Assembly (NCBI RefSeq): GCF_003732705.1
Contig: NZ_MOBR01000006.1
Coordinates: 268,281 to 332,280, forward strand
DNA length: 64,000 nt
Direction: 5' to 3'
Source: Pseudomonas frederiksbergensis
Lineage (GTDB): Bacteria; Pseudomonadota; Gammaproteobacteria; Pseudomonadales; Pseudomonadaceae
Shown: piece by piece, positions 1-64,000 of the stretch
Position numbering within the stretch: position 1 is the stretch's first letter
Layout of the letters: every line of letters begins with the position of its first letter
Notes under the pieces: model-generated
What the model was told of the DNA's origin: nothing
The model's database searches: none
What the model saw: the letters and a program-made list of their open reading frames with translations, nothing else
Program-made: the position numbers and the translations under genes

Positions 1-19
1 CCTCGGCCAGACGTTCTAA
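1..19 (+). CDS. bamA: 3' end of an outer-membrane protein gene, probably bamA (partial)
   Basis: The first bases read in one frame as Leu-Gly-Gln-Thr-Phe followed by TAA at 17-19. A terminal aromatic residue is the C-terminal signature of beta-barrel outer-membrane proteins, and bamA is the usual gene immediately upstream of skp/ompH in gamma-proteobacteria. Only five codons are inside the window, so the identity rests on synteny and the terminal Phe. Confidence 0.6.
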
Positions 20-64
20 GCGTCTGACCCAAGATAACGACAATGGATTTTGTAGGAGTGCATC

Positions 65-568
65 GTGCGTAAGTTGACTCAATTGGTTCTCCTGGCGACC
101 GTACTGGTAGCAGGCCCGGCTTTTGCCGACATGAAAATCGCCGTTCTGAACTATCAGATGGCTCTGCTGGAATCGGACGCGGCCAAGAAGTACGCCGTGG
201 ATGCCGAGAAGAAGTTCGGTCCGCAACTGACCAAGCTGAAAACACTGGAAAGCAGTGCCAAGGGTATCCAGGACCGTCTGGTTGCCGGTGGCGACAAGAT
301 GCAACAAGGCGAGCGCGAGCGTCTGGAGCTTGAATTCAAGCAAAAGGCCCGTGACTTCCAGTTCCAGTCCAAGGAATTGAACGAAGCCAAAGCCGTTGCT
401 GACCGTGAAATGCTGAAGCAGCTCAAGCCGAAACTGGATAGCGCTGTGGAAGAAGTCATCAAGAAAGGTGCTTTTGACCTGGTCTTCGAGCGTGGCGCAG
501 TGATTGATGTCAAGCCTCAGTACGACATCACTCGCCAGGTTATCGAGCGCATGAATCAGCTGAAGTAA
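65..568 (+). CDS. skp: Periplasmic chaperone Skp (OmpH family)
   Basis: The 167-residue protein begins with a Sec signal peptide (basic n-region, hydrophobic core, AFA at 19-21 before Asp22). The mature part is rich in Lys, Glu and Gln, as in the long coiled-coil tentacles of Skp. The family binds unfolded outer-membrane proteins in the periplasm and delivers them to the BAM complex. The start is GTG at 65, preceded by a GGAG motif. It lies between the probable bamA end and lpxD, only 3 bases from lpxD, so it is part of the bamA-skp-lpx-fabZ operon. Identification is firm on length, signal peptide and context. Confidence 0.95.
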   Translation: MRKLTQLVLLATVLVAGPAFADMKIAVLNYQMALLESDAAKKYAVDAEKKFGPQLTKLKTLESSAKGIQDRLVAGGDKMQQGERERLELEFKQKARDFQFQSKELNEAKAVADREMLKQLKPKLDSAVEEVIKKGAFDLVFERGAVIDVKPQYDITRQVIERMNQLK

Positions 569-571
569 TCC

Positions 572-1627
572 ATGACAGCGACTATAAAGCTCGGCCAATT
601 GGCCGAGTTCCTCGGCGCCATCTTACGTGGCGACCCGGAGAAAGAAATTACTGGGCTAGCCACTTTGCAAGAGGCTGGCCCAGCTCAGTTGAGCTTTCTG
701 GCAAACACTCAATACCGTAAATACCTGCCGGACAGCAAAGCAGCAGCCTTACTGCTGAAGGCTGCTGACGCTGAAGGTTTTGCCGGTAATGCGCTGGTTG
801 TGCCGGATCCTTACCTGGCTTACGCCCGTGTTTCCCATCTGTTCGATCCCAAGCCCAAGGCAGCTGCCGGTATTCATCCGACAGCGGTCATTGCGGCGGA
901 TGCGGTGGTCGACCCGGCGGCGAGCATTGGTGCCTTCGTGGTGATCGAAAGCGCAGCGCGTATTGCTGCGGGCGTGACCGTTGGGGCGCATTGCTTCATC
1001 GGTGCGCGCTGCGAGATTGGCGAGGGCGGCTGGCTGGCTCCGCGAGTTACGCTGTACCACGACGTGCGGATTGGTAAGCGCGTAGTGATTCAGTCAGGTG
1101 CTGTACTCGGTGGTGAAGGTTTCGGTTTTGCCAACGAGAAAGGTGTCTGGCAGAAAATCGCCCAGATTGGTGGTGTCCTGGTCGGTGACGATGTGGAGAT
1201 TGGCGTGAATACCGCCATCGACCGCGGTGCGCTGGCCGATACCATTCTTGGCAATGGTGTGAAGCTCGACAATCAGATTCAGATCGCCCACAACGTCCAG
1301 GTCGGTGATCACACCGCCATGGCAGCGTGCGTGGGGATCTCCGGCAGCACCAAGATCGGCAAGCATTGCATGCTCGCAGGCGGTGTAGGGCTGGTGGGGC
1401 ATATCGAGATTTGCGACAACGTTTTCCTGACCGGGATGACCATGGTGACCCACTCGATTACCGAGCCGGGCTCCTATTCTTCCGGTACAGCCATGCAACC
1501 GGCTGCCGAGTGGCGCAAAAGCGCGGCACGCATTCGTCAGCTCGATGACATCGCGCGGCGTCTGCGACAGCTGGAAAAGCGTGTAGGGGAAGTGACCCCT
1601 GACGGTAATGCTTCATCAGATGGCTGA
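572..1627 (+). CDS. lpxD: UDP-3-O-(3-hydroxyacyl)glucosamine N-acyltransferase LpxD
   Basis: This 351-residue protein catalyses the third step of lipid A synthesis, adding a second 3-hydroxyacyl chain to UDP-GlcN. An N-terminal uridine-binding domain (about residues 1-100) is followed by a left-handed beta-helix of hexapeptide repeats (about 100-310) and a C-terminal helical tail. The [15 protein letters not shown] segment carries the expected catalytic His. It lies in the skp-lpxD-fabZ-lpxA-lpxB operon, 3 bases after skp. Length is normal for the family and nothing is odd. Confidence 0.97.
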
Positions 1628-1735
1628 TACCATTTCCATATCAAGTGTGCACAGCCGCTAGACTGCCTCCTTGATTTGCTAGAGGGGTGCGCTTCAGTCG
1701 CGCGCTCCCAATCTTTACATAGGCTTCCCCCCGAA

Positions 1736-2176
1736 ATGATGGACATCAACGAGATTCGCGAATACCTGCCTCACCGTTACCCGTTCCTGCTGGTGGACCG
1801 GGTTGTGGATCTGGATGTGGAAGGCAAGCGCATTCGCGCCTACAAGAATGTCAGCATCAACGAGCCATTCTTCAATGGTCACTTTCCTGCGCATCCAATC
1901 ATGCCGGGCGTGTTGATCATCGAAGCAATGGCCCAGGCTGCCGGGATCCTTGGTTTCAAGATGCTGGACGTGAAGCCGGCCGACGGCACCCTTTACTACT
2001 TCGTCGGTTCCGACAAGCTGCGTTTCCGTCAGCCGGTGCTGCCGGGCGATCAACTGATCCTTGAAGCCAAGTTCATCAGTTGCAAGCGCCAGATCTGGAA
2101 GTTCGAATGCCAGGCTTCGGTCGACGGCAAGCCAGTCTGCTCCGCTGAAATCATCTGCGCGGAACGCAAACTATGA
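1736..2176 (+). CDS. fabZ: (3R)-hydroxyacyl-ACP dehydratase FabZ
   Basis: This is a 146-residue hot-dog-fold dehydratase of type II fatty-acid synthesis, acting on the same hydroxyacyl-ACP pool that LpxD and LpxA use. The catalytic His lies in [10 protein letters not shown] and the Glu in the following VLIIEAMAQ segment. I chose the ATG at 1736 (Met-Met-Asp-Ile-Asn) because it gives the usual pseudomonad length. A longer reading from a TTG at 1676 adds 20 residues without family support. The stop overlaps the lpxA start in an ATGA, indicating translational coupling. Confidence 0.96.
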
Positions 2177-2949
2177 GTTTGATTGACCCTCGCGCAATCA
2201 TCGATCCGACGGCTGTACTGGCCGAGGGCGTAGAGGTCGGCCCTTGGTCGATCGTCGGCGCAGGTGTGGAAATCGGCGAGGGGACAGTGATCGGGCCGCA
2301 TGTGATTCTCAAGGGCCCGACCCGAATCGGTAAGCATAACCGCATCTACCAGTTTTCCTCGGTAGGTGAGGACACGCCCGATCTGAAATACAAAGGCGAA
2401 GAAACCCGCCTGGTCATCGGTGACCATAACGTTATCCGCGAAGGCGTGACGATTCACCGAGGTACCGTGCAGGACCGTTCGGAGACTACCCTGGGTGATC
2501 ACAACCTGATCATGGCCTATGCCCACATCGGCCACGACAGCGTTATTGGCAACCACTGCATCCTGGTCAACAACACTGCGTTGGCGGGCCATGTGCACGT
2601 TGAAGACTGGGCGATCCTGTCCGGCTTCACCCTGGTTCACCAGTATTGCCATATCGGCGCCCACAGCTTTTCCGGCATGGGCACCGCCATCGGCAAGGAC
2701 GTTCCCGCCTACGTCACGGTATTCGGCAACCCCGCCGAAGCCCGCAGCATGAACTTCGAAGGCATGCGTCGTCGCGGTTTCAGCGAAGATGCGATCCACG
2801 CTCTACGTCGTGCCTACAAGGTGGTTTACCGCCAGGGCCTGACGGTCGAGCAGGCGCTCGCCGAGCTGGCCGAGCCCTCGGCACAGTTTCCGGAAGTCGC
2901 GGTGTTCCGTGACTCCATCCAGTCTTCGACCCGCGGCATCACTCGTTAA
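2173..2949 (+). CDS. lpxA: UDP-N-acetylglucosamine acyltransferase LpxA
   Basis: This 258-residue enzyme performs the first lipid A step, transferring 3-hydroxyacyl from ACP to the 3-OH of UDP-GlcNAc. Left-handed beta-helix hexapeptides fill about residues 1-190 and a helical C-terminal domain follows. The [13 protein letters not shown] segment contains the catalytic His. It overlaps fabZ by four bases and is followed two bases later by lpxB. Family length and motifs are normal. Confidence 0.97.
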
Positions 2950-2951
2950 TC

Positions 2952-4082
2952 ATGGCTAATCTGCGTATTGCGCTGGTAGCGGGTGAGGCTTCCGGTGACA
3001 TTCTGGGTGCGGGTCTGATGCGCGCGCTCAAGGCACAGCATCCTGCGGTGGAGTTCATTGGCGTCGGCGGCCCGTTGATGCAGGCCGAAGGCCTGACCTC
3101 ATACTTCCCGATGGAACGACTCTCGGTCATGGGCCTGGTGGAAGTGCTGGGTCGATTGCGCGAGCTGATGGCCCGGCGCAAGAAGCTGATCGCCGACCTG
3201 ATCGCCGAGAAGCCGGACGCATTCATCGGTATCGATGCACCGGATTTCAACCTCAATATCGAACTCAAGCTGCGCCAGGCCGGGATCAAGACCGTGCATT
3301 ACGTCAGCCCGTCGGTCTGGGCCTGGCGGCAGAAGCGGGTGCTGAAGATTCGCGAAGGCTGCGATCTGATGCTGACGCTGTTCCCGTTCGAAGCCAAATT
3401 CTACGAAGAGAAAGGCGTGCCGGTCCGGTTTGTCGGGCATTCCCTGGCCGATGCCATTCCGTTGCAAGCCGATCGCGCTGCGGCGCGGGCCGAGTTGGGC
3501 TTGCCCGATGGTCCGTTGGTGGCGCTGATGCCGGGCAGCCGTGGCGGCGAAGTGGGGCGACTGGGTGCGTTGTTCCTCGATACCGCTCAGCGACTGCGGG
3601 CACTGCGTCCTGGCGTGCGATTCGTCATGCCTTGCGCCAGCCCCGAGCGCCGGGCCCAGCTCGAAGAGCTGCTGGCTGGCCGTGACCTGCCGCTGACCTT
3701 GCTCGACGGCAAATCCCATCTGGCCCTGGCGGCTTGCGACGCCGTGTTGATCGCCTCCGGAACCGCTACGCTTGAAGCGTTGTTGTACAAGCGGCCGATG
3801 GTGGTCGCTTATCGACTGGCGCCGCTGACGTTCTGGATCCTCAAGCGCATGGTGAAAAGTCCCTACGTCTCGTTGCCGAACTTGCTGGCCCAGCGCCTGC
3901 TGGTGCCCGAGTTGCTGCAGGACGATGCGACGGTCGAAGCCTTGGCCCAGACCTTGTCGCCGCTCATCGATGGCGGCGAAGAACAAACCCGCGGCTTTGA
4001 TGAAATTCACCGGACCTTGCGTCTGGATGCCTCCAACCAGGCGGCGGATGCCGTGCTGAAACTGATTGGCCAAGTACAATGA
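2952..4082 (+). CDS. lpxB: Lipid-A-disaccharide synthase LpxB
   Basis: This 376-residue GT19 glycosyltransferase condenses UDP-2,3-diacylglucosamine with lipid X at the inner membrane. [13 protein letters not shown] near the N-terminus, the YVSPSVWAW segment and the [12 protein letters not shown] and [10 protein letters not shown] motifs of the C-terminal nucleotide-binding half are all present. The stop overlaps the rnhB start in an ATGA, so the two are probably translated together. Confidence 0.97.
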
Positions 4083-4720
4083 GTAAGACAAGCATGCAAA
4101 TGGGGCTGGATTTCACCTTGGTCGCTGAAGTGGAAGATTTGGTTGCCGGCGTCGACGAAGTCGGTCGCGGCCCGCTCTGCGGCGCCGTGGTTACCGCTGC
4201 GGTGATTCTCGATCCGAGTCGGCCGATCCTGGGTCTGAACGACTCGAAGAAGCTCACCGAAGCCCGCCGCGAAAAGCTCTACGACGAAATCTGCGAGAAG
4301 GCCCTGAGCTGGTGCATCGCCCGGGCCGAAGTCGAAGAAATCGACGAGCTGAATATTCTGCATGCCACCATGCTGGCCATGCAGCGCGCCATCGAGGGTC
4401 TGCATATTCAACCGAAACTGGCGATGATCGACGGCAACCGCTGCCCGAAACTGTCCATGCGTGCTGAAGCAGTGGTGCAGGGCGACGGCAAGGTGCCGGC
4501 AATTGCCGCAGCTTCGATTCTGGCCAAGGTCAGTCGCGACCGTGAAATGGCCGCTTTCGAATTGATTTATCCGGGTTACGGCATTGGTGGCCACAAAGGC
4601 TACCCGACGCCCGTTCATCTGGAAGCCCTGGCCCGTTTGGGGCCGACCCCGATCCACCGCCGCTCGTTCGCTCCGGTCCGTCTGGCGTACGAGGCGCGGG
4701 AAAACCTGATCGAGAGTTAG
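4079..4720 (+). CDS. rnhB: Ribonuclease HII
   Basis: This 213-residue type 2 RNase H removes ribonucleotides misincorporated in DNA and RNA in RNA-DNA hybrids. The acidic metal site begins with [15 protein letters not shown], and the later MIDGNRCP and KVSRDREM motifs fit the family. It overlaps lpxB by four bases and precedes a strong terminator, so it ends the lipid A operon. An lpxB-rnhB-dnaE order is standard in this group. Confidence 0.96.
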
Positions 4721-4742
4721 TCGCAAGGCTGATGTTTTTCCC

Positions 4743-4774
4743 AAGGCCCGGTACAATCCGGGCCTTGTTGTTTT
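4743..4774 (+). terminator. Intrinsic terminator after rnhB
   Basis: A perfect 9-bp stem (AAGGCCCGG at 4743-4751, CCGGGCCTT at 4758-4766) with a 6-base loop is followed by a T-rich tract. It separates the lipid A operon from dnaE, whose ATG follows 22 bases later. Confidence 0.85.
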
Positions 4775-4796
4775 CATGACATAACGCAGGATCACT

Positions 4797-7700
4797 ATGC
4801 CGGCTTCATTCGTTCACCTACGCCTGCACACTGAATATTCCCTGGTCGACGGTCTGGTGCGGATCAAACCGCTGGTCAAGACCCTGGTCGGCATGAACAT
4901 GCCTGCCGTGGCGGTCACTGACCAGAACAACATGTGTTCCCTGGTCAAATTCTATAAAGCTTCCATGGGCGCAGGCATCAAGCCAATTTGCGGCGCCGAC
5001 CTGTGGCTGTCGAACAAAGACCCGGACAACCCACTGAGCCGGATCAGCCTGCTGGCGATGAACGCCGTGGGTTATCGCAACCTCACCGAACTGATCTCCC
5101 GTGGCTTCATCGACGGCCAGCGCAATGGCTCAATCATCATCGAGCGCGAGTGGGTGGCCGAAGCCAGCGAAGGCTTGATCATGCTGTCGGCGGCGAAAGA
5201 GGGCGAGATCGGCCTGGCCATGCTCGGCGGCAACCCCGCCGAAGCCGAAACCCTGGCCCGCGAGTGGATGGCGGTGTTCCCGGATCGCTTCTATCTGGAA
5301 ATCCAGCGCACCAATCGCCCCAACGACGAAGAGCAATTGCACGGCGCCGTGGCCCTGGCCGAGAAAATCGGCGCACCGCTGGTGGCGACCAACGACGTGC
5401 GCTTCATCAAGCAGGAAGACTTCGAAGCCCACGAAACCCGCGTTTGTATCGGTGAGGGCCGCGCCCTCGACGATCCGCGGCGTTCGAAAAACTACAGCGA
5501 TCAGCAATACCTCAAAAGTGCCGATGAAATGGCCGAGCTGTTCAGCGACATTCCCGAGGCGCTGGAAAACACCGTCGAGATTGCCAAGCGCTGCAACATC
5601 GAAGTGAAGCTGGGCAAACACTTCCTGCCCAACTTCCCGATCCCTGATGGCATGACCATCGACGAGTATTTCCGCAAGGTGTCCTTCGATGGCCTGGAAG
5701 AGCGCTTGAGCGTTCTGCTGCCCAAAGACACCACCGAAGACTACGAAGCCAAGCGCCAGGTCTACGTCGATCGGTTGAATTTCGAGCTGGATATCATTAT
5801 CCAGATGGGCTTCCCCGGTTACTTCCTGATCGTGATGGACTTTATCCAGTGGGCCAAGAGTAATGGCGTGCCGGTAGGTCCGGGCCGGGGGTCGGGTGCC
5901 GGGTCGCTGGTGGCCTATGTGCAGAAGATCACCGACCTCGATCCGCTGGAATATGACCTGCTGTTCGAACGTTTCCTTAACCCGGAACGGGTATCGATGC
6001 CCGACTTCGACGTCGACTTCTGCATGGACGGGCGTGACCGGGTTATTGAATACGTAGCCGAAAAATACGGTCGCAACGCGGTCAGCCAGATCATCACCTT
6101 CGGTTCCATGGCCGCGAAAGCGGTGGTCCGCGACGTGGCGCGGGTGCAGGGCAAGTCCTACGGTTTGGCGGATCGTCTGTCCAAGATGATTCCGTTCGAA
6201 GTCGGCATGACCCTGGAAAAAGCCTACGAACAGGAAGAAATCCTGCGTGACTTCATCAAGGTCGATGAAGAGGCCGCGGAAATCTGGGAAATGGCCCGCA
6301 AGCTTGAAGGCGTTGTGCGTAACGTCGGTAAGCACGCCGGTGGTGTGGTTATCGCCCCGACCAAACTGACTGACTTCTCGCCGATCTATTGCGATGAGGC
6401 CGGTGATGGTCTGGTCACCCAGTTCGACAAGGACGACGTTGAGGCCGCCGGTCTGGTGAAGTTCGACTTCCTCGGTCTGCGGACCCTGACGGTTATCGAC
6501 TGGGCGCTGAAAACCATCAACCGTGATCGCGCCAAGGTTGATCAGCCGCCGCTGGACATCGCGTTTATCCCGCTGGACGACAAACCGACTTACACCCTGC
6601 TGCAAAAAGCTGAAACCACTGCGGTATTCCAGCTTGAGTCCCGGGGCATGAAAGAGCTGATTAAAAAGCTCAAGCCCGACTGCCTGGAAGATTTGATCGC
6701 ACTGGTGGCCCTGTTCCGTCCGGGCCCGCTGCAGTCCGGCATGGTTGACGACTTTATCAACCGTAAGCACGGTCGCGCCGAACTGGCGTACCCGCACTCG
6801 GACTACCAGTACGAAGGCCTCAAGCCCGTATTGGCGCCGACTTACGGCATCATCCTGTATCAGGAACAGGTGATGCAGATTGCCCAGGTCATGGCCGGTT
6901 ACACCCTCGGTGGTGCGGACATGCTGCGACGAGCCATGGGTAAGAAAAAACCCGAAGAAATGGCCAAGCAACGCGGCGGTTTCATTGAGGGTTGCGCCAC
7001 CAACAATATCGACGCCGACCTGGCCGGTAACATTTTCGACCTGGTAGAAAAATTCGCCGGTTACGGCTTCAACAAGTCTCACTCCGCCGCTTACGGTCTG
7101 GTGTCCTACCAGACGGCATGGCTGAAAACCCACTACCCGGCGCCGTTCATGGCCGCGGTACTGTCGGCGGATATGCACAACACCGACAAGGTCGTGACCT
7201 TGATCGAAGAAATTCGCACCATGAAGCTGCGTCTCGACGCGCCGGATGTGAATACTTCGGAATTCAAGTTCACGGTGAATGAGGAAGGCCGGATTATCTA
7301 CGGCCTGGGCGCGATCAAAGGTGTGGGCGAAGGTCCGGTGGAAGCGATCACCGAGGCGCGTCAGGCCGGTCCGTTCAAGGATCTGTTCGACTTCTGCGCG
7401 CGGGTCGATCTCAAACGCATCAACAAGCGCACCCTCGACGGTTTGATCCGCAGCGGTGCGCTGGATCGTTTGGGGCCTTACTTCCATGACGAGCAGAAAG
7501 CCTACCAGGCCAACATCGACCGTAACCGCGCGGTCTTGCTCAATGCCATGGAAGGGGCGATCAAGGCTGCCGAACAAACCCTGCGTACCAAAGACAGCGG
7601 ACACGTTGACCTGTTTGGCGGTCTGTTCGTCGAAGAAGACGCCGATGTCTACGCCAATAACCGCAAGGCCAAGGAACTGACCCTCAAGGAACGCCTGAAA

Positions 7701-8318
7701 GGGGAGAAAGACACTCTGGGCCTGTACCTGACCGGTCACCCGATCGACGAGTACGAAGGCGAGATCCGTCGCTTCGCCCGCCAGCGCATCATCGACCTGA
7801 AGCCGGCGCGGGATACCCAAACCGTCGCCGGCATGATCATCGCGTTGCGGGTGATGAAGAATAAAAAGGGCGACAAGATGGGGTTCATCACCCTTGACGA
7901 CCGCTCGGGCCGGATCGAAGCGTCGCTGTTTGCCGAGGCGTTCCATTCCGCACAGTCGCTGTTGCAGACTGACGCGATGGTGGTGGTCGAAGGTGAAGTC
8001 AGCAACGATGACTTCTCCGGTGGCTTGCGCCTGCGGGTCAAGCGCGTGATGAGCATGGAAGATGCGCGCACCAACCTGGCTGAAAGCCTGCGCCTGAAGC
8101 TGCATACCCAGGATCTAAAAGGCGATCAGCTACGCTGGCTCGGTGAGCTGTTCAAGCGTCACCGCGGCGCGTGCCCGATCACCATGGAGTACACCAGTCC
8201 TGATGCGAAGGCCTTGCTGCAGTTCGGCGAGACCTGGCGGATCGACCCGGCGGATGCCTTGATTCAAGCCCTGCGTGACCAGTTCGGGCGAGACAACGTC
8301 TTCCTCCAATACCGTTGA
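4797..8318 (+). CDS. dnaE: DNA polymerase III alpha subunit
   Basis: This 1173-residue protein is the replicative polymerase catalytic subunit of the C family. An N-terminal PHP domain starts with FVHLRLHTEYSLVDG. The palm carries GRGSGAGSLVAY and the acidic PDFDVDF motif near residue 402, then thumb and fingers, tandem helix-hairpin-helix, and an OB fold near 1000-1080 (RIEASLFAEAF). The length is close to the 1160 residues of the E. coli enzyme. It stands between the rnhB terminator and accA, as in other pseudomonads. Confidence 0.98.
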   Translation: MPASFVHLRLHTEYSLVDGLVRIKPLVKTLVGMNMPAVAVTDQNNMCSLVKFYKASMGAGIKPICGADLWLSNKDPDNPLSRISLLAMNAVGYRNLTELISRGFIDGQRNGSIIIEREWVAEASEGLIMLSAAKEGEIGLAMLGGNPAEAETLAREWMAVFPDRFYLEIQRTNRPNDEEQLHGAVALAEKIGAPLVATNDVRFIKQEDFEAHETRVCIGEGRALDDPRRSKNYSDQQYLKSADEMAELFSDIPEALENTVEIAKRCNIEVKLGKHFLPNFPIPDGMTIDEYFRKVSFDGLEERLSVLLPKDTTEDYEAKRQVYVDRLNFELDIIIQMGFPGYFLIVMDFIQWAKSNGVPVGPGRGSGAGSLVAYVQKITDLDPLEYDLLFERFLNPERVSMPDFDVDFCMDGRDRVIEYVAEKYGRNAVSQIITFGSMAAKAVVRDVARVQGKSYGLADRLSKMIPFEVGMTLEKAYEQEEILRDFIKVDEEAAEIWEMARKLEGVVRNVGKHAGGVVIAPTKLTDFSPIYCDEAGDGLVTQFDKDDVEAAGLVKFDFLGLRTLTVIDWALKTINRDRAKVDQPPLDIAFIPLDDKPTYTLLQKAETTAVFQLESRGMKELIKKLKPDCLEDLIALVALFRPGPLQSGMVDDFINRKHGRAELAYPHSDYQYEGLKPVLAPTYGIILYQEQVMQIAQVMAGYTLGGADMLRRAMGKKKPEEMAKQRGGFIEGCATNNIDADLAGNIFDLVEKFAGYGFNKSHSAAYGLVSYQTAWLKTHYPAPFMAAVLSADMHNTDKVVTLIEEIRTMKLRLDAPDVNTSEFKFTVNEEGRIIYGLGAIKGVGEGPVEAITEARQAGPFKDLFDFCARVDLKRINKRTLDGLIRSGALDRLGPYFHDEQKAYQANIDRNRAVLLNAMEGAIKAAEQTLRTKDSGHVDLFGGLFVEEDADVYANNRKAKELTLKERLKGEKDTLGLYLTGHPIDEYEGEIRRFARQRIIDLKPARDTQTVAGMIIALRVMKNKKGDKMGFITLDDRSGRIEASLFAEAFHSAQSLLQTDAMVVVEGEVSNDDFSGGLRLRVKRVMSMEDARTNLAESLRLKLHTQDLKGDQLRWLGELFKRHRGACPITMEYTSPDAKALLQFGETWRIDPADALIQALRDQFGRDNVFLQYR

Positions 8319-8458
8319 CGGTCAGGCTCTATTGAAAGGGCCTGATCTCGACCTGAATTTTTAATCTCGACCTGAACGCGCCTCTCCCTTAAGGTAGGGC
8401 GCGAATAGACAACCGGCCGGCCCAAGCTCTCTTGGATGTCGACCCAAGACGGACGCCT

Positions 8459-9406
8459 ATGAACCCGAATTTTCTAGATTTCGAACAGCCGATCGCCGAC
8501 CTGCAAGCCAAGATCGAAGAGTTGCGCTTGGTCGGTAATGACAATTCGCTGAATATCGGCGATGAGATCTCCCGCCTGCAGGACAAAAGCAGCACGCTGA
8601 CCGAAGACATTTTCGGCAAGCTGACCAGCTGGCAGATCGCGCGTCTGGCGCGTCACCCGAAACGTCCATACACCCTGGACTACATCGAACACATCTTCAC
8701 CGAGTTCGACGAACTGCACGGTGACCGTCACTTCTCCGACGACGCCGCCATCGTGGGTGGTATCGCCCGTCTGGATGACCAGCCGGTAATGATCATCGGT
8801 CACCAGAAAGGCCGCGAAGTACGCGAGAAGGTTCGCCGCAACTTCGGCATGCCGCGTCCGGAAGGTTACCGCAAGGCCTGCCGTCTGATGGAAATGGCCG
8901 AACGTTTCAAAATGCCGATCCTGACCTTCATCGACACCCCGGGTGCTTACCCTGGCATCGACGCTGAAGAGCGTAACCAGAGCGAAGCGATTGCCTGGAA
9001 CCTGCGCGTCATGGCACGCCTGAAGACCCCGATCATCGCCACCGTGATTGGTGAAGGTGGTTCCGGCGGTGCGTTGGCCATCGGTGTTTGCGATCAGTTG
9101 AACATGTTGCAGTACTCGACCTACGCGGTGATTTCGCCGGAAGGTTGCGCTTCGATCCTGTGGAAAACCGCCGAGAAAGCCCCGGATGCCGCTGAAGCCA
9201 TGGGCATCACCGCCGAGCGCCTGAAAGGTCTGGGCATCGTCGACAAAGTGATTGGCGAGCCGTTGGGCGGCGCCCACCGTGACCCGGCTACTGCCGCTGC
9301 CTCGATCCGCGCCGAGCTGAGCTCGCAACTGGCGATGCTGAAGAAGTTCGACAACGAAGCGCTGCTCAAGCGTCGTTACGAGCGTCTGATGAGCTACGGT
9401 CTCTGA
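8459..9406 (+). CDS. accA: Acetyl-CoA carboxylase carboxyltransferase subunit alpha
   Basis: This 315-residue subunit pairs with AccD to transfer the carboxyl group from biotin to acetyl-CoA, the first committed step of fatty-acid synthesis. The crotonase-like core contains [28 protein letters not shown] and [11 protein letters not shown], with the usual N-terminal coiled segment. I chose ATG 8459 because [12 protein letters not shown] is the conserved N-terminus and the length fits; a start 27 bases upstream is possible. A 140-base gap after dnaE leaves room for its own promoter. Confidence 0.97.
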
Positions 9407-9440
9407 TCGATCGCTGCTTCGGCAAACGACGCAAAACCAT

Positions 9441-9530
9441 TGTGGGAGCGAGCCTGCTCGCGAAAGCGGTATAACATTCAACAAATGTGTTGGATGTTAC
9501 GCAGCCTTCGCGAGCAGGCTCGCTCCCACA
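9441..9530. repeat. REPIN (two inverted REP sequences)
   Basis: TGTGGGAGCGAGCCTGCTCG at 9441-9460 and its inverse ending at 9530 flank a short centre that is itself partly palindromic. This is the REP-doublet (REPIN) arrangement dispersed in P. fluorescens genomes. It fills the accA-tilS gap. Confidence 0.93.
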
Positions 9531-9558
9531 TTGGGTTTACGTGAAGCGATAGACGTCT

Positions 9559-10887
9559 ATGAATCCTCCGAAGATTGATCTAACTGCCAGGCTTGTTCTG
9601 AACCTTGCCCCTTGGCGTACCGCTAGCACCTGGCGCATCGCCTTCTCCGGTGGTCTCGACTCCACCGTCCTGCTGCACCTCCTCGCACACCTCGCCAAAA
9701 CAGAATCCCTGCCGGCGCTCAGCGCTATCCATGTGCATCACGGCCTCCAGGCTGCGGCTGATGCGTGGCCGGAACATTGCCGGTCAGTCTGTGACGCCCT
9801 CGGTGTGCCGCTGGAGGTCGTCCGTGTTCAGGTTCAACCCGGCGCCAGCCTTGAGCGTGCCGCCCGGGATGCGCGTTATGGCGCCTTCATCGCGGCGACT
9901 CACGCCAATGACGTGCTGCTGACTGCACAGCACCGCGACGATCAGGCCGAAACCCTGTTGTTTCGGCTGTTGCGCGGGGCAGGGGTGAGAGGTCTGTCGG
10001 GGATGCCTGGCGAACGTGTCTTGGGGCAGGGGCATTTGCTTCGGCCGCTGCTGGAGGTCACTCGGGCGGAACTTGAGGCGTATGCCGCGTTGCATCAATT
10101 GAGCTGGATCGAAGACCCCTCGAATGAGGATCGGCAGTTTTCGCGCAATTACCTGCGCCATCAGGTGTTCCCGGTGTTGACCGAACGCTGGCCGCAGGCG
10201 CAGGCAACCATGGCCCGCAGCGCGGCGCATCTGCGCGAAGCCCAAGAGTTGCTCGATGAGTTGGCGCAGATTGATCTGGTAGAGGCGGGCAGTCGCAGCG
10301 ATTTCGATTGGCTGGGCTTGCCGTCCCTGAACTTGGCCGTCCTGGAAAAGCTATCCGCCGCGCGTCAACGCAATGTCCTGAGTTATTGGTTGAAAACACG
10401 GACTCGCCTGCCCGATAGCGACCATTGGTCGGGTTGGGAAGATCTTCGCGATGCCACTGGCGATGCCCGTCCGATCTGGCGGCTGGCGGAGGGTGAGCTG
10501 CACAGGGCGAGCGGGCGTATCTGGTGGCTGTCCGGTCCATGGTTGCGCACGCCACCGGTGGCCGGACGCTGGGCTGATCCTACGTTGCCACTGGCGTTGC
10601 TCGATAATGGCCAGCTCTCAATGACCGGCCAAGTCCCCGATGGCCCGCTGCATATCCGCTATCGTGAAGGCGGTGAAATCATGAGTTTGCCTGAACGTGG
10701 TCACCGCGACTTGAAGCGTTTGCTTAATGAAAGAGGCGTACCGTTGTTTGCCCGTGGCAGATTGCCGCTGCTCTATTGCGGTGAGCAATTGCTGGCTGTG
10801 GCGGGGTTGCAGGGGTTAAACGGCAGCGTACGGGACGGCTGGAATTTACATTGGCAGCCGCCGACCGAAGATCAAGGTTTGAGCTGA
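9559..10887 (+). CDS. tilS: tRNA(Ile)-lysidine synthetase TilS
   Basis: This 442-residue ATP-dependent enzyme modifies C34 of tRNA-Ile(CAU) to lysidine so that it decodes AUA. The PP-loop SGGLDS sits at residues 30-35. The HHRDDQAET-type segment (AQHRDDQAETLLFRLLRGAG), a TilS-specific central domain and a C-terminal domain (about residues 355-435) follow. ATG 9559 puts the PP-loop at the usual distance. It lies between accA and pyrG, as in P. aeruginosa. Confidence 0.96.
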   Translation: MNPPKIDLTARLVLNLAPWRTASTWRIAFSGGLDSTVLLHLLAHLAKTESLPALSAIHVHHGLQAAADAWPEHCRSVCDALGVPLEVVRVQVQPGASLERAARDARYGAFIAATHANDVLLTAQHRDDQAETLLFRLLRGAGVRGLSGMPGERVLGQGHLLRPLLEVTRAELEAYAALHQLSWIEDPSNEDRQFSRNYLRHQVFPVLTERWPQAQATMARSAAHLREAQELLDELAQIDLVEAGSRSDFDWLGLPSLNLAVLEKLSAARQRNVLSYWLKTRTRLPDSDHWSGWEDLRDATGDARPIWRLAEGELHRASGRIWWLSGPWLRTPPVAGRWADPTLPLALLDNGQLSMTGQVPDGPLHIRYREGGEIMSLPERGHRDLKRLLNERGVPLFARGRLPLLYCGEQLLAVAGLQGLNGSVRDGWNLHWQPPTEDQGLS

Positions 10888-11140
10888 AAGGGGCTTTCCG
10901 GTAGACTACGCTCCCTTCTTGATACAACTTCTGTGGATTCGCCTGAATTGCAGGAGTTGCCGATTACCAAGCAGTCTTTGCTGGGCGATTCCAAAAAATG
11001 TGTAGCGAGCAACGCACCGGTGTTTCATCTCCCGGTCTGTCCCAACGCGGCGGTTTTTTTGAAAGATGCACTGTGATTAATGCAGGTGATCGGGGGCTTC
11101 GGCCTTCCTTCGCTTTCCCCGGCGGCTCGGACCGCTTTAA

Positions 11141-13644
<2,504 letters not shown>

Positions 13645-13659
13645 ACCTCATTTCTCCGT

Positions 13660-13690
13660 GTAGGAGCTGAGCTTGCTCGCGAAGGCGCCC
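13660..13690. repeat. Degenerate single REP-like element
   Basis: GTAGGAGCTGAGCTTGCTCG and the following GCGAAGGCGCC resemble one REP arm with substitutions. No inverse partner is present in the 146-base kdsA-eno gap. Confidence 0.6.
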
Positions 13691-13745
13691 GAGAGAGCGC
13701 CGCTAGCCAACAGTCTTATGTAACAATGCGACCCACAAGTTATAA

Positions 13746-15080
<1,335 letters not shown>

Positions 15081-15163
15081 GCGGTACGTGGTAAAAAAAG
15101 ACACCGGATTGTGTCGGAAAAATCGCTACAGCGACGTTTTTGCCACTAATCTGATGCCTTAAG

Positions 15164-15195
15164 AGCACGAGCCTGGGTCTTCCAGGCTTCGTGCT
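15164..15195 (+). other. Stem-loop in the eno-ftsB gap
   Basis: AGCACGA-GCCTGG pairs with CCAGGC-TTCGTGCT around a short loop, with one unpaired base. No T-run follows, so it may be an mRNA processing or stabilising hairpin and not a terminator. Confidence 0.55.
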
Positions 15196-15253
15196 ATCAG
15201 AAGCTTCATAGTTTTGGCATGGCTGTCTTTTTTCACTGGATACCTGATATTCG

Positions 15254-15532
15254 ATGCGCAGTCCCAATTGGTTGTTCCTCGTCTTGCTCCTGCTGCTGGC
15301 TGGCCTGCAGTACCGCCTGTGGGTGGGAAATGGCAGTCTGGCGCAAGTGGCCGAGCTGACTCAGCAGATCGCGGATCAACACGCTGAGAATGAAGGCTTG
15401 CTGGAACGCAATCGGGTGATGGACGCCGAAGTCAGCGAGTTGAAAAAAGGCATGGAGACCGTTGAAGAACGGGCTCGTCACGAGCTGGGCATGGTCAAGG
15501 ACGGTGAAACCCTTTACCAGTTGGCTCAATGA
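15254..15532 (+). CDS. ftsB: Cell division protein FtsB
   Basis: This 92-residue divisome protein forms a complex with FtsL and FtsQ. One N-terminal membrane segment (LFLVLLLLLAGLQY, residues 7-20) is followed by a heptad coiled coil (about 28-70) and the conserved end ARHELGMVKDGETLYQL. The stop overlaps the ispD start in an ATGA. The eno-ftsB-ispD order is conserved in gamma-proteobacteria. Confidence 0.95.
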   Translation: MRSPNWLFLVLLLLLAGLQYRLWVGNGSLAQVAELTQQIADQHAENEGLLERNRVMDAEVSELKKGMETVEERARHELGMVKDGETLYQLAQ

Positions 15533-16236
15533 TCCAGTCGTTACCGGCCTTCTGGGCCGTGATTCCTGCCGCGGGCGTCGGTGCCCGTATGGCCGCAGAC
15601 CGTCCCAAGCAATACTTGCAACTGGGCGGGCGCACTATTCTCGAACACAGCCTCGGCTGTTTCCTTGATCATCCGGCCCTGAAGGGGTTGGTGGTCAGTC
15701 TTGCTGTCGATGATCCTTATTGGCCGAACCTGGCTTGCGCCTCCGACCCTCGCATTCAGCGAGTCGAGGGAGGCGCGGAGCGTTCCGGCTCGGTGCTCAA
15801 TGCGTTGCTGCATTTGCATGCGTTGGGTGCTGATGATGAGGATTGGGTGTTGGTGCACGACGCCGCACGGCCGAATCTGGCCCGGGACGATCTCGATAAG
15901 TTGTTGGGTGAACTGGCGGATGACCCGGTCGGCGGACTGTTGGCGGTGCCGGCGCGCGATACCTTGAAGCGGGTTGATAAGCACGGTCGTGTGGTTGAAA
16001 CCGTGGATCGCAGCGTGATCTGGCAAGCCTATACGCCGCAGATGTTTCGTCTGGGTGCGTTGCATAGAGCGTTGGCTGACAGTCTGGTGGCCGATGCAGT
16101 GATCACTGATGAAGCGTCGGCGATGGAATGGTCAGGTTTGGCGCCACGCTTGATCGAAGGTCGGTCCGATAACCTTAAGGTCACCCGCCCTGAAGATCTG
16201 GAGTGGTTGCGTCAGCGTTGGGCTAACCGCCGCTGA
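15529..16236 (+). CDS. ispD: 2-C-methyl-D-erythritol 4-phosphate cytidylyltransferase
   Basis: This 235-residue enzyme of the MEP isoprenoid pathway makes CDP-methylerythritol. The CTP-binding loop IPAAGVGARMAADRPKQYL lies near the N-terminus, VHDAARPN is in the middle, and RSDNLKVTRPEDL is near the end. It overlaps ftsB by four bases. Its pathway partner ispF is 3.2 kb downstream beyond the formaldehyde genes. Confidence 0.96.
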   Translation: MIQSLPAFWAVIPAAGVGARMAADRPKQYLQLGGRTILEHSLGCFLDHPALKGLVVSLAVDDPYWPNLACASDPRIQRVEGGAERSGSVLNALLHLHALGADDEDWVLVHDAARPNLARDDLDKLLGELADDPVGGLLAVPARDTLKRVDKHGRVVETVDRSVIWQAYTPQMFRLGALHRALADSLVADAVITDEASAMEWSGLAPRLIEGRSDNLKVTRPEDLEWLRQRWANRR

Positions 16237-16257
16237 ATTGCTCGTTGATTGTTCGAC

Positions 16258-16362
16258 CGCCATCGCGAGCAAGCTCGCTCCCACCTTGTTCTGCGTAGGG
16301 CTCACTTTTCGCTGATCACCATAGATCTATTGTGGGAGCGAGCTTGCTCGCGATAGCGGCGG
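16258..16362. repeat. Pair of REP sequences in outward orientation
   Basis: CGCGAGCAAGCTCGCTCCCAC (to about 16284) and TGTGGGAGCGAGCTTGCTCG (from 16331) form an inverted pair. The arms are in the opposite relative order from the usual REPIN. They lie between the converging ispD and gfnR genes. Confidence 0.88.
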
Positions 16363-16379
16363 TGCAGGCAACAAATAAG

Positions 16380-17276
16380 TTAACTTCGATACTCCGGCCG
16401 CTCCGCCAACCCTTCCTTCAAATAATCCACCAACTTGCGCACCTTCGGCGACAGATGCCGTTGCTGTGGGTAAAGCGCCCAAACCGCCGTATTCGGCGGT
16501 TGATGCGCTTCCAGTAGCGAAATCAACGCGCCGCTGTGCAAATGCTCCAGCACGTAATAGTCCGGCAACTGACACAACCCCACTCCTTGCAGCGTCGCAT
16601 CCAATACCGCTTGCCCACTGTTGCAGCGCCAGTTTCCTTGCACCCGCTGGGAAAATTCTCGCCCGTTCTGTTCCAGTTGCCAGAGGTCCGAACTGCCGAT
16701 AAGGCAGTTATGCCGGCTCAATTCCGACACGCTGTGTGGCCGACCGTACCGTTCCAGGTAGGACGGGGATGCGCACAGGTACATGCGCCGCGGTGCCAAG
16801 CGTGTCGCCACCAGTCGTGAGTCTTGCAGGCGACCCAGGCGGATCGCCAGGTCCAGACCTTCGTGCACCAGATCGAGTTGGCGATTGCTCAGTTCAATAT
16901 CGATGCGCAATTGCGGGTAGAGCCCCATGAATCGGGTCACCAGTGGCACGATAAAGCGCTCGCCGTACGCCACGGCGCAGGTCATGCGCAGCATGCCCTT
17001 GGGTTCGCTGGTCAAGTCGCCGACCGCGCGCAACGCTTCTTCGCGACCATCCTGCAAACGCTGGCAATGTTGCAGAAACGTTTGCCCAGCCTCGGTCAGA
17101 GTGACTCGTCGAGTGCTGCGATACAGCAGGCGCGTCTGAAGACGCTCTTCCAGGCGTACGATTTGTCGACTGACATGGGAGGAGGAAACCCCAAGGCGTT
17201 CAGCCGCCGCAGTGAATTGGCTGCATTCGGCGACGGCGACAAACTCGTCGATCCCTTCCCAGCGGTTTTCCGACAT
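16380..17276 (-). CDS. gfnR: LysR-type regulator of formaldehyde detoxification (GfnR-like)
   Basis: This 298-residue LysR-family regulator has an N-terminal winged helix (FVAVAECSQFTAAAERLGVSSSHVSRQIVRLEERL, about residues 12-46) and a substrate-binding domain from about residue 90. It is divergent from adhC across a 107-base gap, which holds a 17-bp palindrome. In P. aeruginosa the equivalent divergent gene PA3630 (gfnR) controls adhC-fghA, so the assignment follows synteny plus family. The inducer is not visible from sequence. Confidence 0.88.
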   Translation of the reverse strand: MSENRWEGIDEFVAVAECSQFTAAAERLGVSSSHVSRQIVRLEERLQTRLLYRSTRRVTLTEAGQTFLQHCQRLQDGREEALRAVGDLTSEPKGMLRMTCAVAYGERFIVPLVTRFMGLYPQLRIDIELSNRQLDLVHEGLDLAIRLGRLQDSRLVATRLAPRRMYLCASPSYLERYGRPHSVSELSRHNCLIGSSDLWQLEQNGREFSQRVQGNWRCNSGQAVLDATLQGVGLCQLPDYYVLEHLHSGALISLLEAHQPPNTAVWALYPQQRHLSPKVRKLVDYLKEGLAERPEYRS

Positions 17277-17294
17277 TTAGGATTATCCCTGTAC

Positions 17295-18496
<1,202 letters not shown>

Positions 18497-18506
18497 GAGC
18501 AGCGCC

Positions 18507-18583
18507 AAGCTGGAAGCTTCAAGCTGCAAGAGCGTGGGTCTCTGCCTCCTCTAGCAGCTTAAAGCTTGGGGCTTGAAGCTGGG
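18507..18583. repeat. AAGCTTCAAGCTG-type inverted repeat
   Basis: AAGCTGGAAGCTTCAAGCTG (from 18507) and its approximate inverse (18555-18583) form a long imperfect hairpin between adhC and fghA. It belongs to the second common palindromic family of Pseudomonas intergenic regions and is not the GTGGGAGCG family. Confidence 0.7.
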
Positions 18584-18592
18584 AGCATTCCC

Positions 18593-19438
18593 ATGACTTT
18601 GGAAAATATCTCCTGCCAGAAAAGCTTCGGCGGCTGGCACAAACGCTACCGGCACCGCTCCGACGTGCTCGGCTGTGACATGACGTTTGCCGTGTACCTG
18701 CCGCCGCAAGCGGAACAGGGCGGCAAGTTGCCGGTGCTGTACTGGCTGTCCGGCCTGACCTGCACCGATGAAAACTTCATGCAAAAGGCCGGCGCCCTGC
18801 GCATGGCCGCCGAACTGGGGCTGATCATCGTCGCGCCGGACACCAGCCCGCGTGGTGCCGATGTACCGGGTGATCCGGATGGCGCCTGGGACTTCGGTCT
18901 CGGCGCCGGGTTCTACCTGAACGCCACCCAGGAACCGTGGTCCCGGCACTACCGGATGCATGACTATGTCGTGCAGGAATTGCCTGCCTTGGTCGAGGCG
19001 CATTTCCCGGCATCGGACAAGCGCGGTATCAGCGGCCACTCCATGGGTGGCCACGGCGCGCTGGTCTGTGCGCTGCGCAATCCGGGGCGTTATCAGTCGG
19101 TGTCGGCATTTTCACCGATCAATAATCCGATGGATTGCCCGTGGGGTCAGAAGGCCTTCTCCCGCTACTTGGGTGAAGACCGTTCAAAGTGGCGTGAATG
19201 GGATGCCTGCGCCTTGATTGCCGAGGCCGATGAGCAACTACCGTTGCTGGTCGATCAAGGAGATCGCGATGACTTCCTCGCCACCCAGCTCAAGCCCGAG
19301 GCCTTGCAACAAGCGGCGAAACTGGCGGGTCATCCGCTGACGTTGCGCCTGCAACCGGGCTACGACCACAGCTATTTCTTCATCGCCAGTTTTATCGACG
19401 ACCACTTGCAGCATCACGGGCGCGCTCTAGGCCTCTAA
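18593..19438 (+). CDS. fghA: S-formylglutathione hydrolase
   Basis: This 281-residue esterase-D-like alpha/beta hydrolase releases formate and GSH, completing formaldehyde detoxification begun by AdhC. The nucleophile lies in [10 protein letters not shown], and the YDHSYFFI segment near the end carries the catalytic His. ATG 18593 gives the family N-terminus ([16 protein letters not shown]). A terminator follows immediately. Confidence 0.96.
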
Positions 19439-19451
19439 TGCAGGTAGAATC

Positions 19452-19481
19452 ACGCCCTGACAAAAATCGGGGCGTTTTTTT
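19452..19481 (+). terminator. Intrinsic terminator abutting the ispF start codon
   Basis: ACGCCC (19452-19457) pairs with GGGCGT (19470-19475) and is followed by a run of seven T that ends directly at the ispF ATG. It would end the adhC-fghA transcript. Its descending arm also supplies the only SD-like purines for ispF. Confidence 0.75.
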
Positions 19482-19955
19482 ATGCGTATTGGCCACGGCT
19501 ATGATGTGCACCGTTTCGCTGAAGGCGATTTCATTACTCTGGGCGGCGTGCGTATTGCACACGGCTTCGGGCTGCTCGCTCACTCCGACGGTGACGTCCT
19601 GCTGCACGCCTTGAGTGATGCCTTGCTCGGCGCGGCTGCGCTGGGTGATATCGGCAAGCACTTCCCGGACACCGATCCAACGTTCAAGGGCGCCGACAGC
19701 CGTGTGCTGTTGCGTCACGTCGTCGCACTGATCCACGCCAAAGGCTGGAAAGTCGGCAACGTCGATAACACCATCGTTGCCCAGGCGCCGAAAATGGCCC
19801 CGCATATCGAATCGATGCGCGCGCTGATTGCCGCGGATCTTCAAGTTGAGTTGGATCAAGTGAACGTGAAAGCTACCACCACCGAAAAGCTTGGCTTTGT
19901 CGGTCGCGAAGAAGGCATTGCCGTGCATTCCGTTGCCTTGTTGCTGCGCGCATGA
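19482..19955 (+). CDS. ispF: 2-C-methyl-D-erythritol 2,4-cyclodiphosphate synthase
   Basis: This 157-residue MEP-pathway enzyme cyclises CDP-ME 2-phosphate. The metal ligands Asp8 and His10 are in GHGYDVHRF and a further His is in [17 protein letters not shown]. The C-terminal [16 protein letters not shown] motif is intact. The ATG directly follows a terminator T-run, which is unusual. The stop overlaps the truD start in an ATGA. Confidence 0.96.
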
Positions 19956-20997
19956 ACGAACTGCAATTGCTCGGCCCGCGTGCCTATGGCGAAGCCCTGG
20001 GCACGGCGGTATTGAAAGCCACGGCGGAAGATTTTCAGGTCGATGAAGTGCTCAATATTCCCCTCAGTGGTGATGGCGAGCACCTGTGGATCTGGGTGGA
20101 AAAGCGCGGTCTGAACACCGAAGAAGCCGCACGCCGGATCGCGAAGGCAGCCGGCGTGCCATTGCGGACCGTCAGTTACGCGGGACTCAAGGACCGTCAG
20201 GCGCTGACCCGCCAGTGGTTCAGCGTGCAATTGCCGGGCAAGGCTGATCCTGATCTGTCGGCAGCGGAAAACGACACGCTGAAAATCCTCAAGACCGGTC
20301 GGCATAAACGCAAGCTGCAACGCGGTGCTCACTCGGCCAACGGCTTCACCTTGCGCCTGACTCAGTTTGCTGGCGACAAGGCGGCAATCGAAGAGCGTCT
20401 GCAACTGATCACCCAGCAAGGGATTCCCAACTATTTCGGCGCCCAGCGTTTCGGGTTTGACGGCGGCAACGTGGTCGATGCCCGCGCCTGGGCGGCCCGC
20501 AAGGCGTTACCGGAGCAGCGCAATGTGCGTTCGCGCCTGCTCTCCACCGCCCGCAGTTTTCTATTCAATCAGGTGTTGGCGGCGCGTGTCGCCGATGGCA
20601 GCTGGCAGCGCGCCCAGGTCGGCGATCTGTTGGCTTTCACCGACAGCCGCAGCTTCTTTCCGGCCGGTGAGGCTGAGTGCAGCGATCCGCGCCTGGCGAT
20701 TCTCGACCTGCATCCGACCGGTCCGCAGTGGGGCGAAGGTGACTCGCCGGCCACGGGCGCTGTCCATGAACTGGAGCAGGAAATCGCCAGCCGCGAAGCA
20801 GACTTGCGCGATTGGTTGATTAACGCCGGTATGAGCCACGAACGTCGCATCCTGCGACTGCCCATTGGTGGGTTGACGTGGCATTATCCCGAGCCTGACA
20901 TTCTGCAACTGGAATTCGTCCTGCCGGCCGGATGCTTCGCCACCGTATTGGTGCGCGAACTCGTCGATCTGGTGCCGGTGGGGCAGACGGACAGCCC

Positions 20998-21010
<13 letters not shown>
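19952..21010 (+). CDS. truD: tRNA pseudouridine(13) synthase TruD
   Basis: This 352-residue enzyme makes pseudouridine 13 in tRNA-Glu. The catalytic Asp lies in [17 protein letters not shown], and the [15 protein letters not shown] motif defines the family. It overlaps ispF by four bases and surE by 13 bases. The ispF-truD-surE-pcm-nlpD-rpoS order is conserved in pseudomonads. Confidence 0.96.
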
Positions 21011-22424
<1,414 letters not shown>

Positions 22425-22635
22425 GCATTTGTTTTGCCGCGCTGAATTCTCTTCGATTGCCCATGTCTTACAGCGGCGTCGATTCGTTAAACGGGATTTA
22501 TCGGCAGGCAGCAAACGTGTGCGCGGAGCGATTTCGCTTCATTAAAGGTAAAGCCGGTACGGCCCGTTATACTTGCGACATTTCGTGCCGAAACACGGCA
22601 ATCCACATTTTCAGCCACCACAAAGGGAGCGGCGG

Positions 22636-23493
22636 GTGAGTCTCACAGTCATTGCGCAGCGTAGGGTTACAACAAGCTTTCAGCGCCTGGTGACTGGCCT
22701 TGTCTTGAGCACGTTGCTGGTCGGTTGCTCGAGCACCAAGTCGAGCACCGTGGGCGTGGTGGACCGCAACAATGCCGTCGCCCAGCGCCCGGCAGTGACC
22801 ACGGGTCAATATGTCGTTCGACCTAAAGACACCCTGTTCTCGATCGCTTTTCGATACGGTTGGGACTACAAAGCCCTCGCCGCCCGGAACAATATTCCTA
22901 CGCCGTATACGATCCATCCGGGTCAGACAATTCGCTTCGATGGTCGTACCGGTTCAACGCCGACAGCGGTCGCCAGCACCGCGGATTCAACGCCTTCGTC
23001 GTCGCTGAAAACCACGGTAATCCGACGCCAGCCGAATGGCGCAACCACCAGTACTACGGTGGTAGCACCGTCCGTCGCCAGCAAGCCGGCCCTCGCTCCA
23101 CTGCCTCCGGCAGGCCCGGCCCCGACCGGCTGGGGATGGCCTTCTAATGGCATATTAATTGGAAAATTCTCTTCAAACGGTAGTTTGAATAAAGGAATTG
23201 ATATCGCCGGAGATTTGGGACAGCCTGTTTTAGCTGCGTCTGATGGGACGGTGGTATACGCCGGGAGTGGCTTAAGGGGCTACGGCGAATTAGTCATCAT
23301 CAAACACAGCGATACCTACGTCAGTGCCTACGGACATAACCGCAGGCTTTTGGTTCGGGAGGGGCAGCAGGTCAAAGTCGGACAGACAATTGCCGAAATG
23401 GGGTCAACGGGTACAGACCGGGTGAAACTGCATTTTGAGATTCGCCGACAAGGTAAGCCTGTAGATCCGCTGCAATTCCTGCCACGTCGTTGA
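22636..23493 (+). CDS. nlpD: Murein hydrolase activator lipoprotein NlpD
   Basis: This 285-residue lipoprotein activates amidases during cell separation. A signal peptide ends in the lipobox LLVGC with Cys31. One LysM domain (about 58-101) binds peptidoglycan, and a LytM/M23 domain fills about 145-285. The M23 metal residues are degenerate (Asn in NKGIDIAG and Lys in VKLHFEIR where His is usual), as in non-enzymatic NlpD activators. The GTG start at 22636 follows GGAG. Its 3' part is AT-richer and houses the rpoS control region. Confidence 0.94.
   Translation: MSLTVIAQRRVTTSFQRLVTGLVLSTLLVGCSSTKSSTVGVVDRNNAVAQRPAVTTGQYVVRPKDTLFSIAFRYGWDYKALAARNNIPTPYTIHPGQTIRFDGRTGSTPTAVASTADSTPSSSLKTTVIRRQPNGATTSTTVVAPSVASKPALAPLPPAGPAPTGWGWPSNGILIGKFSSNGSLNKGIDIAGDLGQPVLAASDGTVVYAGSGLRGYGELVIIKHSDTYVSAYGHNRRLLVREGQQVKVGQTIAEMGSTGTDRVKLHFEIRRQGKPVDPLQFLPRR
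23174..23187. promoter_or_regulatory. PsrA box of the rpoS promoter, inside nlpD
   Basis: CAAAC-GGTA-GTTTG matches the published PsrA consensus (G/C)AAAC-N2-4-GTTTG/C. In P. aeruginosa the rpoS start site lies about 370 bases before the ATG with PsrA bound near -59 to -35. The same spacing here predicts a start near 23226 and places the box around -52 to -39. Confidence 0.8.
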
Positions 23494-23598
23494 TTTGTTG
23501 TCAGCCTGTTCCGTCACGTAGAGGGAACAGGCTCCAGCGTTGCCAAGGATAAAGGCGCCGCTTGAGCTTGAGGTCGAACTCACCAAAGGACTATAACA

Positions 23599-24606
23599 AT
23601 GGCTCTCAGTAAAGAAGTGCCGGAGTTTGACATCGACGATGAGGTTCTCCTTATGGAGACCGGCATCGCTACGGATTCGATGTCGAATGATGAAGGGGCT
23701 GCACCACCTTCCGTTCGTGCCAAATCCAAACACTCCGCTTCGTTAAAGCAACACAAGTACATTGACTACACGCGGGCACTCGATGCCACGCAGCTGTATC
23801 TCAATGAAATCGGCTTTTCCCCGCTGCTCTCCCCGGAAGAAGAAGTTCATTTTGCGCGCTTGTCGCAAAGTGGCGATCCGGCCGGACGCAAACGCATGAT
23901 TGAAAGTAACCTGCGGCTGGTGGTGAAAATCGCCCGGCGTTATGTCAATCGTGGGTTGTCGCTGCTGGACCTGATCGAAGAGGGCAACCTCGGGTTGATC
24001 CGGGCAGTGGAAAAGTTCGACCCTGAGCGCGGCTTCCGCTTTTCGACCTACGCAACCTGGTGGATTCGTCAGACCATCGAGCGCGCGATCATGAATCAGA
24101 CCCGGACCATCCGGTTGCCGATCCATGTGGTCAAAGAGCTTAACGTGTACCTGAGGGCCGCACGGGAGCTGACGCAAAAGCTCGATCATGAACCTTCACC
24201 CGAAGAAATCGCCAACCTGCTGGAAAAACCGGTAGGCGAGGTCAAGCGCATGCTGGGCCTGAACGAGCGGGTTTCTTCGGTCGACGTCTCGCTGGGTCCG
24301 GATTCGGATAAAACCCTGCTGGACACCCTTACTGACGATCGTCCAACCGATCCATGCGAACTGCTGCAGGACGATGACCTGTCCCAGAGCATTGATCAGT
24401 GGCTCTCGGAGCTGACCGACAAGCAACGCGAGGTGGTGATACGCCGCTTCGGCCTGCGCGGTCACGAGAGCAGCACGCTTGAAGATGTCGGCTTGGAAAT
24501 CGGTCTTACCCGGGAGCGGGTCAGGCAAATCCAGGTGGAAGGGCTTAAGCGCCTTCGAGAAATTCTCGAGAAGAACGGCCTGTCGAGTGAGTCGCTGTTT
24601 CAATAA
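23599..24606 (+). CDS. rpoS: RNA polymerase sigma factor RpoS
   Basis: This 335-residue stationary-phase sigma factor has region 1.2 (about 55-90), region 2 ([31 protein letters not shown] and [17 protein letters not shown]), region 3 and region 4 with the helix-turn-helix [23 protein letters not shown] 23599 follows AAAGGA. A long untranslated leader is expected from the promoter inside nlpD. A strong terminator closes the gene. Confidence 0.98.
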
Positions 24607-24622
24607 AGCATTCATCAGATGG

Positions 24623-24659
24623 CAACAAAAAGCCCCGACTGGTTCGGGGCTTTTTGTTG
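24623..24659 (+). terminator. rpoS terminator
   Basis: A 16-bp stem (24623-24638 with 24644-24659), GCCCCGA against TCGGGGC at its core and flanked by A and T runs, makes a strong intrinsic terminator 17 bases after rpoS. The symmetrical A/T arms would allow action in both directions. Confidence 0.92.
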
Positions 24660-24692
24660 CCTGGGAGAAATCTCAGGTTCGTAGTCTCGTGT

Positions 24693-24710
24693 TGTAAGAT
24701 TTTGCTTACT
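24693..24710. promoter_or_regulatory. GacA box (upstream activating sequence) of rsmZ
   Basis: TGTAAG-N6-CTTACT matches the TGTAAG-N6-CTTACA element required for GacA control of Rsm small RNAs, with one mismatch at the last base. It lies about 190 bases upstream of the rsmZ start, the distance known in P. fluorescens. The AT-rich stretch between them (24720-24810) could bind IHF or MvaT, as described for this promoter. Confidence 0.88.
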
Positions 24711-24882
24711 CTTTCGTAAGTGTTCGTTATTTTTACAGATTGGCAGATGTCTACTTTTGCGTCGTTACTGTTATATCTAGCTGATTTATATAGATATTTA
24801 GTTTTGTTAAGTGCGTATGACAGACAATTTCGGCGGCGAAGGCCGGTTGCTCATGCCGGGGAATTCTCTAGTATCTGGGTTG

Positions 24883-25012
24883 TGTCGACGGATAGACACG
24901 CCCTTCAAGGAAGAGGGGAAAGGACATCGCAGGACGCGGTTCATCAGGACGATGAAAAGGAATACAGGGAATAGGGAAAAAATGTGGGCGGGTCAAACCG
25001 CCCCTTTTTTTT
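24883..25012 (+). ncRNA. rsmZ: Small regulatory RNA RsmZ
   Basis: The roughly 130-nt RNA begins TGTCGACGGATAGACAC, where the first GGA sits in a hairpin loop. About eight GGA motifs follow, several in hairpin loops such as TTCATCAGGACGATGAA. The end is a GGGCGG-GTCAAA-CCGCCC terminator with a T-run. RsmZ sequesters RsmA/RsmE proteins and relieves translational repression of secondary-metabolism and biofilm genes. The position between rpoS and fdxA is conserved. Small reading frames over this stretch are not credible. Confidence 0.93.
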
Positions 25013-25027
25013 GCCTGCTGAAAAGCA

Positions 25028-25050
25028 AAAAGGCCCACAAGGGGCCTTTT
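25028..25050 (-). terminator. fdxA terminator
   Basis: AAAAGGCCC (25028-25036) pairs with GGGCCTTTT (25042-25050). Read on the minus strand it is followed by a T-rich tract and ends the fdxA transcript, which converges on rsmZ. Confidence 0.85.
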
Positions 25051-25067
25051 CGAGAACGCGGGGCAAA

Positions 25068-25406
25068 TCAGCGTTCGAGGTCTTTCAGCTTGCTGCCTAC
25101 AGATTTGTTGAGCACGCGATCCCACTCTTCAGCACCTGGCATCGATTCTTTCTTCTCGGTGATGTTCGGCCAGATTTCGGCCAGATCAACGTTCAGCTGA
25201 ATGAATTCCTGCATGTCTTCCGGGACTTCATCTTCGGAGAAGATGGCCACGGCCGGGCATTCTGGTTCGCACAGTGCGCAGTCGATGCACTCATCCGGGT
25301 GAATCACCAGGAAGTTAGGGCCTTCGTAAAAGCAGTCCACCGGACAGACTTCTACGCAGTCGGTGTACTTGCACTTGATGCAGTTGTCGGTGACGACGAA
25401 GGTCAT
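25068..25406 (-). CDS. fdxA: 7Fe ferredoxin FdxA
   Basis: This 112-residue ferredoxin has the cysteine patterns [17 protein letters not shown] and [12 protein letters not shown], which bind one 3Fe-4S and one 4Fe-4S cluster. The acidic C-terminal extension is typical of Azotobacter-type FdI proteins. The start at 25406 ([10 protein letters not shown]) has a GAGGAG upstream; a longer upstream reading is arginine-rich and not conserved. It lies between rsmZ and mutS, as in P. aeruginosa. Confidence 0.95.
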
Positions 25407-25547
25407 TTCTAATTTTCTCCTCAGGCGGCGGCAGCGGAGCCCCTTCACGTTGGGGTCGCCAGGTTCGAGAGCGATAGTCTGCAGGCCGGCTAAACGCCTG
25501 CAGCATCCCAAACCGCGCGAGATTCTAACAGCTTGCAGGCAAGTGCG

Positions 25548-28127
25548 TTAGATCCGTGTCTTTAGTGTATAGAGCATTTCGAGCGCACGACGCGGACTCA
25601 TGTCGTCCAGATCCAGTTTGGCCAGTTCATCCAGCACTGGATGCGGCAGGCTGGCGAACATGTCGCTCTGCTGCGGCGCCGCCGGTTTGCCCTTGGCGGT
25701 CTTGGGCACTTCGTGGGGCAGGGCAGTGGCTTCCAGTCGACCCAGGTGCTCGCGGGCGCGCACGATCACTTCGCTCGGCACACCGGCCAGCTGCGCAACC
25801 GCCAGGCCGTAGCTCTGGCTGGCAGGGCCAGGCAGTACGTGGTGCAGGAACACGATGCGTTCGTTGTGCTCGGTCGCATTGAGGTGGACGTTGGCCACCA
25901 GCGGCTGGGCTTCCGGCAACACTGTCAATTCGAAGTAGTGGGTGGCGAACAGCGTATAGGCGCGCAGGTGCGCCAGACGCTCGGCCGCCGCCCAGGCCAG
26001 GGACAGCCCGTCGAAGGTGCTGGTGCCGCGACCGACTTCGTCCATCAGCACCAGGCTGCGCTCAGTGGCATTGTGCAGGATGTTCGCGGTCTCGCTCATC
26101 TCGACCATGAAGGTCGAACGGCCACCGGCCAAGTCATCGCTGGAACCGATCCGGGTAAAGATGCGATCCACCAGGGACAATTCGCAACTAGCCGCCGGCA
26201 CGAAACTGCCGATGTGCGCCAACAACACGATCAGCGCCGTCTGACGCATGTAGGTGGATTTACCGCCCATGTTCGGGCCGGTGATCACCAGCATGCGCGT
26301 GTTGTCGTCGAGGCTCAGGTCGTTGGCCACGAACGGCGTGCTCAGCACTTGCTCGACCACCGGGTGACGACCCTGGCTGATGCGCATGCACGGCTCGCTG
26401 ACGAAGCGCGGGCAGTTCAGGTCGAGGTTCAGCGCCCGTTCGGCGAGGTTGCTCAGCACGTCCAGCTCAGCCAGTGCGGCGGCGGTGTCTTGCAGAGGCG
26501 GCAGTTGTGAGATCAGGTCTTCGAGCAGCGCTTCGTAAAGCATCTTCTCGCGAGCCAGGGCGCGGCTCTTGGCCGACAGCGCCTTGTCTTCGAACGCTTT
26601 CAGTTCCGGCGTGATAAAACGCTCGGCGCCCTTGAGCGTTTGGCGACGGATGTAGTCCGCCGGCGCCGATTCTGCTTGTTTGCTCGGCAACTCAATGAAG
26701 TAACCGTGAATGCGGTTGTAGCCGACTTTCAGGTGCGAGAGACCGGTGCGCGCCTTCTCCCGGGCTTCGAGGTCGATCAGGAACTGCCCGGCGTTTTCGC
26801 TGAGGGATTGCAAGTCGTCCAGCTCGGCGTCGTAACCGGTTTTCAACACGCCACCGTCACGGATGACCGCCGGCGGGTTGTCAATAATGGCTTTTTCCAG
26901 CAACGCCGCGAGTTCCGGGTAGGTGCTGGTGGTCGCGGCCAGTTGGATGATGTGCGGGGCTTCGAGCTCGGTCATAGCCACTTGCAACTCGGGCAGTGCA
27001 CCGAGGGCGTCGCGCAGACGGGCCAGGTCACGCGGGCGAGCGTTACGTAAACCGATCCGCGCCAGGATCCGCTCGATGTCGCCGATTTCCTTAAGCTGGG
27101 GTTGCAGCTTTTCAAAACGGTAGCCATCAAGCAGGCAGGTAATGGAGGACTGACGCGCCAGCAGCACGGTCAAGTCCCGCAGCGGACGGTTCAACCAACG
27201 GGTCAACAAGCGGCTGCCCATGGCGGTCTGGCAGCGATCGACCACCGATTGCAAGGTGTTCTCGCGACCGCCGGCCAGGTTGGTGTCCAGTTCCAGGTTG
27301 CGACGGCTCGCGCCATCCAGCACCACAGTGTCGTCCAGGCGCTCATGGCGCAGGCTGCGCAAGTGCGGCAGGGCGGTGCGCTGGGTTTCCTTGGCGTAGC
27401 TGAGCAGGCAACCGGCGGCGCCGATGGCCAGGGTCAGGTTCTCGCAACCGAAGCCTTTAAGGTCTTGGGTCGAGAATTGTTGGCAGAGACTCTTCAGCGC
27501 CGTATCGCGCTCAAAATCCCACGGCGCCCGACGACGAACCCCACGGCGTTTTTCCGCCGGCAGGTCTTTCGGCCAATCGTCCGGGATCATCAGCTCTACC
27601 GGATTGACCCGCTCCAGTTCTGCCAGCAGGTTTTCCCAGCCTTTGATTTCCAGCACGGTGAAGTTGCCGCTGGTGATGTCCAGCACCGCCAGACCGAACA
27701 GACGCTCGTCACCCAGCACCGCTGCAATCAGGTTGTCCCGACGCTCATCGAGCAACGCTTCGTCACTGACCGTCCCCGGCGTGATGATCCGCACCACCTG
27801 ACGATCCACCGGCCCTTTGCTGGTCGCCGGGTCGCCAACCTGCTCACAGATCACCACCGACTCGCCGAGCTTGACCAGTTTCGCCAGGTAACCTTCCGCT
27901 GCGTGGTAAGGAATCCCACACATCGGAATCGCCTGGCCCGCCGACTGCCCACGGGCGGTCAGGGTGATGTCCAGCAACTTGGCGGCCTTCTTTGCATCTT
28001 CATAGAAGATCTCGTAGAAGTCGCCCATGCGGTAGAACATCAGCTGGTCGGGGTGCTGGTTTTTCAGGCGCCAGTACTGCTGCATCATCGGCGTGTGCGA
28101 GGACAGATCGGAGATAGCTTTATTCAT
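25548..28127 (-). CDS. mutS: DNA mismatch repair protein MutS
   Basis: This 859-residue ATPase recognises mismatches and recruits MutL. The Phe-X-Glu mismatch-wedge motif is in [12 protein letters not shown] near the N-terminus. The Walker [14 protein letters not shown] and the [12 protein letters not shown] motif are in the C-terminal ATPase. Length is normal. It forms the left border of the accessory island; in P. aeruginosa mutS is close to cinA-recA, so the 34.6 kb between them here is extra. Confidence 0.98.
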
Positions 28128-28265
28128 CGGAAATCAGGAAAACTCGTTGAAAGGTGTAGGGCAAAGGAGGGGCATCGGCCCGGCTTTTCCGCGATGGGCG
28201 CAAGGTTAACATGAGCTGTCTGCCAGACGCAGGCATCTGAACCTTGCGGCACACTTTCGTCTTTT

Positions 28266-28326
28266 ATGCATTGTCTGCGCGAATCAGCGCAATCAAGCGG
28301 CTCGAAACAAATCTCTTTGTTCTACT
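28266..28326. repeat. Partial duplicate of the tailocin operator/leader
   Basis: An ATGCAT half-operator (28266-28271) is followed 29 bases on by AAGCGGCTCGAAAC and CTCTTTGTTCTAC. The real tailocin leader has ATGCAT (30734), AAGCGGCTCGAAAC (30765) and CTCTTTAGTTCCAC at nearly the same spacing. It looks like the copy left at the outer edge when the formyltransferase/repressor segment was inserted or when an older tailocin was lost. Confidence 0.7.
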
Positions 28327-28370
28327 GCCAATGATGAAAATCGGTCTTATTAAATTGTCGCCGTCAAAGC

Positions 28371-28407
28371 CAGCGACGCACCTGTCATGTCCGATGGTGC
28401 GTCGCTG
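28371..28407. other. Perfect 12-bp hairpin downstream of the formyltransferase gene
   Basis: CAGCGACGCACC (28371-28382) pairs exactly with GGTGCGTCGCTG (28396-28407) around a 13-base loop. On the minus strand it lies just past the stop of the formyltransferase gene. It has no T-run, so it may stabilise the mRNA end or act as a weak terminator between this gene and mutS. Confidence 0.65.
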
Positions 28408-28414
28408 TTGCCGA

Positions 28415-29302
28415 TTAGCTAAACCGAGCGCGGAACTTTGAAAGTGGCAGCAGGGAACTCCCTCCTTCGTCGCTCACGCAATCCGTCACCTTAAGCAGGC
28501 CGGTACCACACACAACCACAGGCAAGCCGTCCTCAACAAAAATCACCTTGCCGGCAGTTCGGTTCTCGATCTGTACATCGTCTTGATCTACGGCTGCAAG
28601 GATACGCGCCGGGACACCGTCAACGAGGCAGAATGCGCCCTTGTATGGGGCTCCGACCGCATCGATCATTCGTCGAATCCGGCTCGCCGATTGACTCCAG
28701 TCAATTTGATAATCTGCATCGTCCCGCCACAAGCTATACGTCGCCTGACAATGGTCTTGAACTTCGGCTCTTAGCGGCTCACCGCTGGCCAGTGTTTTCA
28801 GCACAGCCATGCCCGAGACCAGGTAGCAACTTCCAACCGCTGTGATTGCTTCTGCAATCGTTATCGGATAGCTGATCGGCACGGAGGTTTGGTGGATGAT
28901 ATCGCCTCGGTCGTACTCGCTGGCGCCGAATATCGCAGACACGCCGACCTTGCTCTCACCATTGATCAGTGCATTGACCAGGGGCGCGAACCCTCGATAC
29001 TTAGGCAGCAGAGAGTCATGGAAAACGATCAGCTTTTCTGGTGGGTGATTGATCAACCAGCGCCAGGAAATTGCCATTGCGTATTCAGTGGTGATTGTCG
29101 AGAAGTCTTTCCGAAGGCTGAACTTGACCCCCGCGGAATCGCACACGGATGCGATTTCTCGGGAGTAGTCATTGAGCACCGAACCGTCCTGGCCTATGAC
29201 CACTTCGGCAATGATGTTTTTGAATTGAGAGACTGCTTGCTCGACGAACGTCAGCCCTTTTTCCGTCATTACAAACAAGGTCAGTAGATTCGATGTGTTC
29301 AC
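28415..29302 (-). CDS. Formyltransferase-family protein (Fmt/ArnA-like fold)
   Basis: The 295-residue protein has the formyltransferase core with HDSLLPKYRGFAPLVNALING at 95-115 and EYDRGDII at 130-136, which supply the His (95) and Asp (131) of the family. The Asn two residues before the His, normally part of the catalytic triad, is Val93. A C-terminal domain with TYSLWRDDADYQIDWSQSA and VGAPYKGAF fits the tRNA/sugar formyltransferase C-terminal region. The housekeeping fmt is usually next to def, so this is an accessory paralogue. It could N-formylate an amino sugar of LPS; the substrate is unknown. Confidence 0.8.
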   Translation of the reverse strand: MNTSNLLTLFVMTEKGLTFVEQAVSQFKNIIAEVVIGQDGSVLNDYSREIASVCDSAGVKFSLRKDFSTITTEYAMAISWRWLINHPPEKLIVFHDSLLPKYRGFAPLVNALINGESKVGVSAIFGASEYDRGDIIHQTSVPISYPITIAEAITAVGSCYLVSGMAVLKTLASGEPLRAEVQDHCQATYSLWRDDADYQIDWSQSASRIRRMIDAVGAPYKGAFCLVDGVPARILAAVDQDDVQIENRTAGKVIFVEDGLPVVVCGTGLLKVTDCVSDEGGSSLLPLSKFRARFS

Positions 29303-29799
29303 GTGTTTTATTCCGACTGATGCTATTTAAGGGCTTTGCCCGTTTTTTATGCTCTTCTCCGGCGACCATCAACGCTGCATGGGCATCGGCTAGCGCTTGA
29401 GTAGAGTGGGCAGGGTTTTCAGCGATGAACTGTTTCAACCAGCTCAGAGCTCACTTTCCAGAAAGTCGAACTCCAGCAAGTAAGCGCCATCAAGCTTGAT
29501 ACTGTCGATTTAGCCGAGGGCAGTTGGGGCCGCTCCATTCGACAGGTCCCGTTTGAATATTGAGAGTGTCGCCGTAGGCTGTGACGGCCTGGACTGTGTG
29601 GGATATGCCCGGTCCAGGTACTTTTCCCACGATTTGAATGTAATCTTCATTGGGATTCTACGTCAGCAGCGGAAGGCAAATCATGCCACAAAGATCTATT
29701 TCCGTCGGCAGAGCTCTGTGATGCAAGAGTATCCAGTGTGGGTATTGCGATAGGTGGCATGGAGCCCCGCGGAACATTTCTGCTATTTATTTATGATTT
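29303..29799. other. Roughly 500-base gap with no convincing gene
   Basis: The gap separates two divergent genes. On the minus strand 29330-29520 reads as two short overlapping frames (one ending KLDGAYLLEFDFLESEL, the other continuing WLKQFIAENPAHSTQAL and ADAHAALMVAGEEHKKRA). This looks like a frameshifted remnant of a small gene. No homology is recognised, and 29560-29790 holds nothing I can name. Confidence 0.4.
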
Positions 29800-29813
29800 A
29801 TGCATATCTGCAT
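29800..29813. promoter_or_regulatory. TGCAT operator upstream of the repressor gene
   Basis: ATGCA-TATC-TGCAT is an interrupted palindrome 37 bases before the repressor ATG. Its half-sites match those of the two operators downstream of the gene. It probably mediates autoregulation. Confidence 0.6.
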
Positions 29814-29849
29814 TTGTTTTCCGCAAAAAGATCAAGCACTATTCGCGTT

Positions 29850-30584
29850 ATGCAAAAACGCAATGTTTCTTCAGTCTTAAGAGCGCTGCTCGATCAGCAC
29901 GGGATCTCCCCCACGGAGCTTCACCGTCGCACCGGCGTGCCTCAATCCACACTCTCGCGCATCCTCAGCGGGAAGATCGTCGATCCTTCGGATAAGCACA
30001 TCTCGAAGATTGCCGAGTACTTCGCCGTGAGCACCGATCAGTTGCGCGGGCGCGCCGATGTTGCGCCGGCCGCCGGTGCCGGGCGCGAGCCCATACATTC
30101 CGAACTCAAGGACATAAGCTTGTGGGACGACGATACCCCTGTCGATGACGACGAGGTGTCGGTCCCCTTTCTTCGCGAGGTTGAATTGGCTGCTGGATCA
30201 GGAAGATTCGTCATCGAAGAAAGCGAGCGCTCCAGCTTGCGCTTCGGCAAGCGCAGTCTGCGTCACAACGGCGTGCAGTTCGACCAGGCCAAATGCGTGA
30301 CAGTGCGCGGCAACAGCATGTTGCCGGTCCTGCGCGACGGCGCCACCGTCGGGGTCAATGCCGGTAAATGCGGGATTGGCGACATCGTCGACGGCGACCT
30401 GTACGCGATCAACCATAACGGTCAGCTGCGGGTGAAACAGCTTTATCGCCTGCCCACCGGTATCCGCCTGCGCAGCTTCAATCGCGATGAGCACCCGGAT
30501 GAGGACTACACCTTCCAGGAAATCCAGGAAGAGCAGATCGTCATCCTCGGTCACGTCTTCTGGTGGGGCATGTACGCCCGCTAA
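29850..30584 (+). CDS. XRE/S24 self-cleaving repressor of the tailocin locus (PrtR/CI-like)
   Basis: The 244-residue protein combines an N-terminal helix-turn-helix (about 5-67, with GISPTELHRRTGVPQSTLSRIL) and a C-terminal LexA/CI-type S24 peptidase. The catalytic Ser156 is in VRGNSMLPVLRDG and Lys196 in LRVKQLYR; the Ala115-Gly116 bond in ELAAGSG is the likely cleavage site. RecA-stimulated self-cleavage would induce the tailocin genes. ATG 29850 is chosen because the longer reading adds residues encoded by the operator. TGCAT palindromes flank the gene and a terminator follows. Confidence 0.92.
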   Translation: MQKRNVSSVLRALLDQHGISPTELHRRTGVPQSTLSRILSGKIVDPSDKHISKIAEYFAVSTDQLRGRADVAPAAGAGREPIHSELKDISLWDDDTPVDDDEVSVPFLREVELAAGSGRFVIEESERSSLRFGKRSLRHNGVQFDQAKCVTVRGNSMLPVLRDGATVGVNAGKCGIGDIVDGDLYAINHNGQLRVKQLYRLPTGIRLRSFNRDEHPDEDYTFQEIQEEQIVILGHVFWWGMYAR

Positions 30585-30602
30585 CCTCACCGCTATCCGA
30601 TA

Positions 30603-30629
30603 AAACCCGCCACCCGGCGGGTTTTTTTT
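30603..30629 (+). terminator. Repressor terminator
   Basis: AAACCCGCC (30603-30611) pairs with GGCGGGTTT (30616-30624) around a 4-base loop and is followed by further T. It insulates the repressor gene from the tailocin promoter downstream. Confidence 0.92.
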
Positions 30630-30687
30630 CGCCTGCGCAAAACCACCAACGCCTTTGTCTGCGGTGCTTTCATGCGTCAGCGCAAAA

Positions 30688-30711
30688 CAAATGCATAAAT
30701 AAATGCATTTG
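30688..30711. promoter_or_regulatory. Operator palindrome 1 of the tailocin promoter
   Basis: CAAATGCAT and ATGCATTTG form a perfect 9-bp inverted repeat with a 6-bp AAATAA spacer, just upstream of the -35 element. It shares the ATGCAT half-site with the operators at 29800 and 30724. Confidence 0.75.
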
Positions 30712-30715
30712 CGCA

Positions 30716-30744
30716 TTGACTGTATATGCATCCATGCATATTCT
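30716..30744 (+). promoter_or_regulatory. Tailocin promoter overlapped by operator palindrome 2
   Basis: A -35 TTGACT (30716-30721) and -10 TATTCT (30739-30744) are separated by exactly 17 bases. The spacer is almost filled by ATATGCAT-CC-ATGCATAT (30724-30741), a perfect 8-bp inverted repeat. Repressor bound here would block polymerase. Transcription should begin near 30751, just before a 7-bp hairpin (AGCCGCT/AGCGGCT, 30753-30772). Confidence 0.72.
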
Positions 30745-30764
30745 TTGTCTCAAGCCGCTCAACA

Positions 30765-30796
30765 AAGCGGCTCGAAACGAAGCTCTTTAGTTCCAC
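30765..30796. repeat. Leader repeat, partner of 28295-28325
   Basis: AAGCGGCTCGAAAC and CTCTTTAGTTCCAC recur with few changes about 2.47 kb upstream, on the other side of the formyltransferase/repressor segment. The two copies are in direct orientation. Confidence 0.7.
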
Positions 30797-30809
30797 CACA
30801 AAGGCAGCG

Positions 30810-30920
30810 ATGAACCGGCCTCAACGGTTCAGAGGGTTGGCAACTGACCCGGGTGTGCAGCGTAAAGCACCAGAAGCAGTTATCCGGCGGGCAGGGACCG
30901 CGGTCGGAAAAACAATTTGA
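30810..30920 (+). CDS. Possible 36-residue basic leader peptide
   Basis: A short frame begins at ATG 30810 behind an AAGGCAG and encodes an Arg/Lys-rich peptide. It lies in the leader between the promoter and a terminator at 31008. A second frame (30921-31133) begins right after its stop but reads through the terminator stem. Neither is recognised; coding is uncertain, and the 30745-31126 stretch may simply be an untranslated leader or small RNA. Confidence 0.25.
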   Translation: MNRPQRFRGLATDPGVQRKAPEAVIRRAGTAVGKTI

Positions 30921-31007
30921 ATGGACTCGTACCGCGCCAGTAGCGCCGAAAAGTCAGCTTCCTTTTTTGCTAACAGGATCAAAGGAAGGCGAAGGACCGC
31001 ATTACTG

Positions 31008-31035
31008 AAAAGCCCGGCCAAAACCGGGCTTTTTG
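31008..31035 (+). terminator. Terminator in the tailocin leader
   Basis: AAAAGCCCGG (31008-31017) pairs perfectly with CCGGGCTTTT (31024-31033), followed by T. Transcripts from the promoter at 30716-30744 would stop after about 285 nt unless polymerase reads through. Confidence 0.85.
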
Positions 31036-31126
31036 GAATGCCTACCTACCGTCAGGCACTTCAAGCCTCGTCTGGGCACAGCCCGAACAAATGGAAGGAA
31101 CCGGCAGAAATCAAAAGGCATTGCAG

Positions 31127-31315
31127 ATGTTGAAAAATTGCAGATGTGGACATTGCAAAAGATTGCTCGCCCGAGTGGGTGAGCACACCGAGCTCCAGAT
31201 CAAATGTCCCCGATGCGGGACGCTGAATCATGTGAAGGCCACGAGCCTCGAGCGATCGCCTGGGAGCGACTTGAGCGCGGCACCCGCTGCGCAAACCACT
31301 CAGTTAACTCAATAG
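31127..31315 (+). CDS. Com-like zinc-ribbon regulatory protein
   Basis: The 62-residue protein has CRCGHCKRLL and CPRCGTLNHV, a four-Cys zinc ribbon matching phage Mu Com, which activates translation of the mom modification gene by binding its mRNA. ATG 31127 puts the ribbon at the N-terminus as in Mu Com. The Ala/Thr/Gln-rich C-terminal tail is unlike Mu Com. No mom gene follows; a secreted protein gene starts 7 bases later. Confidence 0.75.
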   Translation: MLKNCRCGHCKRLLARVGEHTELQIKCPRCGTLNHVKATSLERSPGSDLSAAPAAQTTQLTQ

Positions 31316-31322
31316 GTGAACC

Positions 31323-31904
31323 ATGAACAGTTTCAAAAAATACGTTACCCCGCTGTTGCTGTCCTTTGCGCTACTTGGTAGCGGTGGCAATGCGGCTGCC
31401 GCCAACCTTTTGGTCAACGGCAGCTTCGAACAACCCGGCTGCAGCGGTAGCTGCATTCTGGATACCCCGGCGAAAACCAACTTCATCACAGGCTGGACAA
31501 CGTTCTTGTCCGGTGCCGAGTATTTCAACATGCCAGCCATGTTCGGGGGCTCGGTAGCGGCCGATGGTGTAGTGATTGTCGACCTGGCCAACTACGTCTA
31601 TGGCAACGGCGGCGGCATTCAGCAGAACTTCGCCACCACGACCGGCGCCAAGTATCGACTGACCTTTAGCGCGGGCAACTCGCGCTACGCCAGTCGCTCC
31701 GGCGACGGTGTCATCCAGGTGAAAGTGGCCGGGCAAACCGTCTCCTTTAACACCCCGGTCGCCAAAGGCGTCGCGGTCGAATGGAGCACCATCACTTACG
31801 ACTTCACCGCCACCACGTCGCAAACCACGTTGGCTTTTTTCAACGAACAGAACCCCTACAACAACTTCGCCTTTATCGACAACGTGATCGTTGAACGTCT
31901 TTAA
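31323..31904 (+). CDS. Secreted DUF642-like protein
   Basis: This 193-residue protein has a signal peptide (residues 1 to about 26, ending AAAA) followed by one beta-sandwich. NLLVNGSFEQPG, WTTFLSGAEYFNMP, DLANYVYGNGGGIQQNF and AFIDNVIVERL are typical of DUF642/galactose-binding-like domains. A Cys pair (CSGSC) near residue 40 may form a disulfide. It lies in the tailocin operon between the Com-like gene and the holin, where no structural gene is expected. Carbohydrate binding is a family-based guess. Confidence 0.65.
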   Translation: MNSFKKYVTPLLLSFALLGSGGNAAAANLLVNGSFEQPGCSGSCILDTPAKTNFITGWTTFLSGAEYFNMPAMFGGSVAADGVVIVDLANYVYGNGGGIQQNFATTTGAKYRLTFSAGNSRYASRSGDGVIQVKVAGQTVSFNTPVAKGVAVEWSTITYDFTATTSQTTLAFFNEQNPYNNFAFIDNVIVERL

Positions 31905-31985
31905 AGCGGTATCGCCTGACATCACCCGGGCTGGGTCCAAAGGACACAGCCCGATCATTCATCAATCACCCCCAGGAGGCGTGAC

Positions 31986-32327
31986 ATGACAAACGAGCAA
32001 CAAGCGTTGCTGGACATGCCGATCTGGCTTGTCATCGTCCTCGCCCTGGTGGGCGGGGTGTCCGGCGAAATGTGGCGCGCCGACAAGGAAGGCGCCCGAG
32101 GCTGGGCGCTGTTGCGGCGCCTGGCATTGCGCTCCGGGGCCTGCGTGATCTGCGGAGTCTCCGCGATCATGTTGCTGTACGCCGCTGGCGTGTCGATCTG
32201 GACCGCGTGTGCGTTTGGCTGCCTCACGGCGATGGCGGGGGCGGATGTGGCCATTGGGTTGTATGAGCGCTGGGCGGCGAAGCGGATTGGTGTGTGTGAA
32301 GTGCCGCCACGTCCGGATCAACAATAA
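31986..32327 (+). CDS. Tailocin holin
   Basis: The 113-residue protein has three hydrophobic segments (about 12-28, 48-70 and 72-90) and a polar, basic C-terminus. It starts behind a strong AGGAGGCG. Small multi-span proteins at this point, just before the baseplate genes, are the holins of R-pyocin loci. It would open the inner membrane for the endolysin encoded 29 kb downstream. Confidence 0.82.
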   Translation: MTNEQQALLDMPIWLVIVLALVGGVSGEMWRADKEGARGWALLRRLALRSGACVICGVSAIMLLYAAGVSIWTACAFGCLTAMAGADVAIGLYERWAAKRIGVCEVPPRPDQQ

Positions 32328-32373
32328 AACAGCGGCGCTGATCTTTGCGTTGCAGGTGAACAGGAGGCCATTA

Positions 32374-32886
32374 ATGTCCGTTGTCATCGAAAAACCTTCG
32401 CAGCTTGTGAGCGCCATTGCCGACGCATTGCGCATCGCCATTCCCGGCGTGAAGGTCGGCAGCCATCAAGACTTCGACAACACCATCGATTCGACCTGGG
32501 TGCTGATTGCAATCGATCACGATGCGCCGGGCAACCGCGCCAATAACGGACGCATCGCCCATGTCCTGACGGTTTCGTTGCAAGTTGTGTTGCCGACGCC
32601 TGGGCCTGAAGTGTGCGACCTGGTTAGCGAGTTGAAAAACCTCGTCACCGACAATCGCTGGAAACTGCCGGCCGATCAATGCGACCTGCCGCAGAACATC
32701 GATGGCCTTCCGACCACATCCCTCAGCGGTACACGGGAATACAACGCCTGGACCGTTTCATTCACCCAGACGCTGTACCTCGGGCCATTGCTGCTGGAAG
32801 ACCCTACGGGCATCCCGAAATACGCCCGCACCTGGGAAGTGTCGAACATCGACGACCCGGATCAATACATTGCACTCGAGGACTAG
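32374..32886 (+). CDS. Phage Gp37-like minor tail protein (module A)
   Basis: The 170-residue protein is similar in position and character to the small tail protein preceding gpV in R-pyocin loci (Gp37/tail-terminator-like). ATG 32374 sits behind CAGGAGG; a longer upstream reading overlaps the holin and is not supported. It precedes gpV by three bases and is probably co-translated. The assignment is from synteny and overall pattern, without a diagnostic motif. Confidence 0.65.
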   Translation: MSVVIEKPSQLVSAIADALRIAIPGVKVGSHQDFDNTIDSTWVLIAIDHDAPGNRANNGRIAHVLTVSLQVVLPTPGPEVCDLVSELKNLVTDNRWKLPADQCDLPQNIDGLPTTSLSGTREYNAWTVSFTQTLYLGPLLLEDPTGIPKYARTWEVSNIDDPDQYIALED

Positions 32887-32889
32887 CCC

Positions 32890-33501
32890 ATGTTTGACGC
32901 GCTGTTACGCATGCAACTGGGCCCGATCATCGAGCGCTTGGCGCAGATGGAGACTGAGCTTGAAGACCTGTATCGACGCGCCGACAATTTTTGTCGGATC
33001 GGCGTGTGTCAGGAAGTCGATGCGGCCAGCAATACCTGCAAGGTCCGCCACGGTGAATTGCTGAGCCCGGCCATCCGCTTTTTCAACCCGAGTGCCGGGG
33101 CTCAGAGCGAGTCGCGGATCCCCTCCGTCGGCGAGCAATGCCTGTTGCTGAATCACGGTGGCGGCGAGGGCGGTGGGCAGTCGGTCGCGCTGTTCGGCCT
33201 TAACGGCGACCGGTTTCCCCCGGCCTCGACACTGGCGTCGCTGACCCGTCGTCTCTATCAGGACGGCACGGAAAGCGGTTACGACGATGTCAGCCATGTC
33301 CTGCACTGGAACAACGGCCCGGCGGCATTCACCGGTTCTCGTGAATCGCTCGAATTGAGCATCGGCCCGGCGCGACTGGCGATGACGCCCCAGGCAATCA
33401 CCTTGCAACTAGGCGCGGTCGGTTTGCTGATCGACGCTGCCGGCGTGCACCTGAGCGGCCCGGTGGTGGATCACCAGGGGCGTGTCATCAGCCCCAAATA
33501 A
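32890..33501 (+). CDS. Baseplate assembly protein V, spike (module A)
   Basis: The 203-residue protein is P2 gpV-like: an OB-fold N-terminal part (about 35-110, IGVCQEVDAASNTCKVRHGELLSPAIRFF) and a C-terminal beta-helix (LELSIGPARLAMTPQAITLQLGAVGLLIDAAGVHLSG) that forms the membrane-piercing spike. It begins the V-W-J-I baseplate run. Confidence comes from family pattern and order. Confidence 0.9.
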   Translation: MFDALLRMQLGPIIERLAQMETELEDLYRRADNFCRIGVCQEVDAASNTCKVRHGELLSPAIRFFNPSAGAQSESRIPSVGEQCLLLNHGGGEGGGQSVALFGLNGDRFPPASTLASLTRRLYQDGTESGYDDVSHVLHWNNGPAAFTGSRESLELSIGPARLAMTPQAITLQLGAVGLLIDAAGVHLSGPVVDHQGRVISPK

Positions 33502-33511
33502 AGGGTTTCCC

Positions 33512-33844
33512 ATGATCGGAATCGATAGAAACACCGGCGCCACCGTCGACGACTGGCTGCAGTTTGTGCAGCGCGCCACCCGGGCGCTGACCACGCCGTT
33601 GGGCACCCGTCAGAAGCGCCCTCTGTATGGCAGCGCACTCCCGGAGTTGCTGGGCCAGAACCTCGGCGACGACGTGTTGATCCTGGCCCAGAGCCATGCC
33701 GCGCAAGCGTTTTACAACAAGCAGAACGGTATCGACGATTTTGAGCCGCAAGTCATTGTGGCCAGCCGGCAGGGCGCGGGGTTGTTGCTGCGCTTCGCCG
33801 GCACCTGGAAAAACCGTCAACAGACCTTCGAGGTGGTGACATGA
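33512..33844 (+). CDS. Baseplate assembly protein W (module A)
   Basis: The 110-residue protein is a gp25/gpW-like wedge component. IGIDRNTGATVDDWLQFVQRATRALTTPLGTR and QKRPLYGS are diagnostic. ATG 33512 is preferred over an in-frame start 30 bases upstream. It overlaps gpJ by four bases. Confidence 0.92.
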   Translation: MIGIDRNTGATVDDWLQFVQRATRALTTPLGTRQKRPLYGSALPELLGQNLGDDVLILAQSHAAQAFYNKQNGIDDFEPQVIVASRQGAGLLLRFAGTWKNRQQTFEVVT

Positions 33845-34836
33845 GTATGTTGATCCCCGGCCAGAACCAGTTGGCCGAGCCGGCCATCGTCACCGTCGAA
33901 GCGTTTGAGGACCTGCTCGCAGAGTTTAAGACGTTCGTCGTTGAATACGTCGGCGCTCGCTCTCCCGAGAGTGCGGCGAAGCTGAAAGTCAGTCTGGAAA
34001 ATGAAAGTGAACTGCTGACCCTTGCCCTCGAGGCTTTTTGTGTACGGCTGCAAACCCACGAACGCAAATACAACGCCCGCATCAAGCAGATGCTGGCGTG
34101 GTGGGCCACCGGCAGTAACCTCGATGCACGCCTGGCGGACATGGGCCTTGAACGTCAATTGCTGGACCCGGGCGACCCGGCGGCGTTCCCGCCGATCCCT
34201 CCGGTTTTTGAAAGCGACGATGACGCCCGGTTGCGTTATTACCTGGCGCCCCATGCCCCGGCAGCGGGTTCGCGAATGCAGTATCGCCGGGAGGTGTTCA
34301 CCTTGGGTGAACGCCCAGCGGTGAAGGTAGAAACTGCGGCGGCGGGTGTAGTGACGGTCACTTACACCTTCGACCCGGACGGCTTTGCCGCGCAGGTCAA
34401 GGATGGCAACGGGCGCCGTACCGCGCCTGGAGAAGTGATGGTCACGGTGCTGGCCCGAGAGGGCGATGGCACACCGTCCGCCGCATTGCTCGACGGTGTT
34501 CGCCAACATTTCGCCCGGCCTGATGTACGCCCCGAAACCGACCTGGTCACCGTGCAGGGCGCGCAAATCAAAAACTACAAAATCCGGGTGGTGGCGAAGA
34601 TCAACGCCGGTCCCGATTCGGGGCTGACCAAGGTCGCCGCGCAACAGCAATTGCAGGCCTATGCCGATTCTTGTCATCGCCTGGAAGGGCGGGTGGACCC
34701 GAGCTGGATCGACTACACGCTGCACAGCGCCGGCGCGGTGCAACTGCAAATCCTTGAACCGCTGGCGCCAATTGTTACGACGGCGTTCCAGGCCCCGTAT
34801 TGCACGGGTGTCGAGGTTGAGGTGGACACGTTATGA
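33841..34836 (+). CDS. Baseplate assembly protein J (module A)
   Basis: This 331-residue P2 gpJ-like wedge protein has the typical ANTERIOR helical region followed by the gpJ core (PPVFESDDDARLRYYLAPHAPAAGS, DPDGFAAQVKDGNGRRTAPGEVMVTVLA). It overlaps both neighbours by four bases, so W, J and I are translationally coupled. It attaches fiber and wedge at the baseplate rim. Confidence 0.92.
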   Translation: MSMLIPGQNQLAEPAIVTVEAFEDLLAEFKTFVVEYVGARSPESAAKLKVSLENESELLTLALEAFCVRLQTHERKYNARIKQMLAWWATGSNLDARLADMGLERQLLDPGDPAAFPPIPPVFESDDDARLRYYLAPHAPAAGSRMQYRREVFTLGERPAVKVETAAAGVVTVTYTFDPDGFAAQVKDGNGRRTAPGEVMVTVLAREGDGTPSAALLDGVRQHFARPDVRPETDLVTVQGAQIKNYKIRVVAKINAGPDSGLTKVAAQQQLQAYADSCHRLEGRVDPSWIDYTLHSAGAVQLQILEPLAPIVTTAFQAPYCTGVEVEVDTL

Positions 34837-35468
34837 GTGACGACACTCCTCGTCCGAGTCTGTTGCCGGCCAACAGTTCGCCACTGGAGCGGGCGCTTGA
34901 TATTGGTTTCGGCAAATTGCTTGAGCGCATTACGCCGCCGTTTCCGGAGTTGATGAACCCCGCCGAAACACCGTTGGCGTTCCTGCCGTACCTCGGCGCG
35001 GATCGCGGTGTCAGCGAGTGGAGTTCCGAAGCGCCTGAAGCTGAGAAGCGCTTGACGGTCGAACTCGCTTGGCCCACCGCACGGCAGGCCGGCACTCGAA
35101 AGGCGCTGGAAAACGCCGCCAAAGGTTTGCGGCTCCAACCCGATGTGCGTGCCTGGTACGAGCAAACGCCTCCGGGCGCGCCTTACAGCTTTTCCGTCAG
35201 GGCTTTTACCGAACAGCCTTACAGCGAAGAAATCGATGCGCGCCTTGATCGACGCCTGGCGGACGCCAAAAGTGAGCGCGACACCTTAAAGGTCTCCGTC
35301 GGCCTGAGTGCCTTCGGCAATCACGTCATCGGCGCCGCCACCCTATGCGGCGAGCTGACCACGGTTTATCCGATTGTCATCGAAGGGCTCGAAGCCTCGG
35401 GCCAGGTCTTCATGGCCGCCGGGCTCTACGCCGTCGAAACCTCCACTATTTATCCACAGGGGTCCTAA
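34833..35468 (+). CDS. Tail protein I (module A)
   Basis: The 211-residue protein is P2 gpI-like: LLPANSSPLERALDIGFGKLLERI near the N-terminus, LPYLGADRGVSEW in the middle and a beta-rich C-terminus. In P2 and R-pyocins gpI links the baseplate to the tail fiber, whose gene follows immediately. Confidence 0.9.
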   Translation: MSDDTPRPSLLPANSSPLERALDIGFGKLLERITPPFPELMNPAETPLAFLPYLGADRGVSEWSSEAPEAEKRLTVELAWPTARQAGTRKALENAAKGLRLQPDVRAWYEQTPPGAPYSFSVRAFTEQPYSEEIDARLDRRLADAKSERDTLKVSVGLSAFGNHVIGAATLCGELTTVYPIVIEGLEASGQVFMAAGLYAVETSTIYPQGS

Positions 35469-37430
35469 ATGGCCGACTATTACACCCTGCTTACCAACGC
35501 GGGGATCGCCTACGAAACTGCCTGCAAAGCGGCGGGCCTGCCGATCAAGTTGTCACAGATTTCCGTCGGCGACGGCGGTGGCGCGGTTTACAACCCGGCG
35601 GCAACCGACACGGCGCTCAAGCGCGAAGTCTGGCGCGGCCCGCTCAATGCACTGTTCCAGGATGAGAAAAACCCGAGCTGGTTGCTCGCTGAAGTGACCA
35701 TCCCGCCGGACGTGGGCGGCTGGTATGTGCGCGAGGCCGGGATCTGGACCGATACCGGGATTTTGTACGCCATCGTCAAATACCCGGAGTCGTTCAAACC
35801 GGTTCTGGCCACGTCGGGGTCGGGGAAAGAGTTTTACATTCGCTCGATTTTCGAAACCAGCAATGCGTCCTTGGTGACGTTGCTGATTGACGACACCGTG
35901 GTGAAAGCGACCCGTGCGTGGGTGACTTCCTATGTCGCTGACGAACTCGCCAAACTCGACAGCAAGCAATCGGTGCGCGTGGCGACAACCGCCAGCATCA
36001 CGTTGGCCGGGCCTCAAACAATTGATGGCGTAGCCGTTGTTGCGGGTGATCGGGTTCTGGTTAAAAACCAGACGGCCGCGAAAGATAACGGCATCTATGT
36101 TGCCGCAGTCGCGGCCTGGGTGCGGGCGAAAGACGCGGATGTCAGTGCAGACGTGACGTCGGGACTGATCGTCTCCGTGGAGCAGGGGGCAACGCTGGCC
36201 GATACCCGCTGGCAGTTGATCACTGATGTAGCGATTGTCCTGGGAACCACGGCGTTGACGTTCCAGAACGTGACGCAAGGTTTTGCGCCGCTCAATGCGC
36301 CGGCGCTGATCAGCCCGACGGCGAATACGCCAGCGCAGTTCGATAAATCGCAACTGCTGGTCAATTCGGCGTTTCTGAAACGTGCGGGAGTTGAGTACGG
36401 GGATTACACCAATTACTTGGCGTCTGCGGCGTTGACCCTCGCGGACATTGGTAAATGGGCTGCCTTTTCTACTGCTGGCGCGGCGGTCGCTACCTTGCCG
36501 GTCGGAAGTGGCGTTATTCCAGGTGGTGCCACTGTTTCCATTCTTTCTTCGATGGGGACTGTCAGGATCACGGCAGGGGCGGGAGAACTGATTGATGCGG
36601 TTAACGCTCCGGGTGATATCTCGATTGCTCAGGGTGACACTGCCGAGTTTATTCGCGTTGGTAACTTGTGGCGGTTAATCGGTGGGTCGGCGTTGCTGAA
36701 ATATGCCGGTGTCATGTCTGGGTCTAACTGGACGACGCCTCCCCGGTTTGATAACACCAAGAAGCTTGCAACTACCGATTGGGTGAAAGCCAAAGGGTTT
36801 GAGCTGAGTGGGTTTTATATGTTCACTGCCCCATTAATCGGTATCGCGGCGCATGTTGGCAGCATGGTTCATTGTTACGGTGAAGGTCCGGTTTCCTACA
36901 GCCTTCCTGACTCGGTGGCGAATGGTATTCCCGTAGGCGGCACTATTCGTTTGCAGAACTGGTCGATGGTCAACCTGATCCTGTCCACTCAAGGCGTGGA
37001 CAAAATGCAGGAAAGCCTGACTGTATTGAGCACATCTGTGAGCCGCAGCATTCCCCCGGACACCTACGTAGACATCACTTTCATTGGCAATGGCAACTGG
37101 TTGTTACTGGGTACGGGCGTTGTTGCCAAGACTTTACCGTTTGGTGCACTGATGTCACCGAACGGCTACCAGAAACTCCCCTCCGGTTTGATCATTCAGT
37201 GGATGACGGCGCTATTTCCAAAAGCTGCGCTAAGCACACCTTTCAACTTGCCGACTGCGTTTCTGAATGCAAATTTCGGCTGCGTCGTTTCGATGACAGA
37301 CAGCACTATTTACGGCTCCACCGGCTCTCCTTTTGTAGCGGGTATGGCCAACGGATTGGGTCAGGTCGTTGTGCAGTCAAACTACACCGCGAGCCAATCG
37401 GCAGTTCGCGTAATTGCGTTCGGGATGTAA
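35469..37430 (+). CDS. Tail fiber of module A
   Basis: The 653-residue fiber has a DUF3751/gpH-type N-terminal attachment domain (about 1-160; MADYYTLLTNAGIAYE, SWLLAEVTIPPDVGGWYVRE). Shaft repeats follow (about 170-270). The segment at about 315-420 resembles one in the module B fiber at 58689, and the end has GYQKLPSGLIIQW, a receptor-binding tip seen in many tailocin fibers. It should recognise surface glycans, probably LPS. The chaperone gene follows 11 bases later. Confidence 0.9.
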   Translation: MADYYTLLTNAGIAYETACKAAGLPIKLSQISVGDGGGAVYNPAATDTALKREVWRGPLNALFQDEKNPSWLLAEVTIPPDVGGWYVREAGIWTDTGILYAIVKYPESFKPVLATSGSGKEFYIRSIFETSNASLVTLLIDDTVVKATRAWVTSYVADELAKLDSKQSVRVATTASITLAGPQTIDGVAVVAGDRVLVKNQTAAKDNGIYVAAVAAWVRAKDADVSADVTSGLIVSVEQGATLADTRWQLITDVAIVLGTTALTFQNVTQGFAPLNAPALISPTANTPAQFDKSQLLVNSAFLKRAGVEYGDYTNYLASAALTLADIGKWAAFSTAGAAVATLPVGSGVIPGGATVSILSSMGTVRITAGAGELIDAVNAPGDISIAQGDTAEFIRVGNLWRLIGGSALLKYAGVMSGSNWTTPPRFDNTKKLATTDWVKAKGFELSGFYMFTAPLIGIAAHVGSMVHCYGEGPVSYSLPDSVANGIPVGGTIRLQNWSMVNLILSTQGVDKMQESLTVLSTSVSRSIPPDTYVDITFIGNGNWLLLGTGVVAKTLPFGALMSPNGYQKLPSGLIIQWMTALFPKAALSTPFNLPTAFLNANFGCVVSMTDSTIYGSTGSPFVAGMANGLGQVVVQSNYTASQSAVRVIAFGM

Positions 37431-37441
37431 GGGGGAATCAG

Positions 37442-37867
37442 ATGATTTACAGCAGTAAGACAACCGGTTTTTTTCACGATTCTGATTTGGGCGGCGAGCT
37501 TCCAGCGGATGCTTTCGAAATATCACCCGAGCTGCACGCCGAGCTGTTGAACGGTCAATCGCAGCTGATCAAAATCAATTTTGATACGGTCCCACCCTCA
37601 CTGATTGAGCGTCCGCCGATGCCTCCTGAGCAATTGGCTGACTTCGAGCGTGCCTGGCGTGACGGGCAGTTGGCGAAAACCGATGGCATCGTGGCGCGTC
37701 AGCGCGACGAACTGGAGGATGGCGGTGCAACCACGCTCACCGCCGAGCAATATGCCGAGCTGCAAGTCTACCGGCGCAAGCTGCGCGACTGGCCGCAAGA
37801 GGCCGAGTTTCCTTTGGTGGATCACCGCCCCGTTGCACCCGCCTGGCTGTCTGGCCAGCTCCAATAA
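37442..37867 (+). CDS. Tail fiber assembly chaperone of module A
   Basis: The 141-residue protein has FERAWRDGQLAKTDGIVARQRDELEDGGATTLTAEQYAELQ followed by YRRKLRDWP, the signature of the phage tail assembly chaperone family Phage_tail_APC. ATG 37442 behind GGGGGAATCAG is the family start; a longer reading overlaps the fiber gene. A close relative lies in module B at 59583. It folds or trimerises the fiber. Confidence 0.85.
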   Translation: MIYSSKTTGFFHDSDLGGELPADAFEISPELHAELLNGQSQLIKINFDTVPPSLIERPPMPPEQLADFERAWRDGQLAKTDGIVARQRDELEDGGATTLTAEQYAELQVYRRKLRDWPQEAEFPLVDHRPVAPAWLSGQLQ

Positions 37868-37895
37868 ACGCCCCGCACCGCCGGGGCGTTTTCTT
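37867..37895 (+). terminator. Terminator after the module A fiber chaperone
   Basis: AACGCCCCG (37867-37875) pairs with CGGGGCGTT (37882-37890) and runs into T-rich sequence. The stem includes the stop codon region of the chaperone gene. Confidence 0.85.
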
Positions 37896-37920
37896 ATCCG
37901 CTACATCCCAACACCACCCG

Positions 37921-37949
37921 AAAGCCCCAATCGAATGGGGCTTTTTAGT
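37921..37949 (+). terminator. Second hairpin-terminator just before the sheath block
   Basis: AAAGCCCCA (37921-37929) pairs with TGGGGCTTT (37936-37944) followed by TT. It ends only about 16 bases before the next ATG and its SD sequence, so it is as much a 5' hairpin of the sheath/tube mRNA as a terminator. Confidence 0.75.
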
Positions 37950-37965
37950 CTCTGGAGAAACCCAA

Positions 37966-38148
37966 ATGGCAGAACGCCAAACCTACACCGTCCTTGTCCC
38001 GTTCCCTGTCGGGCGTGGTCACTGGTCGACCGCTGGCCAGGAACTCAACCTGCTCGACGTCGAAGCCAATGCATTGCTCAGCGCCGGTCGCCTGGAACTG
38101 AAAACATCCACCCAGGCCCAACAGGCCGCTGCCAAGAAGGCTGAATAA
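37966..38148 (+). CDS. Small conserved phage protein upstream of the sheath (module A)
   Basis: The 60-residue protein starts behind GGAG and ends 2 bases before the sheath ATG. It is acidic/alanine-rich with no recognised motif. Module B has a DUF2635 protein of the same size at the same position (45658), so an equivalent role in sheath or tail-terminator assembly is possible, but the sequences are not clearly alike. Confidence 0.7.
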   Translation: MAERQTYTVLVPFPVGRGHWSTAGQELNLLDVEANALLSAGRLELKTSTQAQQAAAKKAE

Positions 38149-38150
38149 CC

Positions 38151-39317
38151 ATGGCTGAGGTTTTGAACTTCGAGCACAACGGCATTACCGTCAATGCCAC
38201 TGAATCCCCCGAGGCCATGGGTGGCCTGGGTGACAACGTCATTGGCCTGGTCGGCACCGCGCCGAAAGCCGATCCGCTGATTCCGCGTAACTCCCCGTTC
38301 CGCATCAACAGCTTCACCACTCAGGCACTGCTCGATCCGACCGGCGCCGAGTCGGGCACGCTGTACCACGCGGTGTACCAGATCCTCAAAGTGGTGAAGG
38401 TGCCGATCTACGTGGTCATCGTCGAAGAGGGCACCGCCCCGGCGGACACCATCAACAACGTGATCGGCGGCATTGAGCCGGTGACCGGTCGCAAACTCGG
38501 CCTGACCGCGCTGGGCGGTGTGCCGGAAGACCTGACCATCATTGGTGCGCCAGGCTTCACCGGTACCAAAGCGGTGGCGAGCGAATTCGCTTCGTTCGGT
38601 AAACGCATCAAGGCCCGCGTAGTGCTCGACGGCAAGGATGCCGCGGTCGCTGATCAAGTGACTTACAGCCAGGAATTGGGCGGCGCGGACCTCGGTTTCG
38701 ACCGTTGCCTGGTCGTGCATAACATGCCGGCCGTTTACTCCAAAGCGGCGAAGAAAAACGTGTTCCTCGCACCTTCCAGCCTGGCTATCGCCGCACTGGC
38801 CAAGGTCAAGCAATGGGAAAGCCCGGGCAACCAGGTGACCTACGCCGAAGACGTGTCGCGGGTGGTGGAATACAACATCCTCGACACCTCCACCGAAGGC
38901 GATCTGCTCAACCGTTACGGCATCAGCTATTACGCTCGCACCGTCCTCGGCGGCTTCTCGCTGCTGGGTAACCGCTCCGTCACCGGCAAGTTCATTAGCT
39001 ACGTCGGCCTCGAAGATGCCATCAGCCGCAAACTGGTGAAAGCCGGCCAGAAAGCCATGGCCAAAAACCTGACCAAGTCGTTTATGGATCAGGAGGTCAA
39101 GCGCATTAACGACTGGCTGCAAACCCTGGTCGCCGACGAAACCATCCCGGGTGGCAGCGTGTACCTGCACCCGGAATTGAACAGCGTCGAGAAATACAAG
39201 AACGGCACCTGGTTCATCGTCATCGACTACGGCCGCTACGCGCCGAACGAACACATGGTTTACCAACTCAACGCCCGCGATGAAATCATCGAGCAGTTCC
39301 TGGAGGATGTTCTCTAA
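38151..39317 (+). CDS. Tail sheath protein FI (module A)
   Basis: The 388-residue protein is a P2 gpFI/R-pyocin sheath, the contractile outer tube. LTALGGVPEDLTIIGAPGFTGTKAV, VFLAPSSLAIAALAKV and the C-terminal WFIVIDYGRYAPNEHMVYQL are typical. It overlaps the tube gene by one base (TAATG). It is unrelated in detail to the module B sheath at 45840. Confidence 0.95.
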   Translation: MAEVLNFEHNGITVNATESPEAMGGLGDNVIGLVGTAPKADPLIPRNSPFRINSFTTQALLDPTGAESGTLYHAVYQILKVVKVPIYVVIVEEGTAPADTINNVIGGIEPVTGRKLGLTALGGVPEDLTIIGAPGFTGTKAVASEFASFGKRIKARVVLDGKDAAVADQVTYSQELGGADLGFDRCLVVHNMPAVYSKAAKKNVFLAPSSLAIAALAKVKQWESPGNQVTYAEDVSRVVEYNILDTSTEGDLLNRYGISYYARTVLGGFSLLGNRSVTGKFISYVGLEDAISRKLVKAGQKAMAKNLTKSFMDQEVKRINDWLQTLVADETIPGGSVYLHPELNSVEKYKNGTWFIVIDYGRYAPNEHMVYQLNARDEIIEQFLEDVL

Positions 39318-39823
39318 TGTTTACCAACCGTGTAAGACAGGCCATCGCGGCCACCCTGCAAGGCCTGCCGTTGTCGGCGACTGTTGAAGATTTCACCGCG
39401 CCGAAGATCGAATTCGACATGGAAGAGATGCGCGGCGGGCGCTTTATCGGCGAGGAGATGGCCAAGAGCGGCAAGGTGCTCAATGCCACGCTGACCCTGC
39501 AAGGCGCCGGCCCGGAAATCATGCTGGCGCTCGGTGTGGCGCTGGGCGACGACATTCTGCTGAACGTGCGTGAAGCCGGCCAGGATCAGGACGGCAACAC
39601 CTGGTTCACCTACCACACCGTGGGCGGCAAGCTGAAATCCCTTGAAGAGGCCAAGTTGAAGATGGGCGACAAACCCACCACCACGCTCATCCTGTCCTGC
39701 CGCACCTACAACCGTCTCGAAAACGGCATCCCGGTGATCGACATCGATGTGCGCACCCAGAAGTTCATGCTCAATGGCGTCGACATCCTCGGTGACGCCC
39801 GCCGCGCCGTGTTGCTGCCGTAA
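39317..39823 (+). CDS. Major tail tube protein FII (module A)
   Basis: The 168-residue protein is a P2 gpFII-type tube: TAPKIEFDMEEMRGGRFIGEEMAKS, the KPTTTLILSCRTYNRLENGIPVIDIDV segment and a terminal beta strand. It polymerises under the sheath with the tape measure inside. It starts one base into the sheath stop. Confidence 0.95.
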   Translation: MFTNRVRQAIAATLQGLPLSATVEDFTAPKIEFDMEEMRGGRFIGEEMAKSGKVLNATLTLQGAGPEIMLALGVALGDDILLNVREAGQDQDGNTWFTYHTVGGKLKSLEEAKLKMGDKPTTTLILSCRTYNRLENGIPVIDIDVRTQKFMLNGVDILGDARRAVLLP

Positions 39824-39833
39824 ACCCGATCCC

Positions 39834-39923
39834 TGTGGGAGCGAGCTTGCTCGCGATGGGGCCGGCAGATTCAACACTTGTGTTGCCTGACCCACCGCCA
39901 TCGCGAGCAAGCTCGCTCCCACA
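39834..39923. repeat. REPIN between tube and chaperone genes
   Basis: TGTGGGAGCGAGCTTGCTCG at 39834 and its inverse ending at 39923 flank a centre containing CAACACTTGTGTTG. It splits the module A operon between FII and the tail assembly chaperone. Confidence 0.93.
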
Positions 39924-40007
39924 AAGGGCTTTGCAATCCCTTTGATCTGCATTCTCCAATCGGCATTTACGCAACACCTCCCCATGATCCACCAAGGAAT
40001 TCATTTC

Positions 40008-40589
40008 ATGTCCTGGACGCCTCCTGTTCACGTCTTGCTGTCGCCGATCACCGCCGACACTCAGGCGCAGATCGAGCAGATTCAGCTCAAACCCTTGTTC
40101 TACGCCGCGCAGAAAGAGGCCTTGGCCCATGCCGGTGATGATGAGGACGATCAGTTTTTCGAACTGGCGAAATTGGCCACCGGGCTGTCGGTCAAGGAAC
40201 TCGACCAACTCAAACGCCCGGACTACGTGAGCATCGCCCAGTACGTGCACGAAATGTCGACCCGCCCGGCTTCTTACTTTCTGGAACAGGAAGGGCAGGG
40301 AGATCCATCGGCAGAACCCGACCAAGTACAACTGCTGCAACCGCTCAACCCCGGGGGCCGCAGCATGACTGCGCTGACCCTGGAAATGCCGGTGCTGCGC
40401 GCCACCAAGGCGATGAAGAAACTGAAAACTGCCAAGGAACGCGCTGAGTTCATCACCGCCCATTGCACCGGGTTGATGATCCCCGATCTGGACCTGCTGA
40501 CCGTGCCCGACTGGACACAGCTTCAGGTACGCATCGACGATTTTTTAAACAAACCGGCGGACTTCTTTCGGAGCGCGACATCGAAGTAA
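40008..40589 (+). CDS. Tail assembly chaperone, zero-frame product (module A, E-like)
   Basis: The 193-residue zero-frame protein occupies the gpE position between the tube and tape-measure genes. MTALTLEMPVLRATKAMKKL, KERAEFITAHCTGLMIPDLDLL and the following helix are typical of tail assembly chaperones that coat the tape measure. ATG 40008 follows AAGGA. At codons 179-180 it carries the slippery heptamer T-TTT-TTA, where part of the ribosomes should shift to the -1 frame. Confidence 0.87.
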   Translation: MSWTPPVHVLLSPITADTQAQIEQIQLKPLFYAAQKEALAHAGDDEDDQFFELAKLATGLSVKELDQLKRPDYVSIAQYVHEMSTRPASYFLEQEGQGDPSAEPDQVQLLQPLNPGGRSMTALTLEMPVLRATKAMKKLKTAKERAEFITAHCTGLMIPDLDLLTVPDWTQLQVRIDDFLNKPADFFRSATSK

Positions 40590-40711
40590 TCCTCGATGTG
40601 GTGCCGCTCATTTACCCGGTAAGTGAAGCGGAAATTCTGGAATGGGACGCCGGCAAGGCATTGCGCCGCTACGACATCGCGATCACTCGCCTTGGCGTGA
40701 AACAGGAGTAG
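40547..40711 (+). CDS. -1 frameshift extension of the module A tail chaperone (E'-like)
   Basis: Reading from the slippery site 40541-40547 in the -1 frame gives KQTGGLLSERDIEVILDVVP and then LIYPVSEAEILEWDAGKALRRYDI to a stop at 40709-40711. The fusion would be 234 residues. The extension has no good start codon with SD of its own and ends seven bases before the tape measure, exactly like P2 E+E'. The frameshift is inferred from sequence. Confidence 0.82.
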   Translation, partial: KQTGGLLSERDIEVILDVVPLIYPVSEAEILEWDAGKALRRYDIAITRLGVKQE

Positions 40712-40717
40712 AGCGGG

Positions 40718-42883
40718 ATGGCGGACGATAGATATTCGCTCAAATACGCAGCCCTTGACGACAGTGGGCTGGCGTTCGGTAGTACCAGCATGGCCTCGGC
40801 CGGCACGGGCGTATTGTCAGCACAAGGCATGGGCTCGTCCGCCAGGGATCTTCTGTCTGGCCTCGGCTTGGCGCTGGAAAATGTCGGGCTCAAGCTCGGT
40901 CTGTTGACGACGGCGATTGAGTCGCTGAATTTGAAAATTTCGTCGCAACGTTTGTTGTCCCAAACGATGGGAGCTGGCGCCAAGAGTGAGCCGGCCAACG
41001 AAAAGAGTGCGGGCAAGCCCGGTAACCGTATAGAACCGCCGGACCTGCTCAAACCCGCGATAGAGATGGATTCGGCCATGGCCGATCTGAAGCAGGCAGC
41101 CCAATTGACGCCGCGCCAAAGCGCGGAAATGGTGCAGTCAACCCAGCACATCGCCAGCGCTCCGCTGGTGGCGGCCGGGGGGACTAAAGCGGTTGATCTG
41201 GTGAAGATTGAAAGCCTGGCGGCCACGGCGGGGATCGCCAGTGATCTGCCCAACGCGTCGGACCGACAGTTTGAACTGCTGCGCTTCGCCAGTGACGCTG
41301 GCGTCGCCGCGTCGGCGTTCAAAATGCCGGCTCTGGATGTCGCCGAGATGATGGCCGCCTGGCGCACGTCGATGAAGCTCAGCGGCCCTCAGGCTTTTGA
41401 TCTGGCGGACGCAACCAACCATTTGGGCAAGATACCCGGTGGTGCAAAAGCGGCTGATATCGGTGCGGTTTTGCAGCGTGACGGTGTCGCCGCTACCACA
41501 GCAGGGTTGATGCCTGCCCAAGCTGCTGCGCTGACGGCGGCATTGCTGAACACGGGCACGCAAAAGTCCGACGCCGGCGCTGCGCTCAATAGCATCACGA
41601 CCGCCATGGCCAAGGGTGATCAGGTTTCTGCAAGCGAGCGAGTGGCCTGGCAACAGTTGAAGCTTGATCCCGTGGAGGTGGCTGGTCTTTTACGCCAGCA
41701 GGACAAGGCGCCGGGCGCGGTCATGTCGGTGCTTGCAGCGTTAAACGCACAGCCTGCCGAAAATCGCTCAAGGCTGGCCACCACATTGTTTGCCAACGGG
41801 GACGAAGCGGCGGTGCGCATGTCGCGCAATCTGCCTGACGTCAGCCAAGCCTTCTGGCAGGTGTCCGACAACCGCCAGTACGCCACGTCGCAGTTAGGTG
41901 ACAAGGGCTCGGTGAAGCAAGACGCGCTTGTACAGTCCAGGACCCAACAGGGTCAGTGGAATGTCTTGAATGCGCGCAACGATCGTCTGTCGCTGGCCTC
42001 CGGGAATGCGCTGCTACCCATGGCTGACAGCGCGCTGGGTGCTGCCGGTTCGGTGACTGACAGACTGAGCGAATTGGCCGAAACCCATCCGAAAACCACG
42101 GCGGCTGTTGTCATTGTCATGGCAGCTATCAAGCCGTTGGTGAGTACGCTGTTCAAATCCATTGCGGATGAGGTGAGCAGCCAGGCAGCCAAGGGGGTGC
42201 TGGGTAAGGTGGCACCTCGGCTTCCCGGCCGTTTGGGAGAATTGATCTCCGAAGACTTCAGAAAAACCGGTGGCACGCCCAAACCGGATCTCAAGCTCGC
42301 GAACGCCGCCATGGCAGATGTAGAGCTCGGTCCTATGCGAGGGCTGAGCGGTTCCTTGAGCCCCGTGAAGCGCTTGATTCCTTTGGCGACCGCGTTAAGT
42401 GTTGCCCCCATGGTGGTCGAAGGCGTGATGAACGGCGATGCCCGGATGGTCGGCGCTGGTTTGGGCACCGCTGGCGGCGCCTGGGCGGGTGTTGAAGCGG
42501 GGGCGGTCATGGGTGGCACGGCGGGTGCCTTTCTCGGTCCGTTCGGCGCCGCCTTTGGCGGGCTGGCCGGTGCGGCCGTTGGCGGATTGGCAGGCAGTTG
42601 GATCGGTCAGGAAATGGGGGCCCGGTTGGGCGAAAAACTCAGTGCGCCTGCCGACAGGCTCCTTCCTCCGGATCAGGCCGCTAAAGACCTGACCAACGCC
42701 CAAACCAACAATCAGCAAAACACGGTGAACGCCAACATCTACATCAACGGCCTCGATTCACCCAATACCACCGAATTGGCCAACCTGGTCGTGCAACACC
42801 TTTCCAACCAGTTCGCAATGATGACAACGACCAATCAACTCGCCGTGCGACGTGACACGGCCCTGACCGATGGGGTGGCTTGA
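40718..42883 (+). CDS. Tape measure protein (module A)
   Basis: The 721-residue protein sets tail length. It is mostly alpha-helical and Ala-rich, with a hydrophobic segment near 465-485 (TAAVVIVMAAIKPLVSTLF) and a Gly-zipper region near 570-640 (MVGAGLGTAGGAWAG, FGGLAGAAVGGLAG). These are typical of tape measures that insert into the target membrane. It lies directly after the frameshifted chaperone pair and overlaps the gpU start. Confidence 0.92.
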   Translation: MADDRYSLKYAALDDSGLAFGSTSMASAGTGVLSAQGMGSSARDLLSGLGLALENVGLKLGLLTTAIESLNLKISSQRLLSQTMGAGAKSEPANEKSAGKPGNRIEPPDLLKPAIEMDSAMADLKQAAQLTPRQSAEMVQSTQHIASAPLVAAGGTKAVDLVKIESLAATAGIASDLPNASDRQFELLRFASDAGVAASAFKMPALDVAEMMAAWRTSMKLSGPQAFDLADATNHLGKIPGGAKAADIGAVLQRDGVAATTAGLMPAQAAALTAALLNTGTQKSDAGAALNSITTAMAKGDQVSASERVAWQQLKLDPVEVAGLLRQQDKAPGAVMSVLAALNAQPAENRSRLATTLFANGDEAAVRMSRNLPDVSQAFWQVSDNRQYATSQLGDKGSVKQDALVQSRTQQGQWNVLNARNDRLSLASGNALLPMADSALGAAGSVTDRLSELAETHPKTTAAVVIVMAAIKPLVSTLFKSIADEVSSQAAKGVLGKVAPRLPGRLGELISEDFRKTGGTPKPDLKLANAAMADVELGPMRGLSGSLSPVKRLIPLATALSVAPMVVEGVMNGDARMVGAGLGTAGGAWAGVEAGAVMGGTAGAFLGPFGAAFGGLAGAAVGGLAGSWIGQEMGARLGEKLSAPADRLLPPDQAAKDLTNAQTNNQQNTVNANIYINGLDSPNTTELANLVVQHLSNQFAMMTTTNQLAVRRDTALTDGVA

Positions 42884-43266
42884 TGAGGCAGCAAATGGCA
42901 CTCGGTACGTTCATTTTTGGCTTGTCGAGCAACTTTGCCTACGACGGTCTGGTGCGCAAGTCGGACGGTGGCTGGGTGAAGGTGGATATTTTGACCAGCA
43001 AGCCCAAATCCAGCCAGACCGGTCAAGGCCTGCAAACCCTGACGATCACTGGCAAGGCAATGTACGCGGTGGCCATGGATCGGCTCGACGAATTGCGTGC
43101 CTTGCAGGCGCTGCGGATACCGCTGCCGTTGGTCGATGGCATTGGGCGCAACTGGGGTTTGTGGCGCATCGATGATGTGTTGGAAACCCAAAGCTGCGTG
43201 ATTGATGACGGCACGGCGATGTTGATCACTTGGTCGATTACCTTGGGGGAATACGTCAATGCGTAA
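42883..43266 (+). CDS. Tail protein U (module A)
   Basis: The 127-residue protein is P2 gpU-like, a tail-completion protein: MALGTFIFGLSSNFAYDGLVRKSDGGWVKVD and GLQTLTITGKAMYA match the family. ATG 42883 overlaps the tape measure stop in an ATGA; a TTG one codon upstream is less likely. Confidence 0.93.
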   Translation: MRQQMALGTFIFGLSSNFAYDGLVRKSDGGWVKVDILTSKPKSSQTGQGLQTLTITGKAMYAVAMDRLDELRALQALRIPLPLVDGIGRNWGLWRIDDVLETQSCVIDDGTAMLITWSITLGEYVNA

Positions 43267-43471
43267 GGTACGAACCATCGCCGGTGACTCGGTGAATCTG
43301 TTGCTCTATCGCGAAACCGAGCGCTGTGACGACGGGGCTGAAGAAGCGCTGTGGCGCCTCAATCCGACACTGGCCGAGCAAGGCCCTGTACTGCCAGCAG
43401 GCGTCTGGGTGGTGCTGCCGGAACTTGAAACCAGGCCCGCAGCGAAAACGCCGGCAACGGCTTGGGATTAA
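43259..43471 (+). CDS. Tail protein X (module A)
   Basis: The 70-residue protein is P2 gpX-like with a LysM-type fold: VRTIAGDSVNLLLYRETERCDDGAEEALWRLNPTLAEQG and the VWVVLPE strand. It overlaps gpU by eight bases. U, X and D follow in the P2 order. Confidence 0.93.
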   Translation: MRKVRTIAGDSVNLLLYRETERCDDGAEEALWRLNPTLAEQGPVLPAGVWVVLPELETRPAAKTPATAWD

Positions 43472-43480
43472 GGAGGCTGC

Positions 43481-44509
43481 ATGGCAATCGGGTTTACGCC
43501 AGCGATAAAAATCTACGGGGCCAACGCGACCCTGATCAATCAGCGTCTGATCAGTTGGGAGCATATCGATACCGCCGGTATTGAGTCCGATCAACTGACG
43601 TTGGTGCTCGATCTGGAAGGTCTTGAAGGGCTGCCGAGCCTGGGTGGCAAAATCGGTTTGTGCGTGGGTTATCTGGAATCCGGGCTGGTGGATAAAGGCC
43701 AGTTTGTGGTGGCCCGGCGTACGCCGACACTGTTTCCGTTTCGCGTGTCGCTGGTAGCGACCGCCGCACCGTTCAGTGCGGCGGACGAGAGCGGATTTCA
43801 ACAGCGCCGTTCGGCCAGTCATGGTCCGACGACCCTCGGGGCACTGTTTCGCCAACTGACGGCCAAATACGGTTTTTCGCCGAGGGTGGATCCGTCAGTG
43901 TCACTGATAAAGATCGCGCATATCGACCAGTCGAATGAAACCGACATGGGCTTCATTTCACGCTTGGCGACCAAGTATGGCGCCATCGCCAAACCCTTTA
44001 ATGAGCTGTATGTGCTAGCGCGGCCGGGCCAGCTCAAATCGTTGTCGGGCAAGGTATTGGCGGACGTAAGACTGTCGGTTACGCACAACAATCGCCCCGG
44101 CGACCATGCGTTCATCACCGCGACCCTTGATGATTCCGCCAAGGCCAAAACCCAGGGCTGCCAGATCAGTTGGTGGGACGCTGCAGCCGGTTTGCTGCAG
44201 ATGGTTGAAACCGGGCTCGCGCCGTTCAAGACCCTGCGCCTGAATTGTCAGAACGCAGAGGAAGCGCAAGCGATTGGCGAAGGTGAAGTGCGCAAAATGG
44301 GCCGTGAAAAACTCAAGGTGAAAATCAGCTGCCCGGGCAATCCAGACTTCTCGGCTGAAGGGCTGGTCCTGCTGGACGACACATGGCCGGACTTTATGCG
44401 TGGGCGCTGGTCGATCGACAAAGTCACCGCCAGCGGCGACCGCACCAGCAGCTATCGCTGCATGATCGACGCGACGTGCATCGATCCCGGCGCTGAAGCC
44501 ATCCTCTGA
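43481..44509 (+). CDS. Tail protein D, baseplate hub (module A)
   Basis: The 342-residue protein is P2 gpD/gp27-like, the hub that joins the tube to the spike. SWEHIDTAGIESDQLTLVLDLEGL at the N-terminus and HIDQSNETDMGFISRLATKYGA in the middle are typical. It starts behind AAGGAGG. It is the last module A gene; the endolysin that follows gpD in R-pyocin loci is absent here. Confidence 0.94.
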   Translation: MAIGFTPAIKIYGANATLINQRLISWEHIDTAGIESDQLTLVLDLEGLEGLPSLGGKIGLCVGYLESGLVDKGQFVVARRTPTLFPFRVSLVATAAPFSAADESGFQQRRSASHGPTTLGALFRQLTAKYGFSPRVDPSVSLIKIAHIDQSNETDMGFISRLATKYGAIAKPFNELYVLARPGQLKSLSGKVLADVRLSVTHNNRPGDHAFITATLDDSAKAKTQGCQISWWDAAAGLLQMVETGLAPFKTLRLNCQNAEEAQAIGEGEVRKMGREKLKVKISCPGNPDFSAEGLVLLDDTWPDFMRGRWSIDKVTASGDRTSSYRCMIDATCIDPGAEAIL

Positions 44510-44536
44510 TCAAACCCCACACCCATTCACAGAACC

Positions 44537-45039
44537 CTGTGGGAGCGAGCCTGCTCGCGAAGACGGCAGCACATTCACCATCGATGTCGCCTGACCCACC
44601 GCTTTCGCGAGCAAGCCCGCTCCCACAGTTGGCTCAGTGTTCGACACAGCACTTACGCACAACCGAAATTCCCCTGTGGGAGCGAGCCTGCTCGCGAAGA
44701 CGCCAGCACATTCACCATCAATGCCGCCTGACCCACCGCCTTCGCGAGCAAGCTCGCTCCCACAGTTGGCTCAGTGTTCTGCACAGCACTCGCGCACAAC
44801 CGAAATTCCCCTGTGGGAGCGAGCCTGCTCGCGAAGACGCCAGCACATTCACCAACAATGCTGCCTGACCCACCGCTTTCGCGAGCAGGCTCGCTCCCAC
44901 AGTTGGCTCAGTGTTCGACACAGCACTTACGCACAACCGAAATTCCCCTGTGGGAGCGAGCCTGCTCGCGAAGACGCCAGCACATTCACCAACAATGCTG
45001 CCTGACCCACCGCTTTCGCGAGCAGGCTCGCTCCCACAG
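44537..45039. repeat. REPIN followed by a three-unit 137-bp tandem REPIN array
   Basis: One REPIN (44537-44628) is followed by three near-identical 137-base units starting at 44629, 44766 and 44903. Each begins TTGGCTCAGTGTTC and contains a complete REPIN. The array fills the 567-base gap between module A and module B. There is no gene in it, although translated repeats give long spurious frames. Confidence 0.93.
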
Positions 45040-45076
45040 GTTTCGACCGCACCTTTCATACAGATGGAGCGCCCTC

Positions 45077-45661
45077 ATGAAGATCACTCCGATCCTCACG
45101 CAACTGCGTGCCCAATGCCCAACCCTTGCCAATCGCATCGCGGCGGGTATCGACCTCGCCACGCTGCAAGCCAACACCCCACTTACCACGCCATGCGCCT
45201 ACATCGTGCCTCTCGCCGATGTCGCCAGCAAAAGCCTCGCGCAGAACCTGGCGCTGCAACCCATCCGCGACAGCTTCGAAGTGACCCTGGTGCTCGACAC
45301 CACGGACGCGACAAAAGCGCTGGATCTTTTGCATGACCTGCGCGCCGAGCTGTGGCGCGCTCTGGTGGGTTTCAAGCCTGGGGCTGATTACGACGCCATC
45401 GAATACGACGGCGGTGAATTGCTTTCCATCAACGCCAGTCGCGCGTTGTATCGCCTGCGCTTTTTTGCCGAATTCCAGCTCGGCCGCAACCTGCCAAACC
45501 AACCGGCAGAGAGTTGGCACGAGCGTGAACTGGACGGTTTGTCGTCCTTTGCCGGGGTCACTGTGCGGGTCGATGCCATCGATCCGGCGGACCCCAATCT
45601 GAAACGCCCAGGCCCCGACGGGCGCCTGGAAATGACTTTCTCTGGAGATGTAACCCCATGA
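45077..45661 (+). CDS. Tail terminator/completion-like protein (module B)
   Basis: The 194-residue protein opens module B. KITPILTQLRAQCPTLANRIAAGIDLATLQ with the beta-rich remainder fits small phage proteins that cap the tail tube (Gp37-like). ATG 45077 is preceded by GGAG; upstream frames are repeats. Its stop overlaps the DUF2635 start. Exact family membership is uncertain. Confidence 0.75.
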   Translation: MKITPILTQLRAQCPTLANRIAAGIDLATLQANTPLTTPCAYIVPLADVASKSLAQNLALQPIRDSFEVTLVLDTTDATKALDLLHDLRAELWRALVGFKPGADYDAIEYDGGELLSINASRALYRLRFFAEFQLGRNLPNQPAESWHERELDGLSSFAGVTVRVDAIDPADPNLKRPGPDGRLEMTFSGDVTP

Positions 45662-45840
45662 GCAAACGCATCACCGTGCTGCCGGCCCCAGGCCGTGTCG
45701 TGCCGGACCCGGGAGCGGGCGATCTGTTGCCCCTCGAGGGCCGTGAAGTGCCGGACAACGCCTGGTGGCGTCGACGTCTGGCCGATGGCGATATCACTAC
45801 CAAAGCCGTGAAAGCGGCCAAACCACAGGGAGCCAAATAA
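45658..45840 (+). CDS. DUF2635 family protein (module B)
   Basis: This 60-residue protein, MSKRITVLPAPGRVVPDP through NAWWRRRLADGDI, matches the short DUF2635 family that precedes the sheath gene in Mu-like phages. It overlaps both neighbours by a few bases. No function is established. Confidence 0.85.
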   Translation: MSKRITVLPAPGRVVPDPGAGDLLPLEGREVPDNAWWRRRLADGDITTKAVKAAKPQGAK

Positions 45841-47336
45841 TGGCGATCGGATTCAGCAACATCCCCGCGGACATTCGTGTTCCGCTGTTCTACGCCGAGA
45901 TGGACAATTCGGCCGCCAATAGCGCGTCGTCGGCCATGCGCCGCTTGATCGTCGCCCAGGTCAACGACAACATCGCCCCGACCGACGTCGGCAAACTGGT
46001 GCTGGTGTCCAGCGTTGCGCTGGCCAAAAGCATTGGCGGCCAAGGTTCGATGTTGGCCTCGATGTATGAAACCTGGCGCAAGACTGACCCGATCGGCGAG
46101 ATCTGGTGCCTGCCGCTGCACAACACCACGGGCAGCATCGCCAAAGGTGTGGTGACCCTGACCGGCACCGCGACCCAAAGCGGTGTGCTCAACCTGTACG
46201 TCGGCGGCGTTCGCGTTCAAGCGTCCATCGTCAGCGGTTTCACAGCGGCCCAAGCGGCCACTGCACTGGCGCTGAAAATCAATGCGTCGGCCGACTTGCC
46301 GGTGTCCGCTGCGGCGGCCGAAGGCGTCGTGACCCTGAGTGCCAAATGGACCGGCGACAGCGGTAACGACATCAGCCTGCAATTCAATCGCCTGGGCAAG
46401 AGCAACGGCGAAGAAACCCCGGCGGGCCTGACCTCTGCTGTTACTGCCATGACCGGCGGCGTCGGTGTACCGGATCAAGTGGCTGCCGTCGCGGCACTGG
46501 GCGATGAACCGTTCGAGTTCATCTGCATGCCGTTCTCGGACCTGAGCACCCTCAACACCTGGCAAGCCGTCATGGATGACAGCACCGGTCGTTGGTCCTG
46601 GGCCAAGCAATTGTTCGGTCACGTCTACAGTGCCAAGCGCGGCACCATCGGCACCTTGGTCGCTGCGGGCCAGGCGCGCAACGATCAGCACATGACCATT
46701 CAGGCGCTGGAACCGGGCGTTCCACAACCGTTCTGGGTCCAGGCCGCTGCACTGGCCGCGCGCACGTCGGTGTTCATCTCCGCCGACGCCAGCCGCCCGA
46801 CCCAAAGTGGCAGCCTGCCAGGTCTCGACCCGGCGCCGGCCAGTGAGCGCTTCACCCTGACCGAGCGTCAGTCGCTGCTCAACTACGGCATCGCCACCGC
46901 GTACTACGAAGGCGGCTACGTGCGCATTCAACGTTCGATCACCACCTACCAGAAGAACGCGTACGGCCAGGCTGACAACTCCTACCTGGACAGCGAAACC
47001 ATGCACCAGTCGGCGTTCATCGTGCGCCGTCTGCAAAGCGTGATCACCAGCAAATACGGGCGCCACAAACTGGCCTCCGACGGCACCCGTTTCGGCGCCG
47101 GCCAGCCAATCGTCACCCCGAGCACCATTCGCGGTGAGCTGATTGCGCAGTACGCCAAGCTCGAACTGGAAGGCCACGTGGAAAACGCCGAGCTGTTCGC
47201 CGAGCACCTGATTGTCGAGCGCGACGTGCAGGACCCGAGCCGGGTCAACGTGCTGTTCCCGCCGGATTACATCAATGGCCTGCGCGTGTTTGCACTGCTC
47301 AACCAATTCCGCCTGCAGTACGACGACGCGGCTTGA
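45840..47336 (+). CDS. Tail sheath protein (module B, Mu gpL-like)
   Basis: The 498-residue sheath is Mu gpL-like. IGFSNIPADIRVPLFYAEMDNS at the start, the inserted beta domain around 100-210 and the end TIRGELIAQYAKLELEGHVENAE define the family. The ATG overlaps the DUF2635 stop (TAATG). It is longer and of a different lineage from the module A sheath, so the two particles have independent contractile tubes. Confidence 0.94.
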   Translation: MAIGFSNIPADIRVPLFYAEMDNSAANSASSAMRRLIVAQVNDNIAPTDVGKLVLVSSVALAKSIGGQGSMLASMYETWRKTDPIGEIWCLPLHNTTGSIAKGVVTLTGTATQSGVLNLYVGGVRVQASIVSGFTAAQAATALALKINASADLPVSAAAAEGVVTLSAKWTGDSGNDISLQFNRLGKSNGEETPAGLTSAVTAMTGGVGVPDQVAAVAALGDEPFEFICMPFSDLSTLNTWQAVMDDSTGRWSWAKQLFGHVYSAKRGTIGTLVAAGQARNDQHMTIQALEPGVPQPFWVQAAALAARTSVFISADASRPTQSGSLPGLDPAPASERFTLTERQSLLNYGIATAYYEGGYVRIQRSITTYQKNAYGQADNSYLDSETMHQSAFIVRRLQSVITSKYGRHKLASDGTRFGAGQPIVTPSTIRGELIAQYAKLELEGHVENAELFAEHLIVERDVQDPSRVNVLFPPDYINGLRVFALLNQFRLQYDDAA

Positions 47337-47361
47337 TCGCTGCGTTTGATTGCGTGATTTC

Positions 47362-47384
47362 AGCCCACCTCGCGTGGGCTTTTT
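47362..47384 (+). terminator. Terminator-like hairpin between sheath and tube (module B)
   Basis: AGCCCAC (47362-47368) pairs with GTGGGCT (47374-47380) and runs into TTTT. It ends about 20 bases before the tube ATG and shares the following GGAGAAAC ribosome-binding sequence with the hairpin before the module A sheath block. Confidence 0.75.
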
Positions 47385-47403
47385 ATTTGAAGGGAGAAAC
47401 ACC

Positions 47404-47751
47404 ATGGGTCAACTGATTGCGGGCACCTGCTACGTCAAAGTGGACGGCGCTCAACTGACCATCAATGGCGGCTGCGAAGCACCACTGATGTCCACCAAAC
47501 GTGAAACCGTCGTGCCGGGTTTCTACAAGGAAACCGACATCGCACCGTCGTTCAAAGTGACGGCGCTGCACACCCCGGACTTCCCGCTCAAGCAGCTGGT
47601 AGCAGGCGTCGACATGACCGTCACCTGCGAATTCAGCAACGGCAAAGTCTACGTGCTGGCCGGCGCCTACCTCGTCGATGAACCGGCGTCCAAGGGCGAC
47701 GACGCCTCGATCTCGCTGGTGTTCAACGGCGTGAAAGGGACCTGGCAATGA
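47404..47751 (+). CDS. Tail tube protein (module B, Mu gpM-like)
   Basis: The 115-residue protein is a Mu gpM-type tube. GTCYVKVDGAQLTINGGCEAPL, RETVVPGFYKETDIAPSFKV and KLQV-like terminal strands fit. It follows the sheath, and its stop overlaps the chaperone start in an ATGA. Confidence 0.92.
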   Translation: MGQLIAGTCYVKVDGAQLTINGGCEAPLMSTKRETVVPGFYKETDIAPSFKVTALHTPDFPLKQLVAGVDMTVTCEFSNGKVYVLAGAYLVDEPASKGDDASISLVFNGVKGTWQ

Positions 47752-48044
47752 GCGGCGCCGTGAAGCTTCAAGTTGCGATCGAAGCCCACGGCGAGCCCCT
47801 GACCGAACTCAACCTGCGCCGTCCGACGGTGCAGGAAGTGCGGGCGATCAAGGCGCTGCCGTACAAGATCGACAAGAGCGAAGAAGTCAGCCTGGACATG
47901 GACGTCGCGGCCAAATACATCGCGGTCTGCGCCGGCATTCCACCGTCGTCGGTCAACCAGTTGGACCTGGCTGACCTCAACGCGCTGAGCTGGGCCGTCG
48001 CGAGTTTTTTCATGAGTGCGGCGTCGGAGCCATCACCGACCTGA
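47748..48044 (+). CDS. Tail assembly chaperone, zero-frame product (module B, Mu gp41-like)
   Basis: This 98-residue protein matches the Mu gp41/Phage_TAC family (ELNLRRPTVQEVRAIKALPY). It ends in a short tail after the slippery heptamer T-TTT-TTC at 48005-48011, where a -1 shift would extend it. It lies between the tube and tape-measure genes. Confidence 0.88.
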   Translation: MSGAVKLQVAIEAHGEPLTELNLRRPTVQEVRAIKALPYKIDKSEEVSLDMDVAAKYIAVCAGIPPSSVNQLDLADLNALSWAVASFFMSAASEPSPT

Positions 48045-48175
48045 TCGCAGTCGCCTATGACCTGGCCTGGTTCTGGAAGGTTGACCCCGAACAGATGATG
48101 GCCAGGCCACTGGATGTGCTCCGGGAATCCCTGGAGCACGCGCAACGGATCAATGCGATGCAGCAGGTGCAGTGA
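48011..48175 (+). CDS. -1 frameshift extension of the module B tail chaperone (gp42-like)
   Basis: The -1 frame after 48005-48011 encodes HECGVGAITDLIAVAYDLAW and then FWKVDPEQMMARPLDVLRES to a TGA at 48173-48175 that overlaps the tape-measure ATG. The fusion would be 142 residues. No start codon with SD lies at the junction. The arrangement parallels the G/GT, E/E' and Mu gp41/42 systems; shifting is inferred. Confidence 0.82.
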   Translation, partial: HECGVGAITDLIAVAYDLAWFWKVDPEQMMARPLDVLRESLEHAQRINAMQQVQ

Positions 48176-49860
48176 TGGCAGACACAGAAACGGTAAAAAA
48201 ATCGGTGTTGTTGACCGGTATCGATGAACTGTCCCCCAAGCTGGCCGGCCTTGTTTCAAAGGTCGACAGCTTCAAGAAAAATCTGGAACAGGCCGGCCTT
48301 GGCAAGCTGGATATCAGCGGCTTGTTCAAGGGCGGTAGCGTGATCACGCCGTTCGTGGACGGGATCAAGGCGTCCGATGCGTTCAAGGGAAAATTGGCCG
48401 AGGTCGGTGAAGCGACCAAGGCTGTGGACCTGCCGAGCGCACCCGCCAGCGCCACGCAAACCATGAACGTCTTCAGCCAGTCGATGGGCACGGTATCCGC
48501 CGCTATCGATGCCGCGTTAATGCCGGCAGTTGCGTCCCTGGTGGTGGGGTTGGAGCCGGTGCTGAGCAGCGTGGGAACACTGCTGAGCGAAAACCCGAAA
48601 CTGGTTGAAGGACTGGCGGCCGGTGCCGTCGCGTTCTCGGCAATTCAAACCGCCGTGAGCGGGGCGACCCAGGTGTTCGATCTGATGAGCACGGTGATGA
48701 AGACCAACCCGATCATACTGATCGCCATGGGCATCGCGGTGGCCGCCGGGTTGATCGTCGCCAACTGGAAACCGATCTCGACGTTCTTTGCCGGGCTCTG
48801 GCAAAAGATTGCGCCAGTGGTGATGCCGATGGTCGAGTTCTTCAAGACCATGTTCAGCTTCACGCCCCTCGGACAGTTGATCAGTAACTGGGGCCCCGTC
48901 ACCGCATTCTTCGCGTCGTTGTGGCGAGGTATCCAGGCTGTGGCGGGGCCTGCGTTCGAACTGTTAAAAACCCTGTTTTCCTGGACGCCTCAAGGGCTGA
49001 TCCTCAGTAACTGGGGGCCAATCAGCTCGATAGTGGCAACGATTTTCGGGCGGATGAAAGACAACGCAACCGAGTTTTTCGGCTTCCTCAAGGCGTGTTT
49101 CGACTGGACGCCCCAAGGCATGATCCTGAACAACTGGGGGCCGGTCACCGGGCTGTTTGCGGCCATCTGGGATTTGTTGGTGGCGCTGGCCGTGCCGGTG
49201 AAAGACATGCTTCGCAGCGTGTTCAACGACTACGTGCCGATGGACCGGATTACCGAACTCTGGGGCAAGGTGCCTGATTTCTTCGGTGGGATGGTGGAGA
49301 GCATCGACGTGGCCATGCGGCTCCTGGCGACCATCTTCGGCATCCCGTTCGTGGGCTCACCCCTGGATGCGTTCAATCTGCAGTGGGCGCCGTTGACCAA
49401 GGGTATCAGTGATTGGGTGGACAAGATTCAAGCGCTCATGGCGCCGATCAAAGACATGTTCGGTGGCAGCTTCGGCGGCTTTATCACCCTCATCACTGGC
49501 AAGATCGAAGGCTTGACCGAGGCCCAGAAGAAAACCAATGCCGAAGGCAAAGGCGAACTGGCACCGGCGTTTTTTGGCGCCGGCACCGAGCCGACGTCGG
49601 ATGCAGCGTTGGTGCCCGGCAACCTGGCGCAAAAACCGTCGTTGCCGACCGGTTCCCTGACGCAAAACTCCAGCGCGCTGATCCAGCAAACCGCCGCCAA
49701 CAACCGCACGCAACTCGAAGGCGGCCTGACCGTGCGTTTCGACAACGCACCGGCCGGTCTGCGCACCGATCAACCGCAAACCAATCAACCGGGGCTGGCG
49801 CTCAATTCGCGCATCGGCTATCGCTCACTTTCGCTTGGAGGTTCCAATGAGCTGGCGTGA
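48175..49860 (+). CDS. Tape measure protein (module B)
   Basis: The 561-residue protein is shorter than the module A tape measure, so a shorter tail is expected. Between residues 197 and about 360 it has four repeats of exactly 41 residues, each with an Asn-Trp core (N197, N238, N279, N320; NWGP in three) and WTPQG just before. A hydrophobic segment lies near 170-195. ATG 48175 overlaps the frameshift-product stop; a GTG one codon upstream is less likely. Confidence 0.9.
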   Translation: MADTETVKKSVLLTGIDELSPKLAGLVSKVDSFKKNLEQAGLGKLDISGLFKGGSVITPFVDGIKASDAFKGKLAEVGEATKAVDLPSAPASATQTMNVFSQSMGTVSAAIDAALMPAVASLVVGLEPVLSSVGTLLSENPKLVEGLAAGAVAFSAIQTAVSGATQVFDLMSTVMKTNPIILIAMGIAVAAGLIVANWKPISTFFAGLWQKIAPVVMPMVEFFKTMFSFTPLGQLISNWGPVTAFFASLWRGIQAVAGPAFELLKTLFSWTPQGLILSNWGPISSIVATIFGRMKDNATEFFGFLKACFDWTPQGMILNNWGPVTGLFAAIWDLLVALAVPVKDMLRSVFNDYVPMDRITELWGKVPDFFGGMVESIDVAMRLLATIFGIPFVGSPLDAFNLQWAPLTKGISDWVDKIQALMAPIKDMFGGSFGGFITLITGKIEGLTEAQKKTNAEGKGELAPAFFGAGTEPTSDAALVPGNLAQKPSLPTGSLTQNSSALIQQTAANNRTQLEGGLTVRFDNAPAGLRTDQPQTNQPGLALNSRIGYRSLSLGGSNELA

Positions 49861-51085
49861 CCGTTTATTGCCGGCGTCCTTTCGAGGTGTCGGTTTCTGG
49901 GTCGAACAGGCAAAAACCCCGGTCGGCAAAAAGGGCCAGTTGCACGAGTATCCCCAGCGGGACCTGCCGTTTTTCGAGAACCTTGGCCAACAGGCGAAGA
50001 TCCACGATCTGACGGCATTCATCGTCGGCCCGGATTGCCTGGAGCAGCGCGACAAGCTGCTCCAGGCGTTGGAGCAGGGTAGCGGCGAACTGGTGCATCC
50101 GTGGCTGGGACGCTTGCAGGTCAAGGTCGGTGAATGCGACATGACCCACACCCGCCAGGACGGCGGGTTGGTGACGTTTGCGCTGAAGTTTTACCCCGAC
50201 GAACCACTGCCGTTCCCGACGGCCACGGTCAGCACGCAGAAGCTGCTACTGGTCTCGGCTGACAGCCTGTTGGGGTCGGCGGTCGCGCGTTTTGAAGACG
50301 CGATGACCTTGATCAAAGCGGCGCGGATCGGCATTGCCGACCTGCGCAACAGCATCAAGGACATTTACGGGGTGATTCAGAGTCAGCTGCAACCACTGAT
50401 CGATCAGTACCGGCAGATCAGTCAACTGGTCAAAGCCGTCAAGGAATTGCCCAAGGAAGTGGCGGCCGAATTCAAGGGATTGATCGGCGACATCAAGGAA
50501 CTCAAGGACTTTGCCCGTGACGGTTATCGTGGCGTGATTGCCAACGTTTCCCAGCAGGTCGAAGCGATCCGCAAGGCTGATGCGCCGAAGATCACCACCG
50601 GCAAGGACACCACGGCTGCCGCCCAGGCCCTGGCCAATCTGGTGCAAGACACGTTGCTGGTGCAGGCGGCCCAATGGGTCGCCTCGATGCCGGTGGCGTC
50701 AAAAGTGGTCAAGTTGAGTTCCACGCCATCCCTGGCGCAACAGGCCGTGCAACCGGTCCAGCGCCAGGCAGTGCCGGTGGCCGATGATGTGCTGGCATTG
50801 CGCGCGGCCCTCGATGAGGCGATCCAGCAAGCGTCGAACAAGGCTGATCCGGCGCACTACCAGGCGATGACGGACCTGCGCCATAAGCTCAATGCGCATC
50901 TGACGGCCGTTGCGTCGTCGGGTGTCAGGCTGGTCAGCAAGTCGTTTCAGGACAGTTTTCCAGCGCTGGTGGTCGCCTATAAGCAGCTGGGCGATGCGAC
51001 GCGGGTGCAGGAAGTGATTCAGCGCAACGGCATTGTCCATCCGGGTTTCCTCCCACCGAACGATCTGAAAATCTCCGGGGAGTAA
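49847..51085 (+). CDS. DNA circularisation N-terminal domain protein (module B, Mu gpN-like)
   Basis: The 412-residue protein is Mu gpN-like: SWRDRLLPASFRGVGFWVEQ and GQLHEYPQRDLPFFENLG begin the family domain (about 1-130). The rest is helical. In Mu gpN is a baseplate/tail hub protein; the 'DNA circularisation' name is historical. ATG 49847 follows GGAGG. It overlaps the tape-measure end by 14 bases. Confidence 0.9.
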   Translation: MSWRDRLLPASFRGVGFWVEQAKTPVGKKGQLHEYPQRDLPFFENLGQQAKIHDLTAFIVGPDCLEQRDKLLQALEQGSGELVHPWLGRLQVKVGECDMTHTRQDGGLVTFALKFYPDEPLPFPTATVSTQKLLLVSADSLLGSAVARFEDAMTLIKAARIGIADLRNSIKDIYGVIQSQLQPLIDQYRQISQLVKAVKELPKEVAAEFKGLIGDIKELKDFARDGYRGVIANVSQQVEAIRKADAPKITTGKDTTAAAQALANLVQDTLLVQAAQWVASMPVASKVVKLSSTPSLAQQAVQPVQRQAVPVADDVLALRAALDEAIQQASNKADPAHYQAMTDLRHKLNAHLTAVASSGVRLVSKSFQDSFPALVVAYKQLGDATRVQEVIQRNGIVHPGFLPPNDLKISGE

Positions 51086-51088
51086 GTC

Positions 51089-52132
51089 ATGAGCGAACTG
51101 GACAACAAAGTCACCCTGACCGTTGACGGTCTGGAGTATGGCGGCTGGAAAAGCGTGCAAATCACAGCGGATCTGGAGCGTCAATTCCGCACCTTCAAAC
51201 TTGACGTGACCTGGCAATGGCCGGGGCAGACCACGGTGCGACGGATTCAGCCAGGGGCGCCGTGCGAGGTGCGCATCGGCAACGATCTGGTGCTCACCGG
51301 GTATGTGTTCAAGGCGCCGATCAGTTATGACGGGCGGCAAATCAGCCTGAGCATCGAGGGCAGTTCGAAAACCCAGGACCTGGTGGACTGCGCGGCGACC
51401 AATCGTCCCAACCAATGGCATCAGCAATCGTTGCTGAGCATTGTCGAGGCGCTGGCGTCGTCCTATAGCGTCTACGTGGCCAGTGAAATTCCGGAAACTG
51501 CCCGGCTCGGCAGTCACACCATCGTGCCGGGGGAAACGGTCTTCCAGTCCATCGACCGGTTGCTGACGCTGTTCCGGGTGTTTTCCACCGACGACGCCCA
51601 GGGCCGGGTGGTCCTGGCGCGTCCGGGCAGCGGAGGCCGAGCAAGCGATGTGCTGGAACTGGGCAAGAACATTCTTTCGGCCAACGCGCCGATGGATTAC
51701 AGCCAGGTGTTCTCTGAATATCGGGTGATCGGCCAGCAGAAGGGCAATGACCAGAAGAGCGGGGCGGCGGTCAGCGAGGTCGAGGCGGTGTCCACCGACC
51801 TGGGCTACAAGCGCAAGCGGGTCACGGTGATCAATGAAGGCATGCAGATCACGCCGGAACTGGCGCTGCAACGCGCCAACTGGGAAGCCGCCACCCGCGT
51901 CGGCAAGGCCTTGACCACCACGTACCAAGTGCAAGGCTGGCGCCAGGCCAATGGCGATTTGTGGCGTCACAACACGCTGGTCAGGGTCAAGGACCCGGTG
52001 CTGGAAGTGGATGGCGACATGCTGATCTCCCAAGTCACCTACTCACTCTCGGCGCAGGGCTCCGTCACCACATTGCAAGTCGCGCCGCCGCATACCTTCG
52101 ACGCCAACCCGACACCGCCGAAGAAGACCTGA
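51089..52132 (+). CDS. Baseplate hub protein (module B, Mu gpP-like)
   Basis: The 347-residue protein is Mu gpP-like. VTLTVDGLEYGGWKSVQITADLERQ at the start, a gp27-type hub fold and VSTDLGYKRKRVTVINEGM are typical. It starts three bases after the gpN stop. A REPIN array follows and separates it from the rest of the baseplate genes. Confidence 0.92.
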   Translation: MSELDNKVTLTVDGLEYGGWKSVQITADLERQFRTFKLDVTWQWPGQTTVRRIQPGAPCEVRIGNDLVLTGYVFKAPISYDGRQISLSIEGSSKTQDLVDCAATNRPNQWHQQSLLSIVEALASSYSVYVASEIPETARLGSHTIVPGETVFQSIDRLLTLFRVFSTDDAQGRVVLARPGSGGRASDVLELGKNILSANAPMDYSQVFSEYRVIGQQKGNDQKSGAAVSEVEAVSTDLGYKRKRVTVINEGMQITPELALQRANWEAATRVGKALTTTYQVQGWRQANGDLWRHNTLVRVKDPVLEVDGDMLISQVTYSLSAQGSVTTLQVAPPHTFDANPTPPKKT

Positions 52133-52140
52133 ACCCAAAA

Positions 52141-52635
52141 CCTGTGGGAGCGGGCTTGCTCGCGAAGGGGTCGTGTCAGTTGAAACAAACATCGCCTGAC
52201 CCACCGCTTTCGCGAGCAAGCCCGCTCCCACAGTGGATCTCCTGCGCACGCAAGTAACGTGAACGACGCCGTCCAAATGTGGGAGCGAGCCTGCTCGCGA
52301 ATGCGGACTGACATTCAACATCGAAGTCGACTGGCCCACCGCTTTCGCGAGCAGGCTCGCTCCCACAGGGAATCTCCTGTGTACACCAATGCCGCGGCAA
52401 CCCCGATCAATTGTGGGAGCGAGCTTGCTCGCGATGACGGCCTCACATTCAACATCGAAGTCGACTGACCCAACGCATTCGCGAGCAAGCTCGCTCCCAC
52501 AGGGAATCTCCTGTGTACACCAATGCCGCGGCAACCCCGATCAATTGTGGGAGCGGGCTTGCTCGCGAAGACGGCCTCACATTCACCAACGATGTCGACT
52601 GACAGGCCGCTTTCGCGAGCAGGCTCGCTCCCACA
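52141..52635. repeat. Four REPINs, the last two in 134-bp tandem
   Basis: REPINs occupy about 52142-52233, 52279-52367, 52411-52501 and 52545-52635. The last two are in a 134-base direct repeat that begins GGGAATCTCCTGTGTACACC at 52368 and 52502. The array fills the 538-base gap within module B and contains no gene. Confidence 0.92.
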
Positions 52636-52670
52636 TGGGTCGGCGTCGGTCCTGATTTAAAGGAACCCCA

Positions 52671-53180
52671 ATGAGCCTACTGACACGCCTCCTGGCGCGC
52701 GGCACTGTCGTGCTCGCCAACTCGGCCACCAAGCTGCAATCGCTGCAAATGCGCCTGACCGCCGGCGAAGTGAACGATGACATGGAACACTTCGAACCCT
52801 ACGGTTTTACCAGCAATCCGCTGGCCGGCGCCGAGGGCATCGCCACGTTTCTGGGTGGTGATCGCTCCCACGCCATCGTCCTGGTGGTCGCTGACCGCCG
52901 CTATCGGCTCAAGGCTTTGGCCCAGGGCGAAGTGGCGATCTACACCGACGAAGGCGACAAGATTCACTTCAAGCGCGGACGGATCATCGACATCCAGACC
53001 GCGACCCTGAATATCCGCGCCAGCACCGCCGTGAACATCGACACCCCGACCCTGACCCAGACCGGCAAGATCGTCTCCCAGGGCGACCAGGTCGCGGGTG
53101 GCATCAGCCAGATCAAGCACGTGCACGTCGGCGTGCAGGCGGGCAATGGCCAGACCGGCGTGCCGGCGGGAGGCCAGTGA
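52671..53180 (+). CDS. Baseplate assembly protein V / spike (module B, Mu gp45-like)
   Basis: The 169-residue protein is Mu gp45-like. NDDMEHFEPYGFTSNPLAGAEGIATFLGGDRSH is the OB-fold part and the C-terminus, IDIQTATLNIRASTAVNID and then TPTLTQTGKIVSQGDQ, is the spike helix that pierces the membrane. HVHVGVQ near the end may bind the tip metal. It starts behind AAGGAAC. Confidence 0.92.
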   Translation: MSLLTRLLARGTVVLANSATKLQSLQMRLTAGEVNDDMEHFEPYGFTSNPLAGAEGIATFLGGDRSHAIVLVVADRRYRLKALAQGEVAIYTDEGDKIHFKRGRIIDIQTATLNIRASTAVNIDTPTLTQTGKIVSQGDQVAGGISQIKHVHVGVQAGNGQTGVPAGGQ

Positions 53181-53578
53181 TGTTTATCAGCCAAAACCTC
53201 CACGCCGCCCTGATCCGCTCGGTGCTGATCAGCCTGTTCACCTGGCGCCGCGCCGCCGATGACGACGCCCTCGATGACGAGGAGCGTTTCGGCTGGTGGG
53301 GAGACACGTTTCCCACTGTTGCCGACGACCGCATCGGCTCGCGGCTGTGGTTGCTGCGCCGGGTCAAGTTGACCCGGCAAACCCAAATGGACGCTGAATT
53401 CTATGCCCGCGAAGCCCTGCAATGGCTGATCGACGACGGCCATTGCAGCGCCATCGACATCATCAGCGAACGCCTCGACGCCCAGCGCCTGAACCTGCGT
53501 ACGGTCCTGACCCTGGCCGATGGCGAGCGCCTGGACATTAACCCTGATAACAGTTGGCAGGTGATCTATGCCGTTTGA
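53180..53578 (+). CDS. Phage gp46-like baseplate protein (module B)
   Basis: The 132-residue protein is Mu gp46-like (ALIRSVLISLFTWRRA, DERFGWWGDTFP and GSRLWLLRRVK). This gp25-like wedge component lies between gp45 and gp47. The ATG at 53180 overlaps the preceding TGA. Confidence 0.9.
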   Translation: MFISQNLHAALIRSVLISLFTWRRAADDDALDDEERFGWWGDTFPTVADDRIGSRLWLLRRVKLTRQTQMDAEFYAREALQWLIDDGHCSAIDIISERLDAQRLNLRTVLTLADGERLDINPDNSWQVIYAV

Positions 53579-54611
53579 AACCCCTTCGCTGCCGGTGCTG
53601 ATCAAGCGCACCCAAAGCGACCTGGCCAGCGACTCGCTGCGCCAGTCCGATGCGCAAGTGCTGGCCCGTACTCTCGGTGGCGCCGCTTATGGTTTGTATG
53701 GCTACCTCGACTGGATCGCCGAGCAGATCCTACCGGACAAGGCCGACGAATCGACCCTGGAACGGATCGCCGCACTGCGCCTGAACCAGCCGCGCAAAGC
53801 CGCGCAAGCCGCCAGCGGCAGCGTCAGTTTTACCGCCAGCGCCGGCGCTGTGCTGGATGTCGACACCCTGCTGCAATCGAGCGACGGTCGCACCTACAAA
53901 GTGACCGCTGCGCGCACCACCAGCAACGGCCTTAACACCACCACCATCACCGCGCTTGACGCCGGCAGCCTGGGCAATGCCGATGCCGGTATGACGCTGA
54001 TCCCGGTGCAGCCGATTCAGGGCATTGTCGGTAACAGCTTTACGGTGCTAGCGCCGGGCCTGATCGGCGGCGTCGCCCGGGAAAGCCTGGAATCCCTGCG
54101 CTCCCGGGTGATCAGTTCCTACCGCATCATCCCCCACGGCGGCTCGGCGCAAGACTATGAAACCTGGGCGCTGGAATGCCCCGGCGTGACCCGGGCCTGG
54201 TGTCGCAGCACTTACGCGAACCTGGGTATCGTCAATCTGTACATCATGCGCGACGACGATCCGCAACCGGTTCCGAACCCCGCGCAGCTGGCTGAAGTCC
54301 AGGCCTATATCGAACCGTTGCGCCCGGTCACCGCCGAGTTGCATGTGCTGCCGCCCGTTCAAGTGCCGGTCACCTACAAACTGTCCCTGACCCCCGACAC
54401 CACCGCCGTGCGCGCCGCTGTCGAAGCGCAGTTGCGTGATTTGCATAACCGCGAAGCCGGACTGGGCGACACCTTGTTGATCAGCCACATCCGCGAAGCG
54501 ATCAGCAGCGCCACCGGTGAAAGCGACCACACACTGACCGCGCCCGCCGCCAACGTCGACGCAGCCGTTAATCAATTGCTGACCTTCGGAGGCTGCGTAT
54601 GGGGGGGCTAA
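53568..54611 (+). CDS. Baseplate J-like protein (module B, Mu gp47-like)
   Basis: The 347-residue protein is Mu gp47-like with the baseplate-J core: LPVLIKRTQSDLASDSLRQSDAQVLARTLGGA, GLIGGVARESLESLRSRVI and PHGGSAQDYETWALECPGV. It overlaps gp46 by 11 bases and gp48 by 13, so the wedge genes are translationally coupled. Confidence 0.93.
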   Translation: MPFETPSLPVLIKRTQSDLASDSLRQSDAQVLARTLGGAAYGLYGYLDWIAEQILPDKADESTLERIAALRLNQPRKAAQAASGSVSFTASAGAVLDVDTLLQSSDGRTYKVTAARTTSNGLNTTTITALDAGSLGNADAGMTLIPVQPIQGIVGNSFTVLAPGLIGGVARESLESLRSRVISSYRIIPHGGSAQDYETWALECPGVTRAWCRSTYANLGIVNLYIMRDDDPQPVPNPAQLAEVQAYIEPLRPVTAELHVLPPVQVPVTYKLSLTPDTTAVRAAVEAQLRDLHNREAGLGDTLLISHIREAISSATGESDHTLTAPAANVDAAVNQLLTFGGCVWGG

Positions 54612-55198
54612 GAACGGCCGCGCAATACCACGCGCAACTGCGCAGTCTGTTGCCCAGCGGCCCGGCCTGGGATCCCGAACGGGTTCCGGAACTCGAAGAA
54701 GTCCTGGACGGCATCGCCCAGGAACTGTCCCGACTTGACGCCCGCGCCGCCGACCTGCTCAACGAGATGGACCCGGCTGGCGTCAGCGAACTGGTGCCCG
54801 ATTGGGAACGGGTGATGAACCTGCCCGACCCATGCCTGGGCGCCACGCCGCTGTTCGACGACCGTCGCCTCGCGGTGCGCCGTCGACTACTCGCGGTCGG
54901 CAGTCAGGCCATCAGTTACTACGTGGAAATTGCCCGCACCCAGGGTTACCCGAACGCCACCATCACCGAACTCGAAGCCCCGCGAATGGGCCGCTCACGA
55001 TTTGGCGCGGCGCACTTCGGGACGTGGCAGGCGCAGTTCATGTGGACGCTGAACACCGGCGGTCGCTTGCTGCTGGGCCGGCGGTTTGGCGCGAGCTACT
55101 GGGGCGAGCGCTTTGGCATGAACCCGGGCTCGGCCCTGGAATGTCTGATCCATCGCAGCGCACCGGCGCACACCAAGGTGCACATCAATTATGACTAG
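54599..55198 (+). CDS. DUF2313 wedge protein (module B, Mu gp48-like)
   Basis: The 199-residue protein belongs to DUF2313/YmfQ (Mu gp48): QYHAQLRSLLPSGPAWDPER and LLNEMDPAGVSELVPDWER are typical. It links the wedge to the fibers, whose genes follow. Mu gp48 is the equivalent of P2 gpI. Confidence 0.91.
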   Translation: MGGLRTAAQYHAQLRSLLPSGPAWDPERVPELEEVLDGIAQELSRLDARAADLLNEMDPAGVSELVPDWERVMNLPDPCLGATPLFDDRRLAVRRRLLAVGSQAISYYVEIARTQGYPNATITELEAPRMGRSRFGAAHFGTWQAQFMWTLNTGGRLLLGRRFGASYWGERFGMNPGSALECLIHRSAPAHTKVHINYD

Positions 55199-55209
55199 GG
55201 AGTAGAGAA

Positions 55210-56361
55210 ATGGATTTTCCAACGAAAGTGCCCAGCGCCGGCTTGGTGGATGGCAAGTTTGTCGATGAAAACCCGTTGACCGGCACGCCGGGATCTTTGA
55301 TTCCGGCGAGCTGGGGCAATGGGGTGACGCAGGAGATTGTGAACGTGATCAAGGCCGGGGACCTGACCCCGGATGAGACGAAAGTCGACCAGTTGTTGCA
55401 GGCCATTCAGAGCGTTTCGGCCAAGGGTTGGAACCTGGATTCGGCGTTGCCGATAGGCTCGTTGCCGATGCCAACTGTGGCAACCGCGGACGGGCGTCTG
55501 TCGGTGACGCCGATTGCAGCGGCCACCAGTGGCGGCAAGGTTTCGATCCCGGCGGGGGTGTTTGTCAGCATTGGCCAGGAAGTGGTGGCGGGGCAGTTGG
55601 GGCGGTCGCGCACCTTTACCACCCAGGCCTGGAGCAGTGTGGAGATGGTGCCCAGTGCCTGGTATTTCGTGAGGGCGCAGGTTGTGGGCGGTGTTCTGAA
55701 GTTCTACATCCAGCGCGGCAGTCTGTATGACATCGCGCCCGCTAGTTTGAAAGGCACGCCGGATGCGGCAGCGGGCGGCGGTTTCCAATCGACGCCGCTG
55801 GACATGTGTATCGCCTGGATCATTACCAGCGCACCCGGATCGGTTCCCACGGTATTTCCGATTTACAACCGATCGCGACTCACCTGGACACAAACGGTGA
55901 ATGGTTCAGGTGTCATTTATCTGCCTCTCGATCCTCATGCACGGTCGGCGCGCCTGATCGTCGGCAACCCGACACCCTCGCCGACGGAAATCACGGGCGT
56001 AGGTTTTGCGCCGGGGGGGTGGGTGGGGGGCAACTACTGCTTCCTTTCACCGGCGCTGACGACCAGCTCCAACCATGACGCCGGTTGGACATCGCCGTAT
56101 CCGTGCGCGATTTTCACCAACAACTTTGTCAACGATGTGACGGTAACCAGCCTGACCGCCAGTTTTGAACATTCGCAATTGCGTTCGTTGTGGCAGTCCT
56201 ACCAGGCGGAACACATGCTGGGTTCGACCAGTGCTGTCAGTGACGAATTGCTGTTCAGTATGGGGATCAAGAACCATCCCGCGTCTGACTATGTTTCAGG
56301 TATCGCGGTCAACTTCAGTGCTGCCGTCAATGTCAGTTTTTCCTGGGAGCTTATTCGATGA
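55210..56361 (+). CDS. Tail fiber 1 of module B
   Basis: The 383-residue fiber begins with an anchor shared by all four module B fibers (MDFPTKVPSAGLVDGKFVDE, then NPLTGTPGSLIPASWGNGVTQ). Its shaft and tip (about 90-383) are beta-rich and unlike those of the other fibers, so it should have its own receptor. It overlaps its chaperone gene by four bases. Confidence 0.88.
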   Translation: MDFPTKVPSAGLVDGKFVDENPLTGTPGSLIPASWGNGVTQEIVNVIKAGDLTPDETKVDQLLQAIQSVSAKGWNLDSALPIGSLPMPTVATADGRLSVTPIAAATSGGKVSIPAGVFVSIGQEVVAGQLGRSRTFTTQAWSSVEMVPSAWYFVRAQVVGGVLKFYIQRGSLYDIAPASLKGTPDAAAGGGFQSTPLDMCIAWIITSAPGSVPTVFPIYNRSRLTWTQTVNGSGVIYLPLDPHARSARLIVGNPTPSPTEITGVGFAPGGWVGGNYCFLSPALTTSSNHDAGWTSPYPCAIFTNNFVNDVTVTSLTASFEHSQLRSLWQSYQAEHMLGSTSAVSDELLFSMGIKNHPASDYVSGIAVNFSAAVNVSFSWELIR

Positions 56362-56861
56362 ACGTCATTCAAGAGCTTCATCACTTTGAAGACGGACTTC
56401 GCCCACCACAACCGTCTGCAGCTCATGCATGGGATGGCGACAAGTGGGTAGAGGACGCCTCGCAAGTCGCGTTGCTGGTACAGCAGGAAGCCGAACGTCT
56501 TTGCGCCAGAGTCGATACAGCGGCGGACAATGCGCGCAATGCACTGGCCGGTGATCCGCTCAAGGCCATGGAATACGCACAAGCCGCCGCCGACGCCCAG
56601 GCCTTCATCGACCAAGGTTATCCGAAAAAAGAGGTACCGCTGTCGGTGTCCGCCTGGGTCGTCAAAGGTCGGACCGCACGACAAGCGGCGGACCAGATTG
56701 TCGCTAAAGCCACGCAATTCAATGAAAGCCTGCTGACGCTTCGAACCCTTCGCTTGAAGGCGAAAGAACACATCAAAGTTCACATCGCCAAGGGTAAAAC
56801 CGACCTTGCCAATCAAGTCAGCGACGACGCGATTGCCGCTATCCGTAACGTGGCGGGCTAG
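56358..56861 (+). CDS. Tail fiber 1 accessory/chaperone protein
   Basis: The 167-residue helical protein starts within the fiber 1 stop (ATGA). It contains an acidic N-terminal motif (IQELHHFEDGLRPPQP) and an Ala-rich middle, and lacks the APC signature seen at 37442 and 59583. Position and size suggest a fiber assembly protein. Confidence 0.65.
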   Translation: MNVIQELHHFEDGLRPPQPSAAHAWDGDKWVEDASQVALLVQQEAERLCARVDTAADNARNALAGDPLKAMEYAQAAADAQAFIDQGYPKKEVPLSVSAWVVKGRTARQAADQIVAKATQFNESLLTLRTLRLKAKEHIKVHIAKGKTDLANQVSDDAIAAIRNVAG

Positions 56862-56886
56862 CTCATTTGAAGTCTGCGCTGTACCC

Positions 56887-56915
56887 AACGCCCACTCACC
56901 GTGGGCGTTTTTGTT
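56887..56915 (+). terminator. Terminator between fiber cassettes 1 and 2
   Basis: AACGCCCAC (56887-56895) pairs with GTGGGCGTT (56901-56909) around TCACC and runs into T. Fibers 2-4 would therefore be expressed less, or from their own promoter. Confidence 0.85.
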
Positions 56916-56987
56916 TTTATTCAAACATGACCTGCTGCGCTGTTGTGTCGATTGCGCCGCATGGCTTTATTACAGGGAGCACAAGCC

Positions 56988-58091
56988 ATGGATTATCCAA
57001 AAAGCATCCCCAGCGTCGGACTGGTGAACGGCAGATTTGTCGACGAAAACCCGGTGACCGGTTCGCCCGGATCGTTGATTCCGGCAGTCTGGGGCAATGC
57101 GGTTACGCAAGAGATTTTGAGTGTGGTGGCCGGCGCCGGAATGGCTCCGTCGGAAGCGGACAACGGCCAGTTGTTCAAGGCGATCCAGACGATCATCGGT
57201 ATGACTAGCCCGATGCGTTCGGTGGTCACCCGGCTGGCGGCATCGAAAGTGCTGGCACCGGAAGAACTGGGTCTGGTGTTGATTGATGGCAGCCCCGCAG
57301 CCACCACCATCACGCTTCCACCGGCCGACGTTGCCCTGGGTGTTCGCGACGTCATTGTTCGACGCGTGGACAACAGTGGTAACCGTCTGGTTATCCGGGC
57401 TGCCGGCTCCGATCGAATCAGATTTCATACCCATCTTTCTGCATCGGGTTATCCATTCCTGGTGCTGATGGGCGGCGGCGACTGGTGGCAACTGCGCAGC
57501 GACGGCGCTGGCAGTTGGTGGCCGGTAGGGCGGTTTGACAACACGCCGCTGGGTCGACCGTTTTTCGAGACGACGCTGCAAATGAGCCCCGGCGGCTATG
57601 GCGCCCTCAACGGCAATGTCCTGTCGCGCAGTGACTGGCCCTGGCTTTGGGACCACGCACAACAATCGGGGGCGTTGACCACCGAGGCGGCGAGGGGAGG
57701 TATGGAGGGTGGCTGGACTTCCGCAGATGGTGCGCTGAACTTCCGAATTCCGGAGGCGCGCGGGGAATTCCTTCGCGTGCTGGACGAGTCCCGAGGTGTG
57801 GACGTGGCGCGCACATCAGGCAGCAGCCAGGTGCACACGCTTCAGAAGCATAACCATTTCTTGCCCACCGGCACGGGCAGTTCAATCAGACCCGCCTCAA
57901 GTATTCCTGACGGGCTGTGGGATGTTGCACATGACGTTAACGCCGTCCCTACCAATACGACTGTTGCTACCACTTATCCCAATCCAGCGTTCGATGCAGG
58001 TACAGAGGGCGGTGTAGGGAATATCGGCACCTTTTCCGCTGAAACCCGTCCCCGAAACATTGCCTATCCGGGCCGAATCAAACTGATTTGA
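56988..58091 (+). CDS. Tail fiber 2 of module B
   Basis: The 367-residue fiber has the shared anchor (MDYPKSIPSVGLVNGRFVDE, then NPVTGSPGSLIPAVWGNAVT) and a phage tail-collar domain from about 200 (GALNGNVLSRSDWPWLWDHA, NFRIPEARGEFLRVLDESR) with a His-containing tip (KHNHFLPTG). ATG 56988 behind CAGGGAGCAC is preferred over an upstream start. Confidence 0.88.
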   Translation: MDYPKSIPSVGLVNGRFVDENPVTGSPGSLIPAVWGNAVTQEILSVVAGAGMAPSEADNGQLFKAIQTIIGMTSPMRSVVTRLAASKVLAPEELGLVLIDGSPAATTITLPPADVALGVRDVIVRRVDNSGNRLVIRAAGSDRIRFHTHLSASGYPFLVLMGGGDWWQLRSDGAGSWWPVGRFDNTPLGRPFFETTLQMSPGGYGALNGNVLSRSDWPWLWDHAQQSGALTTEAARGGMEGGWTSADGALNFRIPEARGEFLRVLDESRGVDVARTSGSSQVHTLQKHNHFLPTGTGSSIRPASSIPDGLWDVAHDVNAVPTNTTVATTYPNPAFDAGTEGGVGNIGTFSAETRPRNIAYPGRIKLI

Positions 58092-58098
58092 GGTGCAT

Positions 58099-58662
58099 AT
58101 GTTTAATTATTTGATCGATGAAAGTGGCGCCTTATTCGGCCCTGTAGAGTTTCCGGTTGTTCCGGGTATCGGCGTGCAGTTGCCCAGTAATGCCATAACG
58201 CTGGGGATCGAATTGTCCAAAGCACCTGTTGCTCATACTTGGGCATTTGTAGAGGACGCGCTGCAACTTAAAGCCGATTACCGGGGCGAAGTTTATCGCA
58301 CGGACACCGGCTTTAGAGAGACCTGGGTAGAACTGGGTGATCTGCCGCAGGGCTATACGACTCAGGTTTGGCCGGGTACTTACTATCGTTGGGTCAATGA
58401 AGCGTGGGCGTTAGATGAAAAGGCTCACTTGGCCGATCTTGAACACCAGGCCCTGACGAAACGAGACACCCTGCTGCGTGATGCCGTTGTGCGTATAGCC
58501 CCGCTTCAATACGCCGAAGATATCGGTGACGCCTCGCATGATGAGCAACTGGCATTGATGGAGTGGAAGCTCTACAGCGTTGAACTCAACCGTATCGAGC
58601 GGCAAACGGATTTTCCCACTGAAGTCGTTTGGCCTCCTGTCCCTGGAACAGTTGCAGCTTGA
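58099..58662 (+). CDS. Tail fiber assembly protein for fiber 2 (Caudo_TAP-like)
   Basis: The 187-residue protein has the fiber-assembly C-terminal pattern RDAVVRIAPLQYAEDIGDAS and EWKLYSVELNRI, typical of Caudo_TAP. ATG 58099 sits behind TGAGG; a GTG six bases upstream adds only His-Met. It follows fiber 2 by seven bases. Confidence 0.83.
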   Translation: MFNYLIDESGALFGPVEFPVVPGIGVQLPSNAITLGIELSKAPVAHTWAFVEDALQLKADYRGEVYRTDTGFRETWVELGDLPQGYTTQVWPGTYYRWVNEAWALDEKAHLADLEHQALTKRDTLLRDAVVRIAPLQYAEDIGDASHDEQLALMEWKLYSVELNRIERQTDFPTEVVWPPVPGTVAA

Positions 58663-58688
58663 CCGTCTTAACCAAGGAATGAAGAAAC

Positions 58689-59582
58689 ATGGATTTTCCA
58701 AAAAGTGTTCCCAGCGCCGGACTGGTCAATGGCAAGTTTGCAGATGAAAACCCGCTTTCCGGAACACCCGGTTCGTTGATTCCCGCAACTTGGGGTAATG
58801 GTGTCACGCAGGAAATTCTGAGTGTCGTTCAGGCGGCGGGTTTTACGCCCGATGAGGCGTCTCAGACTCAATTGCTCGCGGCATTGCGCAGTCCGGCGCT
58901 GTTTTTGACGGCGCCGCAATTTGATGCGGGACGGTCAGCGGCAACTTCCGAATTCGTCCAGCGAGCGCTGGGTAACTATGCAAGTTCTCGTGGAATATCC
59001 GCAGTGACACAGTTGACCGTCGCGGATGTGGGAACGGCTATCGGACTGGGCGGCAACGTCGCTTATACGGTGACCCTGCCGGACGCGACGACGGTTCCGA
59101 ACGGGGCAACGATCAGCCTGCATTGCCGCAACAGCGCCGCCGTTACCATTGCCAGTAAAACCGGTTCACAGGTCAGCCCCCAAGGGGCCTTTCTCAGTTC
59201 AATGGTGATGAACTCGGGTGAAAGTGCGCACTTTGTCCGGGAGTCAGGTATCTGGGCGGTTTATGGCACAGCCAGCCTGAAATATGCCGCGTCGTTCTCC
59301 GGTGTGGTGGGTACTCCCGGTTACCAGAAGTACCCCAGCGGCAATATTGATCAATGGGGTTACGGTACGACGGATGCCAATGGTGAGATTTATGTGACGT
59401 TTCTCACTGCGTTTCCAACAGCCTTTTCTTCCATTGTTGCCAACCATGTGGGGGGTGAAGGGGCCGCGGTCATCTTGTACGCGGGCAGCGCCACAAAAAC
59501 GGGCTGCCGCTTGAGAGTCCGAGACATGAACGGCGGATCAGCCGGCGGATGGGGCGTTTATTACTTTGCCAAGGGTTATTGA
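58689..59582 (+). CDS. Tail fiber 3 of module B
   Basis: The 297-residue fiber has the shared anchor (MDFPKSVPSAGLVNGKFADE, then NPLSGTPGSLIPATWGNGVTQ). Its middle (about 110-200) resembles a block of the module A fiber with TLPDATTVPNGATISL and ESAHFVRESGIWAVYG, and its tip is the GYQKYPSGNIDQWGYG type. This suggests domain exchange between modules A and B. Confidence 0.88.
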   Translation: MDFPKSVPSAGLVNGKFADENPLSGTPGSLIPATWGNGVTQEILSVVQAAGFTPDEASQTQLLAALRSPALFLTAPQFDAGRSAATSEFVQRALGNYASSRGISAVTQLTVADVGTAIGLGGNVAYTVTLPDATTVPNGATISLHCRNSAAVTIASKTGSQVSPQGAFLSSMVMNSGESAHFVRESGIWAVYGTASLKYAASFSGVVGTPGYQKYPSGNIDQWGYGTTDANGEIYVTFLTAFPTAFSSIVANHVGGEGAAVILYAGSATKTGCRLRVRDMNGGSAGGWGVYYFAKGY

Positions 59583-60029
59583 ATGAACGAGTTCAATGTT
59601 TTGTTTAGTGCAAGTACCTGTGGCGTTTATGTGCCAGGGATCAATAGTTCGGATATTCCAGCGGATGTCATTGAAATCCCTCGGGCGTACTGGATATCCC
59701 TGCTTCAAGAATTGGCCGTCACTGCAAAGATGATTTCCGTACGTGCCGATAACGGCTATCCCGTTCTTGTCGATACACCGCCCCTGGCGCCGGAAGAAGC
59801 CGAGAATATCGAGCGCATCTGGCGTGACGCACAACTGTTAGTGACGGACAGCATGGTCGCTCGTGATCGCGATGAACTGGAGGATGGCGGCGGTACGACA
59901 TTGACCACCGATCAATATGCCGAATTGCAAGCCTATCGGCGGGCGCTTCGGGATTGGCCGCAAAACTCATTCTTCCCCTTTACCGAACATCGACCCGGCA
60001 CACCGAAAGGGTTGCTCGGGTTTCTCTGA
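59583..60029 (+). CDS. Tail fiber 3 chaperone (Phage_tail_APC-like)
   Basis: The 148-residue protein shares RDELEDGGGTTLTTDQYAEL and AYRRALRDWP with the module A chaperone at 37442. It starts directly after the fiber 3 stop. The pairing of related fibers (A and 3) with related chaperones fits exchange of a whole cassette. Confidence 0.85.
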   Translation: MNEFNVLFSASTCGVYVPGINSSDIPADVIEIPRAYWISLLQELAVTAKMISVRADNGYPVLVDTPPLAPEEAENIERIWRDAQLLVTDSMVARDRDELEDGGGTTLTTDQYAELQAYRRALRDWPQNSFFPFTEHRPGTPKGLLGFL

Positions 60030-60135
60030 TACGACGCTTTCGTTTTCGCTGCTGATGCCATAGGGACTCTGACGTTCTTGAACGTGACAGAGCGCAGGAA
60101 TGTGGATATCGATAAATGATAGAGGACAGTAAGAG

Positions 60136-61344
60136 ATGGACTATCCAAACAGTGTTCCCAGTGCCGGCCTGGTCAACGGGCGCTTTGTGGATGAAGATCC
60201 GATGGCGGGTACGCCAGGCTCCTTGATTCCGGCAAGTTGGGGCAATGGCGTCACCGAAGAAATTCGCAACGCCATCACCGAAGCCGGACTGACGCCAAAG
60301 GAAGATCGTAATGACCAACTTGCAACGGCGATCAGGCAGCTATCGAAACCGGATCCGCTGCAAAATTTCCCCGCGCAGGTTTATCGGAAAAATGTGCTGA
60401 TCAACGGTGGCTTTGATATCTGGCAACGCGGATCCTCAAACATCGGGCCTAACATCGGAGGCTTTATCGCTGATCGGTTTCGTTGTGACTGGAACGGCAA
60501 TGCGGGTGTGAACATCACCCAGCAAAACTTTGTTTTAGGCCAGACCGAAGTGCCTAATGAGCCGCGGCACTTTCTTCGATGGCAGCAAGTGACCGCTGGT
60601 ACGGGTGCAACGGTTCACAAAATATCCCAGGCTATTGAGTCGGTCAGAACCTTGGCCGGTAAAGTTGCCACTGTTACGTTTTGGGCCAAGTCGGATGCAG
60701 CGCGTCCACTCAAGGTTTCCATTACGCAATACTTTGGGCCGAGCGGGTCGGCGTCGGTCGACAATACCGTGGGTAACTTCCAACTGACCACGTCGTGGGC
60801 CAGGTACACGGCTACCTTCCAGGTTCCATCATTGGCCGGAAAGATGTTGGGGAACGTGAACAATGATTACCTGCGGCTGGCCTTCGATTTGCCGTTAAAC
60901 GTTTTGCAGACCGTGGACCTTGCTCAAATTCAACTTGAAGAAGGCCCGGTTTCCACACCGTTCGAATATCTGTCTATTCCACAGCAACTGATCGATTGTC
61001 AGCGCTACTTCGAAAAGTCATTCAATGCCGGGATTTTGCTTCAGGCGGGTAATGGCACCACTACTTGTCAGGCAACGTTCACTCAGATTTCAGCCGCTAA
61101 CAGCGGGCAGTATGGGATGACTATTCCTTTTCTGGTGCAGAAAAGAGCGCAGGCAACTATTGCGATGTTTTCTCCTGGGGACAACAGCAATCAGGTCTGG
61201 AACCAGTCAATGGCCAAAGCCTGTACGGGAACGACCGTCCAGGGCCTGACCAATCGCAATATCGCCTTTGCCACAGTGACCGCTGTTGGCAGTGTGCCCG
61301 GGCATACCTTGCAACTGGAATGGACCGCGGACGCAGAATTATAG
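60136..61344 (+). CDS. Tail fiber 4 of module B
   Basis: The 402-residue fiber has the shared anchor (MDYPNSVPSAGLVNGRFVDE, then DPMAGTPGSLIPASWGNGVTE). From residue about 88 it carries NVLINGGFDIWQRGSSNIGP and a jelly-roll carbohydrate-binding-like domain to about 285, then a C-terminal tip. It is followed by a very short reading frame instead of a full chaperone. Confidence 0.86.
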   Translation: MDYPNSVPSAGLVNGRFVDEDPMAGTPGSLIPASWGNGVTEEIRNAITEAGLTPKEDRNDQLATAIRQLSKPDPLQNFPAQVYRKNVLINGGFDIWQRGSSNIGPNIGGFIADRFRCDWNGNAGVNITQQNFVLGQTEVPNEPRHFLRWQQVTAGTGATVHKISQAIESVRTLAGKVATVTFWAKSDAARPLKVSITQYFGPSGSASVDNTVGNFQLTTSWARYTATFQVPSLAGKMLGNVNNDYLRLAFDLPLNVLQTVDLAQIQLEEGPVSTPFEYLSIPQQLIDCQRYFEKSFNAGILLQAGNGTTTCQATFTQISAANSGQYGMTIPFLVQKRAQATIAMFSPGDNSNQVWNQSMAKACTGTTVQGLTNRNIAFATVTAVGSVPGHTLQLEWTADAEL

Positions 61345-61356
61345 GAAGCAAAAAAT

Positions 61357-61554
61357 ATGAGTTATCAATCGACCATTAATGGCGTTTATCGCCTTTCTGA
61401 TCTGGCCTTTGTTCCTTCGGACCCTGCCAATCGAGACTGGCTCGAATACCTTGACTGGGTGGCGTTGGGGGGTGAAACCTTGCCATTAGACTCGCCGCCG
61501 GAGAACAAGGTATCCGGTCAAGGGGTCTTCGCTTTTCTAAAGCGGATTGTTTAA
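61357..61554 (+). CDS. Short protein after fiber 4, possibly a reduced chaperone
   Basis: The 65-residue protein (VYRLSDLAFVPSDPANRDWL and EYLDWVALGG) lies 12 bases after fiber 4. Its WLEYLDWVALGGETLP pattern resembles the N-terminal part of fiber-assembly proteins. It may be a truncated or minimal chaperone. I do not recognise it firmly. Confidence 0.55.
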   Translation: MSYQSTINGVYRLSDLAFVPSDPANRDWLEYLDWVALGGETLPLDSPPENKVSGQGVFAFLKRIV

Positions 61555-61573
61555 TAAATTCAGCGGCGATCGT

Positions 61574-62137
61574 ATGAATGTCACTACGCAGCAACTCCAA
61601 AACATAATGCCCAACGCCCGCTCCCAAGCGGGCGTTTTCATTTCCGCCCTCAACTCCGCCATGACCCACCGCAACATCAACACCCCGAAACGCATCGCCG
61701 CGTTCCTCGCGCAAGTCGGCCATGAATCCGGGCAATTGCAGTACGTACGTGAACTCGGCAACAACCAATACTTGAGTAAATACGACACCGGCACCCTGGC
61801 CTTGCGTCTGGGCAACACACCAGAAGCCGACGGTGATGGTCAGAAATACCGCGGTCGTGGGCTGATCCAGATTACCGGTCGGAGTAATTACCGAGAGTGC
61901 AGCCTCGGCCTGTTTGGCGATGAGCGTTTGCTTTCATTGCCTGAATTGCTGGAACAACCGCAGTGGGCCGCAGAGTCCGCCGCCTGGTTCTGGGAGCAGA
62001 ACGGCCTGAATGAACTGGCCGATCGTGACCAGTTCAACAGCATCACCCGGCGGATCAACGGTGGTCTGAACGGGCTCGAGGATCGGCTGCAAATCTGGGC
62101 GCGGGCGAGGGCGGTGCTATGTCAGCCTTCGGTCTGA
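61574..62137 (+). CDS. Endolysin (GH19 chitinase-like muramidase)
   Basis: The 187-residue enzyme has FLAQVGHESGQLQYVRELGN, KYRGRGLIQITGRSNYREC and AAWFWEQNGLNELAD, the GH19/chitinase-like lysozyme signature of Pseudomonas tailocin endolysins. The two catalytic Glu candidates are in GHESG and REL. It has no signal peptide, so it needs the holin at 31986. It overlaps the Rz gene by 19 bases and serves both tail modules. Confidence 0.92.
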   Translation: MNVTTQQLQNIMPNARSQAGVFISALNSAMTHRNINTPKRIAAFLAQVGHESGQLQYVRELGNNQYLSKYDTGTLALRLGNTPEADGDGQKYRGRGLIQITGRSNYRECSLGLFGDERLLSLPELLEQPQWAAESAAWFWEQNGLNELADRDQFNSITRRINGGLNGLEDRLQIWARARAVLCQPSV

Positions 62138-62637
62138 TTTCCTGGCGGCTGATGGGCATCGTTGTATTGGCCGGTTTTTCGGCGGTACTGGCCTGGCACG
62201 TTCAGGACTGGCGTTATGCCCGGCAACTGGCGGAACAGGCCCGGTTGCAGGCCGAGACGCTGAATCAGCTGACCCAGGCTGCCGCGACGCAACAACAAGC
62301 CGAGCAGGACAAGCGTCTGGCCCTGGAACAACGGTTGTCGGCCAGTGAACAAATCCATTATCGAGCGCTTAACGATGCCCAACGTGATCAAGGTCGCTTG
62401 CGCGATCGTCTTGCCACTGCTGATGTGCGCCTGTCAGTCCTCCTCGATGCCAATGACGTTGCCGCCACCTGTGCAATGCCAGCCGCCTCCGGCACCGGCG
62501 GCGTGGATCATGGCGCCCCAAGAGCCCGACTTGACCCGGCGCATGCTCAACGAATTATCGCCATCACCGACGCCGGCGACCGCGGACTGATTGCCTTGCA
62601 GGCCTGTCAGGCTTATATCAAGGCCCTGGCTCGCTAA
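62119..62637 (+). CDS. i-spanin Rz
   Basis: The 172-residue protein has an N-terminal membrane anchor (LMGIVVLAGFSAVLAW, about 11-26) and a long Gln/Glu/Arg-rich periplasmic coiled coil (about 30-110). It is the inner-membrane spanin, working with the Rz1 lipoprotein encoded within it to fuse inner and outer membranes at lysis. Confidence 0.92.
   Translation: MSAFGLISWRLMGIVVLAGFSAVLAWHVQDWRYARQLAEQARLQAETLNQLTQAAATQQQAEQDKRLALEQRLSASEQIHYRALNDAQRDQGRLRDRLATADVRLSVLLDANDVAATCAMPAASGTGGVDHGAPRARLDPAHAQRIIAITDAGDRGLIALQACQAYIKALAR
62375..62590 (+). CDS. o-spanin Rz1 (lipoprotein), nested inside Rz
   Basis: The 71-residue protein is read in the +1 frame relative to Rz and lies entirely inside it. 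A signal peptide (VIKVACAIVLPLLMCAC) gives a lipobox with Cys20, followed by a Pro-rich outer-membrane part (TLPPPVQCQPPPAPAAW). ATG 62375 is preferred over a GTG at 62345. Nested Rz1 in Rz is the classical lambda arrangement. Confidence 0.87.
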   Translation: MPNVIKVACAIVLPLLMCACQSSSMPMTLPPPVQCQPPPAPAAWIMAPQEPDLTRRMLNELSPSPTPATAD

Positions 62638-62716
62638 CATTTTGATCGAACCTGTGTCTTGCAAGCGTGATGTGCTCGTGTACGGTGGTTCCATTCAGCC
62701 CGATCAGGAGAGGACC

Positions 62717-63217
62717 GTGAAAGAAATCACCCAGCTGGCCGCTGAACTTGGCAGACGCATGCAGGTTCTCAATGCCCACGTGACGACCGCCGAGTCTTGC
62801 ACCGGTGGCGGGATCGCCGAGGCGATCACCCGTATTCCCGGGAGTTCGGCGTGGTTTGAGGCCGGCTATGTGACGTATTCCAACCGCCAGAAAACCTTGC
62901 AACTGAATGTGCCCGAGGGGTTGTTCGAGACGGTGGGGGCGGTCAGTCGCGAGGTGGTGGAGGCCATGGTTCGTGGCGCGCAGGATAAAAGCCATGCGCA
63001 GTTTGCCGTGGCGGTCAGCGGTGTCGCAGGGCCGGATGGCGGTTCTGCGAGCAAGCCGGTGGGCACGGTCTGGCTGGCCTGGGGCGTCGGCGAAGCGGTG
63101 TTCAGCGAGGTCCAGCACTTCCCCGGCAACCGCGATGAGGTCCGCCGACAAACGGTGAAGGCCGCGCTAGAGGGGCTGCTGCGCCATGCCGCTGGAGAAA
63201 TCTCAAATCAGGGGTAG
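62717..63217 (+). CDS. cinA: CinA-type nicotinamide-nucleotide amidohydrolase (PncC)
   Basis: The 166-residue protein is the CinA C-terminal (PncC) domain alone, deamidating nicotinamide mononucleotide for NAD recycling. [31 protein letters not shown] and [19 protein letters not shown] are diagnostic. The start GTG 62717 follows AGGAGAGG; upstream sequence belongs to the end of the tailocin island. The separate N-terminal CinA domain is normally absent in this gene. recA follows. Confidence 0.94.
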
Positions 63218-63244
63218 GCGATCCTGAATCGCTGTGGAATAATA

Positions 63245-63260
63245 CTGGCTACTTATACAG
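63245..63260. promoter_or_regulatory. LexA (SOS) box of recA
   Basis: CTG-N10-CAG (CTGGCTACTTATACAG) lies 41 bases before the recA ATG. The right half matches the pseudomonad LexA consensus CTGTATAAATATACAG better than the left. It supports DNA-damage induction of recA. Confidence 0.85.
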
Positions 63261-63300
63261 GTGTTGGCCGTCAGGCCTTATTGATTACGTGAGGACTTTA

Positions 63301-64000
63301 ATGGACGACAACAAGAAGAAAGCCTTGGCTGCGGCCCTGGGTCAGATCGAACGTCAATTCGGCAAGGGTGCCGTAATGCGTATGGGCGATCAGGACCGTC
63401 AGGCGATCCCGGCTATCTCCACTGGCTCTCTGGGTCTGGACATCGCGCTCGGCATTGGCGGCCTGCCAAAAGGCCGTATCGTTGAAATCTACGGTCCTGA
63501 ATCTTCCGGTAAAACCACGCTGACACTGTCGGTGATCGCCCAGGCTCAAAAAGCCGGCGCGACCTGCGCATTCGTCGACGCCGAACACGCCCTCGACCCT
63601 GAGTACGCCGGCAAACTGGGCGTCAACGTCGACGACCTGCTGGTTTCCCAGCCGGACACCGGCGAGCAGGCCCTGGAAATCACCGACATGCTGGTGCGCT
63701 CCAACGCGGTTGACGTGATCATCGTCGACTCCGTAGCTGCCCTGGTGCCAAAGGCCGAGATCGAAGGCGAAATGGGTGACATGCACGTGGGCCTGCAAGC
63801 CCGCCTGATGTCCCAGGCGCTGCGTAAGATCACCGGTAACATCAAGAACGCCAACTGCCTGGTTATCTTCATCAACCAGATCCGTATGAAAATCGGCGTG
63901 ATGTTCGGCAGCCCGGAAACCACCACCGGTGGTAACGCGCTGAAGTTCTACGCTTCGGTTCGTCTGGATATCCGTCGTACAGGTGCGGTGAAGGAAGGTG
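63301..64000 (+). CDS. recA: Recombinase RecA (partial, runs off the window)
   Basis: The first 233 residues are present. [12 protein letters not shown] is the Walker [20 protein letters not shown] contains Walker B, and [35 protein letters not shown] is conserved. RecA catalyses strand exchange and stimulates self-cleavage of LexA and of S24 repressors such as the one at 29850. The start follows GAGGA. The gene is on the right flank of the tailocin island. Confidence 0.98.

Follow-up and report, generated by a model that had tools for sequence, protein, structure and literature searches.

The locus analysed here encodes a headless phage tail, and it raises the question of whether a slip signal near the end of one gene yields two forms, a short and a long one, of a tail-building helper protein. 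The sequence of the window (the whole stretch of 64,000 nucleotides that was analysed, part of a 7.1 Mb genome of Pseudomonas frederiksbergensis) suggests that it should. In the window, mutS is followed by a repressor gene and two contractile-tail modules, designated A and B (Table 1). As read by eye, the sequence at about 62717-63217 resembles cinA and that from about 63301 resembles recA. This arrangement fits the tailocin site between mutS and cinA/recA, which has been described in P. protegens CHA0, where two R-tailocins are each predicted to have their own tape measure (PMC7815802), and in other P. fluorescens strains (PMC2647930).

The original prediction placed a slippery heptamer, TTTTTTA, at 40541-40547 of the module A chaperone gene (hereafter E), and the window sequence agrees exactly, with zero-frame codons GAT-TTT-TTA-AAC at 40539-40550. 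It had also read E as a tail chaperone; this was borne out by the Pfam match, which spans E residues 107-180 in a family titled 'E, or 41 or 14', and by the location of the gene. The gene order in module A is sheath-tube-E-E'-tape measure, with the overlapping chaperone ORFs lying between the tube and tape measure genes. After the slip, the first codon of the -1 frame (E') would be AAA at 40547, and the frame runs for the predicted 54 residues to a TAG stop at 40709-40711. The gap between this stop and the tape measure ATG at 40718 is six bases. The predicted fusion, E+E', comprises 180 + 54 = 234 aa, compared with 193 aa for E. A gene scan of the window did not pick E, which a longer antisense ORF had most probably displaced, and is uninformative on this gene. 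Separately, inspection by eye of the sequence and ORF lists revealed repeated stretches of the GTGGGAGCGAGC type between tail genes (about 39833-39925, 44539-45060 and 52040-52655), including an inverted pair between the tube gene and E.

Table 1. Coordinates of the tail genes, candidate slip sites and flanking genes in the window.
Feature	Position	Strand	Remarks
mutS	25551-28127	-	
S24/HTH repressor	29754		two contractile-tail modules next
Module A tail sheath	38151-39317	+	phrog_23
Module A tail tube (FII)	39317-39823	+	PF04985 Phage_tube
Module A zero-frame tail assembly chaperone E, 193 aa	40008-40589	+	Pfam PF10109 Phage_TAC_7, E 1.9e-16; phrog_166, E 1.2e-52
SD-like AGG	40525-40527	+	13 nt upstream of heptamer
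Putative slippery heptamer T_TTT_TTA	40541-40547	+	zero-frame codons GAT TTT TTA; kept in relatives
Second, overlapping heptamer T_TTA_AAC	40544-40550	+	same phase and same -1 outcome as T_TTT_TTA
Module A -1 frame extension E', 54 residues past predicted slip	40541-40711	+	phrog_18887, E 4.9e-30; dN/dS 0.116 after E stop
Module A tape measure protein	40718-42883	+	PF10145 PhageMin_Tail; TIGR01760
Module B tail chaperone, 98 aa	47748-48044	+	PF10109, E 2.3e-20
Module B candidate slippery heptamer T_TTT_TTC	48005-48011	+	identical in 36/36 distinct contexts
Module B -1 frame extension	48005-48175	+	phrog_11318, E 5.1e-33; TGA 48173-48175 overlaps tape measure ATG (48175)

To compare relatives, we assembled 322 loci, including the window, from genomes of the genus, phages, and viral and genome contigs; of 407 relatives in the first viral scan the best 80 were taken, and of 133 in the genome scan likewise the best 80, the latter all being named Pseudomonas. 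Within the genus, 82 of 298 genomes contained E. Across the class, a genome search matched the window's own genome and no other (1/369 genomes), and the breadth of the comparison therefore rests on phages, plasmids and viral contigs. The -1 frame was held by 320 of the 322 loci. The exceptions, L083 and L084, are E matches of 27-29% with no detectable E', and were left out of every site count. The 320 loci collapsed to 166 distinct 90-base contexts, and T_TTT_TTN occurred at the same position in 165 of these, from Pseudomonas, Aeromonas, Vibrio and Halomonas. The last heptamer base in the 165 contexts was A in 125, G in 18 and T in 22. Among 197 distinct Pseudomonas-type sequences (those for which E' of the window gave the best match, including some metagenome contigs without a host assignment), 193 carried TTTTTTA, three TTTTTTG and one a run of five T. 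The counted sequences share kinship, and these counts are not numbers of independent events. In the 80 genomes of the genus other than the window's own and a 27% match (G021), the site was TTTTTTA in 78, TTTTTTG in one (G063) and five T in one (G034). Five plasmid relatives had TTTTTTG (four) or TTTTTTA (one), and all six T were invariant in a 19-sequence alignment from Pseudomonas to Plesiomonas. The run was seven T in most loci of one Vibrio type (L091-type), and in locus L320 a run of eight T is followed at once by a zero-frame TAA.

The sole exception among the 166 contexts was L069, the locus of G034, which has five T and a zero-frame TAA in the site. The G034 genome consists of a single contig at 95% completeness, and this may be an assembly error. 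L069 was left out of the -1-frame counts and entered the codon-use count by position despite its broken E frame; around 1533-1541 of this locus, a +1 shift would be required to reach E'. By the original prediction, a -1 frame no longer open in close relatives would tell against frameshifting. The frame was lost in one of 193 distinct Pseudomonas-type sequences, an unverified faecal metagenome scaffold (L094) with an early stop, and the site in one of 166 contexts. Codon phase, site and -1 frame were retained from Pseudomonas to Vibrio.

The bases of the site are also conserved where the E protein leaves them free. In the 70 upstream codons of the 193 TTTTTTA sequences, TTT encoded 3 of 197 Phe and TTA 6 of 2376 Leu. 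The Asp codon that precedes the heptamer was GAT in 194 of 197 sequences, compared with 170 of 730 upstream. The first heptamer base and the third base of the TTT codon are synonymous in E and unread in the -1 frame, yet are invariant, which points to the slip site itself. For the last heptamer base, A or G decides between Lys and Glu in the -1 frame, which is a competing reason for its conservation. Further, coding constraint shifts to the -1 frame at the slip site: diversity at -1-frame codon positions 1, 2 and 3 was 0.295, 0.091 and 0.081 upstream, and 0.045, 0.040 and 0.246 after the E stop. Past the E stop, dN/dS in the -1 frame was 0.116 (mean dS 0.47; 391 usable of 400 sampled pairs). 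Thus, the E' frame is under purifying selection at the protein level.

These results bear on three other accounts of the locus. An open -1 frame beside a heptamer might be a coincidence of base composition, since long open frames are common in the window and TTTTTTA occurs five times in its 64 kb, compared with 2.70 expected (at least five were reached in 13 of 100 shuffles). As a bare motif, the heptamer is near chance; comparison with relatives takes it far from that level. The conservation at synonymous positions and the purifying selection in the -1 frame contradict coincidence, and a chance origin, rejected on the relatives, has a negligible probability. At the level of sequence, we regard the comparison of relatives, unlike the motif count, as decisive for the slip site. 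Alternatively, E' might be a small gene of its own, started at an internal GTG or by a restart at a GTGA overlapping the E stop. The statement of the original prediction that the -1 frame lacks its own start codon does not hold strictly: a TTG at 40463 and GTG codons at 40598 and 40601 are present. In Pseudomonas-type sequences, GTGA was found at the E stop in 95 of 202, the two GTG (-1-frame codons 18 and 19) in 120 and 142 of 193, and the upstream TTG in 97 of 193 distinct sequences; none of these three starts is universal. Of the 14 annotated relatives, L087 and L330 enter E' as a hypothetical protein in its own right. The family phrog_18887 (41 positions, no assigned function), which matches the window at 40586-40708, begins at the GTGA codon, 14 codons into E'. 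This family appears to be a truncated E' started at the GTG that overlaps the E stop. Against a separate gene, the E stop is GTAA in the other 107 of 202 Pseudomonas-type sequences, the window included, and 108 of 266 distinct sequences have no ATG, GTG or TTG from the last -1-frame stop through codon 16; in 18 of 266 a -1 stop lies within three codons of the slip. Residues of the -1 frame are conserved from the heptamer onward, 14 codons before the GTG, in a stretch that is partly coding in E too, and a separate start would leave the conservation of the six T unexplained. No start codon being common to all relatives, we rejected a separate start, which is very improbable.

The two frames could also be joined in the mRNA if RNA polymerase slipped on the T run and inserted a base, giving two mRNAs. 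Transcriptional slippage serves some bacterial genes, including the contractile-system gene tssM (PMC4256274). All slip sites of the family are T runs, and for this reason sequence cannot fully separate slippage of the polymerase from that of the ribosome. Polymerase slippage is independent of phase and favours longer runs, unlike these sites: the phase NNT TTT TTN was identical in every module A, module B and P2 type site examined, and the run was six T, the exceptions being YeP1 and most loci of one Vibrio type, with seven, and L320, with eight. Further, an AGG upstream of the site is conserved, and the P2 record labels its T6G site translational. Weighed on phase and run length only, slippage by the polymerase is improbable, if slightly less so than a separate gene.

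We consider it very probable, essentially in line with the original prediction, that module A E carries a programmed -1 frameshift site from which both E and E+E' would be made. From the site and frame, their conservation and the selection on both frames, we infer a slip with the following rate, products and roles. Most ribosomes would finish E at its own stop, and a minority would slip back one base on T_TTT_TTA, or perhaps on the overlapping T_TTA_AAC, to make E+E'. The junction from the first heptamer would read Asp-Phe-Leu-Lys-Gln or Asp-Phe-Phe-Lys-Gln, and that from the second Asp-Phe-Leu-Asn-Gln; owing to the tandem overlap, the two slips would yield products equal in length and distinct in a single residue. 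If the parallel with lambda gpG/gpGT and P2 E/E+E' holds, E would coat the tape measure protein, E' would recruit tube subunits, both forms would be made in a fixed ratio, and neither would remain in the finished tail.

The tandem arrangement is frequent: T_TTT_TTA was overlapped by T_TTA_AAC (100) or T_TTA_AAT (25) in 125 of 129 distinct Pseudomonas-type contexts. According to one article (PMC5009743), few heptamers make mammalian ribosomes shift as readily as U_UUA_AAC, HIV frameshift products are heterogeneous, and in Escherichia coli constructs U_UUU_UUA shifts far less than A_AAA_AAG. The weak shift in these constructs counts against the frameshift reading. The SD-like AGG is a possible upstream stimulator. 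Its distance to the heptamer was 13 nt in 154 of 162 distinct Pseudomonas-type contexts and 7 nt in 30 of 46 others, and it was weak in the Aeromonas type; the Gln codon that holds the AGG region was CAG rather than CAA in 189 of 196 Pseudomonas-type sequences. Stimulatory SD sequences of the dnaX type lie about 10-14 nt upstream. Folding without pseudoknots, compared with shuffles, revealed no hairpin conserved in the first 50 nt downstream in the Pseudomonas type (mean z 0.34; 10 sampled of 120 distinct sequences). Over the same length, mean z was -1.96 in the VP882 type (n = 5), 0.20 in the Aeromonas type and -1.37 in one Vibrio type (10 sampled of 24). For the first 93 nt downstream in the window, none of 200 shuffles folded as well (z -2.75), and mean z for this length was -2.22 in the Pseudomonas type. 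This modelled, distal structure, its main stem lying about 25 nt beyond the site, may aid the slip. Some tailed phages shift without stimulators (PMC5009743).

Module B has a second candidate for programmed frameshifting, T_TTT_TTC (Table 1). Among five phages with relatives of this module, four had T_TTT_TTC and one, YeP1, seven T. Folding of the module B stretch gave z -1.92, with 6 of 200 shuffles as good. No module B protein was seen in the 11.5 kb covered of three module A relatives (L061, L064 and L067), and there was no detectable sequence relationship between the module A and module B extensions. The two tail modules lie side by side and their candidate slip sites end in different bases, which makes these sites a natural pair for relating chaperone ratio to tail length.

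Module A E lay about 9-22 kb from mutS in 68 of the 80 genomes of the genus; of the other 12, six had both genes on one contig at a distance of 48-73 kb, and in six, among them G063 with its TTTTTTG, E and mutS were on different contigs. It is conceivable, although unlikely, that when a VP882-like tail became a mutS-linked Pseudomonas tailocin, the T_TTT_TTG seen in three Pseudomonas plasmid prophages gave way to the tandem T_TTT_TTA_AAY, in which a heptamer of the HIV type and one of the coronavirus type meet on a codon that E uses very rarely; the change may set a different ratio of E to E+E' and help to fix particle length or yield. The direction is inferred, and the change may represent a single event. 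The mechanism itself is textbook, and the tandem heptamer in a tailocin lineage is the only mildly novel point. In the literature within our scope, which excluded most subscription papers, we recognised no paper reporting the module A site. Of 14 phage and plasmid relatives with annotation, 12 lacked an entry for E', and there was no joined CDS in the nine phage records, which are the records this count covers since the plasmid table cannot show joins. With E' mostly unannotated, moving or recoding E alone could lose E+E'.

Among known systems, P2 E/E+E' and lambda G/GT, both named in the original prediction, serve as the models. Passed through the same procedure as a positive control, P2 gave T_TTT_TTG, in the same phase, where its record annotates a -1 translational frameshift. 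The zero-frame product of module A falls in the Pfam family whose title names E. In both systems, a T6 site of like codon phase stands close to the 3' end of the chaperone gene, and a -1 extension reaches up to the tape measure. In contrast to P2, E here has 193 aa rather than 91, the last heptamer base is A, and module A has a tandem second heptamer. Phage_P2_GpE (PF06528) gave no match up to E 10 with E' of the window and four relatives (P2 control, 2.1e-22). Profile comparison of E' with P2 E' by hhalign gave E 0.014 (probability 3%), and with P2 alone E 0.00013 (probability 54%). Homology to P2 E' is not established for the module A or the module B extension, and it is by analogy that module A E' would work like that of P2 E+E'. 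P2-like phages with T7G or T7C have been published (PMC3931495).

The tail of lambda is non-contractile, a difference from module A. The lambda gpG/gpGT pair likewise comes from one gene as two chaperone forms via a -1 slip, at a ratio near 30:1, and the shift in P2-type phages is two to three times as frequent (PMC5009743). For two HK97-like chaperone sites, frameshifting was measured at 6% and 7% (PMC3711429). Mu also has a chaperone gene with a shifted extension ahead of its tape measure, but by a -2 shift (PMC5009743); the final 75 nt of the Mu chaperone gene held no heptamer of this sort, and it was the +1/-2 frame that stayed open almost as far as the tape measure. A Mu-type -2 frameshift was rejected for modules A and B, the extensions of which lie in the -1 frame. 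The original prediction correctly equated the heptamer with U_UUU_UUA of HIV gag-pol (PMC5009743); in contrast to HIV, the window's own type shows no evident structured stimulator near its site.

SfV-type tails, the type of module B, share a T_TTT_TTC site and a -1 extension, and differ in an E' sequence not detectably related to that of module A. Related tail genes were also seen on 13 plasmid records of Pseudomonas, Vibrio, Aeromonas and Plesiomonas (L330, L331, L332, L333, L334, H60-H72). VP882/phiHAP-1 (Hapunavirus) and related plasmid prophages have direct homologues of both E and E' with the site at the same position. Those examined differ in having T_TTT_TTG, except for T_TTT_TTA in one Vibrio plasmid and T_TTT_TTT in one Vibrio group. 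The module A site would be of a known kind of frameshift, now suggested by sequence for VP882/phiHAP-1-type tails and for the R-tailocins of Pseudomonas.
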